Source of the DNA: an uncultured Caryophanales bacterium
GTDB taxonomy: Bacteria > Bacillota_I > Bacilli_A > RF39 > UBA660
Length of the DNA: 43,900 nt
Direction of reading: 5' to 3'
NCBI GenBank assembly: GCA_946614095.1
Contig: CAMOGG010000008.1
Span: 1 to 43,900, forward strand
The notes beneath the pieces were generated by a model, which was given only the letters and a program-made list of their open reading frames with translations, did no database searches and had not been told where the DNA came from. The translations under genes and the position numbers were made by a program. Numbering within the stretch: the stretch's first letter is position 1; each line of letters starts with the position of its first letter. Positions 1 through 43,900 of this stretch are shown here, one piece after another.

Positions 1-33
1 TATCATTTTGATCTGAAGTTTTAAGTTTTTTTG

Positions 34-63
34 TTGCTAAAACATGTGTTTATGTCATATTAT
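34..63 (+). promoter_or_regulatory. putative sigma-A promoter upstream of small membrane ORF
   Basis: TTGCTA at 34-39 and TATTAT at 58-63 are separated by 18 bases, a fair match to the housekeeping consensus. A transcript would start near 70, just ahead of the ORF at 83. The match alone does not prove activity. Confidence 0.45.
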
Positions 64-82
64 ACTTAAGTAAAGTAGGTGA

Positions 83-334
83 GTGAATAGCAATTCCTAT
101 ATTAATAATATTGATAAAATTAATATTTTTTTATTAAAATATAATAATACTTTAATGGTAATAGATAATATTCTAATATATATTGTTGCAACTTTATATA
201 TAATATTAGGAATAAGATCTAAGAAAGAAGTTATACTAAAAGTATCTTTTAGTATTTTCTCGATACTTACTATAATGATTGTGCTTACTTTGATTGTAAA
301 TGTTATTGCCGAATTATTTGGCATTTTTGGATAG
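83..334 (+). CDS. small two-TM membrane protein, unknown
   Basis: The 83-residue ORF would start at GTG and has no recognisable family. It shows two strongly hydrophobic stretches, about residues 26-44 and 53-78, separated by a basic loop (RSKKE), which suggests a two-helix membrane protein. The start is doubtful: AGGTGA (77-82) directly abuts the GTG with no spacer, and the same AGGTGAGT leader elsewhere in the window (before 37647) is placed about six bases from its ATG. The ORF may therefore be the tail of a damaged gene. An opposite-strand ORF covers nearly the same bases but lacks any Shine-Dalgarno sequence. A promoter for a small RNA begins five bases after its stop codon. Confidence 0.4.
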   Translation: MNSNSYINNIDKINIFLLKYNNTLMVIDNILIYIVATLYIILGIRSKKEVILKVSFSIFSILTIMIVLTLIVNVIAELFGIFG

Positions 335-338
335 CATT

Positions 339-367
339 TTGAAAAATATAATAAAATGTGCTATTAT
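339..367 (+). promoter_or_regulatory. sigma-A promoter of small antisense RNA
   Basis: TTGAAA (339-344), a 17-base spacer and TATTAT (362-367) make one of the best promoter matches in the window. No ORF of useful size lies between it and the terminator at 455-482, so its product should be a short RNA starting near 374. Confidence 0.6.
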
Positions 368-396
368 GTATACAGATGAGGGAAACTTCATACAAT

Positions 397-438
397 AAAA
401 AAGGGAACATTTAGTTTTGGTATGTTGAATGTCTACCC
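397..438 (-). terminator. putative terminator of the minus-strand peptide mRNA
   Basis: Read on the minus strand, GGG (438-436) and ACATT pair with AATGT and CCC (405-403) through small bulges, followed by six T residues. The stem is imperfect but correctly placed about 35-75 bases after the peptide stop codon. Confidence 0.4.
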
Positions 439-454
439 AAGTTATATTTGTTTA

Positions 455-482
455 GACACTCTCAAATGAGTGTCAATTTTTT
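455..482 (+). terminator. intrinsic terminator of the small RNA
   Basis: GACACTC (455-461) and GAGTGTC (468-474) form a perfect 7-bp stem with a six-base loop, followed by AA and six T residues. The T-run is only on the plus strand, so it ends the plus-strand RNA rather than the peptide mRNA. Confidence 0.65.
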
Positions 483-565
483 AATACTATAACCAGTAAG
501 GCTAAGAGTAGTAAAATGAGTGAAATGGCGTGAAGCAACTTGATGTTGTATTCACGCTTTTTCAT
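473..565 (-). CDS. 30-residue hydrophobic peptide, candidate type I toxin
   Basis: The minus strand encodes a 30-residue peptide that starts MKKREYNIK, continues as one hydrophobic helix of Leu/Ile/Val/Ala (about residues 10-28) and ends LKN. An AGGAGG at 580-575 lies nine bases upstream of the ATG, the strongest ribosome-binding site in the first kilobase and hard to explain by chance. A short basic N-terminus, a single TM helix and a Lys-containing tail are typical of small membrane toxins of type I systems and of other small membrane peptides. No specific family is recognised. The stop codon lies inside the terminator stem of the convergent small RNA. A clear minus-strand promoter was not found; TATATT at 598-593 is a weak -10 candidate. 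Confidence 0.6.
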   Translation of the reverse strand: MKKREYNIKLLHAISLILLLLALLVIVLKN

Positions 566-649
566 TCTCTCAAACCTCCTCTCTAGTTAGAAAATATATT
601 GATTTTTAATAGTTTTAAAAATTTTGACCAGTTTTGAATTAATGTCAGT

Positions 650-698
650 GTTTCTCCTAAGCAGTAGATTACCAGTTCGATTCTAGTCGGAAACGCCA
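650..698 (+). pseudogene. tRNA-like remnant (acceptor and T arm only)
   Basis: A T-loop TTCGATT (676-682) is flanked by arms ACCAG and CTAGT (four of five pairs). It is followed without a gap by CGGAAAC, a G at the discriminator position and CCA (696-698). GTTTCTC at 650-656 can pair with six of the seven acceptor bases. Only 14 bases lie where the D and anticodon arms should be, so this cannot be a normal tRNA. It resembles an internally deleted tRNA or the 3' tRNA half left at a mobile-element attachment site. A terminator follows at 710-742, as is usual for tRNA genes. The 5' pairing could be coincidence. Confidence 0.45.
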
Positions 699-709
699 TT
701 AAGCAATAT

Positions 710-742
710 AGCTTCAGTATCATAATAATCTGAAGCTTTTTT
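710..742 (+). terminator. intrinsic terminator after tRNA-like remnant
   Basis: AGCTTCAG (710-717) and CTGAAGCT (730-737) form a perfect 8-bp stem with a 12-base loop and a following T-run. It has the form of a retained tRNA-gene terminator. Confidence 0.65.
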
Positions 743-865
743 AATTCAATAAAACATTTTAAATACATAAGCACAAAAATTGACATGTTTTACAGATAAA
801 TAATAATTGCAACTTGTAAACAAAAATGAACTTCTATATAATAAAAATAGAATAGAGGAGTGTAT

Positions 866-2959
866 ATGTATTGTAGTAAGTGTGGTAAAAAGACAGAAGA
901 AAATACGAAATTTTGCAGCAATTGTGGGAATCCTATTATCAATTATCCAACAACTCCTATTCCTACAAATATCAGTATTCCAATTCATAATAATAGTAAA
1001 AAAGGAATTCAATGGGATATCAATAAGATATTAGTAATTGCAATAGTATTCGTAGTACTAATAATCACTATTGTAGTAGGAAAGGAATTATTAAAAACAA
1101 ATAATAGTAGAACAATAATGATTTATATGGTAGGTGCAAATCTAGAAAGCGATAAAGGTCTTGCAACAAGAGATTTAAAAGACTTGGATTATCATCAAAT
1201 AGCAAATCATAAAGTAAAAGTTCTATTAATGGCAGGAGGAGCTAAAACATGGCAAAATAATTATATTAGTTCAGATGAAACAAGTATATATGAATTGACA
1301 GAAAATGGTTTTGTAAAGATTGATCAAAGAAAAAGAAATAGCATGGGAAAAGCAGATAATTTATCTTATTTTCTAAACTACTCCTATCAACACTCTAAAA
1401 CAAAAAAATATGATTTGCTTTTTTGGAATCATGGTGGAGCAGTGGATGGTAGTGAATATGATGAGTTAACATTTAACAATGATAATATAAAACTTGAAGA
1501 ATTTAAAACTGCATTAGAAAAAAGTCCTTTTAATAAGAATAATAAATTAGAAGTAGTATCTTTTAGAACTTGTTTGAATGCTACAATAGAAGTTGCTAAT
1601 GTCTTTAAAGACTATGCAAACTATTTAGTGGCATCTGAAGAGGTAACAATAGGCTCTATTTTCGATTCTGCTTTAAAATTTATAAATGAAATAGAGCCTA
1701 CTGATAACGCAATTGAGTATGGAAAAAAACAAATTGAAGGTTATAAGTCTTCAGTGACCACTTATTGTAATTATTATCATAGCAAAAGTGAAGAAGAAAA
1801 CTATTGTGTAGACTTAACATATTCAATGATAGATTTATTAAAAATAGAAAAACTATCCGATTCATTTGATAAATTCAGTAGCGACATAGCTCAAAAATTA
1901 ACTACAAACTATAATGAATTTGCAAGGATTAGAGCAAACCTCAATCAATATGCAGTAGATGAGCCAGCTTATGATATGATAGATTTATATGATTTTGTAT
2001 CACATTTTTCAAAATATTCTAATTCTGCCAAACAAGTACTGACAAACATAGAATCTGCCGTAGAATACAATTATAGTAATAATTCTTATTCCCATGGTTT
2101 ATCTATTTATTATCCATATAATAAAGATTCATTCTTAAATAATTATTATGAGAAAATCTCTGTTTCAGATGAATATACAAAATTTGTAGAACAATTTTAT
2201 CAATTAAAAACTACAAAAGAAAAAAATAAAAGCTTTGCTTCTTTTCAAGAAAAAAAAGTAAAAGTCAAAGACGTAAAAAAAGAAACTGCTGATTTTGAAA
2301 TAGAATTAACCGAAGATCAAGTAGAAAACTTTGCAAAAGCACAATATATGGTCTTTGTAGATACAAAAGACGGTTATTATAAACTATTATATATAGGAAA
2401 TGAAGTTAAACTAGAAAAAAATAAAATAAAAGCAAATGTACAAGGAAAACTTTTAAGATTTGCTGATATAGAATATGATGACATAAGTAATTGGATGACA
2501 GTAATAGAAAAAGAAGTAACAGACGATTATATAGAAGTAACCACAATTTCATTTCTACAAAAAGGGATGGCAATACTTGGAGATCCAGCAACAATGACCA
2601 TTCGAATTGATAAAGATAATCCAAATGGTACAATTAAATCTATTGTTCTTTTAGATAATCAAAAAGATAATTCGAATTCAGATTCTTTAAAACTATTTTC
2701 AAATACAGGAGTACGCTTAAATGATTATACATTTATAATCTTTGGAGGTCAAAGCTATAAAATACAAGATGATAGTGGTAAGTTTAATCCTAATTTCTTG
2801 CAAAAAAGTAGTGGCACATTTACAGGAAATTATCTGCCAACAAATCAATTTCATTTTATAAAAGAAAACTTTAGTAGTGAATATGATTATTATGCAGTAT
2901 TTAAAGTAGAAGATATATCAGGACAAGTTTATTATTCTGAAATAACAAAAATGAAATAG
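866..2959 (+). CDS. zinc ribbon - TM - clostripain-like (C11) cysteine protease
   Basis: The 697-residue protein opens with a double-CxxC zinc ribbon (CSKCG...CSNCG, about residues 3-22). A TM helix follows at about 55-72, then a C11/clostripain-type domain that should lie outside the membrane. That domain begins at TIMIYMVGANLES, and the expected catalytic His189 lies in FWNHGGA and Cys236 in FRTCLNA. In C11 peptidases this His/Cys dyad cleaves after basic residues. About 250 further residues of unassigned, probably beta-rich sequence follow. ATG 866 is preferred over GTG 860 because GAGGAG (855-860) overlaps the GTG. The next gene's AGGAGG overlaps this stop codon, so the two are very likely cotranscribed. 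The extracytoplasmic location is inferred from a single helix after a short basic, zinc-ribbon N-terminus. Confidence 0.85.
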   Translation: MYCSKCGKKTEENTKFCSNCGNPIINYPTTPIPTNISIPIHNNSKKGIQWDINKILVIAIVFVVLIITIVVGKELLKTNNSRTIMIYMVGANLESDKGLATRDLKDLDYHQIANHKVKVLLMAGGAKTWQNNYISSDETSIYELTENGFVKIDQRKRNSMGKADNLSYFLNYSYQHSKTKKYDLLFWNHGGAVDGSEYDELTFNNDNIKLEEFKTALEKSPFNKNNKLEVVSFRTCLNATIEVANVFKDYANYLVASEEVTIGSIFDSALKFINEIEPTDNAIEYGKKQIEGYKSSVTTYCNYYHSKSEEENYCVDLTYSMIDLLKIEKLSDSFDKFSSDIAQKLTTNYNEFARIRANLNQYAVDEPAYDMIDLYDFVSHFSKYSNSAKQVLTNIESAVEYNYSNNSYSHGLSIYYPYNKDSFLNNYYEKISVSDEYTKFVEQFYQLKTTKEKNKSFASFQEKKVKVKDVKKETADFEIELTEDQVENFAKAQYMVFVDTKDGYYKLLYIGNEVKLEKNKIKANVQGKLLRFADIEYDDISNWMTVIEKEVTDDYIEVTTISFLQKGMAILGDPATMTIRIDKDNPNGTIKSIVLLDNQKDNSNSDSLKLFSNTGVRLNDYTFIIFGGQSYKIQDDSGKFNPNFLQKSSGTFTGNYLPTNQFHFIKENFSSEYDYYAVFKVEDISGQVYYSEITKMK

Positions 2960-2967
2960 GAGGATGT

Positions 2968-4851
2968 ATGAGAAATAAAAAAATAGTAATTGTCTTATTA
3001 TTCTTTTTACTATTAGTGATGGGAATCATATTCATAATATATTTGATAAAGAATAATAGGATAGAAGTGTTAAATGAACAGGAAGAAAAAGTATTAAAAT
3101 TTACACTTTCTCCAAATAAAAATTACAAAAAAACTATAAAAGTAATTTCAGATAAAAAAGATAATTATAATATAGTAATAGAAAATCATGAAAGCAAGAA
3201 AACTTCTGCTAAACAAATTTACTATCTAAAAGATGATCAAGGCCAATTCATTAAAAAAGGGATTCTTCATCCAAAAGAAAAAAACATAATAGGAACAATT
3301 GAATTAGAAAAGAGTCAGGAAAAAACATATACAATTGAAATAAGTGGAATAAACAATAGAAAGAAATGGAAAACAGAAGAAACAATTTCATTAGAAAAAG
3401 CACCAGAACAAGAATACTCAACTTTAATGTATGGTTCATATGTAAATGAGAAAATATTACAATTAGCAAATCCAAAAGGATTAGAAAACCACATAGATAA
3501 AAACATAGAAAGAATAATAGTAGCAGAAAAGATAAATGAAGAAGAGCAAAAAGATGCTATAGTAGTTTCAAATGAATCTTCAAAATCTGAAATATATATA
3601 TGGTATAAAGATCATACAGTTTATTTTTATAGTAAATTACCAATACAATTTGGTAAAGATGCAAGTGGAGTATTTTCAAAACTTGAAAATTTAAATGACA
3701 TTACAGATTTAAAGAAAATAGATACATCTAATACAGAATATTTTTCTCATATGTTTAGTTGGGATAAAAATTTAGTAGTCATTGATTCATTATCATACTG
3801 GAATACTTCTAATGCAAAATCTTTTTCATCTTTTTTCTACAATTGTTCTAATTTGATGAATATTACACCAATAGGAGCATTTGATACATCAAAAGTAGAA
3901 ACAATAGATGGAATGTTTTATAATACTAGAATCAGTGATTTCGAAGTGTTAAAATATTTTGATACAAAAAATGTAAGGAATATGATGCAATTATTTCATG
4001 AATCATCTATAGAAGATTTAACTCCATTAAAGAATTGGAATACAGAAAATCTTGAAAATTTAGGTTTTTCATTTGCAACAACAAAAGTAAAAGATTTAAA
4101 ACCACTAAAAAATTGGAAAACTGATAAACTAACATCAGCAATTTATGCTTTTTCAGAAACTCCAATTGAGTCAACAGAAGGACTTGAAAATTGGAATACT
4201 TCAAACATAAAGAAAATGAACAGCATATTTGGTGAGTGTCTTCATCTAAAGAATATAAATGCTTTATCAAATTGGAATACAAAATCATTAGAAGAAATTG
4301 ATTCATTGTTGTCATATACAGAAATAACATCTTTAAAACCAATAGAAAATTGGAATATGAAAAAGATAATAAAAATGGATAAAGCCTTTTATCAATGCAG
4401 AAAACTAAAAGATATTAATGCATTAGCAAATTGGAATATATCAAATATAACATCTTTGAAAGAAGTTTTTACCCTTACAAATATAACAGACATAAGTTCT
4501 TTAAGACATTGGGACACTTCGAATGTAGCAAATATGGAAGAATTATTTAGTCATACTAAAATAAAAGATTTAGAAAGTATTAAAGATTGGAATGTTTCTA
4601 AAGTAGAGAACTTTAAAGCAATGTTATCAACTACTTTAATTACAGATTTAAATAGTTTGTCGAAATGGGATGTATCGAGTGGAAAGAATTTTGAAGATAT
4701 GTTTTCAAATATAGCAACTCTGAAAGATGCAAGTGGAATTAATCAATGGAATATAGATAAAGGAGAAAACTTCACACATGTCTTTCATAATACAAATATA
4801 AAACCAAATTGGTCTGGAAATTGGGATGAATTTGGTACATATGTCAAGTAA
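2968..4851 (+). CDS. membrane-anchored BspA-like (DUF285) repeat protein
   Basis: The 627-residue protein has an N-terminal TM anchor (about residues 4-27) without a lipobox. About 200 residues of Lys/Glu-rich sequence follow, then roughly 14 tandem repeats of about 23-26 residues from residue ~245 to the end. Each repeat has the core 'L..W(N/D)TS....M...F...' , a hallmark of BspA-like/DUF285 leucine-rich-repeat-type surface proteins, common in mycoplasmas and gut Firmicutes. Such proteins are usually linked to surface binding, but the ligand here is unknown. It follows the C11 protease with eight bases between stop and start, suggesting the two act together. The repeats run to the C-terminus with no sorting signal, so the N-terminal helix is the only visible anchor. 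Confidence 0.85.
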   Translation: MRNKKIVIVLLFFLLLVMGIIFIIYLIKNNRIEVLNEQEEKVLKFTLSPNKNYKKTIKVISDKKDNYNIVIENHESKKTSAKQIYYLKDDQGQFIKKGILHPKEKNIIGTIELEKSQEKTYTIEISGINNRKKWKTEETISLEKAPEQEYSTLMYGSYVNEKILQLANPKGLENHIDKNIERIIVAEKINEEEQKDAIVVSNESSKSEIYIWYKDHTVYFYSKLPIQFGKDASGVFSKLENLNDITDLKKIDTSNTEYFSHMFSWDKNLVVIDSLSYWNTSNAKSFSSFFYNCSNLMNITPIGAFDTSKVETIDGMFYNTRISDFEVLKYFDTKNVRNMMQLFHESSIEDLTPLKNWNTENLENLGFSFATTKVKDLKPLKNWKTDKLTSAIYAFSETPIESTEGLENWNTSNIKKMNSIFGECLHLKNINALSNWNTKSLEEIDSLLSYTEITSLKPIENWNMKKIIKMDKAFYQCRKLKDINALANWNISNITSLKEVFTLTNITDISSLRHWDTSNVANMEELFSHTKIKDLESIKDWNVSKVENFKAMLSTTLITDLNSLSKWDVSSGKNFEDMFSNIATLKDASGINQWNIDKGENFTHVFHNTNIKPNWSGNWDEFGTYVK

Positions 4852-4937
4852 TAGTAAAAATATTTGAAAAACTAGAATCTATTGATAAAATATGATAAGA
4901 TACAATCAGAATAGTAAAGTAAAGAGAGGTATTATAT

Positions 4938-5990
4938 ATGTTTTGTAAAAATTGTGGATTTGAATTAACGGGAACAGAAAATGTTTGCCCACAATGTGGT
5001 ACTCCAGTAAGCAATGAGCAACCAGTTATGATTAATCCAGAAGTTTCAACAATGGTGGAAAGTAATCTAACTCCACCAGTAAATACTCAGCCAGCAATCG
5101 AACAATCGACTCCCGGAGTAGGAATAGTTCCAGAACAACAGACTGCAAACACACCGGAGCAACCAGCCATTGCTCCACCTCCTTCTGTTCCACCGGTAGC
5201 ACCGGTAATGGAGCAACAAACTCCAATGATGGGGGCACAGCCAATGCTACAACAGCCAACTATGGGTGCAGTACCAGAAGGACAACCAATACAACAGCCA
5301 GGAGTAGGATCACAAAATCAACAGCCAAACCAGTCACAACAAGGGAAAAAATTAAGCTCAACAACAATTTTATTAATTGCTATTTTAGTCGCTGTAATTA
5401 TTATTGGTATTATTTTAATTATAGTTTTAGGTCGTGATAAAGAATCCCCAACTACTACAGGTGATAATTCAACAACAATTCCAGATACAGTTGGTACAGT
5501 AACAAAAAATACCGTAACATTTGATGGCTATACGTTTACCATTCCAGATGGATATGAAACAGAAGAATCAGATGAAGTAGGACTAGTGATAGCGAACTAT
5601 GATACTGCATACACCATTCTAATTGATCATTATAATGATTATAATAGTTATAAAACAAAATTAAAATTAAAATATCCAACGATAGCTTCAGATTTAGAAG
5701 TCACTTTATCTGGAAGAAAATACTTATTAGTATCTTATAAAAAAGAAAATGGATTATATGAAGGAACGGCTTATGTAACCAATATGAATGATAAAGAATC
5801 CGTTATTGGTGCTGTTTTAAAAATAGATGGTTCTCTTCCACCAGAGAGTGATTTTGATGTTTTATCACAAGTAATTGACTCAGCAAAAGAGGGTGGAGAT
5901 TCTTCTTTCGCAATAGATACTTCTGATAAAAATGAAACATTAGAACTACCAGAACCATCACCAAAAGATATTACATTTAATAAGAATTAA
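4938..5990 (+). CDS. zinc ribbon - Pro/Gln-rich linker - TM - extracytoplasmic domain protein
   Basis: The 350-residue protein begins with a zinc ribbon (CKNCG...CPQCG, residues 3-21). A low-complexity Pro/Gln/Thr linker of about 110 residues follows, then a TM helix at about 141-166 and a C-terminal domain of roughly 180 residues. That domain contains TFDGYTFTIPDGYE and a later ISGRKYLLVSYKKE-like beta pattern. The linker and zinc ribbon should be cytosolic and the last domain outside. A good ribosome-binding site (AGAGAGG) precedes the ATG. No enzymatic motif is seen. The layout repeats that of the protease at 866 and, without the ribbon, of the protein at 8838. The family is unassigned. 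Confidence 0.8.
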   Translation: MFCKNCGFELTGTENVCPQCGTPVSNEQPVMINPEVSTMVESNLTPPVNTQPAIEQSTPGVGIVPEQQTANTPEQPAIAPPPSVPPVAPVMEQQTPMMGAQPMLQQPTMGAVPEGQPIQQPGVGSQNQQPNQSQQGKKLSSTTILLIAILVAVIIIGIILIIVLGRDKESPTTTGDNSTTIPDTVGTVTKNTVTFDGYTFTIPDGYETEESDEVGLVIANYDTAYTILIDHYNDYNSYKTKLKLKYPTIASDLEVTLSGRKYLLVSYKKENGLYEGTAYVTNMNDKESVIGAVLKIDGSLPPESDFDVLSQVIDSAKEGGDSSFAIDTSDKNETLELPEPSPKDITFNKN

Positions 5991-6003
5991 GTAGAAGCTT
6001 TTC

Positions 6004-6032
6004 TTGACAAATAAAAAATAATGTATTATAAG
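6004..6032 (+). promoter_or_regulatory. promoter of trpS T-box transcript
   Basis: A perfect TTGACA (6004-6009) lies 17 bases upstream of TATAAG (6027-6032). Transcription would start near 6039, leaving about 245 bases of leader before trpS. Confidence 0.75.
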
Positions 6033-6039
6033 TAAATTA

Positions 6040-6265
6040 AATTGTTGATTTGGAGTAGTAATTATTCAAATTATATTTAAGAGAGAAATGGTTTGGTGAG
6101 ACATTTCATATAAGGAATAATGAATGGACCAATGAGAGTTTCCCTGAATGATAGTAGGGGAAAACGGGACTCTTCCGTTATAAGAGAGCATATATGATAG
6201 TATATGAAATTAGGTGGCTAAATAAGAATCAAATCTTATCCTATTTTTAGGATAAGATTTTTTTT
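6040..6265 (+). promoter_or_regulatory. T-box riboswitch (tRNA-Trp specific) controlling trpS
   Basis: The structured leader has T-box landmarks in order: an AGAGAG segment near 6080, a GAATGGACC block with a UGG specifier at 6125-6127, and a T-box core TTAGGTGGC at 6210-6218. A terminator hairpin ends it at 6232-6265. UGG is the only tryptophan codon. The T-box UGGC (6215-6218) ends in C, which pairs with the G73 discriminator base of tRNA-Trp. Uncharged tRNA-Trp should stabilise the antiterminator and raise trpS expression when tryptophan is short. The specifier and discriminator agree with each other and with the downstream gene. Confidence 0.85.
6232..6265 (+). terminator. T-box terminator hairpin
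   Basis: AATCTTATCCTA (6232-6243) pairs with TAGGATAAGATT (6248-6259) around a four-base loop, followed by a T-run. It is the conditional terminator of the T-box leader. Confidence 0.85.
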
Positions 6266-6284
6266 AAAGAAAAGAGGAGAAAAT

Positions 6285-7271
6285 ATGAAAAAACAAAGAA
6301 TGTTAACTGGATTACAACCAACAGGTGTCATTACATTGGGAAATTATATTGGAGCAATTAAACAAATGGTGGAAAACCAAGATCAGTATGATTCATTTCT
6401 ATTTGTTGCGGATCTTCATTCCATTACAATACCACAAGACAAAGAAGAATTATCCAAAAAAACAAGAAGCTTGATTGCTTTATACTTAGCATGTGGAATA
6501 GATCCAAAGAAAAATACCATTTATATACAATCAGAAAATCCATATCATGCAAATCTATCATGGTTATTAGAATGCAATGCCTATTTTGGTGAAATGTCTA
6601 GAATGCATCAATTCAAAGAGAAAAGTAAAAAACATGAAAACTTTACAGTTGGGTTATTTACTTATCCTGTATTAATGGCAGCAGATATATTGTTATACGA
6701 TACTAATATTGTTCCGGTAGGAATTGATCAAAAACAGCATGTGGAAATTGCTAGAGATATTGCTATTCGTTTTAATAAAAAATATGGAGATACATTTGTA
6801 ATACCAGAACCAAAAATCAGTGAAAGTGGTACAAAAATAATGGATTTAGTAAATCCAACACAGAAAATGTCCAAATCAGCTGAAAATGAAAAAGGAGTTA
6901 TTCGAATTCTAGATGATATAAAAGTAGCCAGAAAAAAAATCATGTCTGCAACAACAGATAGTGAAATGGTAATTAAATATGATCCAGAAAACAAACCGGG
7001 TATTTCTAATTTAATCAATATATATATTTCTCTAACAGATAAAACAGTAGAAGAAGTAGAAGAAGAGTTTAAAGATTCTAATTATGGAACATTCAAAAAG
7101 AAAGTAGCCGATGAAGTAGAAAAACTTTTAACAACAATTCAAACAAAGTATCAAGAAATTCTAAATTCAGAAGAATTAGATAAAATATTAGACGAAGGAA
7201 GAGATAAAACAATAGAAATCGCAAAAATAAAGTATCAAGAAGCCAAAGAAAAAATGGGATTTCATCGATAA
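6285..7271 (+). CDS. trpS: tryptophanyl-tRNA synthetase
   Basis: The 328-residue class I aminoacyl-tRNA synthetase charges tRNA-Trp with tryptophan in the cytosol. The N-terminus contains TGLQPTG and the HIGH-equivalent TLGNYIGA at residues 17-24. The KMSKS loop is at 194-198. Sequences such as FLFVADLHSIT and VPVGIDQKQH are typical of TrpS substrate-binding regions. The length is normal for bacterial TrpS (about 325-340). GAGGAG lies upstream of the ATG. The T-box leader ahead of it is specific for tRNA-Trp, which confirms the identity independently. A strong terminator follows, so trpS is monocistronic. Confidence 0.97.
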   Translation: MKKQRMLTGLQPTGVITLGNYIGAIKQMVENQDQYDSFLFVADLHSITIPQDKEELSKKTRSLIALYLACGIDPKKNTIYIQSENPYHANLSWLLECNAYFGEMSRMHQFKEKSKKHENFTVGLFTYPVLMAADILLYDTNIVPVGIDQKQHVEIARDIAIRFNKKYGDTFVIPEPKISESGTKIMDLVNPTQKMSKSAENEKGVIRILDDIKVARKKIMSATTDSEMVIKYDPENKPGISNLINIYISLTDKTVEEVEEEFKDSNYGTFKKKVADEVEKLLTTIQTKYQEILNSEELDKILDEGRDKTIEIAKIKYQEAKEKMGFHR

Positions 7272-7272
7272 G

Positions 7273-7299
7273 AAAAGGCCAATAATATTGGCCTTTTTT
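7273..7299. terminator. bidirectional terminator between trpS and minus-strand gene
   Basis: An AAGGCCAAT / ATTGGCCTT stem with a tiny loop is flanked by A-runs on the left and T-runs on the right. It can end both trpS and the convergent gene at 7298-7765. Confidence 0.8.
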
Positions 7300-7765
7300 A
7301 TTTTTGATGCGTAATTTTAACATAATTTTCTCCACACCAACAAGAGTCAAATCCAACTTGATAATGTAATTGAAAAGCTGACAATATCATCATAGGAATA
7401 ATAGAAAAACAAATATAAGAAAGCAGTAATATTCGAACAAATCTAATGAATCGAATACGAAGTTCATTAACTCTTCCAAATATTAGTTGTAATAATCCAA
7501 TACCAACAAGAATCAATGATAAAAAAGATAGGTATCTAAGAGAAGTAGATAATTTATCATATTGATCAACAATATTAGCATAAATCCCATATAAAGAACG
7601 ATTGGTAATAGGTAAACTTCCACGAGTAATCAGAACATCAACTTGGTAAGGAATAGAACTAATCTTTTCTAAAGAACAAAAAAATAGAATAATAATTGTA
7701 AGAAAAATCAATGATAATATAATCTCTTTTTTTAACGTAGTTTTAGCATTAATAATAGAATTCAT
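7298..7765 (-). CDS. hypothetical membrane protein, unknown
   Basis: The protein has about 155 residues and no recognised family. It shows an N-terminal TM helix (after NAKTTLKKEI, about residues 14-31), a soluble stretch of some 50 residues with YGIYANIVDQYDKLS, and two further helices (about 80-98 and 115-135). A CW-C motif lies near the C-terminus. The start at 7765 was chosen because AGGTGA lies at the right distance; the longer reading frame would extend into the upstream gene. It lies 19 bases downstream of the beta-propeller-like gene and is probably cotranscribed with it. Confidence 0.7.
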   Translation of the reverse strand: MNSIINAKTTLKKEIILSLIFLTIIILFFCSLEKISSIPYQVDVLITRGSLPITNRSLYGIYANIVDQYDKLSTSLRYLSFLSLILVGIGLLQLIFGRVNELRIRFIRFVRILLLSYICFSIIPMMILSAFQLHYQVGFDSCWCGENYVKITHQK

Positions 7766-7784
7766 ATAAATCACCTCATAAAAA

Positions 7785-8729
7785 TTAATTATCAAAATCT
7801 AATTTTATAACATTTCTCATCTTAGGAAAAGCATAAAAATAATGATTAGAAGAATTTTCAAATAAAATATAATAATTAGAATCTTTATAAAATAATCCCT
7901 CTGCCATAGGTGGCAATTTCTTTTTTTGTATAAGAGTATCATTTGAGAAAATATAATAAGGAACCATTCTCCCTTTATATTCATAAAATCCAGAATAATC
8001 TTCTTTGGTAATATCTTCATATACTAATAATTTAGAAGATATTAGGTTAGTAAATGATGTTGTAAAAACAAACTGTCCTTTTTCATTAAAAGTTAATCCT
8101 TGTACCATTTTTGGTAAAGATAAAATAAAATCAGGTTTCTCATAATCAAGAGAATGAACATCATCATAACCATATAATAGAGGATTATTATCTTTTACAG
8201 GATAAAATGGATTCAAAAAGAAGTCTCCAATCCATAATCGATTATCATGATAAGTACAAAAGTCTCCTCGAATACTTAGTTTTGTATTTTTCTTACTTTG
8301 AATATAACCATCTTTAGTATGTAATATTGTATCTAAAGAATATTCATTGACTTCATAGTCACTAGTAATCCAAACAGTAGTATCATCTGTCGCAATCCCA
8401 CCAACATGATGAAGATTATCACTTTGATCCAATTCCTTTAATTTTAACTTCTTAAGAATTTTACCCGTTTGGAAATCAGTAACATATAACATACTTACTT
8501 GATGTTTGGCATTATAAGAAGTTTGTAACACAACATTATAATGTTTAGAATAAGCGAGCCCCTGAGGAACATATTGATTGTTATTTCCTTGTACTGGAAT
8601 AGAATCTTGATATCTAGAATGATGAATGAGATAAGATATTTCAAAGTGAATTACATCTAAAAACAGAAGAATCAATAACAAAACAACAATCAAAAAAAGA
8701 TAAAAAACAAACTTTATGAAAAACCGCAT
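7785..8729 (-). CDS. membrane-anchored beta-propeller-like extracytoplasmic protein
   Basis: The 314-residue protein starts with a basic N-terminus and a hydrophobic signal anchor (about residues 7-26), then a soluble extracytoplasmic region. Repeated blade-like phrases such as PQGLAYSKH, HHVGGIATDD, VQGLTFNEKG and MAEGLFYKD recur about every 50-60 residues. This pattern is seen in NHL/SMP-30/phytase-like beta-propellers. No catalytic residues can be assigned, so the function is unknown. AAGGAG sits at the right distance from the ATG. It is divergent from the gene at 8838 and leads a two-gene operon with the membrane protein at 7298. Confidence 0.7.
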   Translation of the reverse strand: MRFFIKFVFYLFLIVVLLLILLFLDVIHFEISYLIHHSRYQDSIPVQGNNNQYVPQGLAYSKHYNVVLQTSYNAKHQVSMLYVTDFQTGKILKKLKLKELDQSDNLHHVGGIATDDTTVWITSDYEVNEYSLDTILHTKDGYIQSKKNTKLSIRGDFCTYHDNRLWIGDFFLNPFYPVKDNNPLLYGYDDVHSLDYEKPDFILSLPKMVQGLTFNEKGQFVFTTSFTNLISSKLLVYEDITKEDYSGFYEYKGRMVPYYIFSNDTLIQKKKLPPMAEGLFYKDSNYYILFENSSNHYFYAFPKMRNVIKLDFDN

Positions 8730-8837
8730 AAAAACAGCTCCTTCTACTATACACTATTTTACCATAATTCTTAAAAAAGGAGATGCTTTTTTGTAAATTA
8801 TCATGTATAATAAAAAAAAAGATAGGAGTAGAGAAAT

Positions 8838-10469
8838 ATGATGGAAAATGAAAATAATAACACAGAAGAAGTAACACAAAATACATCACCTGAAGTAAAT
8901 AATATGGAATCAGGAACTGATAGCAATGTAATTCAATCAAATGAAGTACCACAACAACCAGAAAACACTCAATCAGTAGATACAACACCACAAACAGCAA
9001 CAATCGATGAGACAAGCCAACAATCAGTAGGAGAAATACCACAAATAGGAAATACAGAGCAGCAACCAGCAACGACACCAATAATAGATTCGGAAGAACA
9101 AAAGAAAAAAGGGATTCTTCCAATTATAATAGCTGTAGTAGCAGTGCTAGGCCTTGCAGGATTCCTCCTTGTGCCAAAATTATTAATGTCAAATAAAAAA
9201 ATTATTGAAAATGAAATTACAACAGTATTTACCGCAGCAAAGAAATCCTTAAAAGAAGGAGAAAAAAACATATTAGACTTTGACTTAGAAAAAGATTCAT
9301 TAGGAGTCAATGGTACTTTATCAATTGATTCCAATTATAAACAAGATGGAATTGACTTAAGTAAATTAAAAAATTACAAAATAACTTATCAAGGAGCAAT
9401 TGATAAGAAGTCAAATGAAGCATCTGCTCAACTGGGATTGCTAAAAGATGCAAAAGAACTACTTTCAGCAGATGGATACATTAATGGTAAAAAAGTATTA
9501 ATTTCATTAGGAGATTTATATGAAAAAGGTATCACAACAGAAATTGATACAGAGATAAAAGAGTTAGATTTTTCAAAAAATGGAAGCATTGAAGATCTTG
9601 AAAAGTTAATTGACAAGACAGAAAAGATTGTCAAAGATACAATTAAAGATGATGACATTAAAAAGTCAAAAGAAGAAAAAGAGATTAATGGTAAAAAAGA
9701 AAAATATACAAAAATAGAGTATACTATTGATACTAATAAATTATCAAAAGAAGTATTAAAGGCATATCAAGAAGATGAAGAAATTATTAAAATACTAGCA
9801 AATTTAACAGAACAAGATGAAAAAGATATTAAAGATACTATTAAAGAAGCAATTGAAGAATTAGAAAAAGAGGAAGAAGAAAATACAATAATCATAAATA
9901 CTTACTTAAAAGGATTAGGTAACGAAATAGTTGAGATAGAAATAACAGATACTGATGGAAAAGATAAAATAGTAATTGATAAAGAAAAAAATGTTTATAA
10001 GTATTATCTTCAAGCAGATGGTGAGAAAGTATTAAATGGAGAATACAATGATAAAGAAGAATCATTTACTTTAGAAAGTGACGAAGGAATCTCTTTAAAA
10101 ATCACTACAGAAAAAGACACAAGAAAAATATCATTTGATTACAAAATGGGAACAGAATCAGTATCAATTAATGCAACAGTAACGAATAAAGTTACAAGTT
10201 CAAATCAAGAATCAAATATGGTTATTGATGTAGTATATAACAGTGGAGATGAAAAGATTACTGCAACGATTAAAAATGATATGACTATTACAAAAAATCA
10301 AAAGGTAGAAAAAGTTAATAAATCACAAACTGTTGATATAGATGATATGACAGATGCTGATATGGATAAAATCACAAATGCAGCCTATGAAAAGTTAGAA
10401 GATTTAATAAAAGATATTATGCCAAGTTTGGTAGAAGACGGAACGTCTTTTCGAAAAATAATGGATTAA
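8838..10469 (+). CDS. membrane-anchored Lys/Glu-rich extracytoplasmic protein, unknown
   Basis: The 543-residue protein has a cytosolic N-terminal tail of about 88 residues rich in Gln, Thr, Pro and Glu. A TM helix follows at about 91-113, then about 430 residues of highly charged, probably extracytoplasmic sequence. That region contains beta-sheet-like segments (YKITYQGAIDKKSNEASAQL, KISFDYKMGTESVSINA) interrupted by a Lys/Glu-rich helical insert around residues 250-350. It has the layout of the protein at 4938 without the zinc ribbon. Nothing identifies an enzyme. A terminator follows at once, so the gene is probably monocistronic. Confidence 0.75.
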   Translation: MMENENNNTEEVTQNTSPEVNNMESGTDSNVIQSNEVPQQPENTQSVDTTPQTATIDETSQQSVGEIPQIGNTEQQPATTPIIDSEEQKKKGILPIIIAVVAVLGLAGFLLVPKLLMSNKKIIENEITTVFTAAKKSLKEGEKNILDFDLEKDSLGVNGTLSIDSNYKQDGIDLSKLKNYKITYQGAIDKKSNEASAQLGLLKDAKELLSADGYINGKKVLISLGDLYEKGITTEIDTEIKELDFSKNGSIEDLEKLIDKTEKIVKDTIKDDDIKKSKEEKEINGKKEKYTKIEYTIDTNKLSKEVLKAYQEDEEIIKILANLTEQDEKDIKDTIKEAIEELEKEEEENTIIINTYLKGLGNEIVEIEITDTDGKDKIVIDKEKNVYKYYLQADGEKVLNGEYNDKEESFTLESDEGISLKITTEKDTRKISFDYKMGTESVSINATVTNKVTSSNQESNMVIDVVYNSGDEKITATIKNDMTITKNQKVEKVNKSQTVDIDDMTDADMDKITNAAYEKLEDLIKDIMPSLVEDGTSFRKIMD

Positions 10470-10473
10470 AAAA

Positions 10474-10506
10474 GAAAGAGAAGGTAGAAAACTTTCTCTT
10501 CTTTTT
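10474..10506 (+). terminator. intrinsic terminator overlapping the next promoter
   Basis: AGAGAAGG (10477-10484) pairs with CTTTCTCT (10492-10499) with one G-U pair, followed by TCTTTTT. The last T of the tract begins the extended -10 box of the patatin gene. Confidence 0.65.
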
Positions 10507-10514
10507 GATATAAT
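10506..10514 (+). promoter_or_regulatory. extended -10 promoter of the patatin operon
   Basis: TGATATAAT is a perfect extended -10 (TGnTATAAT) placed directly at the end of the upstream terminator T-run. Transcription would begin near 10521, giving a leader of about 10 bases. Confidence 0.55.
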
Positions 10515-10530
10515 AGAAGTGGTGATGAAA

Positions 10531-11391
10531 ATGAAAACATGTTTAGTCCTAGAAGGAGGTGCATTAAGAGGAATCTATACAGCGGGAGTATTAGATGAGC
10601 TACAGAAAGAAGATATTAAGATAGATGCAATAATAGGAGTATCTATGGGTTCTCTTATTGGAATAAACTATGTATCAAAACAACCAGGAAGAACAATTCG
10701 ATATATTTTAAAGTATTGTAAAGATAAGAGATTCATGGGATTATATTCCCTATTAACAACAGGAAATATTGCTAATAAAGAATTTGGCTATTATGAAATT
10801 CCAAATAAACTCGATAAGTTTGATTTTGATACTTATAAAAAATCAAATATGAAATATTATTGTACAGTTACTAATGTTGAAACTGGAAAAGCAGAATATA
10901 TTGAAATTAAAGATGCTAAGAAAGAAGTAGAATATCTAAGAGCAGGGAGTTCTATGCCAGGAGTATCCAAACTAGTAGAAATCAATCATAAAAAATATTT
11001 AGATGGAGGAATGTCAGACTCCATTCCAGTAAAGAAAGCCCAAGAATTAGGATATGATAAAATAATAGTTGTAACAACAAGACCAATAGAATATCGAAAA
11101 AGAAATTCAAAATTAAAAACTCTATCAAGAATCTATCGAAAGTATCCAAACTTTGTAAAAACAATTTCAACAAGAAATGAAAATTATAATAAGACAGTAG
11201 AAGAAATTATAAAGTTAGAAAAAGAAGAAAAAGTATTTGTAATTCGTCCTAGTAAAAAAATCCCTATTAAGAGAGTAGAAAAAAATCCTGACCGTATAAA
11301 AGAACAATATAACCTAGGCAGAGAAGATTTTCAAATGAAAAAAGAAAAATTAAAAGAATATTTACAAAAGAAAGAAGGAAAGAAAAAATGA
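10531..11391 (+). CDS. patatin-like phospholipase family protein
   Basis: The 286-residue cytosolic protein is a patatin/RssA-type serine lipase homologue that hydrolyses acyl esters with a Ser-Asp dyad. The oxyanion-hole Gly-rich loop EGGALRG is at residues 8-14. The nucleophile elbow GVSMGS carries Ser38, and the DGG motif gives Asp158. ATG 10531 is chosen because GGTGA lies five bases upstream; the upstream GTG/ATG codons overlap that site. The C-terminal 80 residues are Lys-rich and probably helical. Its stop overlaps the next start (ATGA), so it is translationally coupled to a B3/B4-domain protein. The substrate is unknown. Confidence 0.9.
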   Translation: MKTCLVLEGGALRGIYTAGVLDELQKEDIKIDAIIGVSMGSLIGINYVSKQPGRTIRYILKYCKDKRFMGLYSLLTTGNIANKEFGYYEIPNKLDKFDFDTYKKSNMKYYCTVTNVETGKAEYIEIKDAKKEVEYLRAGSSMPGVSKLVEINHKKYLDGGMSDSIPVKKAQELGYDKIIVVTTRPIEYRKRNSKLKTLSRIYRKYPNFVKTISTRNENYNKTVEEIIKLEKEEKVFVIRPSKKIPIKRVEKNPDRIKEQYNLGREDFQMKKEKLKEYLQKKEGKKK

Positions 11392-12107
11392 AAAAATTTT
11401 ATGTAGAAGATGAAGTGTTTCAAATATTACCAAACTTAAACGTAGGAGTATTAGTATTAAAAAATGTGAATGAAAATAAAAAATTAGAAGAAAAAGAAGC
11501 AAAAGAGATTAAAGATATTTTAGATACAGCAAATCAAAAAGCAAAAAGATTTTTAACAAGTGATACTATATCAGAAAATGAAGTAGTAAAAGTATGGAGA
11601 GAAGCTTATTCTTCTTTTCCAACAAAGAAAGGAGCAAGATGTTCCCTAGAAAACTTATTAAAAAGAGTATTACATGATAATCCGGTTGGAACAATTTTGC
11701 CATCAGTAGATATTACGAATGCCATATCTTTAGAATATGCCTTTCCAATTGGAGCAGAGGATTTAGATAAAATTGATGGAGATATTCGTTTAGGAATCAT
11801 GAATGGGGATGAGAAATTCTTACCAATTGGAAAAGACAAAGAAGAACCACCTCTAAAAGGAGAAATCGCTTATAGAGATGATTATGGAGCAGTATGTCGC
11901 TGTCTAAATTGGCGAGATGGAGTTCGTACAGAAATAACAGATGAAACGAGTTATGAATTTATCGCAATGGAATGCTTAGAACCAAATCGATTAGAAGAAT
12001 TAAAAGATGCTCTAGACCAACTAGAACAATTAATGTGTAAATATCTTGATGCCGAAACAGTAACAAACACAATTCTTACAAAAGAAAATAATTCAGTAGA
12101 GATTTAA
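11388..12107 (+). CDS. solo B3/B4 (PheRS beta-like) domain protein
   Basis: The 239-residue protein matches the free-standing B3/B4 domain family, which resembles the tRNA-binding/editing module of phenylalanyl-tRNA synthetase beta. Recognisable segments are WREAYSSFPTKKGARCSLENLL, PVGTILPSVDITNAISLEYAFPIGAEDLDKI and AVCRCLNWRDGVRTEIT. Stand-alone members are suspected of tRNA editing or amino-acid-related roles, but this is not settled. It overlaps the patatin gene by four bases (ATGA), an unusual pairing that suggests coupled translation rather than a known shared pathway. Confidence 0.85.
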   Translation: MKKFYVEDEVFQILPNLNVGVLVLKNVNENKKLEEKEAKEIKDILDTANQKAKRFLTSDTISENEVVKVWREAYSSFPTKKGARCSLENLLKRVLHDNPVGTILPSVDITNAISLEYAFPIGAEDLDKIDGDIRLGIMNGDEKFLPIGKDKEEPPLKGEIAYRDDYGAVCRCLNWRDGVRTEITDETSYEFIAMECLEPNRLEELKDALDQLEQLMCKYLDAETVTNTILTKENNSVEI

Positions 12108-12130
12108 GTGTCAAGTAGAATAATCAAATA

Positions 12131-12159
12131 TTGCGAAAAGAAAGACACTGTGATACGAT
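12131..12159 (+). promoter_or_regulatory. promoter of the SBP/VWA-XpaC-SBP-SPFH operon
   Basis: TTGCGA (12131-12136) and TACGAT (12154-12159) are separated by 17 bases. A 6-bp inverted repeat, AGTGTC near 12108-12113 and GACACT in the spacer at 12144-12149, brackets the -35 and could be a regulator site or weak terminator. Confidence 0.5.
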
Positions 12160-12180
12160 TAAATATAGAGGAGTGGTAGT

Positions 12181-13788
12181 GTGAAAAAGAAAAATAATAC
12201 TGCAACAATCTTTATTATTATTGGGGTAGTTATAGGAATACATCTATTGTTCTCACTAGGAAGATCTGCAGCTGACATAGTAGGTTCTGCATTTTCTGAT
12301 AAAGAATTAAATATTCTTTCATCAAATGATAATAAAGACTTAGAAAGTAATATCAAAAAATATGCTCAAAAAGAGGGATTTAAAACAAAATTTACCTATA
12401 TGGGAGACTTAGAAATAGTAGAGGAATTAAATGCTAATTCAGGCGCATATGATGCTGTATGGATTTCAAATTCCTTATGGCTATACATGTTAAATGATTC
12501 TCATCTTACAAGTGAATCAAAAAGTATTAGTATCAGTCCAGTCGTTATGGGAATTCAAATGTCAAAAGCAAAGAGTTTAGGATTGGTAGGAAAATCAGTA
12601 ACAAATGTTGATATTTTAAATCTAATCAAAAACAAACAAATAAAATATGTTATGAGTTCTGTAACTCAAACCAATGATGGAGCAAGTTCCTATTTAGGAT
12701 TTTTAAACGCCCTAGCAGGAAGCCCAGAAGTCTTAAAAGAAGAAATGTTAGATAATCCAGAACTAATTACGAATTTAAAGGAACTATTTAAAGGAGTAGA
12801 AAGAGTATCAGGAGATCAAGATTTCCTAGAGACCATGTTTGTGAATGGTGATGACTATGAAGCAGTGATTGCGAGTGAATCTTCCTTAATTAATATCAAT
12901 AAAAAATTAAAAGATAATAATAAAGAAGAATTATATTTAATATATCCAATTGATGGAGTACCAATTAATGATTCTACATTAGCTTTTATTGATCACTATG
13001 AACAACCTAAGAAGAAGGAAAACTATTTAAAATTACAAAAGTACTTAAGAAGTAAAGAAGGTCAAAACGAGCTAAAGACATTAGGAAGAAGAACTTGGTA
13101 TGGAGGAATCTCTTCCAATGAAGATGAACAAATCTTTAATCAATACTGGGGAATTCATACAGAAAAATATTTAACGGGAACCAAATTTCCTTCAAAAAAA
13201 GTAATTACAAAAGCAATTGATTTATACATTGAACAATTAAGAAAACCATCTCATACAGTATTTTGTCTAGATTATTCAGGAAGTATGTATGGAGGTGGAC
13301 GAGAAGAATTAGTAGAAGCAATGGAATATATATTAGATAGAGAACAAGCAAAAACAGCGAATCTTCAATTCTCGAAAGTTGATAAAATTACAGTATTACC
13401 ATTTGAAACATATGTAAAACCATCCATTATAACAGAAAATGGAACCGATACTCAAAATATGATGGACCAAATTAGAGAATTAGAGCCAAGTGGTTCTACA
13501 GCACTTTATGATTGTGCTATTGAAGGGTTAAATATCTTAGAAAAAGAATCCAATGATTATACCAAAACAATCATTGCTATGACAGATGGTGAAATAAACG
13601 TAGGAAGTTATAATGATTTAAAAACAATATATAAAACATATCAATCAAAAGTACCGATATATAGTATTACATTTGGAAAGGCAAGAGAAGATCAACTAAA
13701 AGAAATTGCAAAATTAACAAATGCTAAAGTATTCAATGGAAAAAATGGACTATTAGAAGCCTTCAAAGAAGTGAGGGGGTATAGTTAA
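12181..13788 (+). CDS. membrane-anchored substrate-binding-like / von Willebrand factor A fusion protein
   Basis: The 535-residue protein has a basic N-terminus and one TM helix (about residues 8-25). A region of roughly 310 residues follows whose pattern resembles a type 2 periplasmic binding protein (ELNILSSND, then YDAVWISNSLWLYML, then GISSNEDEQIFNQYWG). A VWA domain covers about residues 355-535. The VWA metal-ion site is complete: D364-Y-S366-G-S368, Thr440 in GSTALYD and Asp469 in TDGE. This implies Mg-dependent ligand binding. GTG is the start, with GAGGAG seven bases upstream. The two ligand-binding modules should lie outside the membrane. Its stop overlaps the XpaC-like start (TAATG). 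Confidence 0.85.
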   Translation: MKKKNNTATIFIIIGVVIGIHLLFSLGRSAADIVGSAFSDKELNILSSNDNKDLESNIKKYAQKEGFKTKFTYMGDLEIVEELNANSGAYDAVWISNSLWLYMLNDSHLTSESKSISISPVVMGIQMSKAKSLGLVGKSVTNVDILNLIKNKQIKYVMSSVTQTNDGASSYLGFLNALAGSPEVLKEEMLDNPELITNLKELFKGVERVSGDQDFLETMFVNGDDYEAVIASESSLININKKLKDNNKEELYLIYPIDGVPINDSTLAFIDHYEQPKKKENYLKLQKYLRSKEGQNELKTLGRRTWYGGISSNEDEQIFNQYWGIHTEKYLTGTKFPSKKVITKAIDLYIEQLRKPSHTVFCLDYSGSMYGGGREELVEAMEYILDREQAKTANLQFSKVDKITVLPFETYVKPSIITENGTDTQNMMDQIRELEPSGSTALYDCAIEGLNILEKESNDYTKTIIAMTDGEINVGSYNDLKTIYKTYQSKVPIYSITFGKAREDQLKEIAKLTNAKVFNGKNGLLEAFKEVRGYS

Positions 13789-14387
13789 TGAAGAAGCGGT
13801 ATATCTATTCTGCTTACTTAGCATCAGCATTCTTCATTATTTTATACGTACTATTGTCCTTTCCACTATGGATTACACTATTAATCACAGCAGTTGTCTA
13901 TGTAGGTGGAATCTTCTTATTTAAAGAGAAAGACGTAAGAAAATATGATCCAAATACCATGATGCACTATTGTTACTTAATAAGTAAAATTGATAATTAT
14001 GCAAATGTAATAAAAAATAAAACAGTAAAAAAAGATATCAAAGATATTTCAGAAAAAGCTGAAAAAATAGTAGTAATGTTAGAACAAAAACCAGATAAAA
14101 TTACTCAAGTATATGATGGATTTGATTTCTACCTACCACAAACTATTAAAATATTAGATCAATATCAAATGATTGAAGAAAAAAAAGATAAATCTGAACA
14201 AGAGAAAAAGTTCGGAGAACAAATCAATACAACATTAGATTATATAGAAAAAGAAATTGATAAATTATTAGAAAATATGAACTATACAAAAATGTTAGAT
14301 ATAAATGCTAGTATAGAAATGTTTCAAAAAGCAAACAACAAGATAGAGACAAAAACAGATAAAGAGGGAAGTGAAGAACATGCTTAA
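13788..14387 (+). CDS. XpaC-like membrane protein (BCIP phosphate hydrolysis family)
   Basis: The 199-residue protein has two adjacent N-terminal TM helices (about 8-26 and 28-46). A cytosolic helical, charged domain follows, with FKEKDVRKYDP, IDNYANVIKNKTVKKDI and INTTLDYIEKEIDKLLENM. This is the layout of the XpaC family, named for 5-bromo-4-chloroindolyl phosphate hydrolysis. In Bacillus, xpaC lies beside a TelA/toxic-anion-resistance gene; no TelA gene is visible here. The start overlaps the upstream stop by one base and its end overlaps the next gene. The catalytic annotation of the family name is weak, so the role here is best read from context. Confidence 0.75.
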   Translation: MKKRYIYSAYLASAFFIILYVLLSFPLWITLLITAVVYVGGIFLFKEKDVRKYDPNTMMHYCYLISKIDNYANVIKNKTVKKDIKDISEKAEKIVVMLEQKPDKITQVYDGFDFYLPQTIKILDQYQMIEEKKDKSEQEKKFGEQINTTLDYIEKEIDKLLENMNYTKMLDINASIEMFQKANNKIETKTDKEGSEEHA

Positions 14388-15564
14388 AGAAGGAAAGCTT
14401 GAAAAAATAATTGGAATTGTTATTTTAGTAGTCGTAATTATCTTAGTAGTCATTATAAAAGGAATTGTAGATTCAAAATCAGATAAAGGATTAACAACAA
14501 TCTATGGAGCAGTAGGTGGAGGAAAAGAAGACTTTATTGCTGATGAAGAGTTTAATAAAATATTAAAAGATAAATATCGTATTAAGTTCGTAGCAGATAG
14601 TTGGGGAAATGGTAGTACAATTTCAAAACCATTAGTAAGAGAAACCGTTCATTATGGAAATACATCAGTACCAGAAAGTGAACTATCTATTACGAATGAA
14701 AGATGTTCAAAATATGATTTATTATTTACCAGTGATGAGCGTTACCTAACTTATTATCGTGGAGTACCAAAAGGGGAAGAAGCAGAACGCTATCGTGTAT
14801 TAAAAGGATCTCTAACTTTAAATACTCCAATTGTTTTCTATAGTTGGGATACCGTAGTAGATGCCTTAATAAAAGAAGGTATTGTAACAAAAGAAGGAGA
14901 TATTTACTATATTACAGATTTTAATAAATTAATTGATGATATCCTAGCAGATAAATCATGGAAAGATATTGGTCTAACAGATTTATTTGGAAATATGAAT
15001 ATAGCATCTGTTGACCCTGTATCATCCTCTCCAGGAGCAACTTACTATGGATTATTATTGACAATATTAACCAATGGAAATGAAAGTAAAGAAGCAATGG
15101 AAAAAGCATTACCAAAATTAAAACAACTATATGATAAATCTGGATATATGGGAGTAACTCCTGCAGACTTATTTGAAAAGTTTATGAAAATTGGACAAGG
15201 TACTTATCCATTAATCGTAGACTATGAAAAGAGTTTAATGGAATTCAGGAATAGAGACAAAGATGGATATAATAATGTAAAAGACCACTTAAGAATTCTT
15301 TATTCCAAACCAACTGTAACTAATTCACACTGTATCGCAACATTTACAGAAAACGGAAACAAGTTCTTAAAAGCATTTGATGATAAAGATATTCAAGAAT
15401 TAGCTTGGAAAAACTATGGATTCCGTGTAGAAGGATCTGGTGGAGTAAGTGATGTATCTGTAGTAGATATGCCAGGTATTCCATCAAAAATAACCAGTGG
15501 AGCCAAAGGTTTAGGAATGGATACCTATAATAGATTAATAGAATATTTAGAAAAAGGAGTGTAA
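14380..15564 (+). CDS. membrane-anchored extracellular substrate-binding-protein-like protein
   Basis: The protein of about 394 residues has one N-terminal TM helix (about residues 10-28) and a long extracytoplasmic domain of type 2 binding-protein character. It shows TTIYGAVGGGKEDFI at the start of the domain, RCSKYDLLFTSDERYLTYYRG, then LNTPIVFYSWDTVVDALI and VDPVSSSPGATYYGLLL. No lipobox is present, so it is helix-anchored rather than a lipoprotein. No transporter permease or ATPase is nearby, arguing for sensing rather than uptake. ATG 14380 overlaps the XpaC stop and is preferred; an in-frame GTG at 14371 sits too close to GAGGGA. Three bases separate its stop from the SPFH gene. Confidence 0.75.
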   Translation: MLKEGKLEKIIGIVILVVVIILVVIIKGIVDSKSDKGLTTIYGAVGGGKEDFIADEEFNKILKDKYRIKFVADSWGNGSTISKPLVRETVHYGNTSVPESELSITNERCSKYDLLFTSDERYLTYYRGVPKGEEAERYRVLKGSLTLNTPIVFYSWDTVVDALIKEGIVTKEGDIYYITDFNKLIDDILADKSWKDIGLTDLFGNMNIASVDPVSSSPGATYYGLLLTILTNGNESKEAMEKALPKLKQLYDKSGYMGVTPADLFEKFMKIGQGTYPLIVDYEKSLMEFRNRDKDGYNNVKDHLRILYSKPTVTNSHCIATFTENGNKFLKAFDDKDIQELAWKNYGFRVEGSGGVSDVSVVDMPGIPSKITSGAKGLGMDTYNRLIEYLEKGV

Positions 15565-15567
15565 GAA

Positions 15568-16560
15568 ATGGGATTTATTAAAGCTATTCAAACTGCTACT
15601 ACAGGACAGTTAGCAGATTCATACCGTGAGGTCATTAAATTTGAAAATAAGGATAAAAATTTACTAATAAAAAAAGTAACAACACCAAATGGAGTTATTA
15701 CTAACGAATCAAGATTATTTGTAGAACCAGGTCAATGTGCTATTTATACAGATAATGGAGCAATCAAAGATATTATTACAGAGCCAGGAATGTATTTTAT
15801 GGATACATCCGCTCCATCATTATTTCAAGTAAATATCTTTGAAGGAATAGGATCAACGTTTTTAGAGTCAATGAAGCGTATTGCTTATGAGGGACAAACA
15901 ATCACAACTCAATCAGTATACTTCATCTCTCTAGCGGAGTTAACCAATATACCATATGAAACAAAAACAAACATCCTATATAAAGATCCAGAATGGGGTC
16001 CAATGGATATTAAATTATCAGGTTCTTATGGAATTAAAGTAACGAATCCAATGAATTTACTAACAAATGTAAATAGTAATGCAGATGAATATTATTTTGA
16101 AGATTTAGGTACTCAAATAGATGATTATATCAATAAAGAGTTAATGGAAAAAATGAATGGATTCAACGTTTCATTTGATTCTATCGCAAGTAAAATGGCT
16201 GATGCTTCAGAAGCAATCTTAGAAGAAATTAATAAAGATACAGAAAGCTTAGGAATTTCTTTAACAAGAGTCGTGATTGGAGAAATCACAGTACCAGAAG
16301 AAATTAAGAAAGCAATGTACGAAAGAACTGGTATCAAGATGAAAGCGACAAGTGTTGACTCTGAACAAGCAGATATCTATACAAAACTAAATACTGCCGA
16401 AGCAATGAAAGATATGGCAAACAATCAAGGAAATGCAGGAACTACCATTATGGGTATGAATATGGGTAACACACTAGCTGGAATGGTTAATAATAATATC
16501 AATCAAGCTCAAGCAGAAAAACCAAATGAAGAACCAGTACAAAATGAAACCAATGAATAA
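15568..16560 (+). CDS. SPFH domain protein, YdjI-like
   Basis: The 330-residue cytosolic protein has an SPFH/band 7-type core typical of the YdjI family. Key segments are ESRLFVEPGQCAIYTDNGAIKDIITEPGMYFMDTSAPSLFQ (given in part), LSGSYGIKVTNPMNLL and VVIGEITVPEEIKKAMYERTGIKMKA. A Met/Asn/Gly- and Gln-rich tail follows, where some relatives carry a zinc ribbon; no ribbon is present here. In Bacillus, ydjI belongs to the ydjFGHI cluster with a PspA-like protein, a link to membrane stress. It is last in the operon, followed by a terminator, and may be a scaffold for the membrane proteins encoded ahead of it (inference). Confidence 0.85.
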   Translation: MGFIKAIQTATTGQLADSYREVIKFENKDKNLLIKKVTTPNGVITNESRLFVEPGQCAIYTDNGAIKDIITEPGMYFMDTSAPSLFQVNIFEGIGSTFLESMKRIAYEGQTITTQSVYFISLAELTNIPYETKTNILYKDPEWGPMDIKLSGSYGIKVTNPMNLLTNVNSNADEYYFEDLGTQIDDYINKELMEKMNGFNVSFDSIASKMADASEAILEEINKDTESLGISLTRVVIGEITVPEEIKKAMYERTGIKMKATSVDSEQADIYTKLNTAEAMKDMANNQGNAGTTIMGMNMGNTLAGMVNNNINQAQAEKPNEEPVQNETNE

Positions 16561-16580
16561 AAGACGTTAAGTCTTTTTTC
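16559..16580 (+). terminator. intrinsic terminator of the 12181-16560 operon
   Basis: AAAGAC / GTCTTT stem with a short GTTAA loop and a T-run directly after the SPFH stop codon. Confidence 0.75.
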
Positions 16581-16628
16581 ATTGCAAGAAACATAATGAT
16601 TTGTGCTATACTTATAATAGGTGATACC

Positions 16629-17531
16629 ATGAATGAGAATATAATTTTAGAAAGAGAAAAACCATATATTGATAAAATCTGTAATGAATATCAATATGAT
16701 AGTAATATCAAACACTTATTATATTTAATGATACCGGCATTTATTATAAAATATGGTACAAGTAAAGAAAAATTAGTATTAAATACATTTCGTGAAATAA
16801 AAATAATAAGTAGTAATAAAAAAAGTAAAATGGTAAGAGCATACTTCTCTAGTGTACCAAAAAAACAAGGAGCAGATTATATTACTAGAAAGTATATGGT
16901 TATCTATAATTATCAACAAATAGGTTTAATTGATTTATTAGATAACTTAGTACATGAATTTAATCATGCAATTAATTCCTATATTAGTGAGATTAAAGTA
17001 ACAAGTAGTTATGTTTATCTAAGAACAGGTCTAACTTACAAAGTATATCATAAAGATACATTAGACTTTATAAAAAAAGATAATTCTTATATATTAGAAG
17101 AAATTATTAATACAAAACAAACATCAGATATTATTAATATTATGAAAAATTTTCATCCTACGGATTCTTCCTTACAAAATACAATATATGCAATTAACGC
17201 AGAGACAAATCATCAATATAGTTCAGACTCTTATTACCTACAAAGCTATATTTGTAAAGAAATATTAAATAATAGAACCTTTATTTCTACCTTAGAGAAT
17301 TTAAGAATTAATGGAGAGATATATGATATTAAAAACTGGTTTGATAATATTATGGGAAAAAAAGGAAAATATAATGAATTAGTTGATAAATTAAAAGAAG
17401 TATATGATTTAGAAGTAGAATATGTTTCAAAGAAAATATTTAAGTCTATTACTAGAAATAAAATAAGAGATACTTCAAGAGAAATCATGCGCCTGATAGA
17501 ACAATTTAATCAAAATGTTAATTTTCGATAA
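16629..17531 (+). CDS. putative HExxH-motif protein, unknown
   Basis: The 300-residue predicted cytosolic protein has no signal peptide and no family I recognise. Its most informative motif is HEFNH at residues 109-113, the HExxH zinc-binding and catalytic signature of gluzincin-type metallopeptidases, within LVHEFNHAINSYI. A downstream EEIIN (about 157-161) is a candidate third ligand. The rest is rich in Asn, Lys and Ile. ATG 16629 is chosen because GGTGAT lies five bases upstream; the longer frame lacks a ribosome-binding site. The gene stands between the SPFH operon and the ClpX-like gene, each separated by a terminator-like element. Proteolytic activity is inferred from the motif alone. 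Confidence 0.7.
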   Translation: MNENIILEREKPYIDKICNEYQYDSNIKHLLYLMIPAFIIKYGTSKEKLVLNTFREIKIISSNKKSKMVRAYFSSVPKKQGADYITRKYMVIYNYQQIGLIDLLDNLVHEFNHAINSYISEIKVTSSYVYLRTGLTYKVYHKDTLDFIKKDNSYILEEIINTKQTSDIINIMKNFHPTDSSLQNTIYAINAETNHQYSSDSYYLQSYICKEILNNRTFISTLENLRINGEIYDIKNWFDNIMGKKGKYNELVDKLKEVYDLEVEYVSKKIFKSITRNKIRDTSREIMRLIEQFNQNVNFR

Positions 17532-17577
17532 AGAAGAAATTCTATCAAAAGGTAGTTGACGGAATCTCTTTTTTTTT
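17532..17577 (+). terminator. imperfect terminator overlapping a promoter
   Basis: An interrupted stem between AGAAGAAATTC and GAATCTCT is followed by a T-run of about ten. The stem has bulges, so the call is moderate. The region also contains the next gene's -35 box. Confidence 0.4.
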
Positions 17578-17584
17578 ATATATT
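17556..17584 (+). promoter_or_regulatory. promoter of ClpX-like gene
   Basis: TTGACG (17556-17561) lies 17 bases from TATATT (17579-17584). The -35 falls inside the 3' arm of the upstream terminator-like structure. Confidence 0.5.
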
Positions 17585-17608
17585 ATACCCTATAGGGGGA
17601 AAAGAAAT

Positions 17609-19276
17609 ATGAGCAATAAATATGTCGCAACAATTATGGATCGCCATTACATTGGAGAAAATGCCTTTGTATTTAATTGTAATCATGCTGTAATAGGGGA
17701 CTTTGATGAAGAAACAGGAATATTCAAAGATCGTAATGGAAATGAATATGCACCAATGACAAGCCCAAAATTAATGGAAAGTGAAATACCATATGCTTTT
17801 TCAAATATTATTCGTCTAGACGATATCCAAGAAGAAATAGGTGGAGGATTATCTCTTACAGATTCCATTAGTGAATATGAATATGAATGTAGGAAAAGAA
17901 TATTTTTTGTAAGAAAGACAAAAGAAGATAATATTTTCTGTATTCATTTTAATATGGATGAAATTGAAGGACAAGTAAAAGCAGCACAAGTAGATGAAGA
18001 AGAGGAAATGGACGATGAAGATGGAATTGATCCAGCTTTAAAACAACTAATTATAGATGTTATTAATGGAAAGTATTCAATAAATGAATTAAAACAGATA
18101 AGAGACCAATTGAAAGATAGTTATGATGATTTTGAATGGGCCATTGATACAGTTGAATTACAAATAGAAGCATCAGAAAATGGAACATCATTAATTGATT
18201 TACCACCAGATCCAGAAGGCTTAGAAGAATATGAAGAAAAAAGTAGTACCAAAGATAGAACTTCTGAAATTTTTGATGAAATCTTTCAAGAAGAAAGAAT
18301 TGATATAGAAAAGTTATTTCACCAAGTAACTCAAACCTTAATTGCTCAAGATGAACCAGCAAGACGAGTAATTGCAGAAATTGCTAGAAAAGAATTAGAT
18401 GAAAGAAAGAAAAAAGAAGGAATTCTTTTAACGGGATCAACAGGTGTTGGTAAAACAGAATTAATGAGATTAATTGCCAAGTATTTAAATAAACCATTCT
18501 TTAAAGTAGATTCTACTCAATTAACAACCCCAGGATATACCGGAAAAGACATAGAAGAAGTATTATGGGATTTATATATAGCTTGTGGTAGAGATAAAAG
18601 CAAAGTAGAAAATGCTATTATTTTCTTTGACGAAATCGATAAAAAAGGTTCTAGTAGAAAAGATGATCATAGTGGACAAGGAGTATTAAATCTACTATTA
18701 CCGTTTATTGAAGGAGCAACTTATGATGCATGTGAAGATATGAGAAATGCCAAAGAAAAAGTAAAAATAGATACCAGTAACATGATTGTCATTTTAGGAG
18801 GAGCATACACTGATGTTTATAAAAATTTAATAGAAAAAAATATCGGTTTTAATAACCAAGTATCATCAAAACCAATTTATAGACAAGCTACAACCAAAGA
18901 CTTTATCGAAAAAGGAATGATGACCGATGAATTCATGGGAAGAGTAACCGTTATTAAATTAAATGATTTAGATGTAGATGCTATTAAAAGAGTAATGTTA
19001 GAATCAGATGAATCAGCTATGAAAGTACAGGAAGCAATCTTTAAAAAATTAGGAGTAAAACTAACCTTTACTGATTCTTATACAACAGAGATTGCAAAGA
19101 ATGCTTATGAAAAAAATACAGGAGCAAGAGGCTTAAATGGAATTATTGATGAAACTACATGGAAAGCTTTTGATGAAGTATATACCCATCACGGAGCTTA
19201 CGAGGAAGTAATTTTAGATGATGAAACAGTGAAAGATCCAAGTAGTTTTCAATTAGTTAAAAAGAAAGGACATTAA
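17609..19276 (+). CDS. ClpX-like AAA+ unfoldase with atypical N-terminal domain
   Basis: The 555-residue ATPase's last 320 residues follow ClpX: Walker A GSTGVGKT (276-283), pore-loop-like PGYTGKD, Walker B IIFFDEID with D341-E342, and sensor-2 GARGL with R507. An IGF tripeptide at 412-414 sits where ClpX carries the IGF loop that docks on ClpP. The ClpX zinc-binding domain is absent. Residues 1-220 instead form a different domain (RDRNGNEYAPMTSPK-like segments, an acidic EEEEMDDED stretch near 133) not recognised here. ClpX-type proteins unfold substrates for ClpP or act as remodelling factors. The N-terminal swap suggests a different substrate or adaptor set. It is monocistronic with its own promoter, and is not the housekeeping clpX. 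Confidence 0.85.
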   Translation: MSNKYVATIMDRHYIGENAFVFNCNHAVIGDFDEETGIFKDRNGNEYAPMTSPKLMESEIPYAFSNIIRLDDIQEEIGGGLSLTDSISEYEYECRKRIFFVRKTKEDNIFCIHFNMDEIEGQVKAAQVDEEEEMDDEDGIDPALKQLIIDVINGKYSINELKQIRDQLKDSYDDFEWAIDTVELQIEASENGTSLIDLPPDPEGLEEYEEKSSTKDRTSEIFDEIFQEERIDIEKLFHQVTQTLIAQDEPARRVIAEIARKELDERKKKEGILLTGSTGVGKTELMRLIAKYLNKPFFKVDSTQLTTPGYTGKDIEEVLWDLYIACGRDKSKVENAIIFFDEIDKKGSSRKDDHSGQGVLNLLLPFIEGATYDACEDMRNAKEKVKIDTSNMIVILGGAYTDVYKNLIEKNIGFNNQVSSKPIYRQATTKDFIEKGMMTDEFMGRVTVIKLNDLDVDAIKRVMLESDESAMKVQEAIFKKLGVKLTFTDSYTTEIAKNAYEKNTGARGLNGIIDETTWKAFDEVYTHHGAYEEVILDDETVKDPSSFQLVKKKGH

Positions 19277-19290
19277 TGTGAATGTCCTTT
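19265..19290. terminator. bidirectional terminator overlapping two stop codons
   Basis: AAAGGACAT (19265-19273) and ATGTCCTTT (19282-19290) form a 9-bp stem with an eight-base loop. A-runs and T-runs on both sides allow termination in both directions. The stop codons of both convergent genes lie in the loop and stem. Confidence 0.75.
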
Positions 19291-19701
19291 TTGATGCTCT
19301 TGCGCCATTGTTTTTTTAAGTTCTTTAAAGTCTTTTTTAGATATTTCCATGAAAGGATGAGCTTCTTCTGAATTAAAATAGACACAAGAAGAAATAGATG
19401 CAATCAAATGAAGTAAATTCTGTTGTTCTTCAGAAGAATATTTTGGATTAGTAAGATAATCAAGAATCAATTCTTCTTTTTTTCCTACAATATGATTCAT
19501 ATAGTCAATTGCTTCTTCTTCAGTAGGAAGTAACATATCATATTCCATATTAATAAGATTACCAAAAGATGGATAATACAATGAACTTTCTCGAATAATT
19601 TCTTTTTTTACCATAGGAACTACATGTTCTTTTTCTAAATGAACACCTTCTGCATAAAGTTTACGAACCATTCCCTCATAGATCATTATTTTTCTAAGCA
19701 T
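19273..19701 (-). CDS. small acidic cytosolic protein, unknown
   Basis: The protein has 142 residues, no signal or TM segment, and ends in a His-containing tail (QEHQKGHSH). It is mostly helical by composition, with EEEAIDYMNHIVGKKEELI and SEEQQNLLHLIASISSCVYF. It has no family that I recognise. Start 19701 was chosen because AGGAGG lies seven bases upstream of this ATG; the longer frame lacks such a site and would run into the tRNA promoter. Its stop overlaps the ClpX-like stop in a convergent arrangement. Confidence 0.7.
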   Translation of the reverse strand: MLRKIMIYEGMVRKLYAEGVHLEKEHVVPMVKKEIIRESSLYYPSFGNLINMEYDMLLPTEEEAIDYMNHIVGKKEELILDYLTNPKYSSEEQQNLLHLIASISSCVYFNSEEAHPFMEISKKDFKELKKTMAQEHQKGHSH

Positions 19702-19770
19702 AATCATTCCTCCTGTTTTTTTTATTATAGGAAAAAAATAAGAATTCGTAAAGATTTTATGAAAAAAATA

Positions 19771-19799
19771 TTGCATTTTAAAATGAATTTTGATATTAT
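19771..19799 (+). promoter_or_regulatory. promoter of tRNA-Met
   Basis: TTGCAT (19771-19776), 17 bases, then TATTAT (19794-19799). The tRNA 5' end lies 20 bases downstream. Confidence 0.6.
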
Positions 19800-19818
19800 T
19801 AATATGCAACTTGGACAT

Positions 19819-19895
19819 GGCGAAGTAGCTCAGCTGGCTAGAGCGTTCGGTTCATACCCGAAAGGTCGGGGGTTCGATCCCCTCCTTCGCTACCA
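19819..19895 (+). tRNA. tRNA-Met (CAT), elongator type
   Basis: A complete cloverleaf of 77 bases with encoded CCA. The acceptor GGCGAAG pairs with CTTCGCT, the D-arm is GCTCAGCTGGCTAGAGC, the anticodon stem is TTCGG/CCGAA with CAT in the loop, and the T-arm is GGGGGTTCGATCCCCTC. The overall sequence follows the elongator tRNA-Met of Bacillus; it lacks the initiator's unpaired first base pair. A lysidine-modified tRNA-Ile with CAT is less likely. Confidence 0.95.
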
Positions 19896-19904
19896 TTTGT
19901 AATT

Positions 19905-19934
19905 TACTCTGATTTTAATCAGAGTTTTTTTATT
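19905..19934 (+). terminator. terminator of tRNA-Met
   Basis: ACTCTGATT and AATCAGAGT form a 9-bp stem with a very short loop, then a run of T. Confidence 0.8.
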
Positions 19935-19985
19935 AAACTATATTCATTTTCTTTACACTTATCATATGTATTTTCCTAAAAGAAC

Positions 19986-20014
19986 TTGATTATATAAAAT
20001 ACAGCTTATATAAT
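19986..20014 (+). promoter_or_regulatory. promoter of secreted NPETG protein gene
   Basis: TTGATT (19986-19991) and a perfect TATAAT (20009-20014) are 17 bases apart, about 37 bases before the start codon. Confidence 0.55.
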
Positions 20015-20050
20015 TAAATAGAAATATAAATAGAATCGGAAGTGTAAAGT

Positions 20051-21154
20051 ATGAAGAAAATTTTATTGTCAATTTTATTATTGATATTCTTTGTACCATT
20101 TATAGTAAATGCAGAAACATGTGATACAAGTAAAATATCAATAAGCTCAATTAAGATCGAAGAAAGCTCTGATAATGTTACGGAAATTGATGAAGCAACC
20201 GCAAGTGGTAAAAATATTAATTTAAATTTGGCTATGTCAGAAGTGGGAGATAGTATTAACTATAAAGTAGTGATAAAAAATGATTCTAATGAAGACTATG
20301 AATTAAATAAAAATAGTTTAAATATTAGTTCAGATTACATTGATTATGTACTTGAGTCAGAAGATCATTCTAACATAATAAAAGCAAATTCTAGTAAAGT
20401 AGTATATCTAAAAGTGAACTACGCAAATGAAGTTCCAGAAGAAAAATTTGAATCAGGAACATTTAACGATAATATAGTAATGACATTAAACTTGTCAAGT
20501 GAAGATTTGACAAATGAGTTCAAAATATTAGATAATCCAGAAACAGGAACTCAAGTACAAATATTATTCATAGTATTGATAATAAGTACAGTATTAATGG
20601 TAATCAGTAAGAAAAAAAAGGGGATAAAACTAATAATAGTAATTTCTTCTGCAGTAATTATTCCAATAAGTGTACAAGCATTATGCAAATATAAAATTAG
20701 TATTGAATCTAATGTATCAATTACAAATGCAAACACATTTTCTGGTGTGATTTATCGATCATCATATACCACTAAATATAATGGAGATACGATTAATCCC
20801 GACTATATACATTGTAATAACAATAATTGTTACTACATGGATGAAAATGAATATAATAGTAAAACATTTAGTATTAAACATGAGGTTCGTAATAATGTGA
20901 TTATAAACTCATATGCTTGTGAAAATAAGGTGTGTATAAAAGGTGGGCAGGATGCAAATTTTGAAGAAAATACCCAATTGTTTTTATCAATGTATAATGG
21001 TAGTAATATTACAGATGATAGAATCTACAATAGTGGAAATAAAAATTATATTGAAAAAAATGGTACAGTTAGGCTTGGTTCATATTGTGGATCGTGTATA
21101 GTGCAAGCAGACAATTCATCATATTGTACCAATTTAAATACAACAGTTTGCTAA
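20051..21154 (+). CDS. secreted two-domain surface protein with internal NPETG-TM-Lys segment
   Basis: The 367-residue protein has a signal peptide (MKKILLSILLLIFFVPFIVNA, cleaved about residue 21; shown only to locate it). A beta-rich domain of about 135 residues resembles an extracellular Ig-like or DUF-type sandwich. NPETG at residues 162-166 is followed by a TM helix and KKKK at about 189-192, which has the order of an LPxTG-type sortase signal. The protein does not end there. A second hydrophobic helix (about 194-211) and a Cys-rich domain follow, with CNNNNC, CENKVC and CGSC-type pairs. The function is unknown. The start is ATG with GGAAG upstream. A terminator follows. Confidence 0.75.
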   Translation: MKKILLSILLLIFFVPFIVNAETCDTSKISISSIKIEESSDNVTEIDEATASGKNINLNLAMSEVGDSINYKVVIKNDSNEDYELNKNSLNISSDYIDYVLESEDHSNIIKANSSKVVYLKVNYANEVPEEKFESGTFNDNIVMTLNLSSEDLTNEFKILDNPETGTQVQILFIVLIISTVLMVISKKKKGIKLIIVISSAVIIPISVQALCKYKISIESNVSITNANTFSGVIYRSSYTTKYNGDTINPDYIHCNNNNCYYMDENEYNSKTFSIKHEVRNNVIINSYACENKVCIKGGQDANFEENTQLFLSMYNGSNITDDRIYNSGNKNYIEKNGTVRLGSYCGSCIVQADNSSYCTNLNTTVC

Positions 21155-21180
21155 AATATTTTTGTAAGAAAGGAAATATT

Positions 21181-21206
21181 AAGAGAATTTTATTTCTCTT
21201 TTTTTG
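21181..21206 (+). terminator. intrinsic terminator
   Basis: AAGAGAA (21181-21187) and TTCTCTT (21194-21200) with a six-base loop, then T residues. Confidence 0.7.
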
Positions 21207-21231
21207 AAATAATAATGTATGAAATGAAAAA

Positions 21232-21248
21232 TGCTACGAATAGTAGCA
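21232..21248. promoter_or_regulatory. inverted repeat upstream of XRE regulator
   Basis: TGCTAC-gaata-GTAGCA is a perfect 6-bp palindrome with a five-base centre, 14 bases upstream of the -35 box of the regulator gene. It has the size of an operator and might be an autoregulatory site. Alternatively it is a minor hairpin. Confidence 0.3.
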
Positions 21249-21261
21249 AAAAAATAATAAA

Positions 21262-21289
21262 TTGCAAATAATAATTGCTTGATTATAAA
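21262..21289 (+). promoter_or_regulatory. promoter of XRE regulator
   Basis: TTGCAA (21262-21267) and TATAAA (21284-21289) are separated by 16 bases, about 40 bases before the start codon. Confidence 0.45.
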
Positions 21290-21328
21290 GAAAAAAAAGA
21301 ATAAAGTGTATTCAAGGAGAGTGATTAG

Positions 21329-22159
21329 ATGTTATTTAGTGAAAAACTAAAACTATTTAGAACTACTAGGAATTTAACTCAAGAGGAATTAGCAGAGAAA
21401 TTAAATGTATCAAGACAAGCTATAACAAAATGGGAAAGCGGAGATGGAATACCTGATATTGAAAATTTAAAACAACTTAGTATATTATTTGATGTAACAA
21501 TTGATGAATTAGTAAAAGAAGATAAAATAATCAAAATAAAAGGAAAATATTTTTATAAAGAAGAACTAGAAATAGATCATACAAAGCATTTTGATATAAA
21601 AATCAATAACATTTCTGAAATGAATATTAAACCAAATATGGATGAAAAAGTAAAAATAGAATTATATTCCGATGAAGAAGAAAGATTATCAGAAAAATAT
21701 AAAATAAAATTTGATAATTTGTATGATAGATTAGATATAGATATCAAAGGAAAAAGTGATTTTCAAGATATTGTTATGAATTTGTATATACCAGAAAAAT
21801 ATATTAATGAACTTGAACTAAATTCAAAAATGAAAATACTAAATATATATGATCTTGAGTTTCATAAACTAGAATATGATGGAAAGTTAAAGTATGCAAA
21901 TATTAAAAATTCTAAAGGAAAAATTGTTTTAAATACTACAAAATGTGATGTTGAAGTGAATTATGATAAATTAGATGGATCATTAGAAGTAAATATTATG
22001 AATTCAACAGCAAGAGTAGAATTACCAAAAGATTCTAAATATAAAACAGTACTAAAAGGATTAAAAAATAAGTTTATTGATTCAAATAGTGAAGAAGATT
22101 CAGATAATATAATAGAATTAAATGGAGCGAATAGTAAACTAATAATAATTGAAAAATAA
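21329..22159 (+). CDS. XRE-family regulator with C-terminal beta-rich domain
   Basis: The 276-residue protein's first ~62 residues are a Cro/CI-type helix-turn-helix (KLKLFRTTRNLTQEELAEKL, VSRQAITKWESG, LSILFDVTIDELV). The remaining ~200 residues form a repetitive beta-strand pattern similar to DUF4097-type parallel beta repeats, in which short strands alternate (LDIDIKGKS, LELNSKMKILNIYD, VNIMNSTARVELP). It is cytosolic with no TM. It lies upstream of the flavodoxin cluster, in the same direction but with a terminator in between, so control of that cluster is possible but unproven. The good ribosome-binding site AAGGAG supports this start. Confidence 0.85.
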   Translation: MLFSEKLKLFRTTRNLTQEELAEKLNVSRQAITKWESGDGIPDIENLKQLSILFDVTIDELVKEDKIIKIKGKYFYKEELEIDHTKHFDIKINNISEMNIKPNMDEKVKIELYSDEEERLSEKYKIKFDNLYDRLDIDIKGKSDFQDIVMNLYIPEKYINELELNSKMKILNIYDLEFHKLEYDGKLKYANIKNSKGKIVLNTTKCDVEVNYDKLDGSLEVNIMNSTARVELPKDSKYKTVLKGLKNKFIDSNSEEDSDNIIELNGANSKLIIIEK

Positions 22160-22180
22160 ATATAAGATATCGAAACGATT

Positions 22181-22206
22181 AGATGAGAACATTTCTCATC
22201 TTTTTA
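22181..22206 (+). terminator. intrinsic terminator of XRE gene
   Basis: AGATGAGAA and TTCTCATCT form a 9-bp stem with a short CAT loop, then TTTTT. Confidence 0.8.
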
Positions 22207-22210
22207 GTAA

Positions 22211-22239
22211 TTCGAAAGAATAGAGAAATGTGATACAAT
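22211..22239 (+). promoter_or_regulatory. promoter of flavodoxin cluster
   Basis: TTCGAA (22211-22216), 17 bases, TACAAT (22234-22239). The leader would be about 18 bases. Confidence 0.5.
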
Positions 22240-22262
22240 AGAAATAGATTAGGAGGAATATC

Positions 22263-22727
22263 ATGAATAATATATTAGTTAGTTATTTTTCAGCAAGTGG
22301 AACAACAAAAAAAGTTGCAGAAAAAGTAGCAACTGCAGTAAATGGTGATTTATTTGAGATTGAGCCAAAAGAAAAATATACAGAAGAAGACTTAGACTGG
22401 ACCAATAAAGAAAGCAGATCATCCATTGAAATGAATGAAAATAGAAAACCAGAAATAGTGAATAAGGTTTCGAATTTAGAAAATTATGAAAAAATTGTTT
22501 TAGCATTTCCAATTTGGTGGTATAAAGAACCAACAATCATTGATCAATTTCTAGAAGAAAATGATATGAATGGTAAAAAGATATATGTATTTGTAACAAG
22601 TGGATCATCATCAATAGACTCTACTTATAAGAGTTTACAAAATACTTTTCCAAACTTAGAATTTATAAGTGGAAAAAGATTTACTGGAGCAGAATCAGAA
22701 GAAGATTATAAAGATTGGATTGCATAG
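22263..22727 (+). CDS. flavodoxin family protein
   Basis: The 154-residue cytosolic FMN protein has the phosphate-binding loop SYFSASGTTKKVAE at residues 5-18 and the 50s-loop APIWW-like motif FPIWWYKEPTII. It also has a C-terminal TSGSSSIDSTYKSL loop. This is the long-chain-less 'flavodoxin_4' style protein, close to the lipoprotein flavodoxin encoded immediately downstream. It should act as an electron carrier or oxidoreductase with bound FMN; the redox partner is unknown. AGGAGG precedes the ATG. Six bases separate it from the next gene, so they form one operon. Confidence 0.9.
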   Translation: MNNILVSYFSASGTTKKVAEKVATAVNGDLFEIEPKEKYTEEDLDWTNKESRSSIEMNENRKPEIVNKVSNLENYEKIVLAFPIWWYKEPTIIDQFLEENDMNGKKIYVFVTSGSSSIDSTYKSLQNTFPNLEFISGKRFTGAESEEDYKDWIA

Positions 22728-22733
22728 GAAAAA

Positions 22734-23339
22734 TTGAAAAATAAAATAATATTAAGTGTATTAATATTATTAACATTATTGATTATAACTGGATGTAATA
22801 ATAAAACTCAAAATACAAACAGTAATAATTCTGATTCTAGTACTTCATCAAGTGAAATGAAAAAAAGTAGTAATTCAATTGTCTTATATTTTTCTGCTAC
22901 AGGAACAACTAAATCTATAGCACAAAGAATTGCTAAACAATTAAATAGTGATATAATTGAAATCATACCAAAAGAAAAATATAAAAGTGAAGATTTAAAT
23001 TATAATGACGATTGTAGAGCAAATAGAGAACAAAACGACTCCAAAGCAAGACCAGAAATAGAAAACGCAATTGATATTACGAAATACGATACTATTTATT
23101 TAGGATATCCAATTTGGTGGGGAACAAATCCTAAAATTATATTAACATTGTTAGATACATATGATTTTACTGAAAAGACGATTATTCCATTTTGTACATC
23201 TGGAAGTACTGAAATAACAAATAGTGTAAATGAATTAAGAAAGTATAATTCGAATCTAACAATAAAAGATGGAAGAAGATTTTCATCAAGTGATAGTGAT
23301 GAAGTTATAAAAGAATTCATAGATAATAACGAATCATGA
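22734..23339 (+). CDS. flavodoxin-domain lipoprotein
   Basis: The 201-residue protein has a lipoprotein signal peptide ending LLIITGC, with lipid-carrying Cys21. A Ser/Asn-rich linker (about 22-50) leads to a flavodoxin domain with YFSATGTTKSIA, YLGYPIWWGTNP and CTSGSTEITNSV. It is therefore an FMN protein tethered to the outer face of the membrane. It resembles the cytosolic flavodoxin just upstream, suggesting a duplication with added signal peptide. The start is TTG with AGGA four bases upstream, a weak site that suggests coupling to the upstream gene. A terminator follows. Confidence 0.88.
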   Translation: MKNKIILSVLILLTLLIITGCNNKTQNTNSNNSDSSTSSSEMKKSSNSIVLYFSATGTTKSIAQRIAKQLNSDIIEIIPKEKYKSEDLNYNDDCRANREQNDSKARPEIENAIDITKYDTIYLGYPIWWGTNPKIILTLLDTYDFTEKTIIPFCTSGSTEITNSVNELRKYNSNLTIKDGRRFSSSDSDEVIKEFIDNNES

Positions 23340-23347
23340 AAATCAAC

Positions 23348-23373
23348 AGAAGATGAAAAATCTTCTTTTTTTA
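23348..23373 (+). terminator. intrinsic terminator, followed at once by a promoter -10
   Basis: AGAAGAT and ATCTTCT form a 7-bp stem, then a run of eight T. TGATAAAAT (23374-23382), a possible extended -10, begins right after it. Confidence 0.7.
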
Positions 23374-23401
23374 TGATAAAATAATATAGGAGAGTGATAA
23401 C

Positions 23402-23728
23402 ATGAATTTTACTATTAATATCTATTATAAAGGTCAGAATGGTTCAGCAAAAAAATTTGCAAATGAAATGATTTCTTCAGGTATTGTAGAAGAAATAAGG
23501 AACAAAGAAGGAAATCTAAGATATGAATATTTTGAATCTTTAGAGGATAAAGAAACCATTCTACTAATTGATAGTTGGAAAAATCAAGAGTCACTAGATA
23601 ACCATCATCAATCAGAAACAATGAATAAAATAATGGATTTAAGAAACAAATATGATTTACATATGAAAGTAGAAAAATATGTTTTAGAAGAAAACAATAG
23701 TCAAGATGAAAAGTATATAAGAAAGTAG
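23402..23728 (+). CDS. ABM-domain (putative quinol monooxygenase-like) protein
   Basis: The 108-residue cytosolic protein has the antibiotic-biosynthesis-monooxygenase (YgiN-like) ferredoxin-fold pattern: an early beta strand, then GNLRYEYFESLEDKETILLIDSWKNQESLDNHHQS. The last segment matches the typical 'y.s.edp....l.e.W.sqeal..H..s' core. These proteins act as cofactor-free monooxygenases or small ligand-binding proteins. The genes on either side are flavoproteins, and quinone turnover is a common theme of YgiN-type proteins and their flavoprotein neighbours (MdaB-like reductases). The next gene follows by seven bases. Confidence 0.8.
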   Translation: MNFTINIYYKGQNGSAKKFANEMISSGIVEEIRNKEGNLRYEYFESLEDKETILLIDSWKNQESLDNHHQSETMNKIMDLRNKYDLHMKVEKYVLEENNSQDEKYIRK

Positions 23729-23735
23729 GTAAAAA

Positions 23736-24266
23736 ATGAAAAATATATTAATCGTATCTGGTCATACGAATTTAAATAATTCTGTTGCTAATAAAAAAAT
23801 ATTAGAAGAATTAAGAAAAAGACTGCCAAATGCAGAAATAGATTATTTAGATAAACTATATCCAGACTATAGAATAAGTGTAGAGAAAGAACAAGAAAAA
23901 CTATTAAAAGCAGAAATAATAGTTTTTCAATACCCAGTATTTTGGTATTCAATGCCATCATTATTGGAAAAATGGATGGAAGAAGTATTCCAACATGGCT
24001 TTTCTCATGGAAGTACAGGAGACAAGCTAAAGAATAAAAAAATAATAGTTTCTCTTACTACTGGAGCTCCAAAAGAAGCCTATAATAATATAGATGACTT
24101 TTTAAATCCAATAAAAGCAAGTGCTAAATTATGTCAAATGGAATATATAGGTAGTGTAGTTACTTATGGAGTATCTTATCAAATAAGAAATGATAAAGGA
24201 AAAGAAATAGAAGAAAAAGCAATAAATCATGCTGATAGATTAATAGAAATGATAAATAATGTATAA
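23736..24266 (+). CDS. NAD(P)H-dependent flavin oxidoreductase (MdaB/KefF-like quinone reductase family)
   Basis: The 176-residue protein has a flavodoxin-like fold: ILIVSGHTNLNNSVANKKI at the start, VFQYPVFWYSMPSLLEKWMEEVF in the middle, and SLTTGAPKEAY around the FMN/NAD(P)H site. The FQYPVFWYSMP motif is diagnostic of NAD(P)H quinone reductase and KefF-type proteins. It should reduce quinones or similar acceptors using FMN or FAD. It lies between an ABM protein and an FMN reductase, all with gaps under ten bases, in one operon. Confidence 0.9.
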   Translation: MKNILIVSGHTNLNNSVANKKILEELRKRLPNAEIDYLDKLYPDYRISVEKEQEKLLKAEIIVFQYPVFWYSMPSLLEKWMEEVFQHGFSHGSTGDKLKNKKIIVSLTTGAPKEAYNNIDDFLNPIKASAKLCQMEYIGSVVTYGVSYQIRNDKGKEIEEKAINHADRLIEMINNV

Positions 24267-24275
24267 GGAGTAAAT

Positions 24276-24812
24276 ATGAAAATAGTAATATTACAAGGAA
24301 GTCCTAATATAAAAGGATCAACGAATTTACTTGTTGAATCATTTAAAAAAGGAGCAGAAGAATCGAATCACAAAGTAATAAGACTTGATATTAGTAAGAT
24401 GAATATCAATAACTGTATTGGTTGTATTTCTTGTGGATATGAGGGACCATGTATTTTTAAAGACGATAATGAAATAATAAAAAACGAAATATTGTCAAGT
24501 GACATGGTAGTATTCGCAACCCCTCTATATTATTATGGATTTACAGCTCAAATAAAAAAAATAATAGATAGATTTTGTTCCTATAATTCTAGTTTACATG
24601 CAAAAAAATTAAAATCATGTCTACTAGCAGTAGCATGGAATAATGATGATTGGACATTCGAAGCATTAGAAAGCCATTATAAAACACTAGTAAGATATAA
24701 TCATTTTGAAGATAAAGGAATGGTTTTAGGATATGGATGTGGTACACCATCTATGACAGAAAGTAGTAAATATATAAAAGAAGCTTATGAATTAGGAAAA
24801 AGGTTAGTATGA
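24276..24812 (+). CDS. flavodoxin family protein with Cys motif (NADPH-dependent FMN reductase-like)
   Basis: The 178-residue protein has QGSPNIKGSTNLL as the flavin phosphate loop, then CIGCISCGYEGPCIFKDD. That Cys-rich loop is found in iron-sulfur flavoproteins and related FMN reductases; four cysteines lie at about residues 47-58. ATPLYYYGFTAQIKKIIDRF is the classic second motif. Whether an iron-sulfur cluster is bound cannot be decided from the sequence. It lies in the same operon with nine bases before and twelve after. AGGAG precedes the ATG. Confidence 0.88.
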   Translation: MKIVILQGSPNIKGSTNLLVESFKKGAEESNHKVIRLDISKMNINNCIGCISCGYEGPCIFKDDNEIIKNEILSSDMVVFATPLYYYGFTAQIKKIIDRFCSYNSSLHAKKLKSCLLAVAWNNDDWTFEALESHYKTLVRYNHFEDKGMVLGYGCGTPSMTESSKYIKEAYELGKRLV

Positions 24813-24824
24813 GGTAAAAATAGA

Positions 24825-25676
24825 ATGAAAAAAATAGTAGATAATAAAAATACTTCTTTTGATTTTAATAGCAAATATGTAACATTAAATAATGGAATAA
24901 AGATGCCAATAATAGGGTTAGGAACATGGCCTTTTTCAAACGAAGATGCAGAAGAAATAGTTTATGATGCCATCAAAAACGGATATAGATTAATAGATAC
25001 AGCAGCATATTATGGAAATGAAATTGGCGTAGGAAAAGGCGTTAGAAAAGCAATCAAGGAAGGAATTATAAATAGAAAAGACATTTTTATAACATCAAAA
25101 ATCTATGCATCTACGAATCATAATAAAACAATTGAAAAATCTTTAAATAATTTAGATGTTGAGTATATTGATTTACTTCTAATTCATGAACCTGGATATG
25201 ATGATAAAGGACTGTACCAAGCAATGGAGGACTATTATAAAGATGGAAAATTAAAAGCACTAGGAATATCTAATTATTATACAAAAGAAGCTATAGAAGA
25301 AGTATTAAGTTATGCTAAAATAATCCCAGCAGTAATACAAAATGAAAACCATATCTATTATCAAAACAATGAATTACAAAAATATGTACAACAATATGGA
25401 ATAGTAATAGAAGCTTGGTATCCATTTGGTGGAAGAGGACATACCAAAGAAAGTCTGAATCATGAAATAATTATGAATTTGGCAGAAAAATATCATAAAA
25501 GTCCAGCTCAAATAATATTAAGATGGCAATTACAGTCTGGATATATAGGAATACCAGGAAGTCAAAATCCAAATCATATAAAAGACAATATTAATATATT
25601 TCACTTCGAATTATCTGATGAAGATATGAAAAAAATCACTAATATCAATGAGAACAGAAGATATGAAAATTGGTAA
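24825..25676 (+). CDS. aldo/keto reductase
   Basis: The 283-residue cytosolic NADPH-dependent (beta/alpha)8 enzyme has the complete AKR tetrad: Asp58 and Tyr63 in GYRLIDTAAYYGNE, Lys92 in TSKIYA and His121 in LLIHEP. It is of the 2,5-diketo-gluconate reductase (Dkg/AKR5) type, with GLGTWPF near the N-terminus and the C-terminal PGSQNPNHIKDNINIFHFELS segment typical of the NADPH site. The substrate is unknown; carbonyl detoxification is plausible given the flavoprotein neighbours. The start is an ATG after AGGTA. It is the last intact gene of the operon. Confidence 0.93.
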   Translation: MKKIVDNKNTSFDFNSKYVTLNNGIKMPIIGLGTWPFSNEDAEEIVYDAIKNGYRLIDTAAYYGNEIGVGKGVRKAIKEGIINRKDIFITSKIYASTNHNKTIEKSLNNLDVEYIDLLLIHEPGYDDKGLYQAMEDYYKDGKLKALGISNYYTKEAIEEVLSYAKIIPAVIQNENHIYYQNNELQKYVQQYGIVIEAWYPFGGRGHTKESLNHEIIMNLAEKYHKSPAQIILRWQLQSGYIGIPGSQNPNHIKDNINIFHFELSDEDMKKITNINENRRYENW

Positions 25677-25711
25677 CCATATAATTAAAATGGATAGTAG
25701 GAGAAAATGAT

Positions 25712-25943
25712 ATGAATAAAAGTTTATTATTCGAATGAATGCCCTTATGTAGAATATGAAGTAAAAGAATTATCTGATTATGCGAAAGAAAAAAATATAA
25801 AGATAAACTTCATAAAAATAGACTCACTAGAGAAAGCCAAAAATGTTCCCTGTATATTTAATAATTGGGCAAACTTTTATAAAGGCAAATTAATATCAAA
25901 TACGATTTTAAATGCAAAATCATTGGGAAAATTAATAAAATAA
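25712..25943 (+). pseudogene. frameshifted YoaP-like/thioredoxin-like small gene
   Basis: A good ribosome-binding site (AGGAG) precedes ATG 25712, but that frame stops after eight codons. One base off, from 25716 to the TAA at 25941-25943, a coding frame reads KVYYSNECPYVEYEVKEL, ending in NTILNAKSLGKLIK, about 75 codons. SNECPYVEYEV resembles the Cys motif of the YoaP domain, normally at the C-terminus of an acetyltransferase. A single-base shift separates the start signal from the coding frame, so this is a recent frameshift or a sequencing error. The N-terminal acetyltransferase part is absent. Confidence 0.55.
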
Positions 25944-25947
25944 GAAA

Positions 25948-25976
25948 GAGGAAACATTACTGTTTCCTTTTTTCAT
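25948..25976. terminator. bidirectional terminator
   Basis: AGGAAAC and GTTTCCT form a 7-bp stem with an ATTACT loop, A-rich on the left and T-rich on the right. It serves the redox operon and the convergent minus-strand gene. Confidence 0.75.
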
Positions 25977-26761
25977 TTTCTATTATGATAGGTTTTAATC
26001 TTAATCGTTTCAGGATTCTTTTTTACTTCATCATATTCTGTAAGTAATTGTTTGATATTCATTTTCTTTAATCTAGGATGTTGTTGGAAGAGAGAATCCC
26101 ATACATCAAATAATTCTTCTCCAGGTATTTTAGTAATAACTTCTGGTTTTACTAATCTATAGTAATCCTCCTTTTTCATCACAATATTAGCAGTTGTTTC
26201 AAATACTTTCAAATCAGACTCCACAAAGCTATGTAAAAATCTTAAATTAGCTTGTGGTTCATGCAAGAAAGCAGTTACGACATCATTTTGTCCGCTAAAT
26301 TGTATGGATGATTCATGACATCTTCCATTATAAGCTCCATTATATTCATCTCGAAAAAGATGAAAAGAATTCAAAAAAGAAGAATAACCAAGATTTTGAA
26401 AAGATTTTTTTAAAATATCAGAAAATCCTTGTATCCAGAATTGAAAATCAACTTCTCCTAACAAAGTTTGAAAGTGATTCAGTGAATCATCCCTCGTAAT
26501 AGATTGAATATAGGGATGTTTTAAAAAAGATTTTCTTTTCATAGGACTTTGTAAAGCATAGAATCGAACAAGAAAGAATAGATAAGCATCCCTATCAATT
26601 TCATAATCTTTAAAAAACTTACTTTTTATATCTTCTGGTAATTGTAAAAAACTAAGATAAACATCTCCGAAAGAATTCTTTGGCCCATATTGTTCCATTT
26701 TATGAAAAAAGTCATTACTATTTCTTTCATAAGCTTCAACATCATAATAATCATAAATCAT
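25973..26761 (-). CDS. hypothetical cytosolic protein, unknown
   Basis: The protein of about 262 residues has no signal peptide or TM segment and no family I recognise. It is rich in aromatic residues (Phe, Tyr) with segments such as FDVWDSLFQQHPRLKK, LHEPQANLRFLHSF and FWIQGFSDILKKSF. It has no obvious catalytic signature; isolated His and Cys residues (GRCHESS) do not form a known motif. Start 26761 is chosen because AGGTGA lies seven bases upstream. It is divergent from murD and ends at a shared terminator. Confidence 0.65.
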   Translation of the reverse strand: MIYDYYDVEAYERNSNDFFHKMEQYGPKNSFGDVYLSFLQLPEDIKSKFFKDYEIDRDAYLFFLVRFYALQSPMKRKSFLKHPYIQSITRDDSLNHFQTLLGEVDFQFWIQGFSDILKKSFQNLGYSSFLNSFHLFRDEYNGAYNGRCHESSIQFSGQNDVVTAFLHEPQANLRFLHSFVESDLKVFETTANIVMKKEDYYRLVKPEVITKIPGEELFDVWDSLFQQHPRLKKMNIKQLLTEYDEVKKNPETIKIKTYHNRK

Positions 26762-26822
26762 ATAAATCACCTGTTTATTGGCATATTATATATAATTTAT
26801 CCAAATATGAAAAGGGAAATAG

Positions 26823-26851
26823 TAGTAAAAAAGTCCAATTTATAGTATACT
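26823..26851 (+). promoter_or_regulatory. weak promoter of murD-murI
   Basis: TAGTAA (26823-26828), 17 bases, TATACT (26846-26851). The -10 is good and the -35 weak. It lies in the divergent gap with the minus-strand gene at 25973-26761. Confidence 0.4.
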
Positions 26852-26866
26852 GAAACTGGTGATAAA

Positions 26867-28222
26867 ATGTTTGAAAAGAAAAAAATATTAATATTAGGAA
26901 TGGCAAGAAGTGGCTATCAAGCTGCCAAAGTATTAATCAAAAGAGGAAATGAAGTAATCTTAAATGATGGAGGAAAAGAAGAAAAACAAGATCCTTCGCA
27001 AATCAAAGAATTAAAGGAATTAGGAGTACAATTATTATTTGGATCTCATCCAGATGATTTATTAGATGATTCTTTTGATTATTTAATAAAGAATCCAGGA
27101 GTTCCTATTGATCATAAATATGTCCTAAAAGCAAAAGAACTAGGAATTGAAGTAATTAATGAAGTAGAGATGTCTTACCGATTATTACCAAAGAATGTTG
27201 AATTAATTGGAATTACAGGTACCAATGGAAAGACAACGACTACAACCATAACTTATGAAATTATGAAAAAAGCATTTGGTGATAAAGTTCACCTAGCAGG
27301 AAATATTGGCTACCCATTATCAAGTATTTTAGAGAAAGTCCAAGAAAATGACATTATCGTAATGGAATGCTCTTGTCAACAGGGAGAAAACTTTATCGAT
27401 TTTCATCCACATGTTGGAGTAATAACAAATTTCTCAGAAGCTCATATCGATTTTATGAAAACCTATGAACATTATAAAAATACAAAGTCTAAGATGCTAT
27501 ACAATCAGTCAAAAGAAGATATTGCGATTCTAAATCATGATAATGAAGACGTTATAGAAGAAACGAAAAACATTGTATCCAAGAAAAAGTACTTCTCAAG
27601 TAAAGAAAAAATAGAGGGCTGTTACTTAAAAGATTCTTCTATCTACTATTATGGAGACAAAGTATTAAACATTAATGATATTAAAATAAAAGGAATGCAT
27701 AACGTAGAAAATGTCATGGCAGCAATCATGGTTGTAAAAGAATATAAGGTATCAAATGACATCATTAAAGAAGTTGTGAAAAAATTTAGAGGAGTAGAAC
27801 ATCGATTAGAATATGTAGATACCGTAGATGGAGTAGAATATTACAATGATACAGAAGCAACTAATATAAAATGTTGTCAGATTGCTCTTTCTTCCTTCCA
27901 AAAACCAATAATTCTATTCTTAGGAGGATTAGAAAGAGGACAAGACTTTTCTGATTTAGATGGTTACCTTGAACATGTAAAAGAAATCATCGCTATCGGT
28001 CAATGTAGAGAAAGAGTAGTAGAATTTGCCAAAGAAAGAAATATAACTGTATACTCATATGAACATTTAGTAGATGGTTTTGATAAAGCTGTAGAAACAT
28101 CAGAAAAAGGAGATATAGTCCTATTATCTCCAGCAAGTGCTAGTTGGGATCAATATAAAGAATGTGAAGTAAGAGGAGCAGAATTTAAAGAGAAAGTAAT
28201 GGCGATAAAGCATGAAAAATAA
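26867..28222 (+). CDS. murD: UDP-N-acetylmuramoylalanine--D-glutamate ligase
   Basis: The 451-residue cytosolic Mur ligase adds D-glutamate to UDP-MurNAc-L-alanine, with ATP, in peptidoglycan precursor synthesis. It has the N-terminal Rossmann segment ILGMARSGYQAAKVL, the ATP-binding loop GTNGKT at residues 118-123, HLAGNIGYP, the metal-site MECSCQQ region and HRLEYVDTVDGVEYYNDTEATN in the central and C-terminal domains. The length and order are those of MurD. GGTGAT is the ribosome-binding site. It overlaps murI by 11 bases, so the D-glutamate-making and D-glutamate-adding enzymes are coupled. Confidence 0.97.
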   Translation: MFEKKKILILGMARSGYQAAKVLIKRGNEVILNDGGKEEKQDPSQIKELKELGVQLLFGSHPDDLLDDSFDYLIKNPGVPIDHKYVLKAKELGIEVINEVEMSYRLLPKNVELIGITGTNGKTTTTTITYEIMKKAFGDKVHLAGNIGYPLSSILEKVQENDIIVMECSCQQGENFIDFHPHVGVITNFSEAHIDFMKTYEHYKNTKSKMLYNQSKEDIAILNHDNEDVIEETKNIVSKKKYFSSKEKIEGCYLKDSSIYYYGDKVLNINDIKIKGMHNVENVMAAIMVVKEYKVSNDIIKEVVKKFRGVEHRLEYVDTVDGVEYYNDTEATNIKCCQIALSSFQKPIILFLGGLERGQDFSDLDGYLEHVKEIIAIGQCRERVVEFAKERNITVYSYEHLVDGFDKAVETSEKGDIVLLSPASASWDQYKECEVRGAEFKEKVMAIKHEK

Positions 28223-28973
28223 AAGAGAAAAAATAGGAGTATTTGATTCTGGTTTAGGAGGACTATCCATCTTAAAAGAATTAAGAAAACTCCTTCCAAA
28301 TGAAGATTATCTCTTCTATGAAGATAGTATTCATAATCCTTATGGAGAAAAGACCAAAGAAGAATTACTAGAAATCACATCAAATATAGTAGATTATTTA
28401 TTAAAAGAACAATGTAAGATTATCGTAATTGCTTGTAATACCGCAACAACTTGTTGTATGAAAGAATTAAGAAAAAAATATCCAGATACCATCTTTGTAG
28501 GAACAGTACCTGCTATTAAAGTTGCATATGATAATCACTGTAAAAAAACAATTATATTATCTACTCCAAATACAATGAAATCAAAAAGAGTAGATGAACT
28601 ATTACATGATTATAAAAAAAATGATCAAGAAATAATCAATATCTCTGGAGAAAATCTTGCTAACTTAATTGAACAAGATAAAAAAGAAGAAATAAATCAA
28701 TTACTGAAACGCCTCTTAAATGATTATAAGGAAGAAGCAGATTCCATTGTCTTGGGATGTACACATTATCCATTAATAAAAGATCAAATTCAAAAAGTAA
28801 TACCCAATGCTATATTGATAGATAGTTCCATTGGAGTATCCAATGAAGTAAAAAGACAATTAAAAGAAAATAATCTATTAAAGGATTCAGAAGAAGAAGG
28901 ACAATTAACGATAATCAATACAAAAGATAAAAAATTAATCAATAGAAGTTGGGAAATATTAGAAAAAAAATGA
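28212..28973 (+). CDS. murI: glutamate racemase
   Basis: The 253-residue cofactor-independent racemase interconverts L- and D-glutamate and supplies D-glutamate to MurD. It has GVFDSGLGGLSIL at the N-terminus, and the two catalytic cysteines Cys75 (in IACNTATT) and Cys183 (in GCTHYPLI) are both present. The length is slightly short of the usual 260-270. It lacks a strong ribosome-binding site and overlaps murD by 11 bases, implying translational coupling. A terminator follows at 28986. Confidence 0.96.
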   Translation: MKNKREKIGVFDSGLGGLSILKELRKLLPNEDYLFYEDSIHNPYGEKTKEELLEITSNIVDYLLKEQCKIIVIACNTATTCCMKELRKKYPDTIFVGTVPAIKVAYDNHCKKTIILSTPNTMKSKRVDELLHDYKKNDQEIINISGENLANLIEQDKKEEINQLLKRLLNDYKEEADSIVLGCTHYPLIKDQIQKVIPNAILIDSSIGVSNEVKRQLKENNLLKDSEEEGQLTIINTKDKKLINRSWEILEKK

Positions 28974-28985
28974 TATCATAGATGA

Positions 28986-29014
28986 AACAAAGTAGAAATA
29001 CTACTTTGTTTTCA
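28986..29014 (+). terminator. intrinsic terminator of murD-murI
   Basis: ACAAAGTAG and CTACTTTGT form a 9-bp stem around an AAATA loop, followed by TTTTC. Confidence 0.7.
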
Positions 29015-29064
29015 TTTGTAAAAGAATATGATAAAATAAAGAAAATGAAAAGGTTGGAGTGAAC

Positions 29065-30123
29065 ATGAAGAAAAGATTAAAAGTATTATTATTAATAATG
29101 ATTACAGGAATCCTATTAGTATTTGTCTATCATAATGACAGATTCTATTCCGAAGAAATTATGAAAATAAAAAAAATAGAAACAATAGAAAAAGACACCT
29201 CTACAAATTCATTAGGTTTAAAAGAAGAATACCAGACTAAGAAAATAATAGGTTACATCACGAATGGAGAAAAGAAAGGAAAAAAAGAAGAAGTTCTCTA
29301 TGAAGAAAGCTATTCTTCTGTAGTAACTGAAAAATATCAAGTAGGAGACAAAGTCTTTATCAAAGACAATGAAATAGACGGTTTAAAAAGAGATTTTTAT
29401 ATTACATTACTAATATCGATTTTTATATTACTAATCTACATTGTAGGTGAATATAAAGGATTATTATCTCTAGTAAGTGTTATCCTAAATATTATGATTT
29501 TTTATATCGGTTTATTTTTATATTTTAAAGGAATCAATTTATTATTATTATGTATCACAGAATCCATATTATTCTCAATTTTATCATTAGGAATATCCAA
29601 TGGTTGGAATAAAAAAACACAATCAGCGATTGTATCAAGTATTACAACAATTATCATGATTGCTATGGTAGTAGGAGTAATTGCTAAAACAACACATTAT
29701 TCAGGTATTTATTTTAATGAATTACAGTTTCTAACAGTACCACCAGAAGATGTCTTACTACCAGAGCTATTAATTGGTTGTATGGGAGCAGTGATGGATG
29801 TAGCAATTACTATTTCATCTGCTTTATCAGAATTAATAGAGAAAAATAAAAAAATCAGTAAGGAAAAACTACAAGAATCATCCAAAGAAATCGGAAAAGA
29901 TATTATGAGTACAATGACTAATGTACTATTCTTTACGTATCTTTGTGCTGGCCTACCACTTTTTGTTTTAGCAATTAGAAATGGTTATTCTATGACACAG
30001 TATCTTACAACGAATTATTCATTAGAGATTACTCGCTTTCTAGTAGGAAGTATTGGTATTATCGCAACCATTCCCATCTCAACCATTATTTCGATTCATC
30101 TATTGAAAGGAGAAAAAATATGA
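29065..30123 (+). CDS. YibE/F family membrane protein (first of a pair)
   Basis: The protein has about 352 residues. An N-terminal helix (about residues 8-24) precedes an extracytoplasmic domain of about 85 residues with beta character (KIIGYITNGEKKGKKEEVLYE). Seven or so further helices follow in two clusters. ELLIGCMGAVMDVAITISSALSELIEKN (partial) is the family's most conserved stretch, with the polar SSAL segment in a helix. YibE/F proteins are probable transporters of unknown substrate. ATG 29065 fits TTGGAG. It overlaps the second YibE/F gene by ATGA. Confidence 0.88.
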   Translation: MKKRLKVLLLIMITGILLVFVYHNDRFYSEEIMKIKKIETIEKDTSTNSLGLKEEYQTKKIIGYITNGEKKGKKEEVLYEESYSSVVTEKYQVGDKVFIKDNEIDGLKRDFYITLLISIFILLIYIVGEYKGLLSLVSVILNIMIFYIGLFLYFKGINLLLLCITESILFSILSLGISNGWNKKTQSAIVSSITTIIMIAMVVGVIAKTTHYSGIYFNELQFLTVPPEDVLLPELLIGCMGAVMDVAITISSALSELIEKNKKISKEKLQESSKEIGKDIMSTMTNVLFFTYLCAGLPLFVLAIRNGYSMTQYLTTNYSLEITRFLVGSIGIIATIPISTIISIHLLKGEKI

Positions 30124-30872
30124 ATTTAATATTAGGAATCATTCTCTTTCTATTAATGATTTCCATTGATAAAAAAAGAGGATTAAAATTATTTATGTCT
30201 CTTGTCTTAAACTTTCTGATTCTAATCATTCTTTTTTCCTTAATCGCAGTTGGAATAAATCCCATTATTTGTTCAATATTAGCTTGTCTTGCAGTAAGCT
30301 ATATTATTCTATTTATGGTGAATGGAGATAATGTAAAAACAAGAACTTCTTTTGTATCCGTAATAGTTGTATTAATGATTCTTACAATTTTAATTTTTAT
30401 GATGACAAATCTATCAAGAATTGCTGGTTTTGGATATGAATCCTTAGAAGAAATTAATATGTTTTCTTATGATGTTCGAATAGATTTTACAGAAATAGCA
30501 ATTTCTTTAATATTAATTAGTTTAATAGGAGCAACCGTTGATGCATCAATTGCAATCTCATCAGCACTATTTGAAGTTCATAAAAACAACAAACATTTAT
30601 CCAAGAAAGAATTATTTCAATCCGGAATGAATATTGGAAAAGATATTTTATGTACAACAAGTAATACACTATTGTTTGCTTTTTTAGGAGACTTTATGAC
30701 TCTTGTAATATGGTATTATATGAGTAAATATTCATTTTTAGATATCATCAATTCAAAAACATTTGTAGAAGAATTGATGAAAATTCTTTTTAGTGCAATA
30801 GGATGTGTCTTAATTATCCCAATAACATCTTATGTAACTAGTACTTCATTATTAAAAGAAAATAGTAAATAA
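30120..30872 (+). CDS. YibE/F family membrane protein (second of a pair)
   Basis: The 250-residue membrane protein is made almost entirely of helices. It lacks the large extracytoplasmic N-terminal domain of its partner but repeats its core motif GATVDASIAISSALFEVHK near residues 140-158. This indicates that the two genes arose from one and probably form a heteromeric complex. It starts inside the upstream stop (ATGA). The next gene (DUF1848) follows after 18 bases, possibly in the same transcript. Confidence 0.87.
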   Translation: MNLILGIILFLLMISIDKKRGLKLFMSLVLNFLILIILFSLIAVGINPIICSILACLAVSYIILFMVNGDNVKTRTSFVSVIVVLMILTILIFMMTNLSRIAGFGYESLEEINMFSYDVRIDFTEIAISLILISLIGATVDASIAISSALFEVHKNNKHLSKKELFQSGMNIGKDILCTTSNTLLFAFLGDFMTLVIWYYMSKYSFLDIINSKTFVEELMKILFSAIGCVLIIPITSYVTSTSLLKENSK

Positions 30873-30890
30873 AAGATAGGAGACAATAAA

Positions 30891-31781
30891 ATGATACTAA
30901 ATGTAAGTGGAAGAACTGATATAGTTGCCTTTTATTCTGATTGGTTTATGAATCGTATCAAAGAAGGATATTTTGATGTAAGAAATCCATTTAATCCAAA
31001 ATTAGTCAGTAGAATTAATTTAGAAGATGTAGATTTAATTCTTTTTTGTACCAAGAATCCAATTCCTATTCTAGATAAGATAAAAGATATTTCAAAGAAA
31101 GTATATTTTCATATTACATTAACCCCCTATAAAAAAGATATAGAACCTAATGTCCCTAATAAAAAGAAAATAGTAGAAGCAATTAAAAAACTATCAGAAC
31201 TAGTAGGAAAAGAAAATATTGTCATACGTTATGATCCAGTCTTTATAAACAAAATCTATACATTAGAGTATCATAAAAAGGCATTTGAAAGAGTATGTAG
31301 TCTATTAGAAGGATATGTAAGTAAAATATTAATATCATTTTTAGATGACTATAAAAACGTAAGAAATCATCAAGACACAATTCAAAGTGAAATATTAGAA
31401 GAATCTGACTATCGAGAAATAGGAACATCATTTAGTGAAAGTGCCAAAAAGCATCACCTAACAGTACACACCTGCTTTGAAGAAAGAAATCTAGTGGAAT
31501 ATGGATTTATAATAGAGGATTGTATGTCCAGAGAATTAGCTTTCCAACTAACAGGAAAAATCTATAAAGAAGAATGGAAAGCGAGAAAAGAAAAGAAATG
31601 TCATTGTGTCCAAATGGTTGATATTGGTGTTTACAATACTTGTAGCCATTTTTGTAAATATTGCTATGCTAATTATGATGAAAAAAAAGTAAGAGAAAAT
31701 AGAGAGAAACATAATCCAAATTCTTCTCTACTAATTGGGAAAATATCAAAAGAAGATACCATAAAAGAAAGAAGAAAATAA
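30891..31781 (+). CDS. DUF1848 family protein with C-terminal Cys cluster
   Basis: The 296-residue cytosolic protein has features of DUF1848: NVSGRTDIVAFYSDWFMNRI at the start, LILFCTKNP, YFHITLTPYKKDIEPN, VIRYDPVF, and at about residues 243-264 the cysteine set CHC followed by CSHFCKYC. The CSHFCKYC CxxxCxxC spacing is that of radical SAM enzymes, but it sits near the C-terminus, whereas radical SAM proteins carry it near the N-terminus. The fold also recalls spore photoproduct lyase-type proteins. The reaction is unknown; an iron-sulfur cluster is likely. The start has AGGAG upstream. Confidence 0.87.
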   Translation: MILNVSGRTDIVAFYSDWFMNRIKEGYFDVRNPFNPKLVSRINLEDVDLILFCTKNPIPILDKIKDISKKVYFHITLTPYKKDIEPNVPNKKKIVEAIKKLSELVGKENIVIRYDPVFINKIYTLEYHKKAFERVCSLLEGYVSKILISFLDDYKNVRNHQDTIQSEILEESDYREIGTSFSESAKKHHLTVHTCFEERNLVEYGFIIEDCMSRELAFQLTGKIYKEEWKARKEKKCHCVQMVDIGVYNTCSHFCKYCYANYDEKKVRENREKHNPNSSLLIGKISKEDTIKERRK

Positions 31782-31944
31782 TCCCATTATTGACGAAGAA
31801 ATAAAAATGATTTCTTTTGATATTATCTTTAGTTTTGATGAAGAACAACCAGAAACTTCAATTCAAGAAATCAAAAATAAACTAAAGAAAAAATATCCAA
31901 AGTATGAATATAGTGTTATTTTAGATGCTGATATTTCAGAATAA
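31780..31944 (+). pseudogene. C-terminal remnant of a cation diffusion facilitator protein
   Basis: A short frame runs from before the DUF1848 stop to the TAA at 31942-31944. Its only ATG (31807) gives 45 residues and has no ribosome-binding site. The encoded MISFDIIFSFDEE, then KYPKYEYSVILDADISE, matches the cytosolic metal-binding/dimerisation tail of cation-efflux (CDF) transporters. These usually end in 'SFD(I/V)..(S/D)F...YP.Y...(I/V)..D.D.S(D/E)'. No membrane part is present. It is most simply the 3' end of a deleted efflux gene, or less likely a stand-alone small domain. Confidence 0.55.
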
Positions 31945-31976
31945 AAGAGTTCATCAAGAACTCTTATTTTTTGAAA
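31945..31976. terminator. bidirectional terminator
   Basis: AGAGTTC and GAACTCT form a 7-bp stem with a short ATCAA loop; A residues precede and T residues follow. It ends the convergent minus-strand VanX-like gene as well. Confidence 0.75.
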
Positions 31977-32602
31977 GAAGAACGACTAATAAAAATATTG
32001 AAATATGAATCAGGAAAAGGTTCTTCATCCAAGGTAAAATGCCACCATTCTTCTTCAATAGGAAGAAAACCATATTTTTTCATAATATTTTGTAAAAATA
32101 AGCGGTTATTTTTTGCGTCACATGAAAGATTATGGTAAGAAATATGAGAGGAATCAGAAAAAAGATCAAAGTATCCACCCATGTCTAGTTCTTTACCAGT
32201 ATCTCTATTACAGATTGTTAAATCAACTGTACTTCCACGGCTGTGACTAGACTTTTTAGAAATATATCCACGTGGAATTAATTTTGATTTATCAAGATTA
32301 GGATAGAAAACATCTTTCATTTTAATGTCATCAAGGTCTTTTGACCATTCAAGAAAAGCTTGAACTGCCATAGTAGGACGATAAGCATCAAATATTTTAA
32401 GACAAAGATTATATTTTTTTAGTTCTTGATTAATCATTTTTAATCGAATAGCAGCTGCTCGACTGACAATAGCAATCTCCTCCAAGTAACCAGGAATGCG
32501 CTTTCCTATAAAGTTATAATCAGAATAATAACGTATATCATAAAATGCATCTGTCAAAATATCATTTAAAATGACAAATTCATTAGAATCAAAAAAATCC
32601 AT
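31964..32602 (-). CDS. VanX/DdpX-type D-alanyl-D-alanine dipeptidase
   Basis: The protein has 212 residues and belongs to M15D. It is a zinc dipeptidase that hydrolyses D-Ala-D-Ala. The zinc ligands are His120 and Asp127 in SSHSRGSTVD, and His188 with the catalytic base Glu185 is in EWWHF. FDAYRPTMAVQAF, with its Arg, and DIRYYSDYNFIG are also typical. No signal peptide is seen, so it should act in the cytosol, as VanX does. No VanA/VanH ligase or dehydrogenase is nearby, so a role in D-Ala-D-Ala recycling is more likely than vancomycin resistance. Start 32602 places AGAGGGGA correctly. Confidence 0.93.
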   Translation of the reverse strand: MDFFDSNEFVILNDILTDAFYDIRYYSDYNFIGKRIPGYLEEIAIVSRAAAIRLKMINQELKKYNLCLKIFDAYRPTMAVQAFLEWSKDLDDIKMKDVFYPNLDKSKLIPRGYISKKSSHSRGSTVDLTICNRDTGKELDMGGYFDLFSDSSHISYHNLSCDAKNNRLFLQNIMKKYGFLPIEEEWWHFTLDEEPFPDSYFNIFISRSSFKK

Positions 32603-32672
32603 AGAAATCATCCCCTCTACATACATTAAAGTATTATAACATATAAATTTAGAGAAAAAGGATTTGAAAATA

Positions 32673-32701
32673 TAGACTGCAAATTCTAGGAGTAGTATAA
32701 T
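32673..32701 (+). promoter_or_regulatory. promoter of P-type ATPase gene
   Basis: TAGACT (32673-32678), 17 bases, TATAAT (32696-32701). The normal 17-base spacer argues against a MerR/CueR-type twisted promoter. No CopY-type TACAnnTGTA box was seen. Confidence 0.5.
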
Positions 32702-32716
32702 AACAATGGTGAAAAA

Positions 32717-34909
32717 ATGAAAAAGATTATTTTAAAAATAGAAGGAATGAGCTGTAGTGCTTGTCAAAATAGAGTAGAAAAATACTTAAATAAGCAAGAA
32801 GGAGTAACTGCCAGTGTCAATCTTGTTTTAGCAACTGCGTCTGTTGAATATGATGAGACGAAAATTACCATCGAAGACTTAAATCATTTTGTAGAAGAGT
32901 CTGGCTATAAAAGTCTAGGAGAATATAAAGAAGAAAAAGAAACAAAGAAAGATAATCAGAAAATATTATTAATATTATATGCATTTTTAACAATCTTTGT
33001 AATGTATGTTTCTATGGGTCATATGATAGGTCTTCCAGTAATCCCATATCTTAACATGATGAAATATCCAGTAAACTATGGAATATGTTTATTTTTACTA
33101 TCTATCCCATATCTAATATATGGCTTTGATATTTTAAAAAGTGGTATAATAAAAATCATTCACAAAGGTCCAAATATGGATTCTCTTGTTACAATAGGAG
33201 TCTTAGCAAGTCTATTTTATAGTGGAATAAATCTTATTAAAATAATCTTAGGAAATGATAACTTAGTAGAACAATTATATTTTGAATCTGTAACAACCAT
33301 TATCTATTTTATGAAACTAGGTAGATATATTGATCAAAAGTCAAAAGAAAAGACCAAAGAAGCTATTCAAGAATTAGTTCAAATCACGCCCGAAAGTGCT
33401 CTTATCAAAACAAAAAAAGGAGAAAAAGAAAGCACAATTGATGAAGTAAAAGAAGGCGATATCTTAATTTGTAAACCTGGAATGAAGATTGCAGTAGATG
33501 GAACCATTACCTTTGGAAAAACTCATTTAGAAGAAGCGTTTATTACAGGAGAGTCTATCCCAATCAAAAAGAAAATACAAGATAAAGTAATTGCAGGATC
33601 CATAAACATAGATGGCTATATTGAATATCGTGCCGAAAAAATAGGACCCAATTCCACTATCTCAGAAATTGTAAGATTGGTAGTAGAAGCAACCAATACC
33701 AAAGCCCCAATTGGTAAGGTAGCAGATAAAGCAAGTGGCATCTTTGTACCAGGAATTATGATTATATCATTATTAACTTTGATAGGCTATATCTTTTTAA
33801 AACACCCATTCCATGAAGCAATATTATCCGCAGTAACCGTACTAGTAGTAGCCTGCCCTTGTGCTTTAGGACTTGCTACTCCTCTTGCAATCATAGTTAG
33901 TGAAGGAAAGGCAGCCAAAAAAGGAATATTTGTGAAGAGTAGTGAAACCTTAGAAAACGCTCATAAAGTAGATACTATCGTTTTTGATAAAACTGGTACT
34001 CTAACATATGGAAATTTAAAAATATCAAAAGTACAGAATGATTCGTCCTATACAGATAAGGAATTGTTAAAAATCATATCAAGTATAGAAGAATATTCTA
34101 CTCATCCAGTTGCAACAGCTTTTAAAAACTGGAGAAAAGAACATAACGAAAAACTCTTGGAAGTAAAAGATTTCAAGAATGAAACAGGATATGGTTTATC
34201 TGGGATTATTCAAAATAAGCAATATTTATTAGGAAACAATAAACTTATAAAAAAAGAAAAAATAACAAATACCTATCAAGAATTAGAAAAACATCTTACA
34301 AAAAACGGAAATAGTATCATCTATGTAGTAGAAGATAAAAAAGTGATTGCCTTAATAGGAGTGAAAGATATTATTCGAACAAATGCCAAAGAAACGATTC
34401 AAAAGATAAAAAAACAAGGGATTAAGACAGTGATGCTATCAGGAGATAATCAAAAGACTGCTATCCAAATTGCATCCTCTCTAAAGATAGATGAAGTAGT
34501 AGCAGATTGTCTTCCCAAAGAAAAAGAATCTTATTTAAAAGAATTAAAACAAAAGGGACATACAATTATGATGGTAGGCGATGGAATAAATGATGCTCCC
34601 TCTTTAGCAAGTAGTGATATTGGAATATCCATGAATAGTGGAACCGATATTGCAGCAAATTCATCAGATGTATTATTAATGAATGACGACTTAAGTAAAA
34701 TTGTAGAACTAATTCAGATTAGTGAGAAGACTATTAAAATCATTAAAGAAAACTTATTTTGGGCTTTTTTCTACAATTTTTGTATGATACCACTAGCAAT
34801 CGGTATCTTAAAACCATGGAGTATTACTCTAAGCCCAATGATTGCATCCATTTCTATGGTAATTAGTAGCTTAACGGTAATACTAAACTCATTGAGATTA
34901 AGAAAGTAG
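32717..34909 (+). CDS. copA: copper-type P1B heavy-metal ATPase
   Basis: The 730-residue ATPase exports a metal, probably Cu(I). One N-terminal heavy-metal-associated domain carries MSCSAC with Cys13 and Cys16. The TM metal motif CPC is at residues 380-382 in ACPCALGLAT, and the phosphorylated Asp424 is in DKTGTLT. STHPVATA (the HP motif), GDGINDAP and the end ISMVISSLTVILNSLRL place it in the P1B-1 (CopA-like) group. GGTGA precedes the ATG. The usual copper chaperone CopZ and regulators CopY/CsoR are not encoded nearby. The flavodoxin gene 18 bases downstream is probably cotranscribed. Metal specificity is inferred from motifs. Confidence 0.92.
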   Translation: MKKIILKIEGMSCSACQNRVEKYLNKQEGVTASVNLVLATASVEYDETKITIEDLNHFVEESGYKSLGEYKEEKETKKDNQKILLILYAFLTIFVMYVSMGHMIGLPVIPYLNMMKYPVNYGICLFLLSIPYLIYGFDILKSGIIKIIHKGPNMDSLVTIGVLASLFYSGINLIKIILGNDNLVEQLYFESVTTIIYFMKLGRYIDQKSKEKTKEAIQELVQITPESALIKTKKGEKESTIDEVKEGDILICKPGMKIAVDGTITFGKTHLEEAFITGESIPIKKKIQDKVIAGSINIDGYIEYRAEKIGPNSTISEIVRLVVEATNTKAPIGKVADKASGIFVPGIMIISLLTLIGYIFLKHPFHEAILSAVTVLVVACPCALGLATPLAIIVSEGKAAKKGIFVKSSETLENAHKVDTIVFDKTGTLTYGNLKISKVQNDSSYTDKELLKIISSIEEYSTHPVATAFKNWRKEHNEKLLEVKDFKNETGYGLSGIIQNKQYLLGNNKLIKKEKITNTYQELEKHLTKNGNSIIYVVEDKKVIALIGVKDIIRTNAKETIQKIKKQGIKTVMLSGDNQKTAIQIASSLKIDEVVADCLPKEKESYLKELKQKGHTIMMVGDGINDAPSLASSDIGISMNSGTDIAANSSDVLLMNDDLSKIVELIQISEKTIKIIKENLFWAFFYNFCMIPLAIGILKPWSITLSPMIASISMVISSLTVILNSLRLRK

Positions 34910-34927
34910 GGGAAAAAGGAGAAAATT

Positions 34928-35416
34928 ATGAAAACAATAGTAGTATATTATGGGTATGGAGATCATACTAGAATGATTGCAGAAAAGATTCAAAAAGAAT
35001 TATCTTGTGACATCTTAGAAATTAAACCCAAAGTGCCATATTCTACGGATTATCAAACAGTAGTAGCCGAAACAGAAAATAATCTAGAAGAAAGAGATAA
35101 GAGAGAAATTGAAGAGATTAACATCAATATAGAAGAATATGATAAAATAATCATCGGCACACCAGTATGGTGGTATACCATTACTCCACCAATGAGAACA
35201 TTTCTAAATCAAACTGATTTTACTGGTAAGAAAGTATATGCTTTTGCAACCAATGCTGGTTGGTTAGGAGAAACATTCACTGAAATCAAAGAACTAGTAG
35301 GAAACGTAGAAAGTTCTCTAAGTATCAAATTCTCTACAGATTCCAAAGAAAATAAATTAATCACAAAGGAAAAAGAAATTGACGAATGGATAAACCAGAT
35401 AAAAATAGAGAAATAA
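34928..35416 (+). CDS. flavodoxin family protein
   Basis: The 162-residue cytosolic FMN protein has the phosphate loop YYGYGDHTRMIAEKI at residues 7-21, GTPVWWYTITPPMRTFLNQ as the second loop and AFATNAGWLGETFTEIK. The first loop is YYGYGDHT rather than the usual T/S-rich TxTGxT, so FMN phosphate binding may differ. It probably shares a transcript with the Cu-ATPase upstream (18-base gap), an uncommon pairing. A redox role in metal or oxidative stress is inferred only from that context. Confidence 0.85.
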   Translation: MKTIVVYYGYGDHTRMIAEKIQKELSCDILEIKPKVPYSTDYQTVVAETENNLEERDKREIEEININIEEYDKIIIGTPVWWYTITPPMRTFLNQTDFTGKKVYAFATNAGWLGETFTEIKELVGNVESSLSIKFSTDSKENKLITKEKEIDEWINQIKIEK

Positions 35417-35475
35417 AAAAGTTAGAAATAAAGAGAAAAAAATTATGATATAATAAATAATAGGAGGATGATAAA

Positions 35476-36033
35476 ATGAGAAAACAAGTAAAAAATACAG
35501 AAGCTATTTTTCCAATGCCAGTATTGATGGTCGCAACATATAATGAAGATGGAACGATTGACGTCATGAATGCAGCATGGGGAACAATGCTACAAAGAAA
35601 CCAAATAATTCTAAACCTAACAGGAACTCATAAAACAGTAAAAAATATTCGTGCAAATAAAGCATTCACAGTAAGTATAGCTGATACAAAAAACATGAAA
35701 GCAGCAGATTATTTTGGAATTACATCTGGAAATGATACCCATAATAAATTTGAAAAAAGTGGTCTAACCGCAACCCCAAGTGAACTTGTGAGAGCTCCAA
35801 TCATTAATGAATTTCCAATTTGTATGGAATGTGAATTAATAGAAAATGGAAGTAATTGGGGAATTGTTGGAAGAGTAGTTGGAGTATCTGCATTAGAAGA
35901 AGTAATGAGAGAAGACAATGTTGATATTTCTAAATTAAAAGCCATCAGTTTTGATCCATTTACTCATGGCTATTATGAAATTGGTCCAAGAGTTGGAAAT
36001 GCTTTTAAAGATGGATTAGAATTAAAAAAATAA
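35476..36033 (+). CDS. flavin reductase family protein
   Basis: The 185-residue cytosolic protein has the split-barrel FMN-binding fold of flavin reductases: FPMPVLMVATYNEDGTIDVMNAAWGTML, LTGTHKTVKNI, FTVSIAD, DYFGITSGNDTHNKFEKSGL, then CMECELIENG. It reduces or binds FMN and supplies reduced flavin to partner enzymes or acts as an iron-flavin reductase. An AGGAGG precedes the ATG, with an extended -10-like TGATATAAT (35447-35455) upstream, so it may have its own promoter. A terminator follows at 36104. Confidence 0.9.
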   Translation: MRKQVKNTEAIFPMPVLMVATYNEDGTIDVMNAAWGTMLQRNQIILNLTGTHKTVKNIRANKAFTVSIADTKNMKAADYFGITSGNDTHNKFEKSGLTATPSELVRAPIINEFPICMECELIENGSNWGIVGRVVGVSALEEVMREDNVDISKLKAISFDPFTHGYYEIGPRVGNAFKDGLELKK

Positions 36034-36103
36034 TTTTTTAATTTTCATTTAGGAAAGTATGGTAATGATTCTTTCTCTACACACCTCATTACATACTGGA
36101 CTA

Positions 36104-36131
36104 AAGTAGATAGAAATATCTACTTTTTTTT
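36104..36131 (+). terminator. intrinsic terminator overlapping next promoter
   Basis: AAGTAGATA and TATCTACTT form a 9-bp stem with a GAAA loop and eight T residues. Confidence 0.85.
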
Positions 36132-36139
36132 GGTATAAT
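36131..36139 (+). promoter_or_regulatory. extended -10 promoter of flavoprotein gene
   Basis: TGGTATAAT is a perfect extended -10 element at the last T of the upstream terminator. The start codon lies only 22 bases beyond it. Confidence 0.55.
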
Positions 36140-36161
36140 AAAGCAAGAAAGAAGGATAGGT

Positions 36162-36782
36162 ATGAAAGTATTATTAATCAATGGAAGTGCCCATAAGAAT
36201 GGTTGTACTGAAAGAGCATTAAAAGAAGTAAAAGATACTTTAGAAAAAGAAGAAATAGAAACGGAACTAATTCAAATAGGACAAAAAGACATCAGAGGAT
36301 GTATTGCTTGTGGGAAATGTAGAGAACTAGGTCATTGTGTATTTGATGATATAGTAAATGAAATAGCCCCTAAATTTGAAGAAGCCAATGGAATTGTAAT
36401 TGGAACTCCAACATATTACGCAGGATCAAATGGAACTTTGATATCTTTTTTAGATAGACTTTTTTATAGTACTCATTTTGATAAAACTATGAAGTTAGGA
36501 GCAAGCGTCATCTCATCGAGACGAGCAGGATCAACTTCAGCATTTGATGAAATCAATAAGTATTTTACGATTAGTAGTATGCCTATTGTATCCAGTACTT
36601 ATTGGAATGAAGTGCATGGTTTTACAGAAAGTGATGTAGAAAAAGATAAAGAAGGACTACAAACAATGAGAAATTTAGGTAAAAATATGGCATTCTTAAT
36701 GAAAGCCATTCAAAGTCAAAAAGAAAAAATACCAGAACAAGAACATACAATATTTACTAGTTTTCCAGATGGATTAAAGTAG
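36162..36782 (+). CDS. flavodoxin family / NADPH-dependent FMN reductase-like protein
   Basis: The 206-residue protein has LINGSAHKNGCTERAL as the flavin loop, CIACGKCRELGHCVFDD with four cysteines in the iron-sulfur-flavoprotein-type loop, GTPTYYAGSNGTLISFLDRLFYS and SRRAGSTSAFDEIN. It closely resembles the protein at 24276 in its arrangement. It acts in the cytosol, probably as an NAD(P)H:FMN oxidoreductase. The next gene starts eight bases after the stop with its own AGGAG, so an operon of at least three genes follows. Confidence 0.88.
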   Translation: MKVLLINGSAHKNGCTERALKEVKDTLEKEEIETELIQIGQKDIRGCIACGKCRELGHCVFDDIVNEIAPKFEEANGIVIGTPTYYAGSNGTLISFLDRLFYSTHFDKTMKLGASVISSRRAGSTSAFDEINKYFTISSMPIVSSTYWNEVHGFTESDVEKDKEGLQTMRNLGKNMAFLMKAIQSQKEKIPEQEHTIFTSFPDGLK

Positions 36783-36790
36783 GAGAAATT

Positions 36791-37018
36791 ATGAAAGAAG
36801 ATATCATAGGAATAAGAACACTACTAATGATATTTGGATTTCTATTAATATTAGTAGGAACATATTTTTATACAGGTCATAAAAATGAATTGTTGTTTGG
36901 ACGAGCCCAAGTAAGTATGAAAAATATTACAAAAAAAGAGTTAAAAAAAATTGGAAAAATTATTATCATAATTGGAGGAATCTTACTAGGAATAGGAATC
37001 ATTCTATTATGGATATAG
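36791..37018 (+). CDS. small two-TM membrane protein
   Basis: The 75-residue protein has two hydrophobic helices (about residues 10-28 and 55-73) joined by a basic loop (SMKNITKKELKKIGK). The length and two-helix shape are typical of small uncharacterised membrane proteins, and no family is recognised. AGGAG lies upstream of the ATG. It shares an operon with the flavoprotein before it and the zinc-ribbon protein 16 bases after it. Confidence 0.75.
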   Translation: MKEDIIGIRTLLMIFGFLLILVGTYFYTGHKNELLFGRAQVSMKNITKKELKKIGKIIIIIGGILLGIGIILLWI

Positions 37019-37034
37019 AGAGAAGAAATAATAA

Positions 37035-37463
37035 ATGAAATTTTGTCCAGAGTGTGGATCAATGATGGAAGGAAAAGAAATTTGTGAATGTGGCTACGAA
37101 GTAGCAACCGGTAAAGTAGTGGAAGAAATTAGAAAGAAGCATATAGAAAAGCAAGAAAGTTTTGCCAAAGAACCTACTACCTTAAATAATAATATTTATG
37201 TAGATGAAATACCAAAAAACTTACCACCAATTTCTACAATGAATGAAGATGGAGTTGTGGTAATACAAGCCATTCATCAAATAGTAGCAGACTCTTTTGG
37301 ACTACTTGGTTCAAACTTAGAAAACAACTTATACCAACTATTCAAAAATAATAATATGTCAAAAGAAACATTCAATAAAGTCTTACAAGGAATTCTAGAT
37401 AAAAAAATAGAAGAACAAATAAAAAATGTAATGGAAAAAATAGAAGTAAGTGAAAAAGAATAG
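37035..37463 (+). CDS. zinc-ribbon protein, unknown
   Basis: The 142-residue soluble protein has a zinc ribbon at residues 4-21 (CPECG...CECGYE) followed by a linker and a mainly helical C-terminal domain. That domain contains IQAIHQIVADSFGLLGSNLENNLYQLF and NVMEKIEVSEKE. The start of the ribbon resembles the archaeal/TFS 'CPECGS' type of ribbon found in many small regulators. Function is unknown. It is last in the operon, followed by a terminator. Confidence 0.75.
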   Translation: MKFCPECGSMMEGKEICECGYEVATGKVVEEIRKKHIEKQESFAKEPTTLNNNIYVDEIPKNLPPISTMNEDGVVVIQAIHQIVADSFGLLGSNLENNLYQLFKNNNMSKETFNKVLQGILDKKIEEQIKNVMEKIEVSEKE

Positions 37464-37483
37464 AAAACTATTCTTTTTTTAAT
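37457..37483 (+). terminator. intrinsic terminator
   Basis: AGAATAG and CTATTCT form a 7-bp stem with an AAAA loop and a run of T, overlapping the stop codon. Confidence 0.8.
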
Positions 37484-37578
37484 GTTCTTTTAATTTTTCT
37501 ATTCTAAAATGATAATCATGAAAGGAAAAAGTCCTTCATAAAACAAGGAAGGAACATGCTTTTCAAAAAACCGAGTCA

Positions 37579-37608
37579 TTGTTTCAGATAAAGAAAATAT
37601 GCTATAAT
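37579..37608 (+). promoter_or_regulatory. promoter of VTC-DUF4956 operon
   Basis: TTGTTT (37579-37584), 18 bases, TATAAT (37603-37608) with TGC just before it (extended -10). The rest of the 37483-37646 gap shows only a short AAGGA/TCCTT hairpin. Confidence 0.55.
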
Positions 37609-37646
37609 GAGAAGAGCATAATCCGATATAGAAAGTAGGTGAGTAC

Positions 37647-38345
37647 ATGAAAAAATATCGGAATGAATGGAAATATCGTCTAACAAATCAAGAACTAGGA
37701 TTATTAAATTCCAGAATATCTCAAGTATTAGAATTAGATTCTCATACTCCAAAAGAAGGAAAATATATCATTCATTCCCTATACTTTGATGATTATAAAG
37801 ATTCTGGTATCTATTCAACAGACGCAGGTTTATCAAAACGCTTTAAATGGAGAATTCGCTATTATAACGACAAATTAGATTATATAGTTTTAGAAAGAAA
37901 AGAAAAAAAAGAAAGTAGATGTCATAAAAAAAGTTGTCGTCTAACAAGAGAAGAATACGAAAAAATAGTCTCTAGTAATATCATAGAACTAGTCTATGAT
38001 ACCAAAAAAAAATTAATTGGTGAACTAGCAAGAGATATGCTTATTTATGATTATAAGCCAAAAGTGATCATCGATTATGAAAGAATTGCTTATGTAGAAG
38101 AAGTAACCAATATACGAGTGACTTTTGATATGAAAATATCAGCATCATACGAATTAGAACACTTCTTAGATGGAAGTTATACAAAATATTATATTAATCC
38201 AAGTGGAGTAAATATCTTAGAAGTAAAATTTGATGACATCCTACCATCTTATATTAGAAATATTGTAGAGTCCCATAACTTTCAACAAACATCTTTTTCA
38301 AAATATTACTATGGTAGAAAAATTATTGATTCATATATGAGATAG
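37647..38345 (+). CDS. VTC-domain (polyphosphate polymerase-like) protein
   Basis: The 232-residue cytosolic VTC-domain protein belongs to the CYTH-like triphosphate-tunnel fold. Characteristic segments are the start RNEWKYRLT, SLYFDDYKDSGIYS, KRFKWRIRYYN, DYIVLERKEKKESRCHKK and VIIDYERIAYVE. These supply the basic and acidic residues lining the tunnel. Eukaryotic VTC makes polyphosphate from ATP; bacterial members are mostly uncharacterised. It starts with ATG after AGGTGA. DUF4956, CotH-like and carbohydrate-binding genes follow, an association seen repeatedly in Firmicutes. Confidence 0.88.
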   Translation: MKKYRNEWKYRLTNQELGLLNSRISQVLELDSHTPKEGKYIIHSLYFDDYKDSGIYSTDAGLSKRFKWRIRYYNDKLDYIVLERKEKKESRCHKKSCRLTREEYEKIVSSNIIELVYDTKKKLIGELARDMLIYDYKPKVIIDYERIAYVEEVTNIRVTFDMKISASYELEHFLDGSYTKYYINPSGVNILEVKFDDILPSYIRNIVESHNFQQTSFSKYYYGRKIIDSYMR

Positions 38346-38355
38346 GAGAGAGAAA

Positions 38356-39018
38356 ATGATAGAATTATTTGAAAATATTATAAATGTATACTCAAATGAG
38401 AGTATCACAACACTAACCATATTATCCGTATTATTCATGGTTTTATTTTTAGCCATTTATGAGTTCTTTGTATATCGATTTGTATCCCATAGATCATTCT
38501 ATAACAAATCATTTAATATTACGATAACCATATTACCATTCTTTATATCAACCATTATATTATGTCTACAATCGAATATTATCATTACATTAGGTACAAT
38601 AGGAGCATTAGCAATTATCCGTTTTCGAACAGCTGTAAAGGATCCAACCGATATGCTATATCTCTTATGGAGTGTCTATATTGGCATTGTCTGTGGTTGT
38701 CAATTATTTGAAGTAGGAGTATTAACTTCTATTCTTGTAACGATTGTTTTAATAGTACTAGAACATGTAAAATTTGGAAAATTACCACTAATATTAATCT
38801 TACATAGTGAAAAAGATATTGAAAAAGAATTAAAAGAATTATTCTTAAACCAAAAAATCAAAAATCGTTTTAAATCTAGAAATTATACCTCAAAAGGATA
38901 TGACTATGCTATAGAATTAACAGTAAAAGATATAGAAGGATTAAAAGAAGAATTATCAAATAATCATAAAATTAGTAAATATTCTATGATTGAATATGAT
39001 GCAGATGACATTGTCTAA
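38356..39018 (+). CDS. DUF4956 family membrane protein
   Basis: The 220-residue protein has four TM helices in the first ~140 residues, including the conserved TLGTIGALAIIRFRTAVKDPTDMLYLLW motif (given in part), the DUF4956 signature. The soluble C-terminal domain of about 80 residues ends in KYSMIEYDADDIV and is cytosolic by inference. Its usual neighbour is a VTC protein, as here, with ten bases between them. DUF4956 proteins probably act with the VTC enzyme in the membrane, but no biochemical role is established. Confidence 0.88.
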   Translation: MIELFENIINVYSNESITTLTILSVLFMVLFLAIYEFFVYRFVSHRSFYNKSFNITITILPFFISTIILCLQSNIIITLGTIGALAIIRFRTAVKDPTDMLYLLWSVYIGIVCGCQLFEVGVLTSILVTIVLIVLEHVKFGKLPLILILHSEKDIEKELKELFLNQKIKNRFKSRNYTSKGYDYAIELTVKDIEGLKEELSNNHKISKYSMIEYDADDIV

Positions 39019-39781
39019 TAGAAAAAGATATCTTCTTCTAGGAATAATCCTATTTCTTACAATCTCTACGATAGAAATCTTATTCTTTTTATCAAAAAAT
39101 AGTAAATATCAAAATCTAGTGATTTCCAATAAAAAGTGGAATAAAATTATAAAAAGTAGAGAAGAAAGCAGTAAATTACAATTTCAAAATATTAAATTTA
39201 ATGATTATAATCTAATCATAGATGAAGAAGATAGTATAATTTATTATTCAATAATTAATTCTTCTACAAAGTATAATCCTTCCATACAATATAAACCAAA
39301 TCATAAGAAAATAAAAATAGCAATCAATCAAGAAATAACGGATTTTACATTAGAAAAAACAAATATTTTAAAAATCATGATTTATGATAATCATACTTAT
39401 CATATTTATTCTCTTGTTGTAACAAATTATCCAATCTTAAGTATAGAAAAAGAACAAAACGATAACCAAGGGAAGATAGATATAGATTTAGAATTGTTTG
39501 ATAATCATGTGGATTCCTCACAAAGATTACTAAAATCAAAAGGAAAGTTAAAAATAATAAAGAATCATCAAGAATATCGTTTTTCATTAATAAAAGAATC
39601 TTTAGGACATAATGATAGAGAAAACCATATTTCAATGTTTGGAATGGCGAAACAAGATGAATATACGATTCGAAAAACCATAAACCAAGTAGATAATGAA
39701 CGATACATACAATTATTTATTAATCAAAAATACATGGGAGTCTATCAATTAGAGCCCAAAGAAGAAAGGAGAGTAAGATAA
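39005..39781 (+). CDS. degenerate CotH-like membrane-anchored protein
   Basis: The protein of about 258 residues has an N-terminal signal anchor (about 8-28). A beta-rich extracytoplasmic region follows with YPILSIEKEQNDNQ (compare the LPV(V/I)SI(E/K) opening of CotH domains), KSKGKLKIIKNHQEYRFSL, SMFGMAKQDEYTI and LFINQKYMGVYQLEPK (compare fN(G)xYxGvYxLxE). These are in CotH order but short, and the Asp/Glu residues of the CotH kinase active site are not recognisable. It is probably a non-catalytic relative or decayed form. The start is ambiguous: ATG 39005 lies inside the upstream gene and lacks a good ribosome-binding site. Confidence 0.65.
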   Translation: MTLSNRKRYLLLGIILFLTISTIEILFFLSKNSKYQNLVISNKKWNKIIKSREESSKLQFQNIKFNDYNLIIDEEDSIIYYSIINSSTKYNPSIQYKPNHKKIKIAINQEITDFTLEKTNILKIMIYDNHTYHIYSLVVTNYPILSIEKEQNDNQGKIDIDLELFDNHVDSSQRLLKSKGKLKIIKNHQEYRFSLIKESLGHNDRENHISMFGMAKQDEYTIRKTINQVDNERYIQLFINQKYMGVYQLEPKEERRVR

Positions 39782-41089
39782 TTGAAAAAGAAAAAGATAA
39801 TCATAGCAGTGATAGGAATTGTTGCTGTGATAGCAATAGGAATATGTTTTATCATTGCCTTAAATAATCATGAATCAGGAAGTACTACTTCTACTAAGAA
39901 AAAAGCAACGAATACAAATGCAAGAATAATTACAGAAGGAGGTACTTATGATATTACAGGAAATAGTGAAAGTATTGTGATTAATACAACAGAAAGTGTT
40001 GAATTAAAACTAAATAATGCAACAATTACAAGTAATGATGGACCAGCTATCAACATAGAGAAAGCTGACGATGTAAGTATTGTTATAACAGGAGAAAACA
40101 CCATTACTGCAACGACAACAGAAGATCTAGAAGGAGCAATCTTTTCAACAGAAGACTTAACACTATCAGGAGATGGTAGTGTAACCATCACTTCCAATTA
40201 TGATGGTATTGTTTCAAAAGATAGTTTAACAATTCAAAGTGGTACTTATACAATAAAAACAGAAGATGATGGAATCAAAGGAAAAGATGAAGTAATTATC
40301 GAAAATGGAGAATTTAATATTACAGCAGGAGGAGATGGAATTCAGTCAACCAATACCGAAGAAAGCGATAAAGGAACCATTACTATACAAGATGGTACTT
40401 TCAAGATTAATAGTGTAGGAGATGGAATACAAGCTGTAACAGCATTAAGTATCAAAGATGGAAACTTTACGATAAAAACGACAGGTGATACAACATCTAC
40501 ATCTGCTAAAGGAATAAAGTCAGATACATCTATCGTAATAGAGAAAGGAACCTATGATATAAATACAACAGATGATGGGATTCATTCCAATAATACAATA
40601 ACCATTAATAATGGTGAAATAACAATCAATAGTAAAGATGATGCTATTCATGCAGATGGTCAAGTAGAAATCAATAATGGTACATTAAATTTAGATGCTG
40701 CCGAAGGAATAGAGGCAACATTTGTAAAAATCAATGACGGAACTATTCAAATCAATGCATCAGATGATGGTATCAATGCTGGAAATAAATCCAAAGATTA
40801 TACCACAACAGTAGAAATCAATGGTGGTACAGTAACTATTAAAATGGGTGCAGGAGATACAGATGGAATTGATTCCAATGGTAATTTATATATTAATGGA
40901 GGAACGATAAACATTACCGCAAATTCTCCATTCGATTATGATGGAGAAGGAAAAATATCTGGTGGAACATTAATCGTAAATGGTACAGAAACCACTCAAC
41001 TTACGAATCAAATGATGGGTGGTGGAGGAAGAGGTGGACAAGCACCAAACCAAAATGAAAGACCAAATAGAGGATATGGTATGAGATGA
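39782..41089 (+). CDS. carbohydrate-binding-domain (DUF4353-type) beta-helix protein
   Basis: The 435-residue protein has a TTG start after AAGGAGAG, a signal anchor (about residues 5-27) and a Thr/Ser-rich linker. A long right-handed beta-helix of repeated short turns follows, in which phrases such as GTYTIKTEDDGIKG, GEFNITAGGDGIQS, GTYDINTTDDGIHS and DDAIHADGQVEINNGTL recur every 20-25 residues. This is the DUF4353 'carbohydrate-binding domain-containing' family. The C-terminus is Gly/Met/Asn-rich. It is anchored outside the cell and may bind polysaccharide. The gene follows the CotH-like gene directly and belongs to the VTC cluster. Confidence 0.88.
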   Translation: MKKKKIIIAVIGIVAVIAIGICFIIALNNHESGSTTSTKKKATNTNARIITEGGTYDITGNSESIVINTTESVELKLNNATITSNDGPAINIEKADDVSIVITGENTITATTTEDLEGAIFSTEDLTLSGDGSVTITSNYDGIVSKDSLTIQSGTYTIKTEDDGIKGKDEVIIENGEFNITAGGDGIQSTNTEESDKGTITIQDGTFKINSVGDGIQAVTALSIKDGNFTIKTTGDTTSTSAKGIKSDTSIVIEKGTYDINTTDDGIHSNNTITINNGEITINSKDDAIHADGQVEINNGTLNLDAAEGIEATFVKINDGTIQINASDDGINAGNKSKDYTTTVEINGGTVTIKMGAGDTDGIDSNGNLYINGGTINITANSPFDYDGEGKISGGTLIVNGTETTQLTNQMMGGGGRGGQAPNQNERPNRGYGMR

Positions 41090-41919
41090 TGAGAATAGAA
41101 AAGATAGGTATATTATTAGTCACCCTAGGAATCATAACAATCCTCTTCTTTCTCTATAAAGGGGAAAAAATCAGTAGTGATTATGACTTCAAAGTATATT
41201 TTTTCAATGCCGGTAAAGCCGATGCAATTCTTTTATCAAAAAATAATCAATATATCATGATTGATACAGGAGAAGAATCCTTAAGTAATGAAATATTAGA
41301 CTATTTTAAAAAAAATAATATTACCAAACTAGAATATCTAATCATTACTCATTTTGATAAAGACCATGTAGGCAGTGCTAGTAGTATCATAGAGAATATA
41401 GAAATAGGAGAAGTCTTACAAAGTAATAGTCCAAAAGAAAGTGATTATTATACAAAATATTTAAATGCACTAGAAGAAAAAAATATCATCCCAAGAACAG
41501 TATCTTCTAATTATTCAATAAGTCTTGATGATATTGAAATCACTGTGAATGGACCAGAAACAATTTATGAAAAAAATGAAAGTAATAATTCATCCTTAAT
41601 AGTTTCAATGAATTATAAAAATACAAGTTTCTTATTCATGGGAGATAGTGAAAATGCAAGAATCAAGGACTTTGTTAGTAATAATACTAATACTTATGAT
41701 TTTATCAAAATCCCATATCATGGAAACTATTTAAAGAGACTAGACAACTTATTAGAAAGCACAAAATCAAAGTATGGAGTAATAACTTGTTCGAGTACAG
41801 AAGGATGTGAAAAAGATACTTTAAATGTACTAAATACTTATAATATTAAATATTATTTAACCAAAAATGGTAGTATATCTGTATTATCAAACGGAAAAGA
41901 TATTATCATCAAACAATAA
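41086..41919 (+). CDS. membrane-anchored ComEC/Rec2-like MBL-fold protein
   Basis: The protein has 277 residues. A single N-terminal TM helix (about 7-24) precedes a metallo-beta-lactamase-fold domain with HFDKDHVG at residues 89-96 (His89, Asp91, Asp93, His94). VYFFNAGKADAILL and IDTGEES lie before it and FLFMGDSENA after it, the usual MBL motif order. It matches the C-terminal nuclease/hydrolase-like domain of ComEC without the channel. The catalytic domain should lie outside the membrane, and the substrate is unknown. It overlaps the preceding gene's stop (ATGA) and is the last gene of the VTC operon. Confidence 0.88.
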   Translation: MMRIEKIGILLVTLGIITILFFLYKGEKISSDYDFKVYFFNAGKADAILLSKNNQYIMIDTGEESLSNEILDYFKKNNITKLEYLIITHFDKDHVGSASSIIENIEIGEVLQSNSPKESDYYTKYLNALEEKNIIPRTVSSNYSISLDDIEITVNGPETIYEKNESNNSSLIVSMNYKNTSFLFMGDSENARIKDFVSNNTNTYDFIKIPYHGNYLKRLDNLLESTKSKYGVITCSSTEGCEKDTLNVLNTYNIKYYLTKNGSISVLSNGKDIIIKQ

Positions 41920-41921
41920 GA

Positions 41922-41946
41922 CTAGGAATATTTTTCTATTCTTTTA
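41922..41946 (+). terminator. intrinsic terminator of VTC cluster
   Basis: AGGAATA and TATTCTT pair (one G-U) around a short TTTTC loop, followed by TTTA. The next gene's extended -10 begins right after it. Confidence 0.55.
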
Positions 41947-41955
41947 TGGTATAAT
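41947..41955 (+). promoter_or_regulatory. extended -10 promoter of flavodoxin gene
   Basis: TGGTATAAT, a perfect extended -10 directly after the terminator tail, 20 bases ahead of the start codon. Confidence 0.55.
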
Positions 41956-41975
41956 AAAGTAGAAAGGAATATCAT

Positions 41976-42461
41976 ATGAAAAAAATAGGTATCGTATATT
42001 ATTCAATGTCAGGAAACGTTGAATATGTTGTAAAAAAAATAGAAAGGCAATTAGATGTAGATTTAATTCCCATCATACCAGTAAAAGAATATCCAACGAA
42101 AGGATTCAAAAAGTTCTTTTGGGGAGGAAAAAGTTCTGTTATGAAAGAAACACCCAATATAGAACCATATCAATTTGATGCAAGTAAATATGATGAAATA
42201 ATAATTGGAACTCCCGTATGGGCAAGTTCTTTCGCTCCACCAATTAGAACATTTATAAAAGAAAATAAAGAGATATTAAAAAAGAAAAAACTATCAGTAA
42301 TAATCTGTTATAGTGGGGCAGGAGCCGAAAAAACGATTCAAAAGTTAAAAGATTATATAGAAATCAAAGACTTTGCTAAAAAATGTATTCTAATAGATCC
42401 AAAAAGTAAGAATACAGAAGATAATAAAAAGAAAATAGAAAAATTTATCAAAGATTTATGA
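41976..42461 (+). CDS. flavodoxin family protein
   Basis: The 161-residue cytosolic FMN protein has YYSMSGNVEYVVKKIE as the phosphate loop, GTPVWASSFAPPIRTFIKE for the second loop and CYSGAGAEKTIQKLKDY for the third. It is a relative of the flavodoxins at 22263 and 34928. A 30-base gap to the ferredoxin-fused aldo/keto reductase and the lack of a terminator between them suggest one operon. Confidence 0.9.
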   Translation: MKKIGIVYYSMSGNVEYVVKKIERQLDVDLIPIIPVKEYPTKGFKKFFWGGKSSVMKETPNIEPYQFDASKYDEIIIGTPVWASSFAPPIRTFIKENKEILKKKKLSVIICYSGAGAEKTIQKLKDYIEIKDFAKKCILIDPKSKNTEDNKKKIEKFIKDL

Positions 42462-42491
42462 TAAAAATAAGTAGTAGTGAGGAATAAGAAA

Positions 42492-43592
42492 ATGAATAAG
42501 AAATTAGGATTTGGATGTATGAGACTTCCCATGAAAGGGGAAGAAGTGGATTATGAAGAGTTTAACAGGATGATTGATTACTATATAGAAAACGGTTTCA
42601 ATTATTTTGACACAGCTCATGGTTATTTAAAAGGAAAAAGTGAAACAGCAATTAGAGATTGTCTTTCAAAAAGATATAAAAGAGAAGATTATATTCTAAC
42701 GAATAAACTAACAAGACCATATTTTAATAAAAAAGAAGATATAAAACCATTCTTTGAAGAACAATTAAAATTATGTGGGGTAGACTATTTTGATTATTAC
42801 TTAATGCATGCACAAGATAGAGACAACTATAAACATTTTATGAAACATGATGCCTATAAAGTCGCCCAAGAGTTAAAAGAAGAAGGAAAAATTAAACATT
42901 TAGGAATATCCTTCCACGATACAGCAGAAGTATTAGAACAAATACTACAAGAACATCCTGAAGTGGAAATCGTACAAATACAATTTAATTACTTAGACTT
43001 CAAAGACCCTAGTGTTCAAAGTGAAAAAGTATATGAAGTATGTCGGAAATATCATAAACCAGTTCTAATTATGGAACCAGTAAAAGGAGGAAGTCTAGTA
43101 AATCTTCCAGATACCGCTAAAGAAATATTAGATAACTTAAATAAAGAAAAACATCTAAGTTATGCAAGTTATGCCATTCGTTTTGCCGCATCTTTTGAGG
43201 GAGTAGAAATGGTATTATCTGGTATGAGTAATCTAGAGCAAGTAAAAGATAATACCAGTTACATGAGGAAATTTGAACCATTAAATGAGGAAGAACAAAA
43301 AGCGATTCTTCAAGTAGTAGAAGAATTAAAAAAATTAAATGGAATTCCTTGTACTGCCTGTCGTTATTGTGTTGAGGGATGTCCAAAAAATATTTCCATT
43401 CCAGATTTATTTGCTTGCTACAACGCAAAAGAACAATTCCATAATTGGAATTCTAATTATTACTATGGGGTTCATACCAAAACAAACGGAAAAGCAAGTG
43501 ATTGTATCAAATGTGGGAAATGTGAAAAAGTGTGTCCACAACATTTAAAAATAAGAGAATTATTAGAAAAAGTAAGAGATGCTTTTGAATAG
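42492..43592 (+). CDS. aldo/keto reductase fused to a dicluster 4Fe-4S ferredoxin domain
   Basis: The 366-residue protein has an AKR barrel in its first ~270 residues (GFGCMRLPM, FNYFDTAHGYLKGKSE, LTNKLTRP, DYYLMHAQDRD). A ferredoxin-type domain follows with CTACRYCVEGC (Cys287, 290, 293, 297) and CIKCGKCEKVC (Cys338, 341, 344, 348), each followed by Pro, so two 4Fe-4S clusters are expected. Such fusions are common in anaerobes and may take electrons from ferredoxin or flavodoxin rather than NADPH alone. The flavodoxin just upstream is a plausible partner. ATG 42492 is chosen, nine bases from GAGG; GTG 42477 is less likely. Confidence 0.93.
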   Translation: MNKKLGFGCMRLPMKGEEVDYEEFNRMIDYYIENGFNYFDTAHGYLKGKSETAIRDCLSKRYKREDYILTNKLTRPYFNKKEDIKPFFEEQLKLCGVDYFDYYLMHAQDRDNYKHFMKHDAYKVAQELKEEGKIKHLGISFHDTAEVLEQILQEHPEVEIVQIQFNYLDFKDPSVQSEKVYEVCRKYHKPVLIMEPVKGGSLVNLPDTAKEILDNLNKEKHLSYASYAIRFAASFEGVEMVLSGMSNLEQVKDNTSYMRKFEPLNEEEQKAILQVVEELKKLNGIPCTACRYCVEGCPKNISIPDLFACYNAKEQFHNWNSNYYYGVHTKTNGKASDCIKCGKCEKVCPQHLKIRELLEKVRDAFE

Positions 43593-43647
43593 GAAAAGAA
43601 AACTGAGAGAAAAGTATAAAAGCAAGTCAATCAGAAATATTAAATAA

Positions 43648-43874
43648 GATATCAGTGAATTACCAGAAGCCTGCTTTTATGGAGAAGTTATTCTAGATGA
43701 AAACTCAAAATCTCTACATTACTTGCGAATAAACTAGACCTCTATCAAGAATTTAGTCCAGATGTATTAAAGTTTTCTGAACAATTTTTAAAAGACCCAG
43801 AAAAAGTAACCGAAGAAAAATATACAACAAGGCAACCAAAAGAACTAGAATCTCAACAAATTCCTAAAAAATAA
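43648..43874 (+). pseudogene. decayed coding sequence, frameshifted
   Basis: Two overlapping frames carry plausible protein sequence. From 43648 to the stop at 43735, ISELPEACFYGEVILDEN and then SLHYLRIN are read. From 43725 to the TAA at 43872-43874, LDLYQEFSPDVLKFSEQFLK then KEKYTTRQ-type sequence continues one frame over. A single shift near 43725 would join them into about 75 residues. No start codon or ribosome-binding site is visible, and the frame is blocked by a TAA just before 43648. The family is not recognised. Confidence 0.4.
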
Positions 43875-43876
43875 AA

Positions 43877-43900
43877 GAATATCAAATTGAAGTGATATTC
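43877..43900 (+). terminator. terminator hairpin at window edge
   Basis: GAATATCA and TGATATTC form an 8-bp stem with an eight-base loop at the last bases. The expected T-run lies beyond the window. Confidence 0.45.

What the first reader, a model, noticed from the sequence alone, without database searches (positions are those of the whole stretch)
12181..16560. Undescribed envelope operon: binding-protein/VWA fusion, XpaC, anchored binding protein and SPFH protein
Four genes overlapping or within three bases encode two TM-anchored proteins with extracellular solute-binding-like domains but no permease or ABC ATPase. One of them is fused to a VWA domain with an intact metal site. An XpaC-like membrane protein and a YdjI-like SPFH scaffold complete the operon. 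VWA and XpaC families also occur in tellurite/toxic-anion (Ter/TelA) and envelope-stress loci, yet TelA and Ter genes are absent. The layout suggests a sensor or assembly complex in the membrane that detects a ligand or a phage/peptide attack rather than importing it. The next two genes (HExxH protein, ClpX-like unfoldase) could supply proteolytic output.
Basis: partly seen in the sequence, partly recalled or inferred. Interest (0 to 1): 0.75.

Follow-up and report, generated by a model that had tools for sequence, protein, structure and literature searches.

The report
TelA-type envelope operon with SPFH swap
Four linked genes in an uncultured gut bacterium look like a cell-surface sensing complex that is widespread in Bacilli and Clostridia, but here the usual inner partner (the tellurite/antibiotic-tolerance protein TelA) is replaced by an unrelated membrane-scaffold protein (SPFH), which suggests the two do the same job.

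Summary
In detail: 12181-16560 encodes, head to tail, an N-terminally anchored solute-binding/VWA fusion with an intact MIDAS, an XpaC-family membrane protein, a second anchored type II periplasmic-binding-fold protein, and an SPFH protein. It has its own putative promoter and ends at a hairpin-T run, so the next two genes (HExxH, ClpX-like) are probably not part of it. It is not an orphan operon. The first three genes recur in about 80 Bacilli/Clostridia loci with no recurrent permease or ABC ATPase. In 68 loci the fourth gene is TelA, usually followed by a CbxX-like AAA+ ATPase. In 9 loci, plus this one, it is SPFH, never both, and SPFH-type genomes lack canonical TelA and the CbxX partner. 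XpaC tracks the swap: SPFH-type XpaC is one clade (100/99), while a single clade for the sensor-VWA gene is rejected (p-AU 3e-46). The operon SPFH is a zinc-ribbon-less relative of a YdjI-like protein that sits elsewhere in the genome in a ydjGHI-like locus. Best reading: an envelope-surveillance complex in which XpaC couples extracellular binding/VWA domains to a cytoplasmic scaffold, TelA or SPFH. Ligand and output are unknown. New variant of the known XpaC-TelA module.

The parts
12131..12159 (+). putative operon promoter: TTGCGA, 17 bp, TACGAT with extended -10 TG
   Evidence: the same TTGAA-N17-TGATACGAT arrangement stands before the operon in L052 and L054 (read by eye)
12181..13788 (+). 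SBP-VWA: N-terminal TM anchor, type II binding-protein domain (~40-340), VWA domain (~357-532) with intact MIDAS
   Evidence: (pLDDT 90)
13788..14387 (+). XpaC family (PF10112): two-TM hairpin and cytoplasmic helical part
14371..15564 (+). SBP2: TM-anchored type II periplasmic-binding-fold protein, no lipobox (start may be ATG 14380)
15568..16560 (+). SPFH protein (PF13421, YdjI type) without N-terminal TM and without the C-terminal zinc ribbon; occupies the TelA slot
16559..16579 (+). terminator-like hairpin (AAAAGAC-GTTAA-GTCTTTT, T run) at the end of the SPFH gene
   Evidence: similar hairpins in L053, L054, L055

Best explanation
The operon encodes a membrane-spanning envelope-surveillance complex. 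Two anchored extracellular proteins, a binding-protein/MIDAS-VWA fusion and a second binding-fold protein, perceive a ligand or envelope state. XpaC, a two-TM hairpin with a cytoplasmic helical part, couples them to a cytoplasmic oligomeric scaffold at the inner membrane face. In most lineages that scaffold is TelA, usually with a CbxX-like AAA+ ATPase; in this lineage a YdjI-type SPFH protein without the zinc ribbon has taken TelA's place. Shown: gene content, conservation, the exclusive TelA/SPFH alternative, XpaC splitting with the partner, and a different history of the sensor-VWA gene. Inferred: the topology, physical docking of XpaC on TelA/SPFH, sensing, and a protective output at the membrane.
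For: Genus: 20 of 36 genomes carry SBP2; 16 have TelA in the next slot, 4 (window included) have SPFH, none both. 80 wider loci: XpaC 77, SBP-VWA 76, TelA 68, CbxX 51, SPFH 9; next commonest neighbour family in 12. SPFH-type genomes: no canonical TelA and no intact CbxX of this type. XpaC identity at matched SBP2 identity (58-65%): 33% TelA-TelA, 23% cross, 44% SPFH-SPFH. XpaC: SPFH types one clade 100/99; SBP-VWA: single clade rejected, p-AU 3.4e-46, also for each domain alone. Within TelA operons the strongest partial distance correlation is XpaC-TelA (0.43) although SBP2 lies between them; XpaC-SBP2 is 0.00. MIDAS invariant. Literature: YdjI has no TM and needs the membrane proteins YdjG/YdjH to reach the membrane (PMC8581546); xpaC-yaaN and pspA-ydjGHI are both in the B. 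subtilis sigma-W regulon (PMC3498285); an lmo1967 (TelA) disruptant is 4-fold more nisin-susceptible (reported in PMC12791056); TelA is listed as a sub-membrane structural Ter component (PMC7824862).
Against: No experiment; ligand unknown. The promoter looks like a housekeeping type rather than an envelope-stress (sigma-W) type, so stress induction is unsupported. The swap is correlative: SPFH could do a job different from TelA's, with TelA simply lost. Genomes with SPFH are incomplete MAGs; G059 holds one distant TelA-family protein elsewhere (68 bits). Two genomes keep SBP-VWA+SBP2 apart from XpaC-SBP2-TelA-CbxX. Tree conflict could in part come from recombination or hidden paralogy.
Confidence: 0.6

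Rival explanations
1. The two binding-fold proteins serve as (co)receptors of an ABC importer whose permease and ATPase are encoded elsewhere.
For: Both have the type II periplasmic-binding fold; the best structural neighbours are ABC solute receptors such as FutA, AfuA and sulfate-binding proteins.
Against: No permease or ABC ATPase family recurs near 80 loci. Both carry TM anchors instead of a lipobox, one is fused to a VWA domain, and they are linked to XpaC plus TelA/SPFH.
Confidence: 0.08
2. It is an envelope or cell-wall assembly (structural) complex, with VWA mediating surface adhesion or matrix contact and TelA/SPFH organising membrane domains; no sensing is involved.
For: MIDAS VWA domains often mediate adhesion (general knowledge); the SPFH/TelA partners are scaffold types; housekeeping-like promoter.
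Against: Two binding-fold domains with strongly conserved residues (well over 100 invariant columns in SBP2) fit ligand recognition better than pure scaffolding.
Confidence: 0.22
3. It is an anti-phage or bacteriocin-defence system that uses the downstream HExxH protein and ClpX-like unfoldase as effectors.
For: The genes are adjacent in this window; TelA in Ter systems is proposed to block phage or xenobiotic entry (PMC7824862).
Against: No relevant PADLOC match to the four proteins; the two downstream genes do not recur beside the operon; a terminator-like hairpin intervenes.
Confidence: 0.07

Closest known systems
XpaC-TelA (xpaC-yaaN) pair of Bacillus and Listeria
   Same: XpaC family gene (PF10112) in a short operon; TelA is the partner in 68 of 80 related loci
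   Different: here TelA is absent and replaced by SPFH; two anchored binding-fold proteins, one with VWA, are added; the promoter is not sigma-W like
PspA-YdjG-YdjH-YdjI of Bacillus subtilis
   Same: YdjI-type SPFH (PF13421) without its own TM, encoded with membrane proteins that could anchor it (PMC8581546)
   Different: no PspA, YdjG or YdjH in this operon; no PspA over cut-off in the genome; no C-terminal zinc ribbon; the genome has a separate YdjGHI-like locus (L132)
Ter stress-response system (TerC/TerD/TerF-VWA/TelA)
   Same: relatives of this operon combine VWA and TelA with membrane components
   Different: no TerD in the genome or in six relatives; the VWA is predicted extracellular and fused to a binding domain, unlike TerF (from memory)
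ABC-transporter solute receptors (FutA/FbpA, AfuA, sulfate-binding)
   Same: type II periplasmic-binding fold
   Different: TM-anchored, one VWA-fused, no linked permease or ATPase

Membership tests
XpaC-TelA module | XpaC/PF10112 protein | tested here: met
   8.1e-12, above gathering
XpaC-TelA module | adjacent TelA (PF05816) | tested here: not met
   no TelA in the window genes or the held genome; met in 16 congeneric genomes
XpaC-TelA module | sigma-W type regulation | tested here: inconclusive
   a TTGCGA-17-TGaTACGAT element precedes the operon; by eye it looks housekeeping-like; transcription not measured
PspA-YdjGHI system | SPFH of PF13421 type without TM | tested here: met
   1.9e-26; no TM segment
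PspA-YdjGHI system | C-terminal zinc-finger motif of YdjI | tested here: not met
   absent in all 9 operon SPFH rows of the tree, present in 16 of 18 chromosomal copies
PspA-YdjGHI system | linked PspA, YdjG, YdjH | tested here: not met
   neighbours are XpaC and binding proteins; no PspA over cut-off in the genome
ABC solute-binding receptor | linked permease and ATPase | tested here: not met
   no such recurrent family within 7.5 kb of 80 loci
ABC solute-binding receptor | type II periplasmic-binding fold | tested here: met
   VIA Z 16-17.6 for SBP2; Foldseek for SBP-VWA
Ter system | TerD-family protein | tested here: not met
   0 of 7 genomes, control positive in B. subtilis; MAGs incomplete
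MIDAS VWA domain | DxSxS...T...D metal site | tested here: met
   D364, S366, S368, T440, D469 invariant in 54 sequences

The most novel reading that the evidence does not exclude
TelA and SPFH proteins are functionally interchangeable membrane scaffolds on one sensor chassis: TelA, whose biochemical role is unknown, would work as an SPFH/prohibitin-like oligomer recruited by XpaC in response to extracellular ligand or MIDAS engagement.
Probability: 0.35. Interest if true: 0.75.

Novelty: new variant of a known kind. Interest (0 to 1): 0.55.

Why it matters
TelA is widespread and linked to tolerance of tellurite, nisin and other envelope stresses, but no mechanism is known. A natural swap of TelA for an SPFH scaffold behind the same extracellular sensors, with XpaC changing in step, gives a direct and testable idea of what TelA does and names XpaC as its membrane adaptor. 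It also points to a large family of extracellular binding/VWA proteins in gut Firmicutes that domain annotation reads as unrelated 'solute-binding', 'VWA' and 'phosphate hydrolysis' proteins.

Tried and rejected
Orphan operon: rejected, the core recurs widely. HExxH/ClpX-like output: rejected; one distant HExxH relative lies 4.6 kb beyond a TelA operon in L122. SPFH as a recent copy of the genome's own YdjI-like protein: it is about 30% identical to it and forms its own clade. A single TelA-to-SPFH replacement event shared by the whole operon: not consistent with the sensor-VWA tree. A broken CbxX-like fragment in G059 as relic of a TelA operon: no TelA, XpaC or sensor genes beside it on its 3.2-kb contig. 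Upstream k-mer search over 73 loci gave no clear shared motif. Sequence search of solved structures: nothing for SPFH or SBP2, nothing meaningful for XpaC. Literature search found no paper describing the VWA/XpaC/SBP/TelA-or-SPFH operon; the key 2012 Ter review (10.1039/c2mb25239b) is not held. Prevalence samples: 4 of 296 genomes of the class and 3 of 392 of the phylum, so patchy; all these hits are in the window's own family.

Full report
What is there. Four genes on the + strand, 12181-16560, overlap or lie 3 bp apart. Gene 1 (535 aa) has one N-terminal TM segment, a binding-protein domain (SBP_bac_11) and a VWA domain, both above Pfam gathering; an AlphaFold2 model from 54 homologues has pLDDT 90 and matches AfuA/FbpA-type receptors and, with a smaller part, VWA-containing structures. 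The MIDAS residues D364, S366, S368, T440, D469 are invariant in 54 sequences. Gene 2 (199 aa) is XpaC (PF10112) with a two-TM hairpin. Gene 3 (397 aa, 'SBP2') has no Pfam family; its model (pLDDT 69) is a type II periplasmic-binding fold, Z 17.6 to FutA1 over 278 residues, behind one TM anchor without a lipobox. The two binding domains are weakly alike to each other (hhalign probability 72%; joined in clustering). Gene 4 (330 aa) is SPFH, PF13421, with no TM. By the positive-inside rule (my inference) the binding and VWA domains are extracellular and most of XpaC and all of SPFH cytoplasmic.

Boundaries. A TTGCGA-17-TGATACGAT element at 12131-12159 precedes gene 1, and the same arrangement stands before the operon in L052 and L054. 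The consensus scan of the region found no excess of promoter-like sites overall, so this rests on conservation of place and form. A hairpin with a T run begins at the SPFH stop codon (16559-16579); L053, L054 and L055 have a comparable one. The HExxH and ClpX-like genes follow this and do not recur beside the operon in relatives, so I leave them out.

The wider family. In the window's genus 20 of 36 genomes hold SBP2. In 16 the next gene is TelA (PF05816), in most followed by a CbxX-like AAA+ ATPase. In four, the window's included, it is SPFH; none has both, and no TelA is found anywhere in those four (they are 58-77% complete). A scan of 84,980 species genomes gave 162 SBP2 loci, of which the best 80 were kept, nearly all labelled as Bacilli or Clostridia MAGs. 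Of these, 77 have XpaC, 76 SBP-VWA, 68 TelA, 51 CbxX and 9 SPFH; the next most frequent neighbour family (pyruvate:ferredoxin oxidoreductase-sized, in close relatives) occurs in only 12, and no permease or ABC ATPase recurs. The six further distinct SPFH-type genomes also lack canonical TelA (one distant 68-bit relative in G059) and an intact CbxX of this type. Each of them has, besides the operon SPFH, a longer SPFH elsewhere.

Origin of the SPFH gene. Chromosomal SPFH copies of these genomes are 368-417 aa, 16 of 18 with a double C-terminal zinc ribbon; in the window's genome the copy lies next to a TPM-domain membrane protein and zinc-ribbon proteins, a YdjGHI-like locus (L132), without PspA over cut-off in the genome. 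The nine operon SPFHs in the tree are a separate, fully supported clade without zinc ribbon.

XpaC follows the partner, the sensor does not. At SBP2 identity of 58-65%, XpaC identity is 33% between TelA-type operons, 23% across types and 44% between SPFH types, and the cross-type loss runs through TM and cytoplasmic parts. In careful trees SPFH-type XpaC is one clade (100/99), SBP2 is compatible with one clade (49/26, not shown), but a single clade for SBP-VWA is rejected (p-AU 3.4e-46), also for its binding domain (1.8e-4) and VWA domain (3.5e-5) separately. So the XpaC...SPFH part was inherited as a unit and combined with at least two sensor-VWA lineages. Within 47 complete TelA-type operons, the strongest partial correlation of distances is XpaC-TelA (0.43, subsample sd 0.07), although SBP2 lies between the two genes; XpaC-SBP2 and XpaC-SBPVWA are near zero. 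This is what one expects if XpaC docks on the fourth protein; it is correlative.

Mechanism. YdjI of B. subtilis has no TM and reaches the membrane only with the membrane proteins YdjG and YdjH (PMC8581546). xpaC-yaaN and pspA-ydjGHI are both in the sigma-W regulon (PMC3498285). A disruptant of the Listeria TelA gene lmo1967, which follows an XpaC gene, is more susceptible to nisin (reported in PMC12791056). A review places TelA among sub-membrane structural components of Ter systems (PMC7824862). A cited 2007 paper relates TelA to the major vault protein (reference title only). I therefore propose that XpaC is the membrane adaptor for a cytoplasmic scaffold, TelA or SPFH, under control of extracellular binding/VWA domains. 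Steps shown: gene content, exclusivity, co-inheritance. Steps inferred: topology, docking, sensing, protective output.

Novelty. XpaC-TelA operons are known. I found no paper describing the four- or five-gene operon or the SPFH replacement, but the most relevant review (Anantharaman 2012) could not be read, and it may well mention VWA, TelA and XpaC together. I rate it a new variant of a known kind.

Noticed in passing
L056/L057 and L087/L072 (two loci each of genomes G063 and G064): Split arrangement: SBP-VWA with an SBP2 at one place, XpaC-SBP2-TelA-CbxX at another, so the sensor-VWA may act in trans.
   Followed up: partly
window 16596-17531: HExxH (HEFNH) protein without a Pfam family; a 248-bit relative lies in L122 18622-19551, 4.6 kb beyond a TelA operon.
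   Followed up: no
window 17609-19276: ClpX-like AAA+ protein (555 aa) with a long non-ClpX N-terminal region, below the ClpX cut-off, with a promoter-like element of its own at 17556-17584.
   Followed up: no
L132:5608-9333 (G000 contig 43): YdjGHI-like locus (SPFH with zinc ribbon, TPM-domain protein, zinc-ribbon proteins) in genomes where no PspA passes the family cut-off.
   Followed up: partly
window 10519-12107: Patatin-like phospholipase with DUF6363 followed by a B3/4-domain protein directly upstream of the operon; the pair is kept in L026/L053 but not in L024.
   Followed up: no
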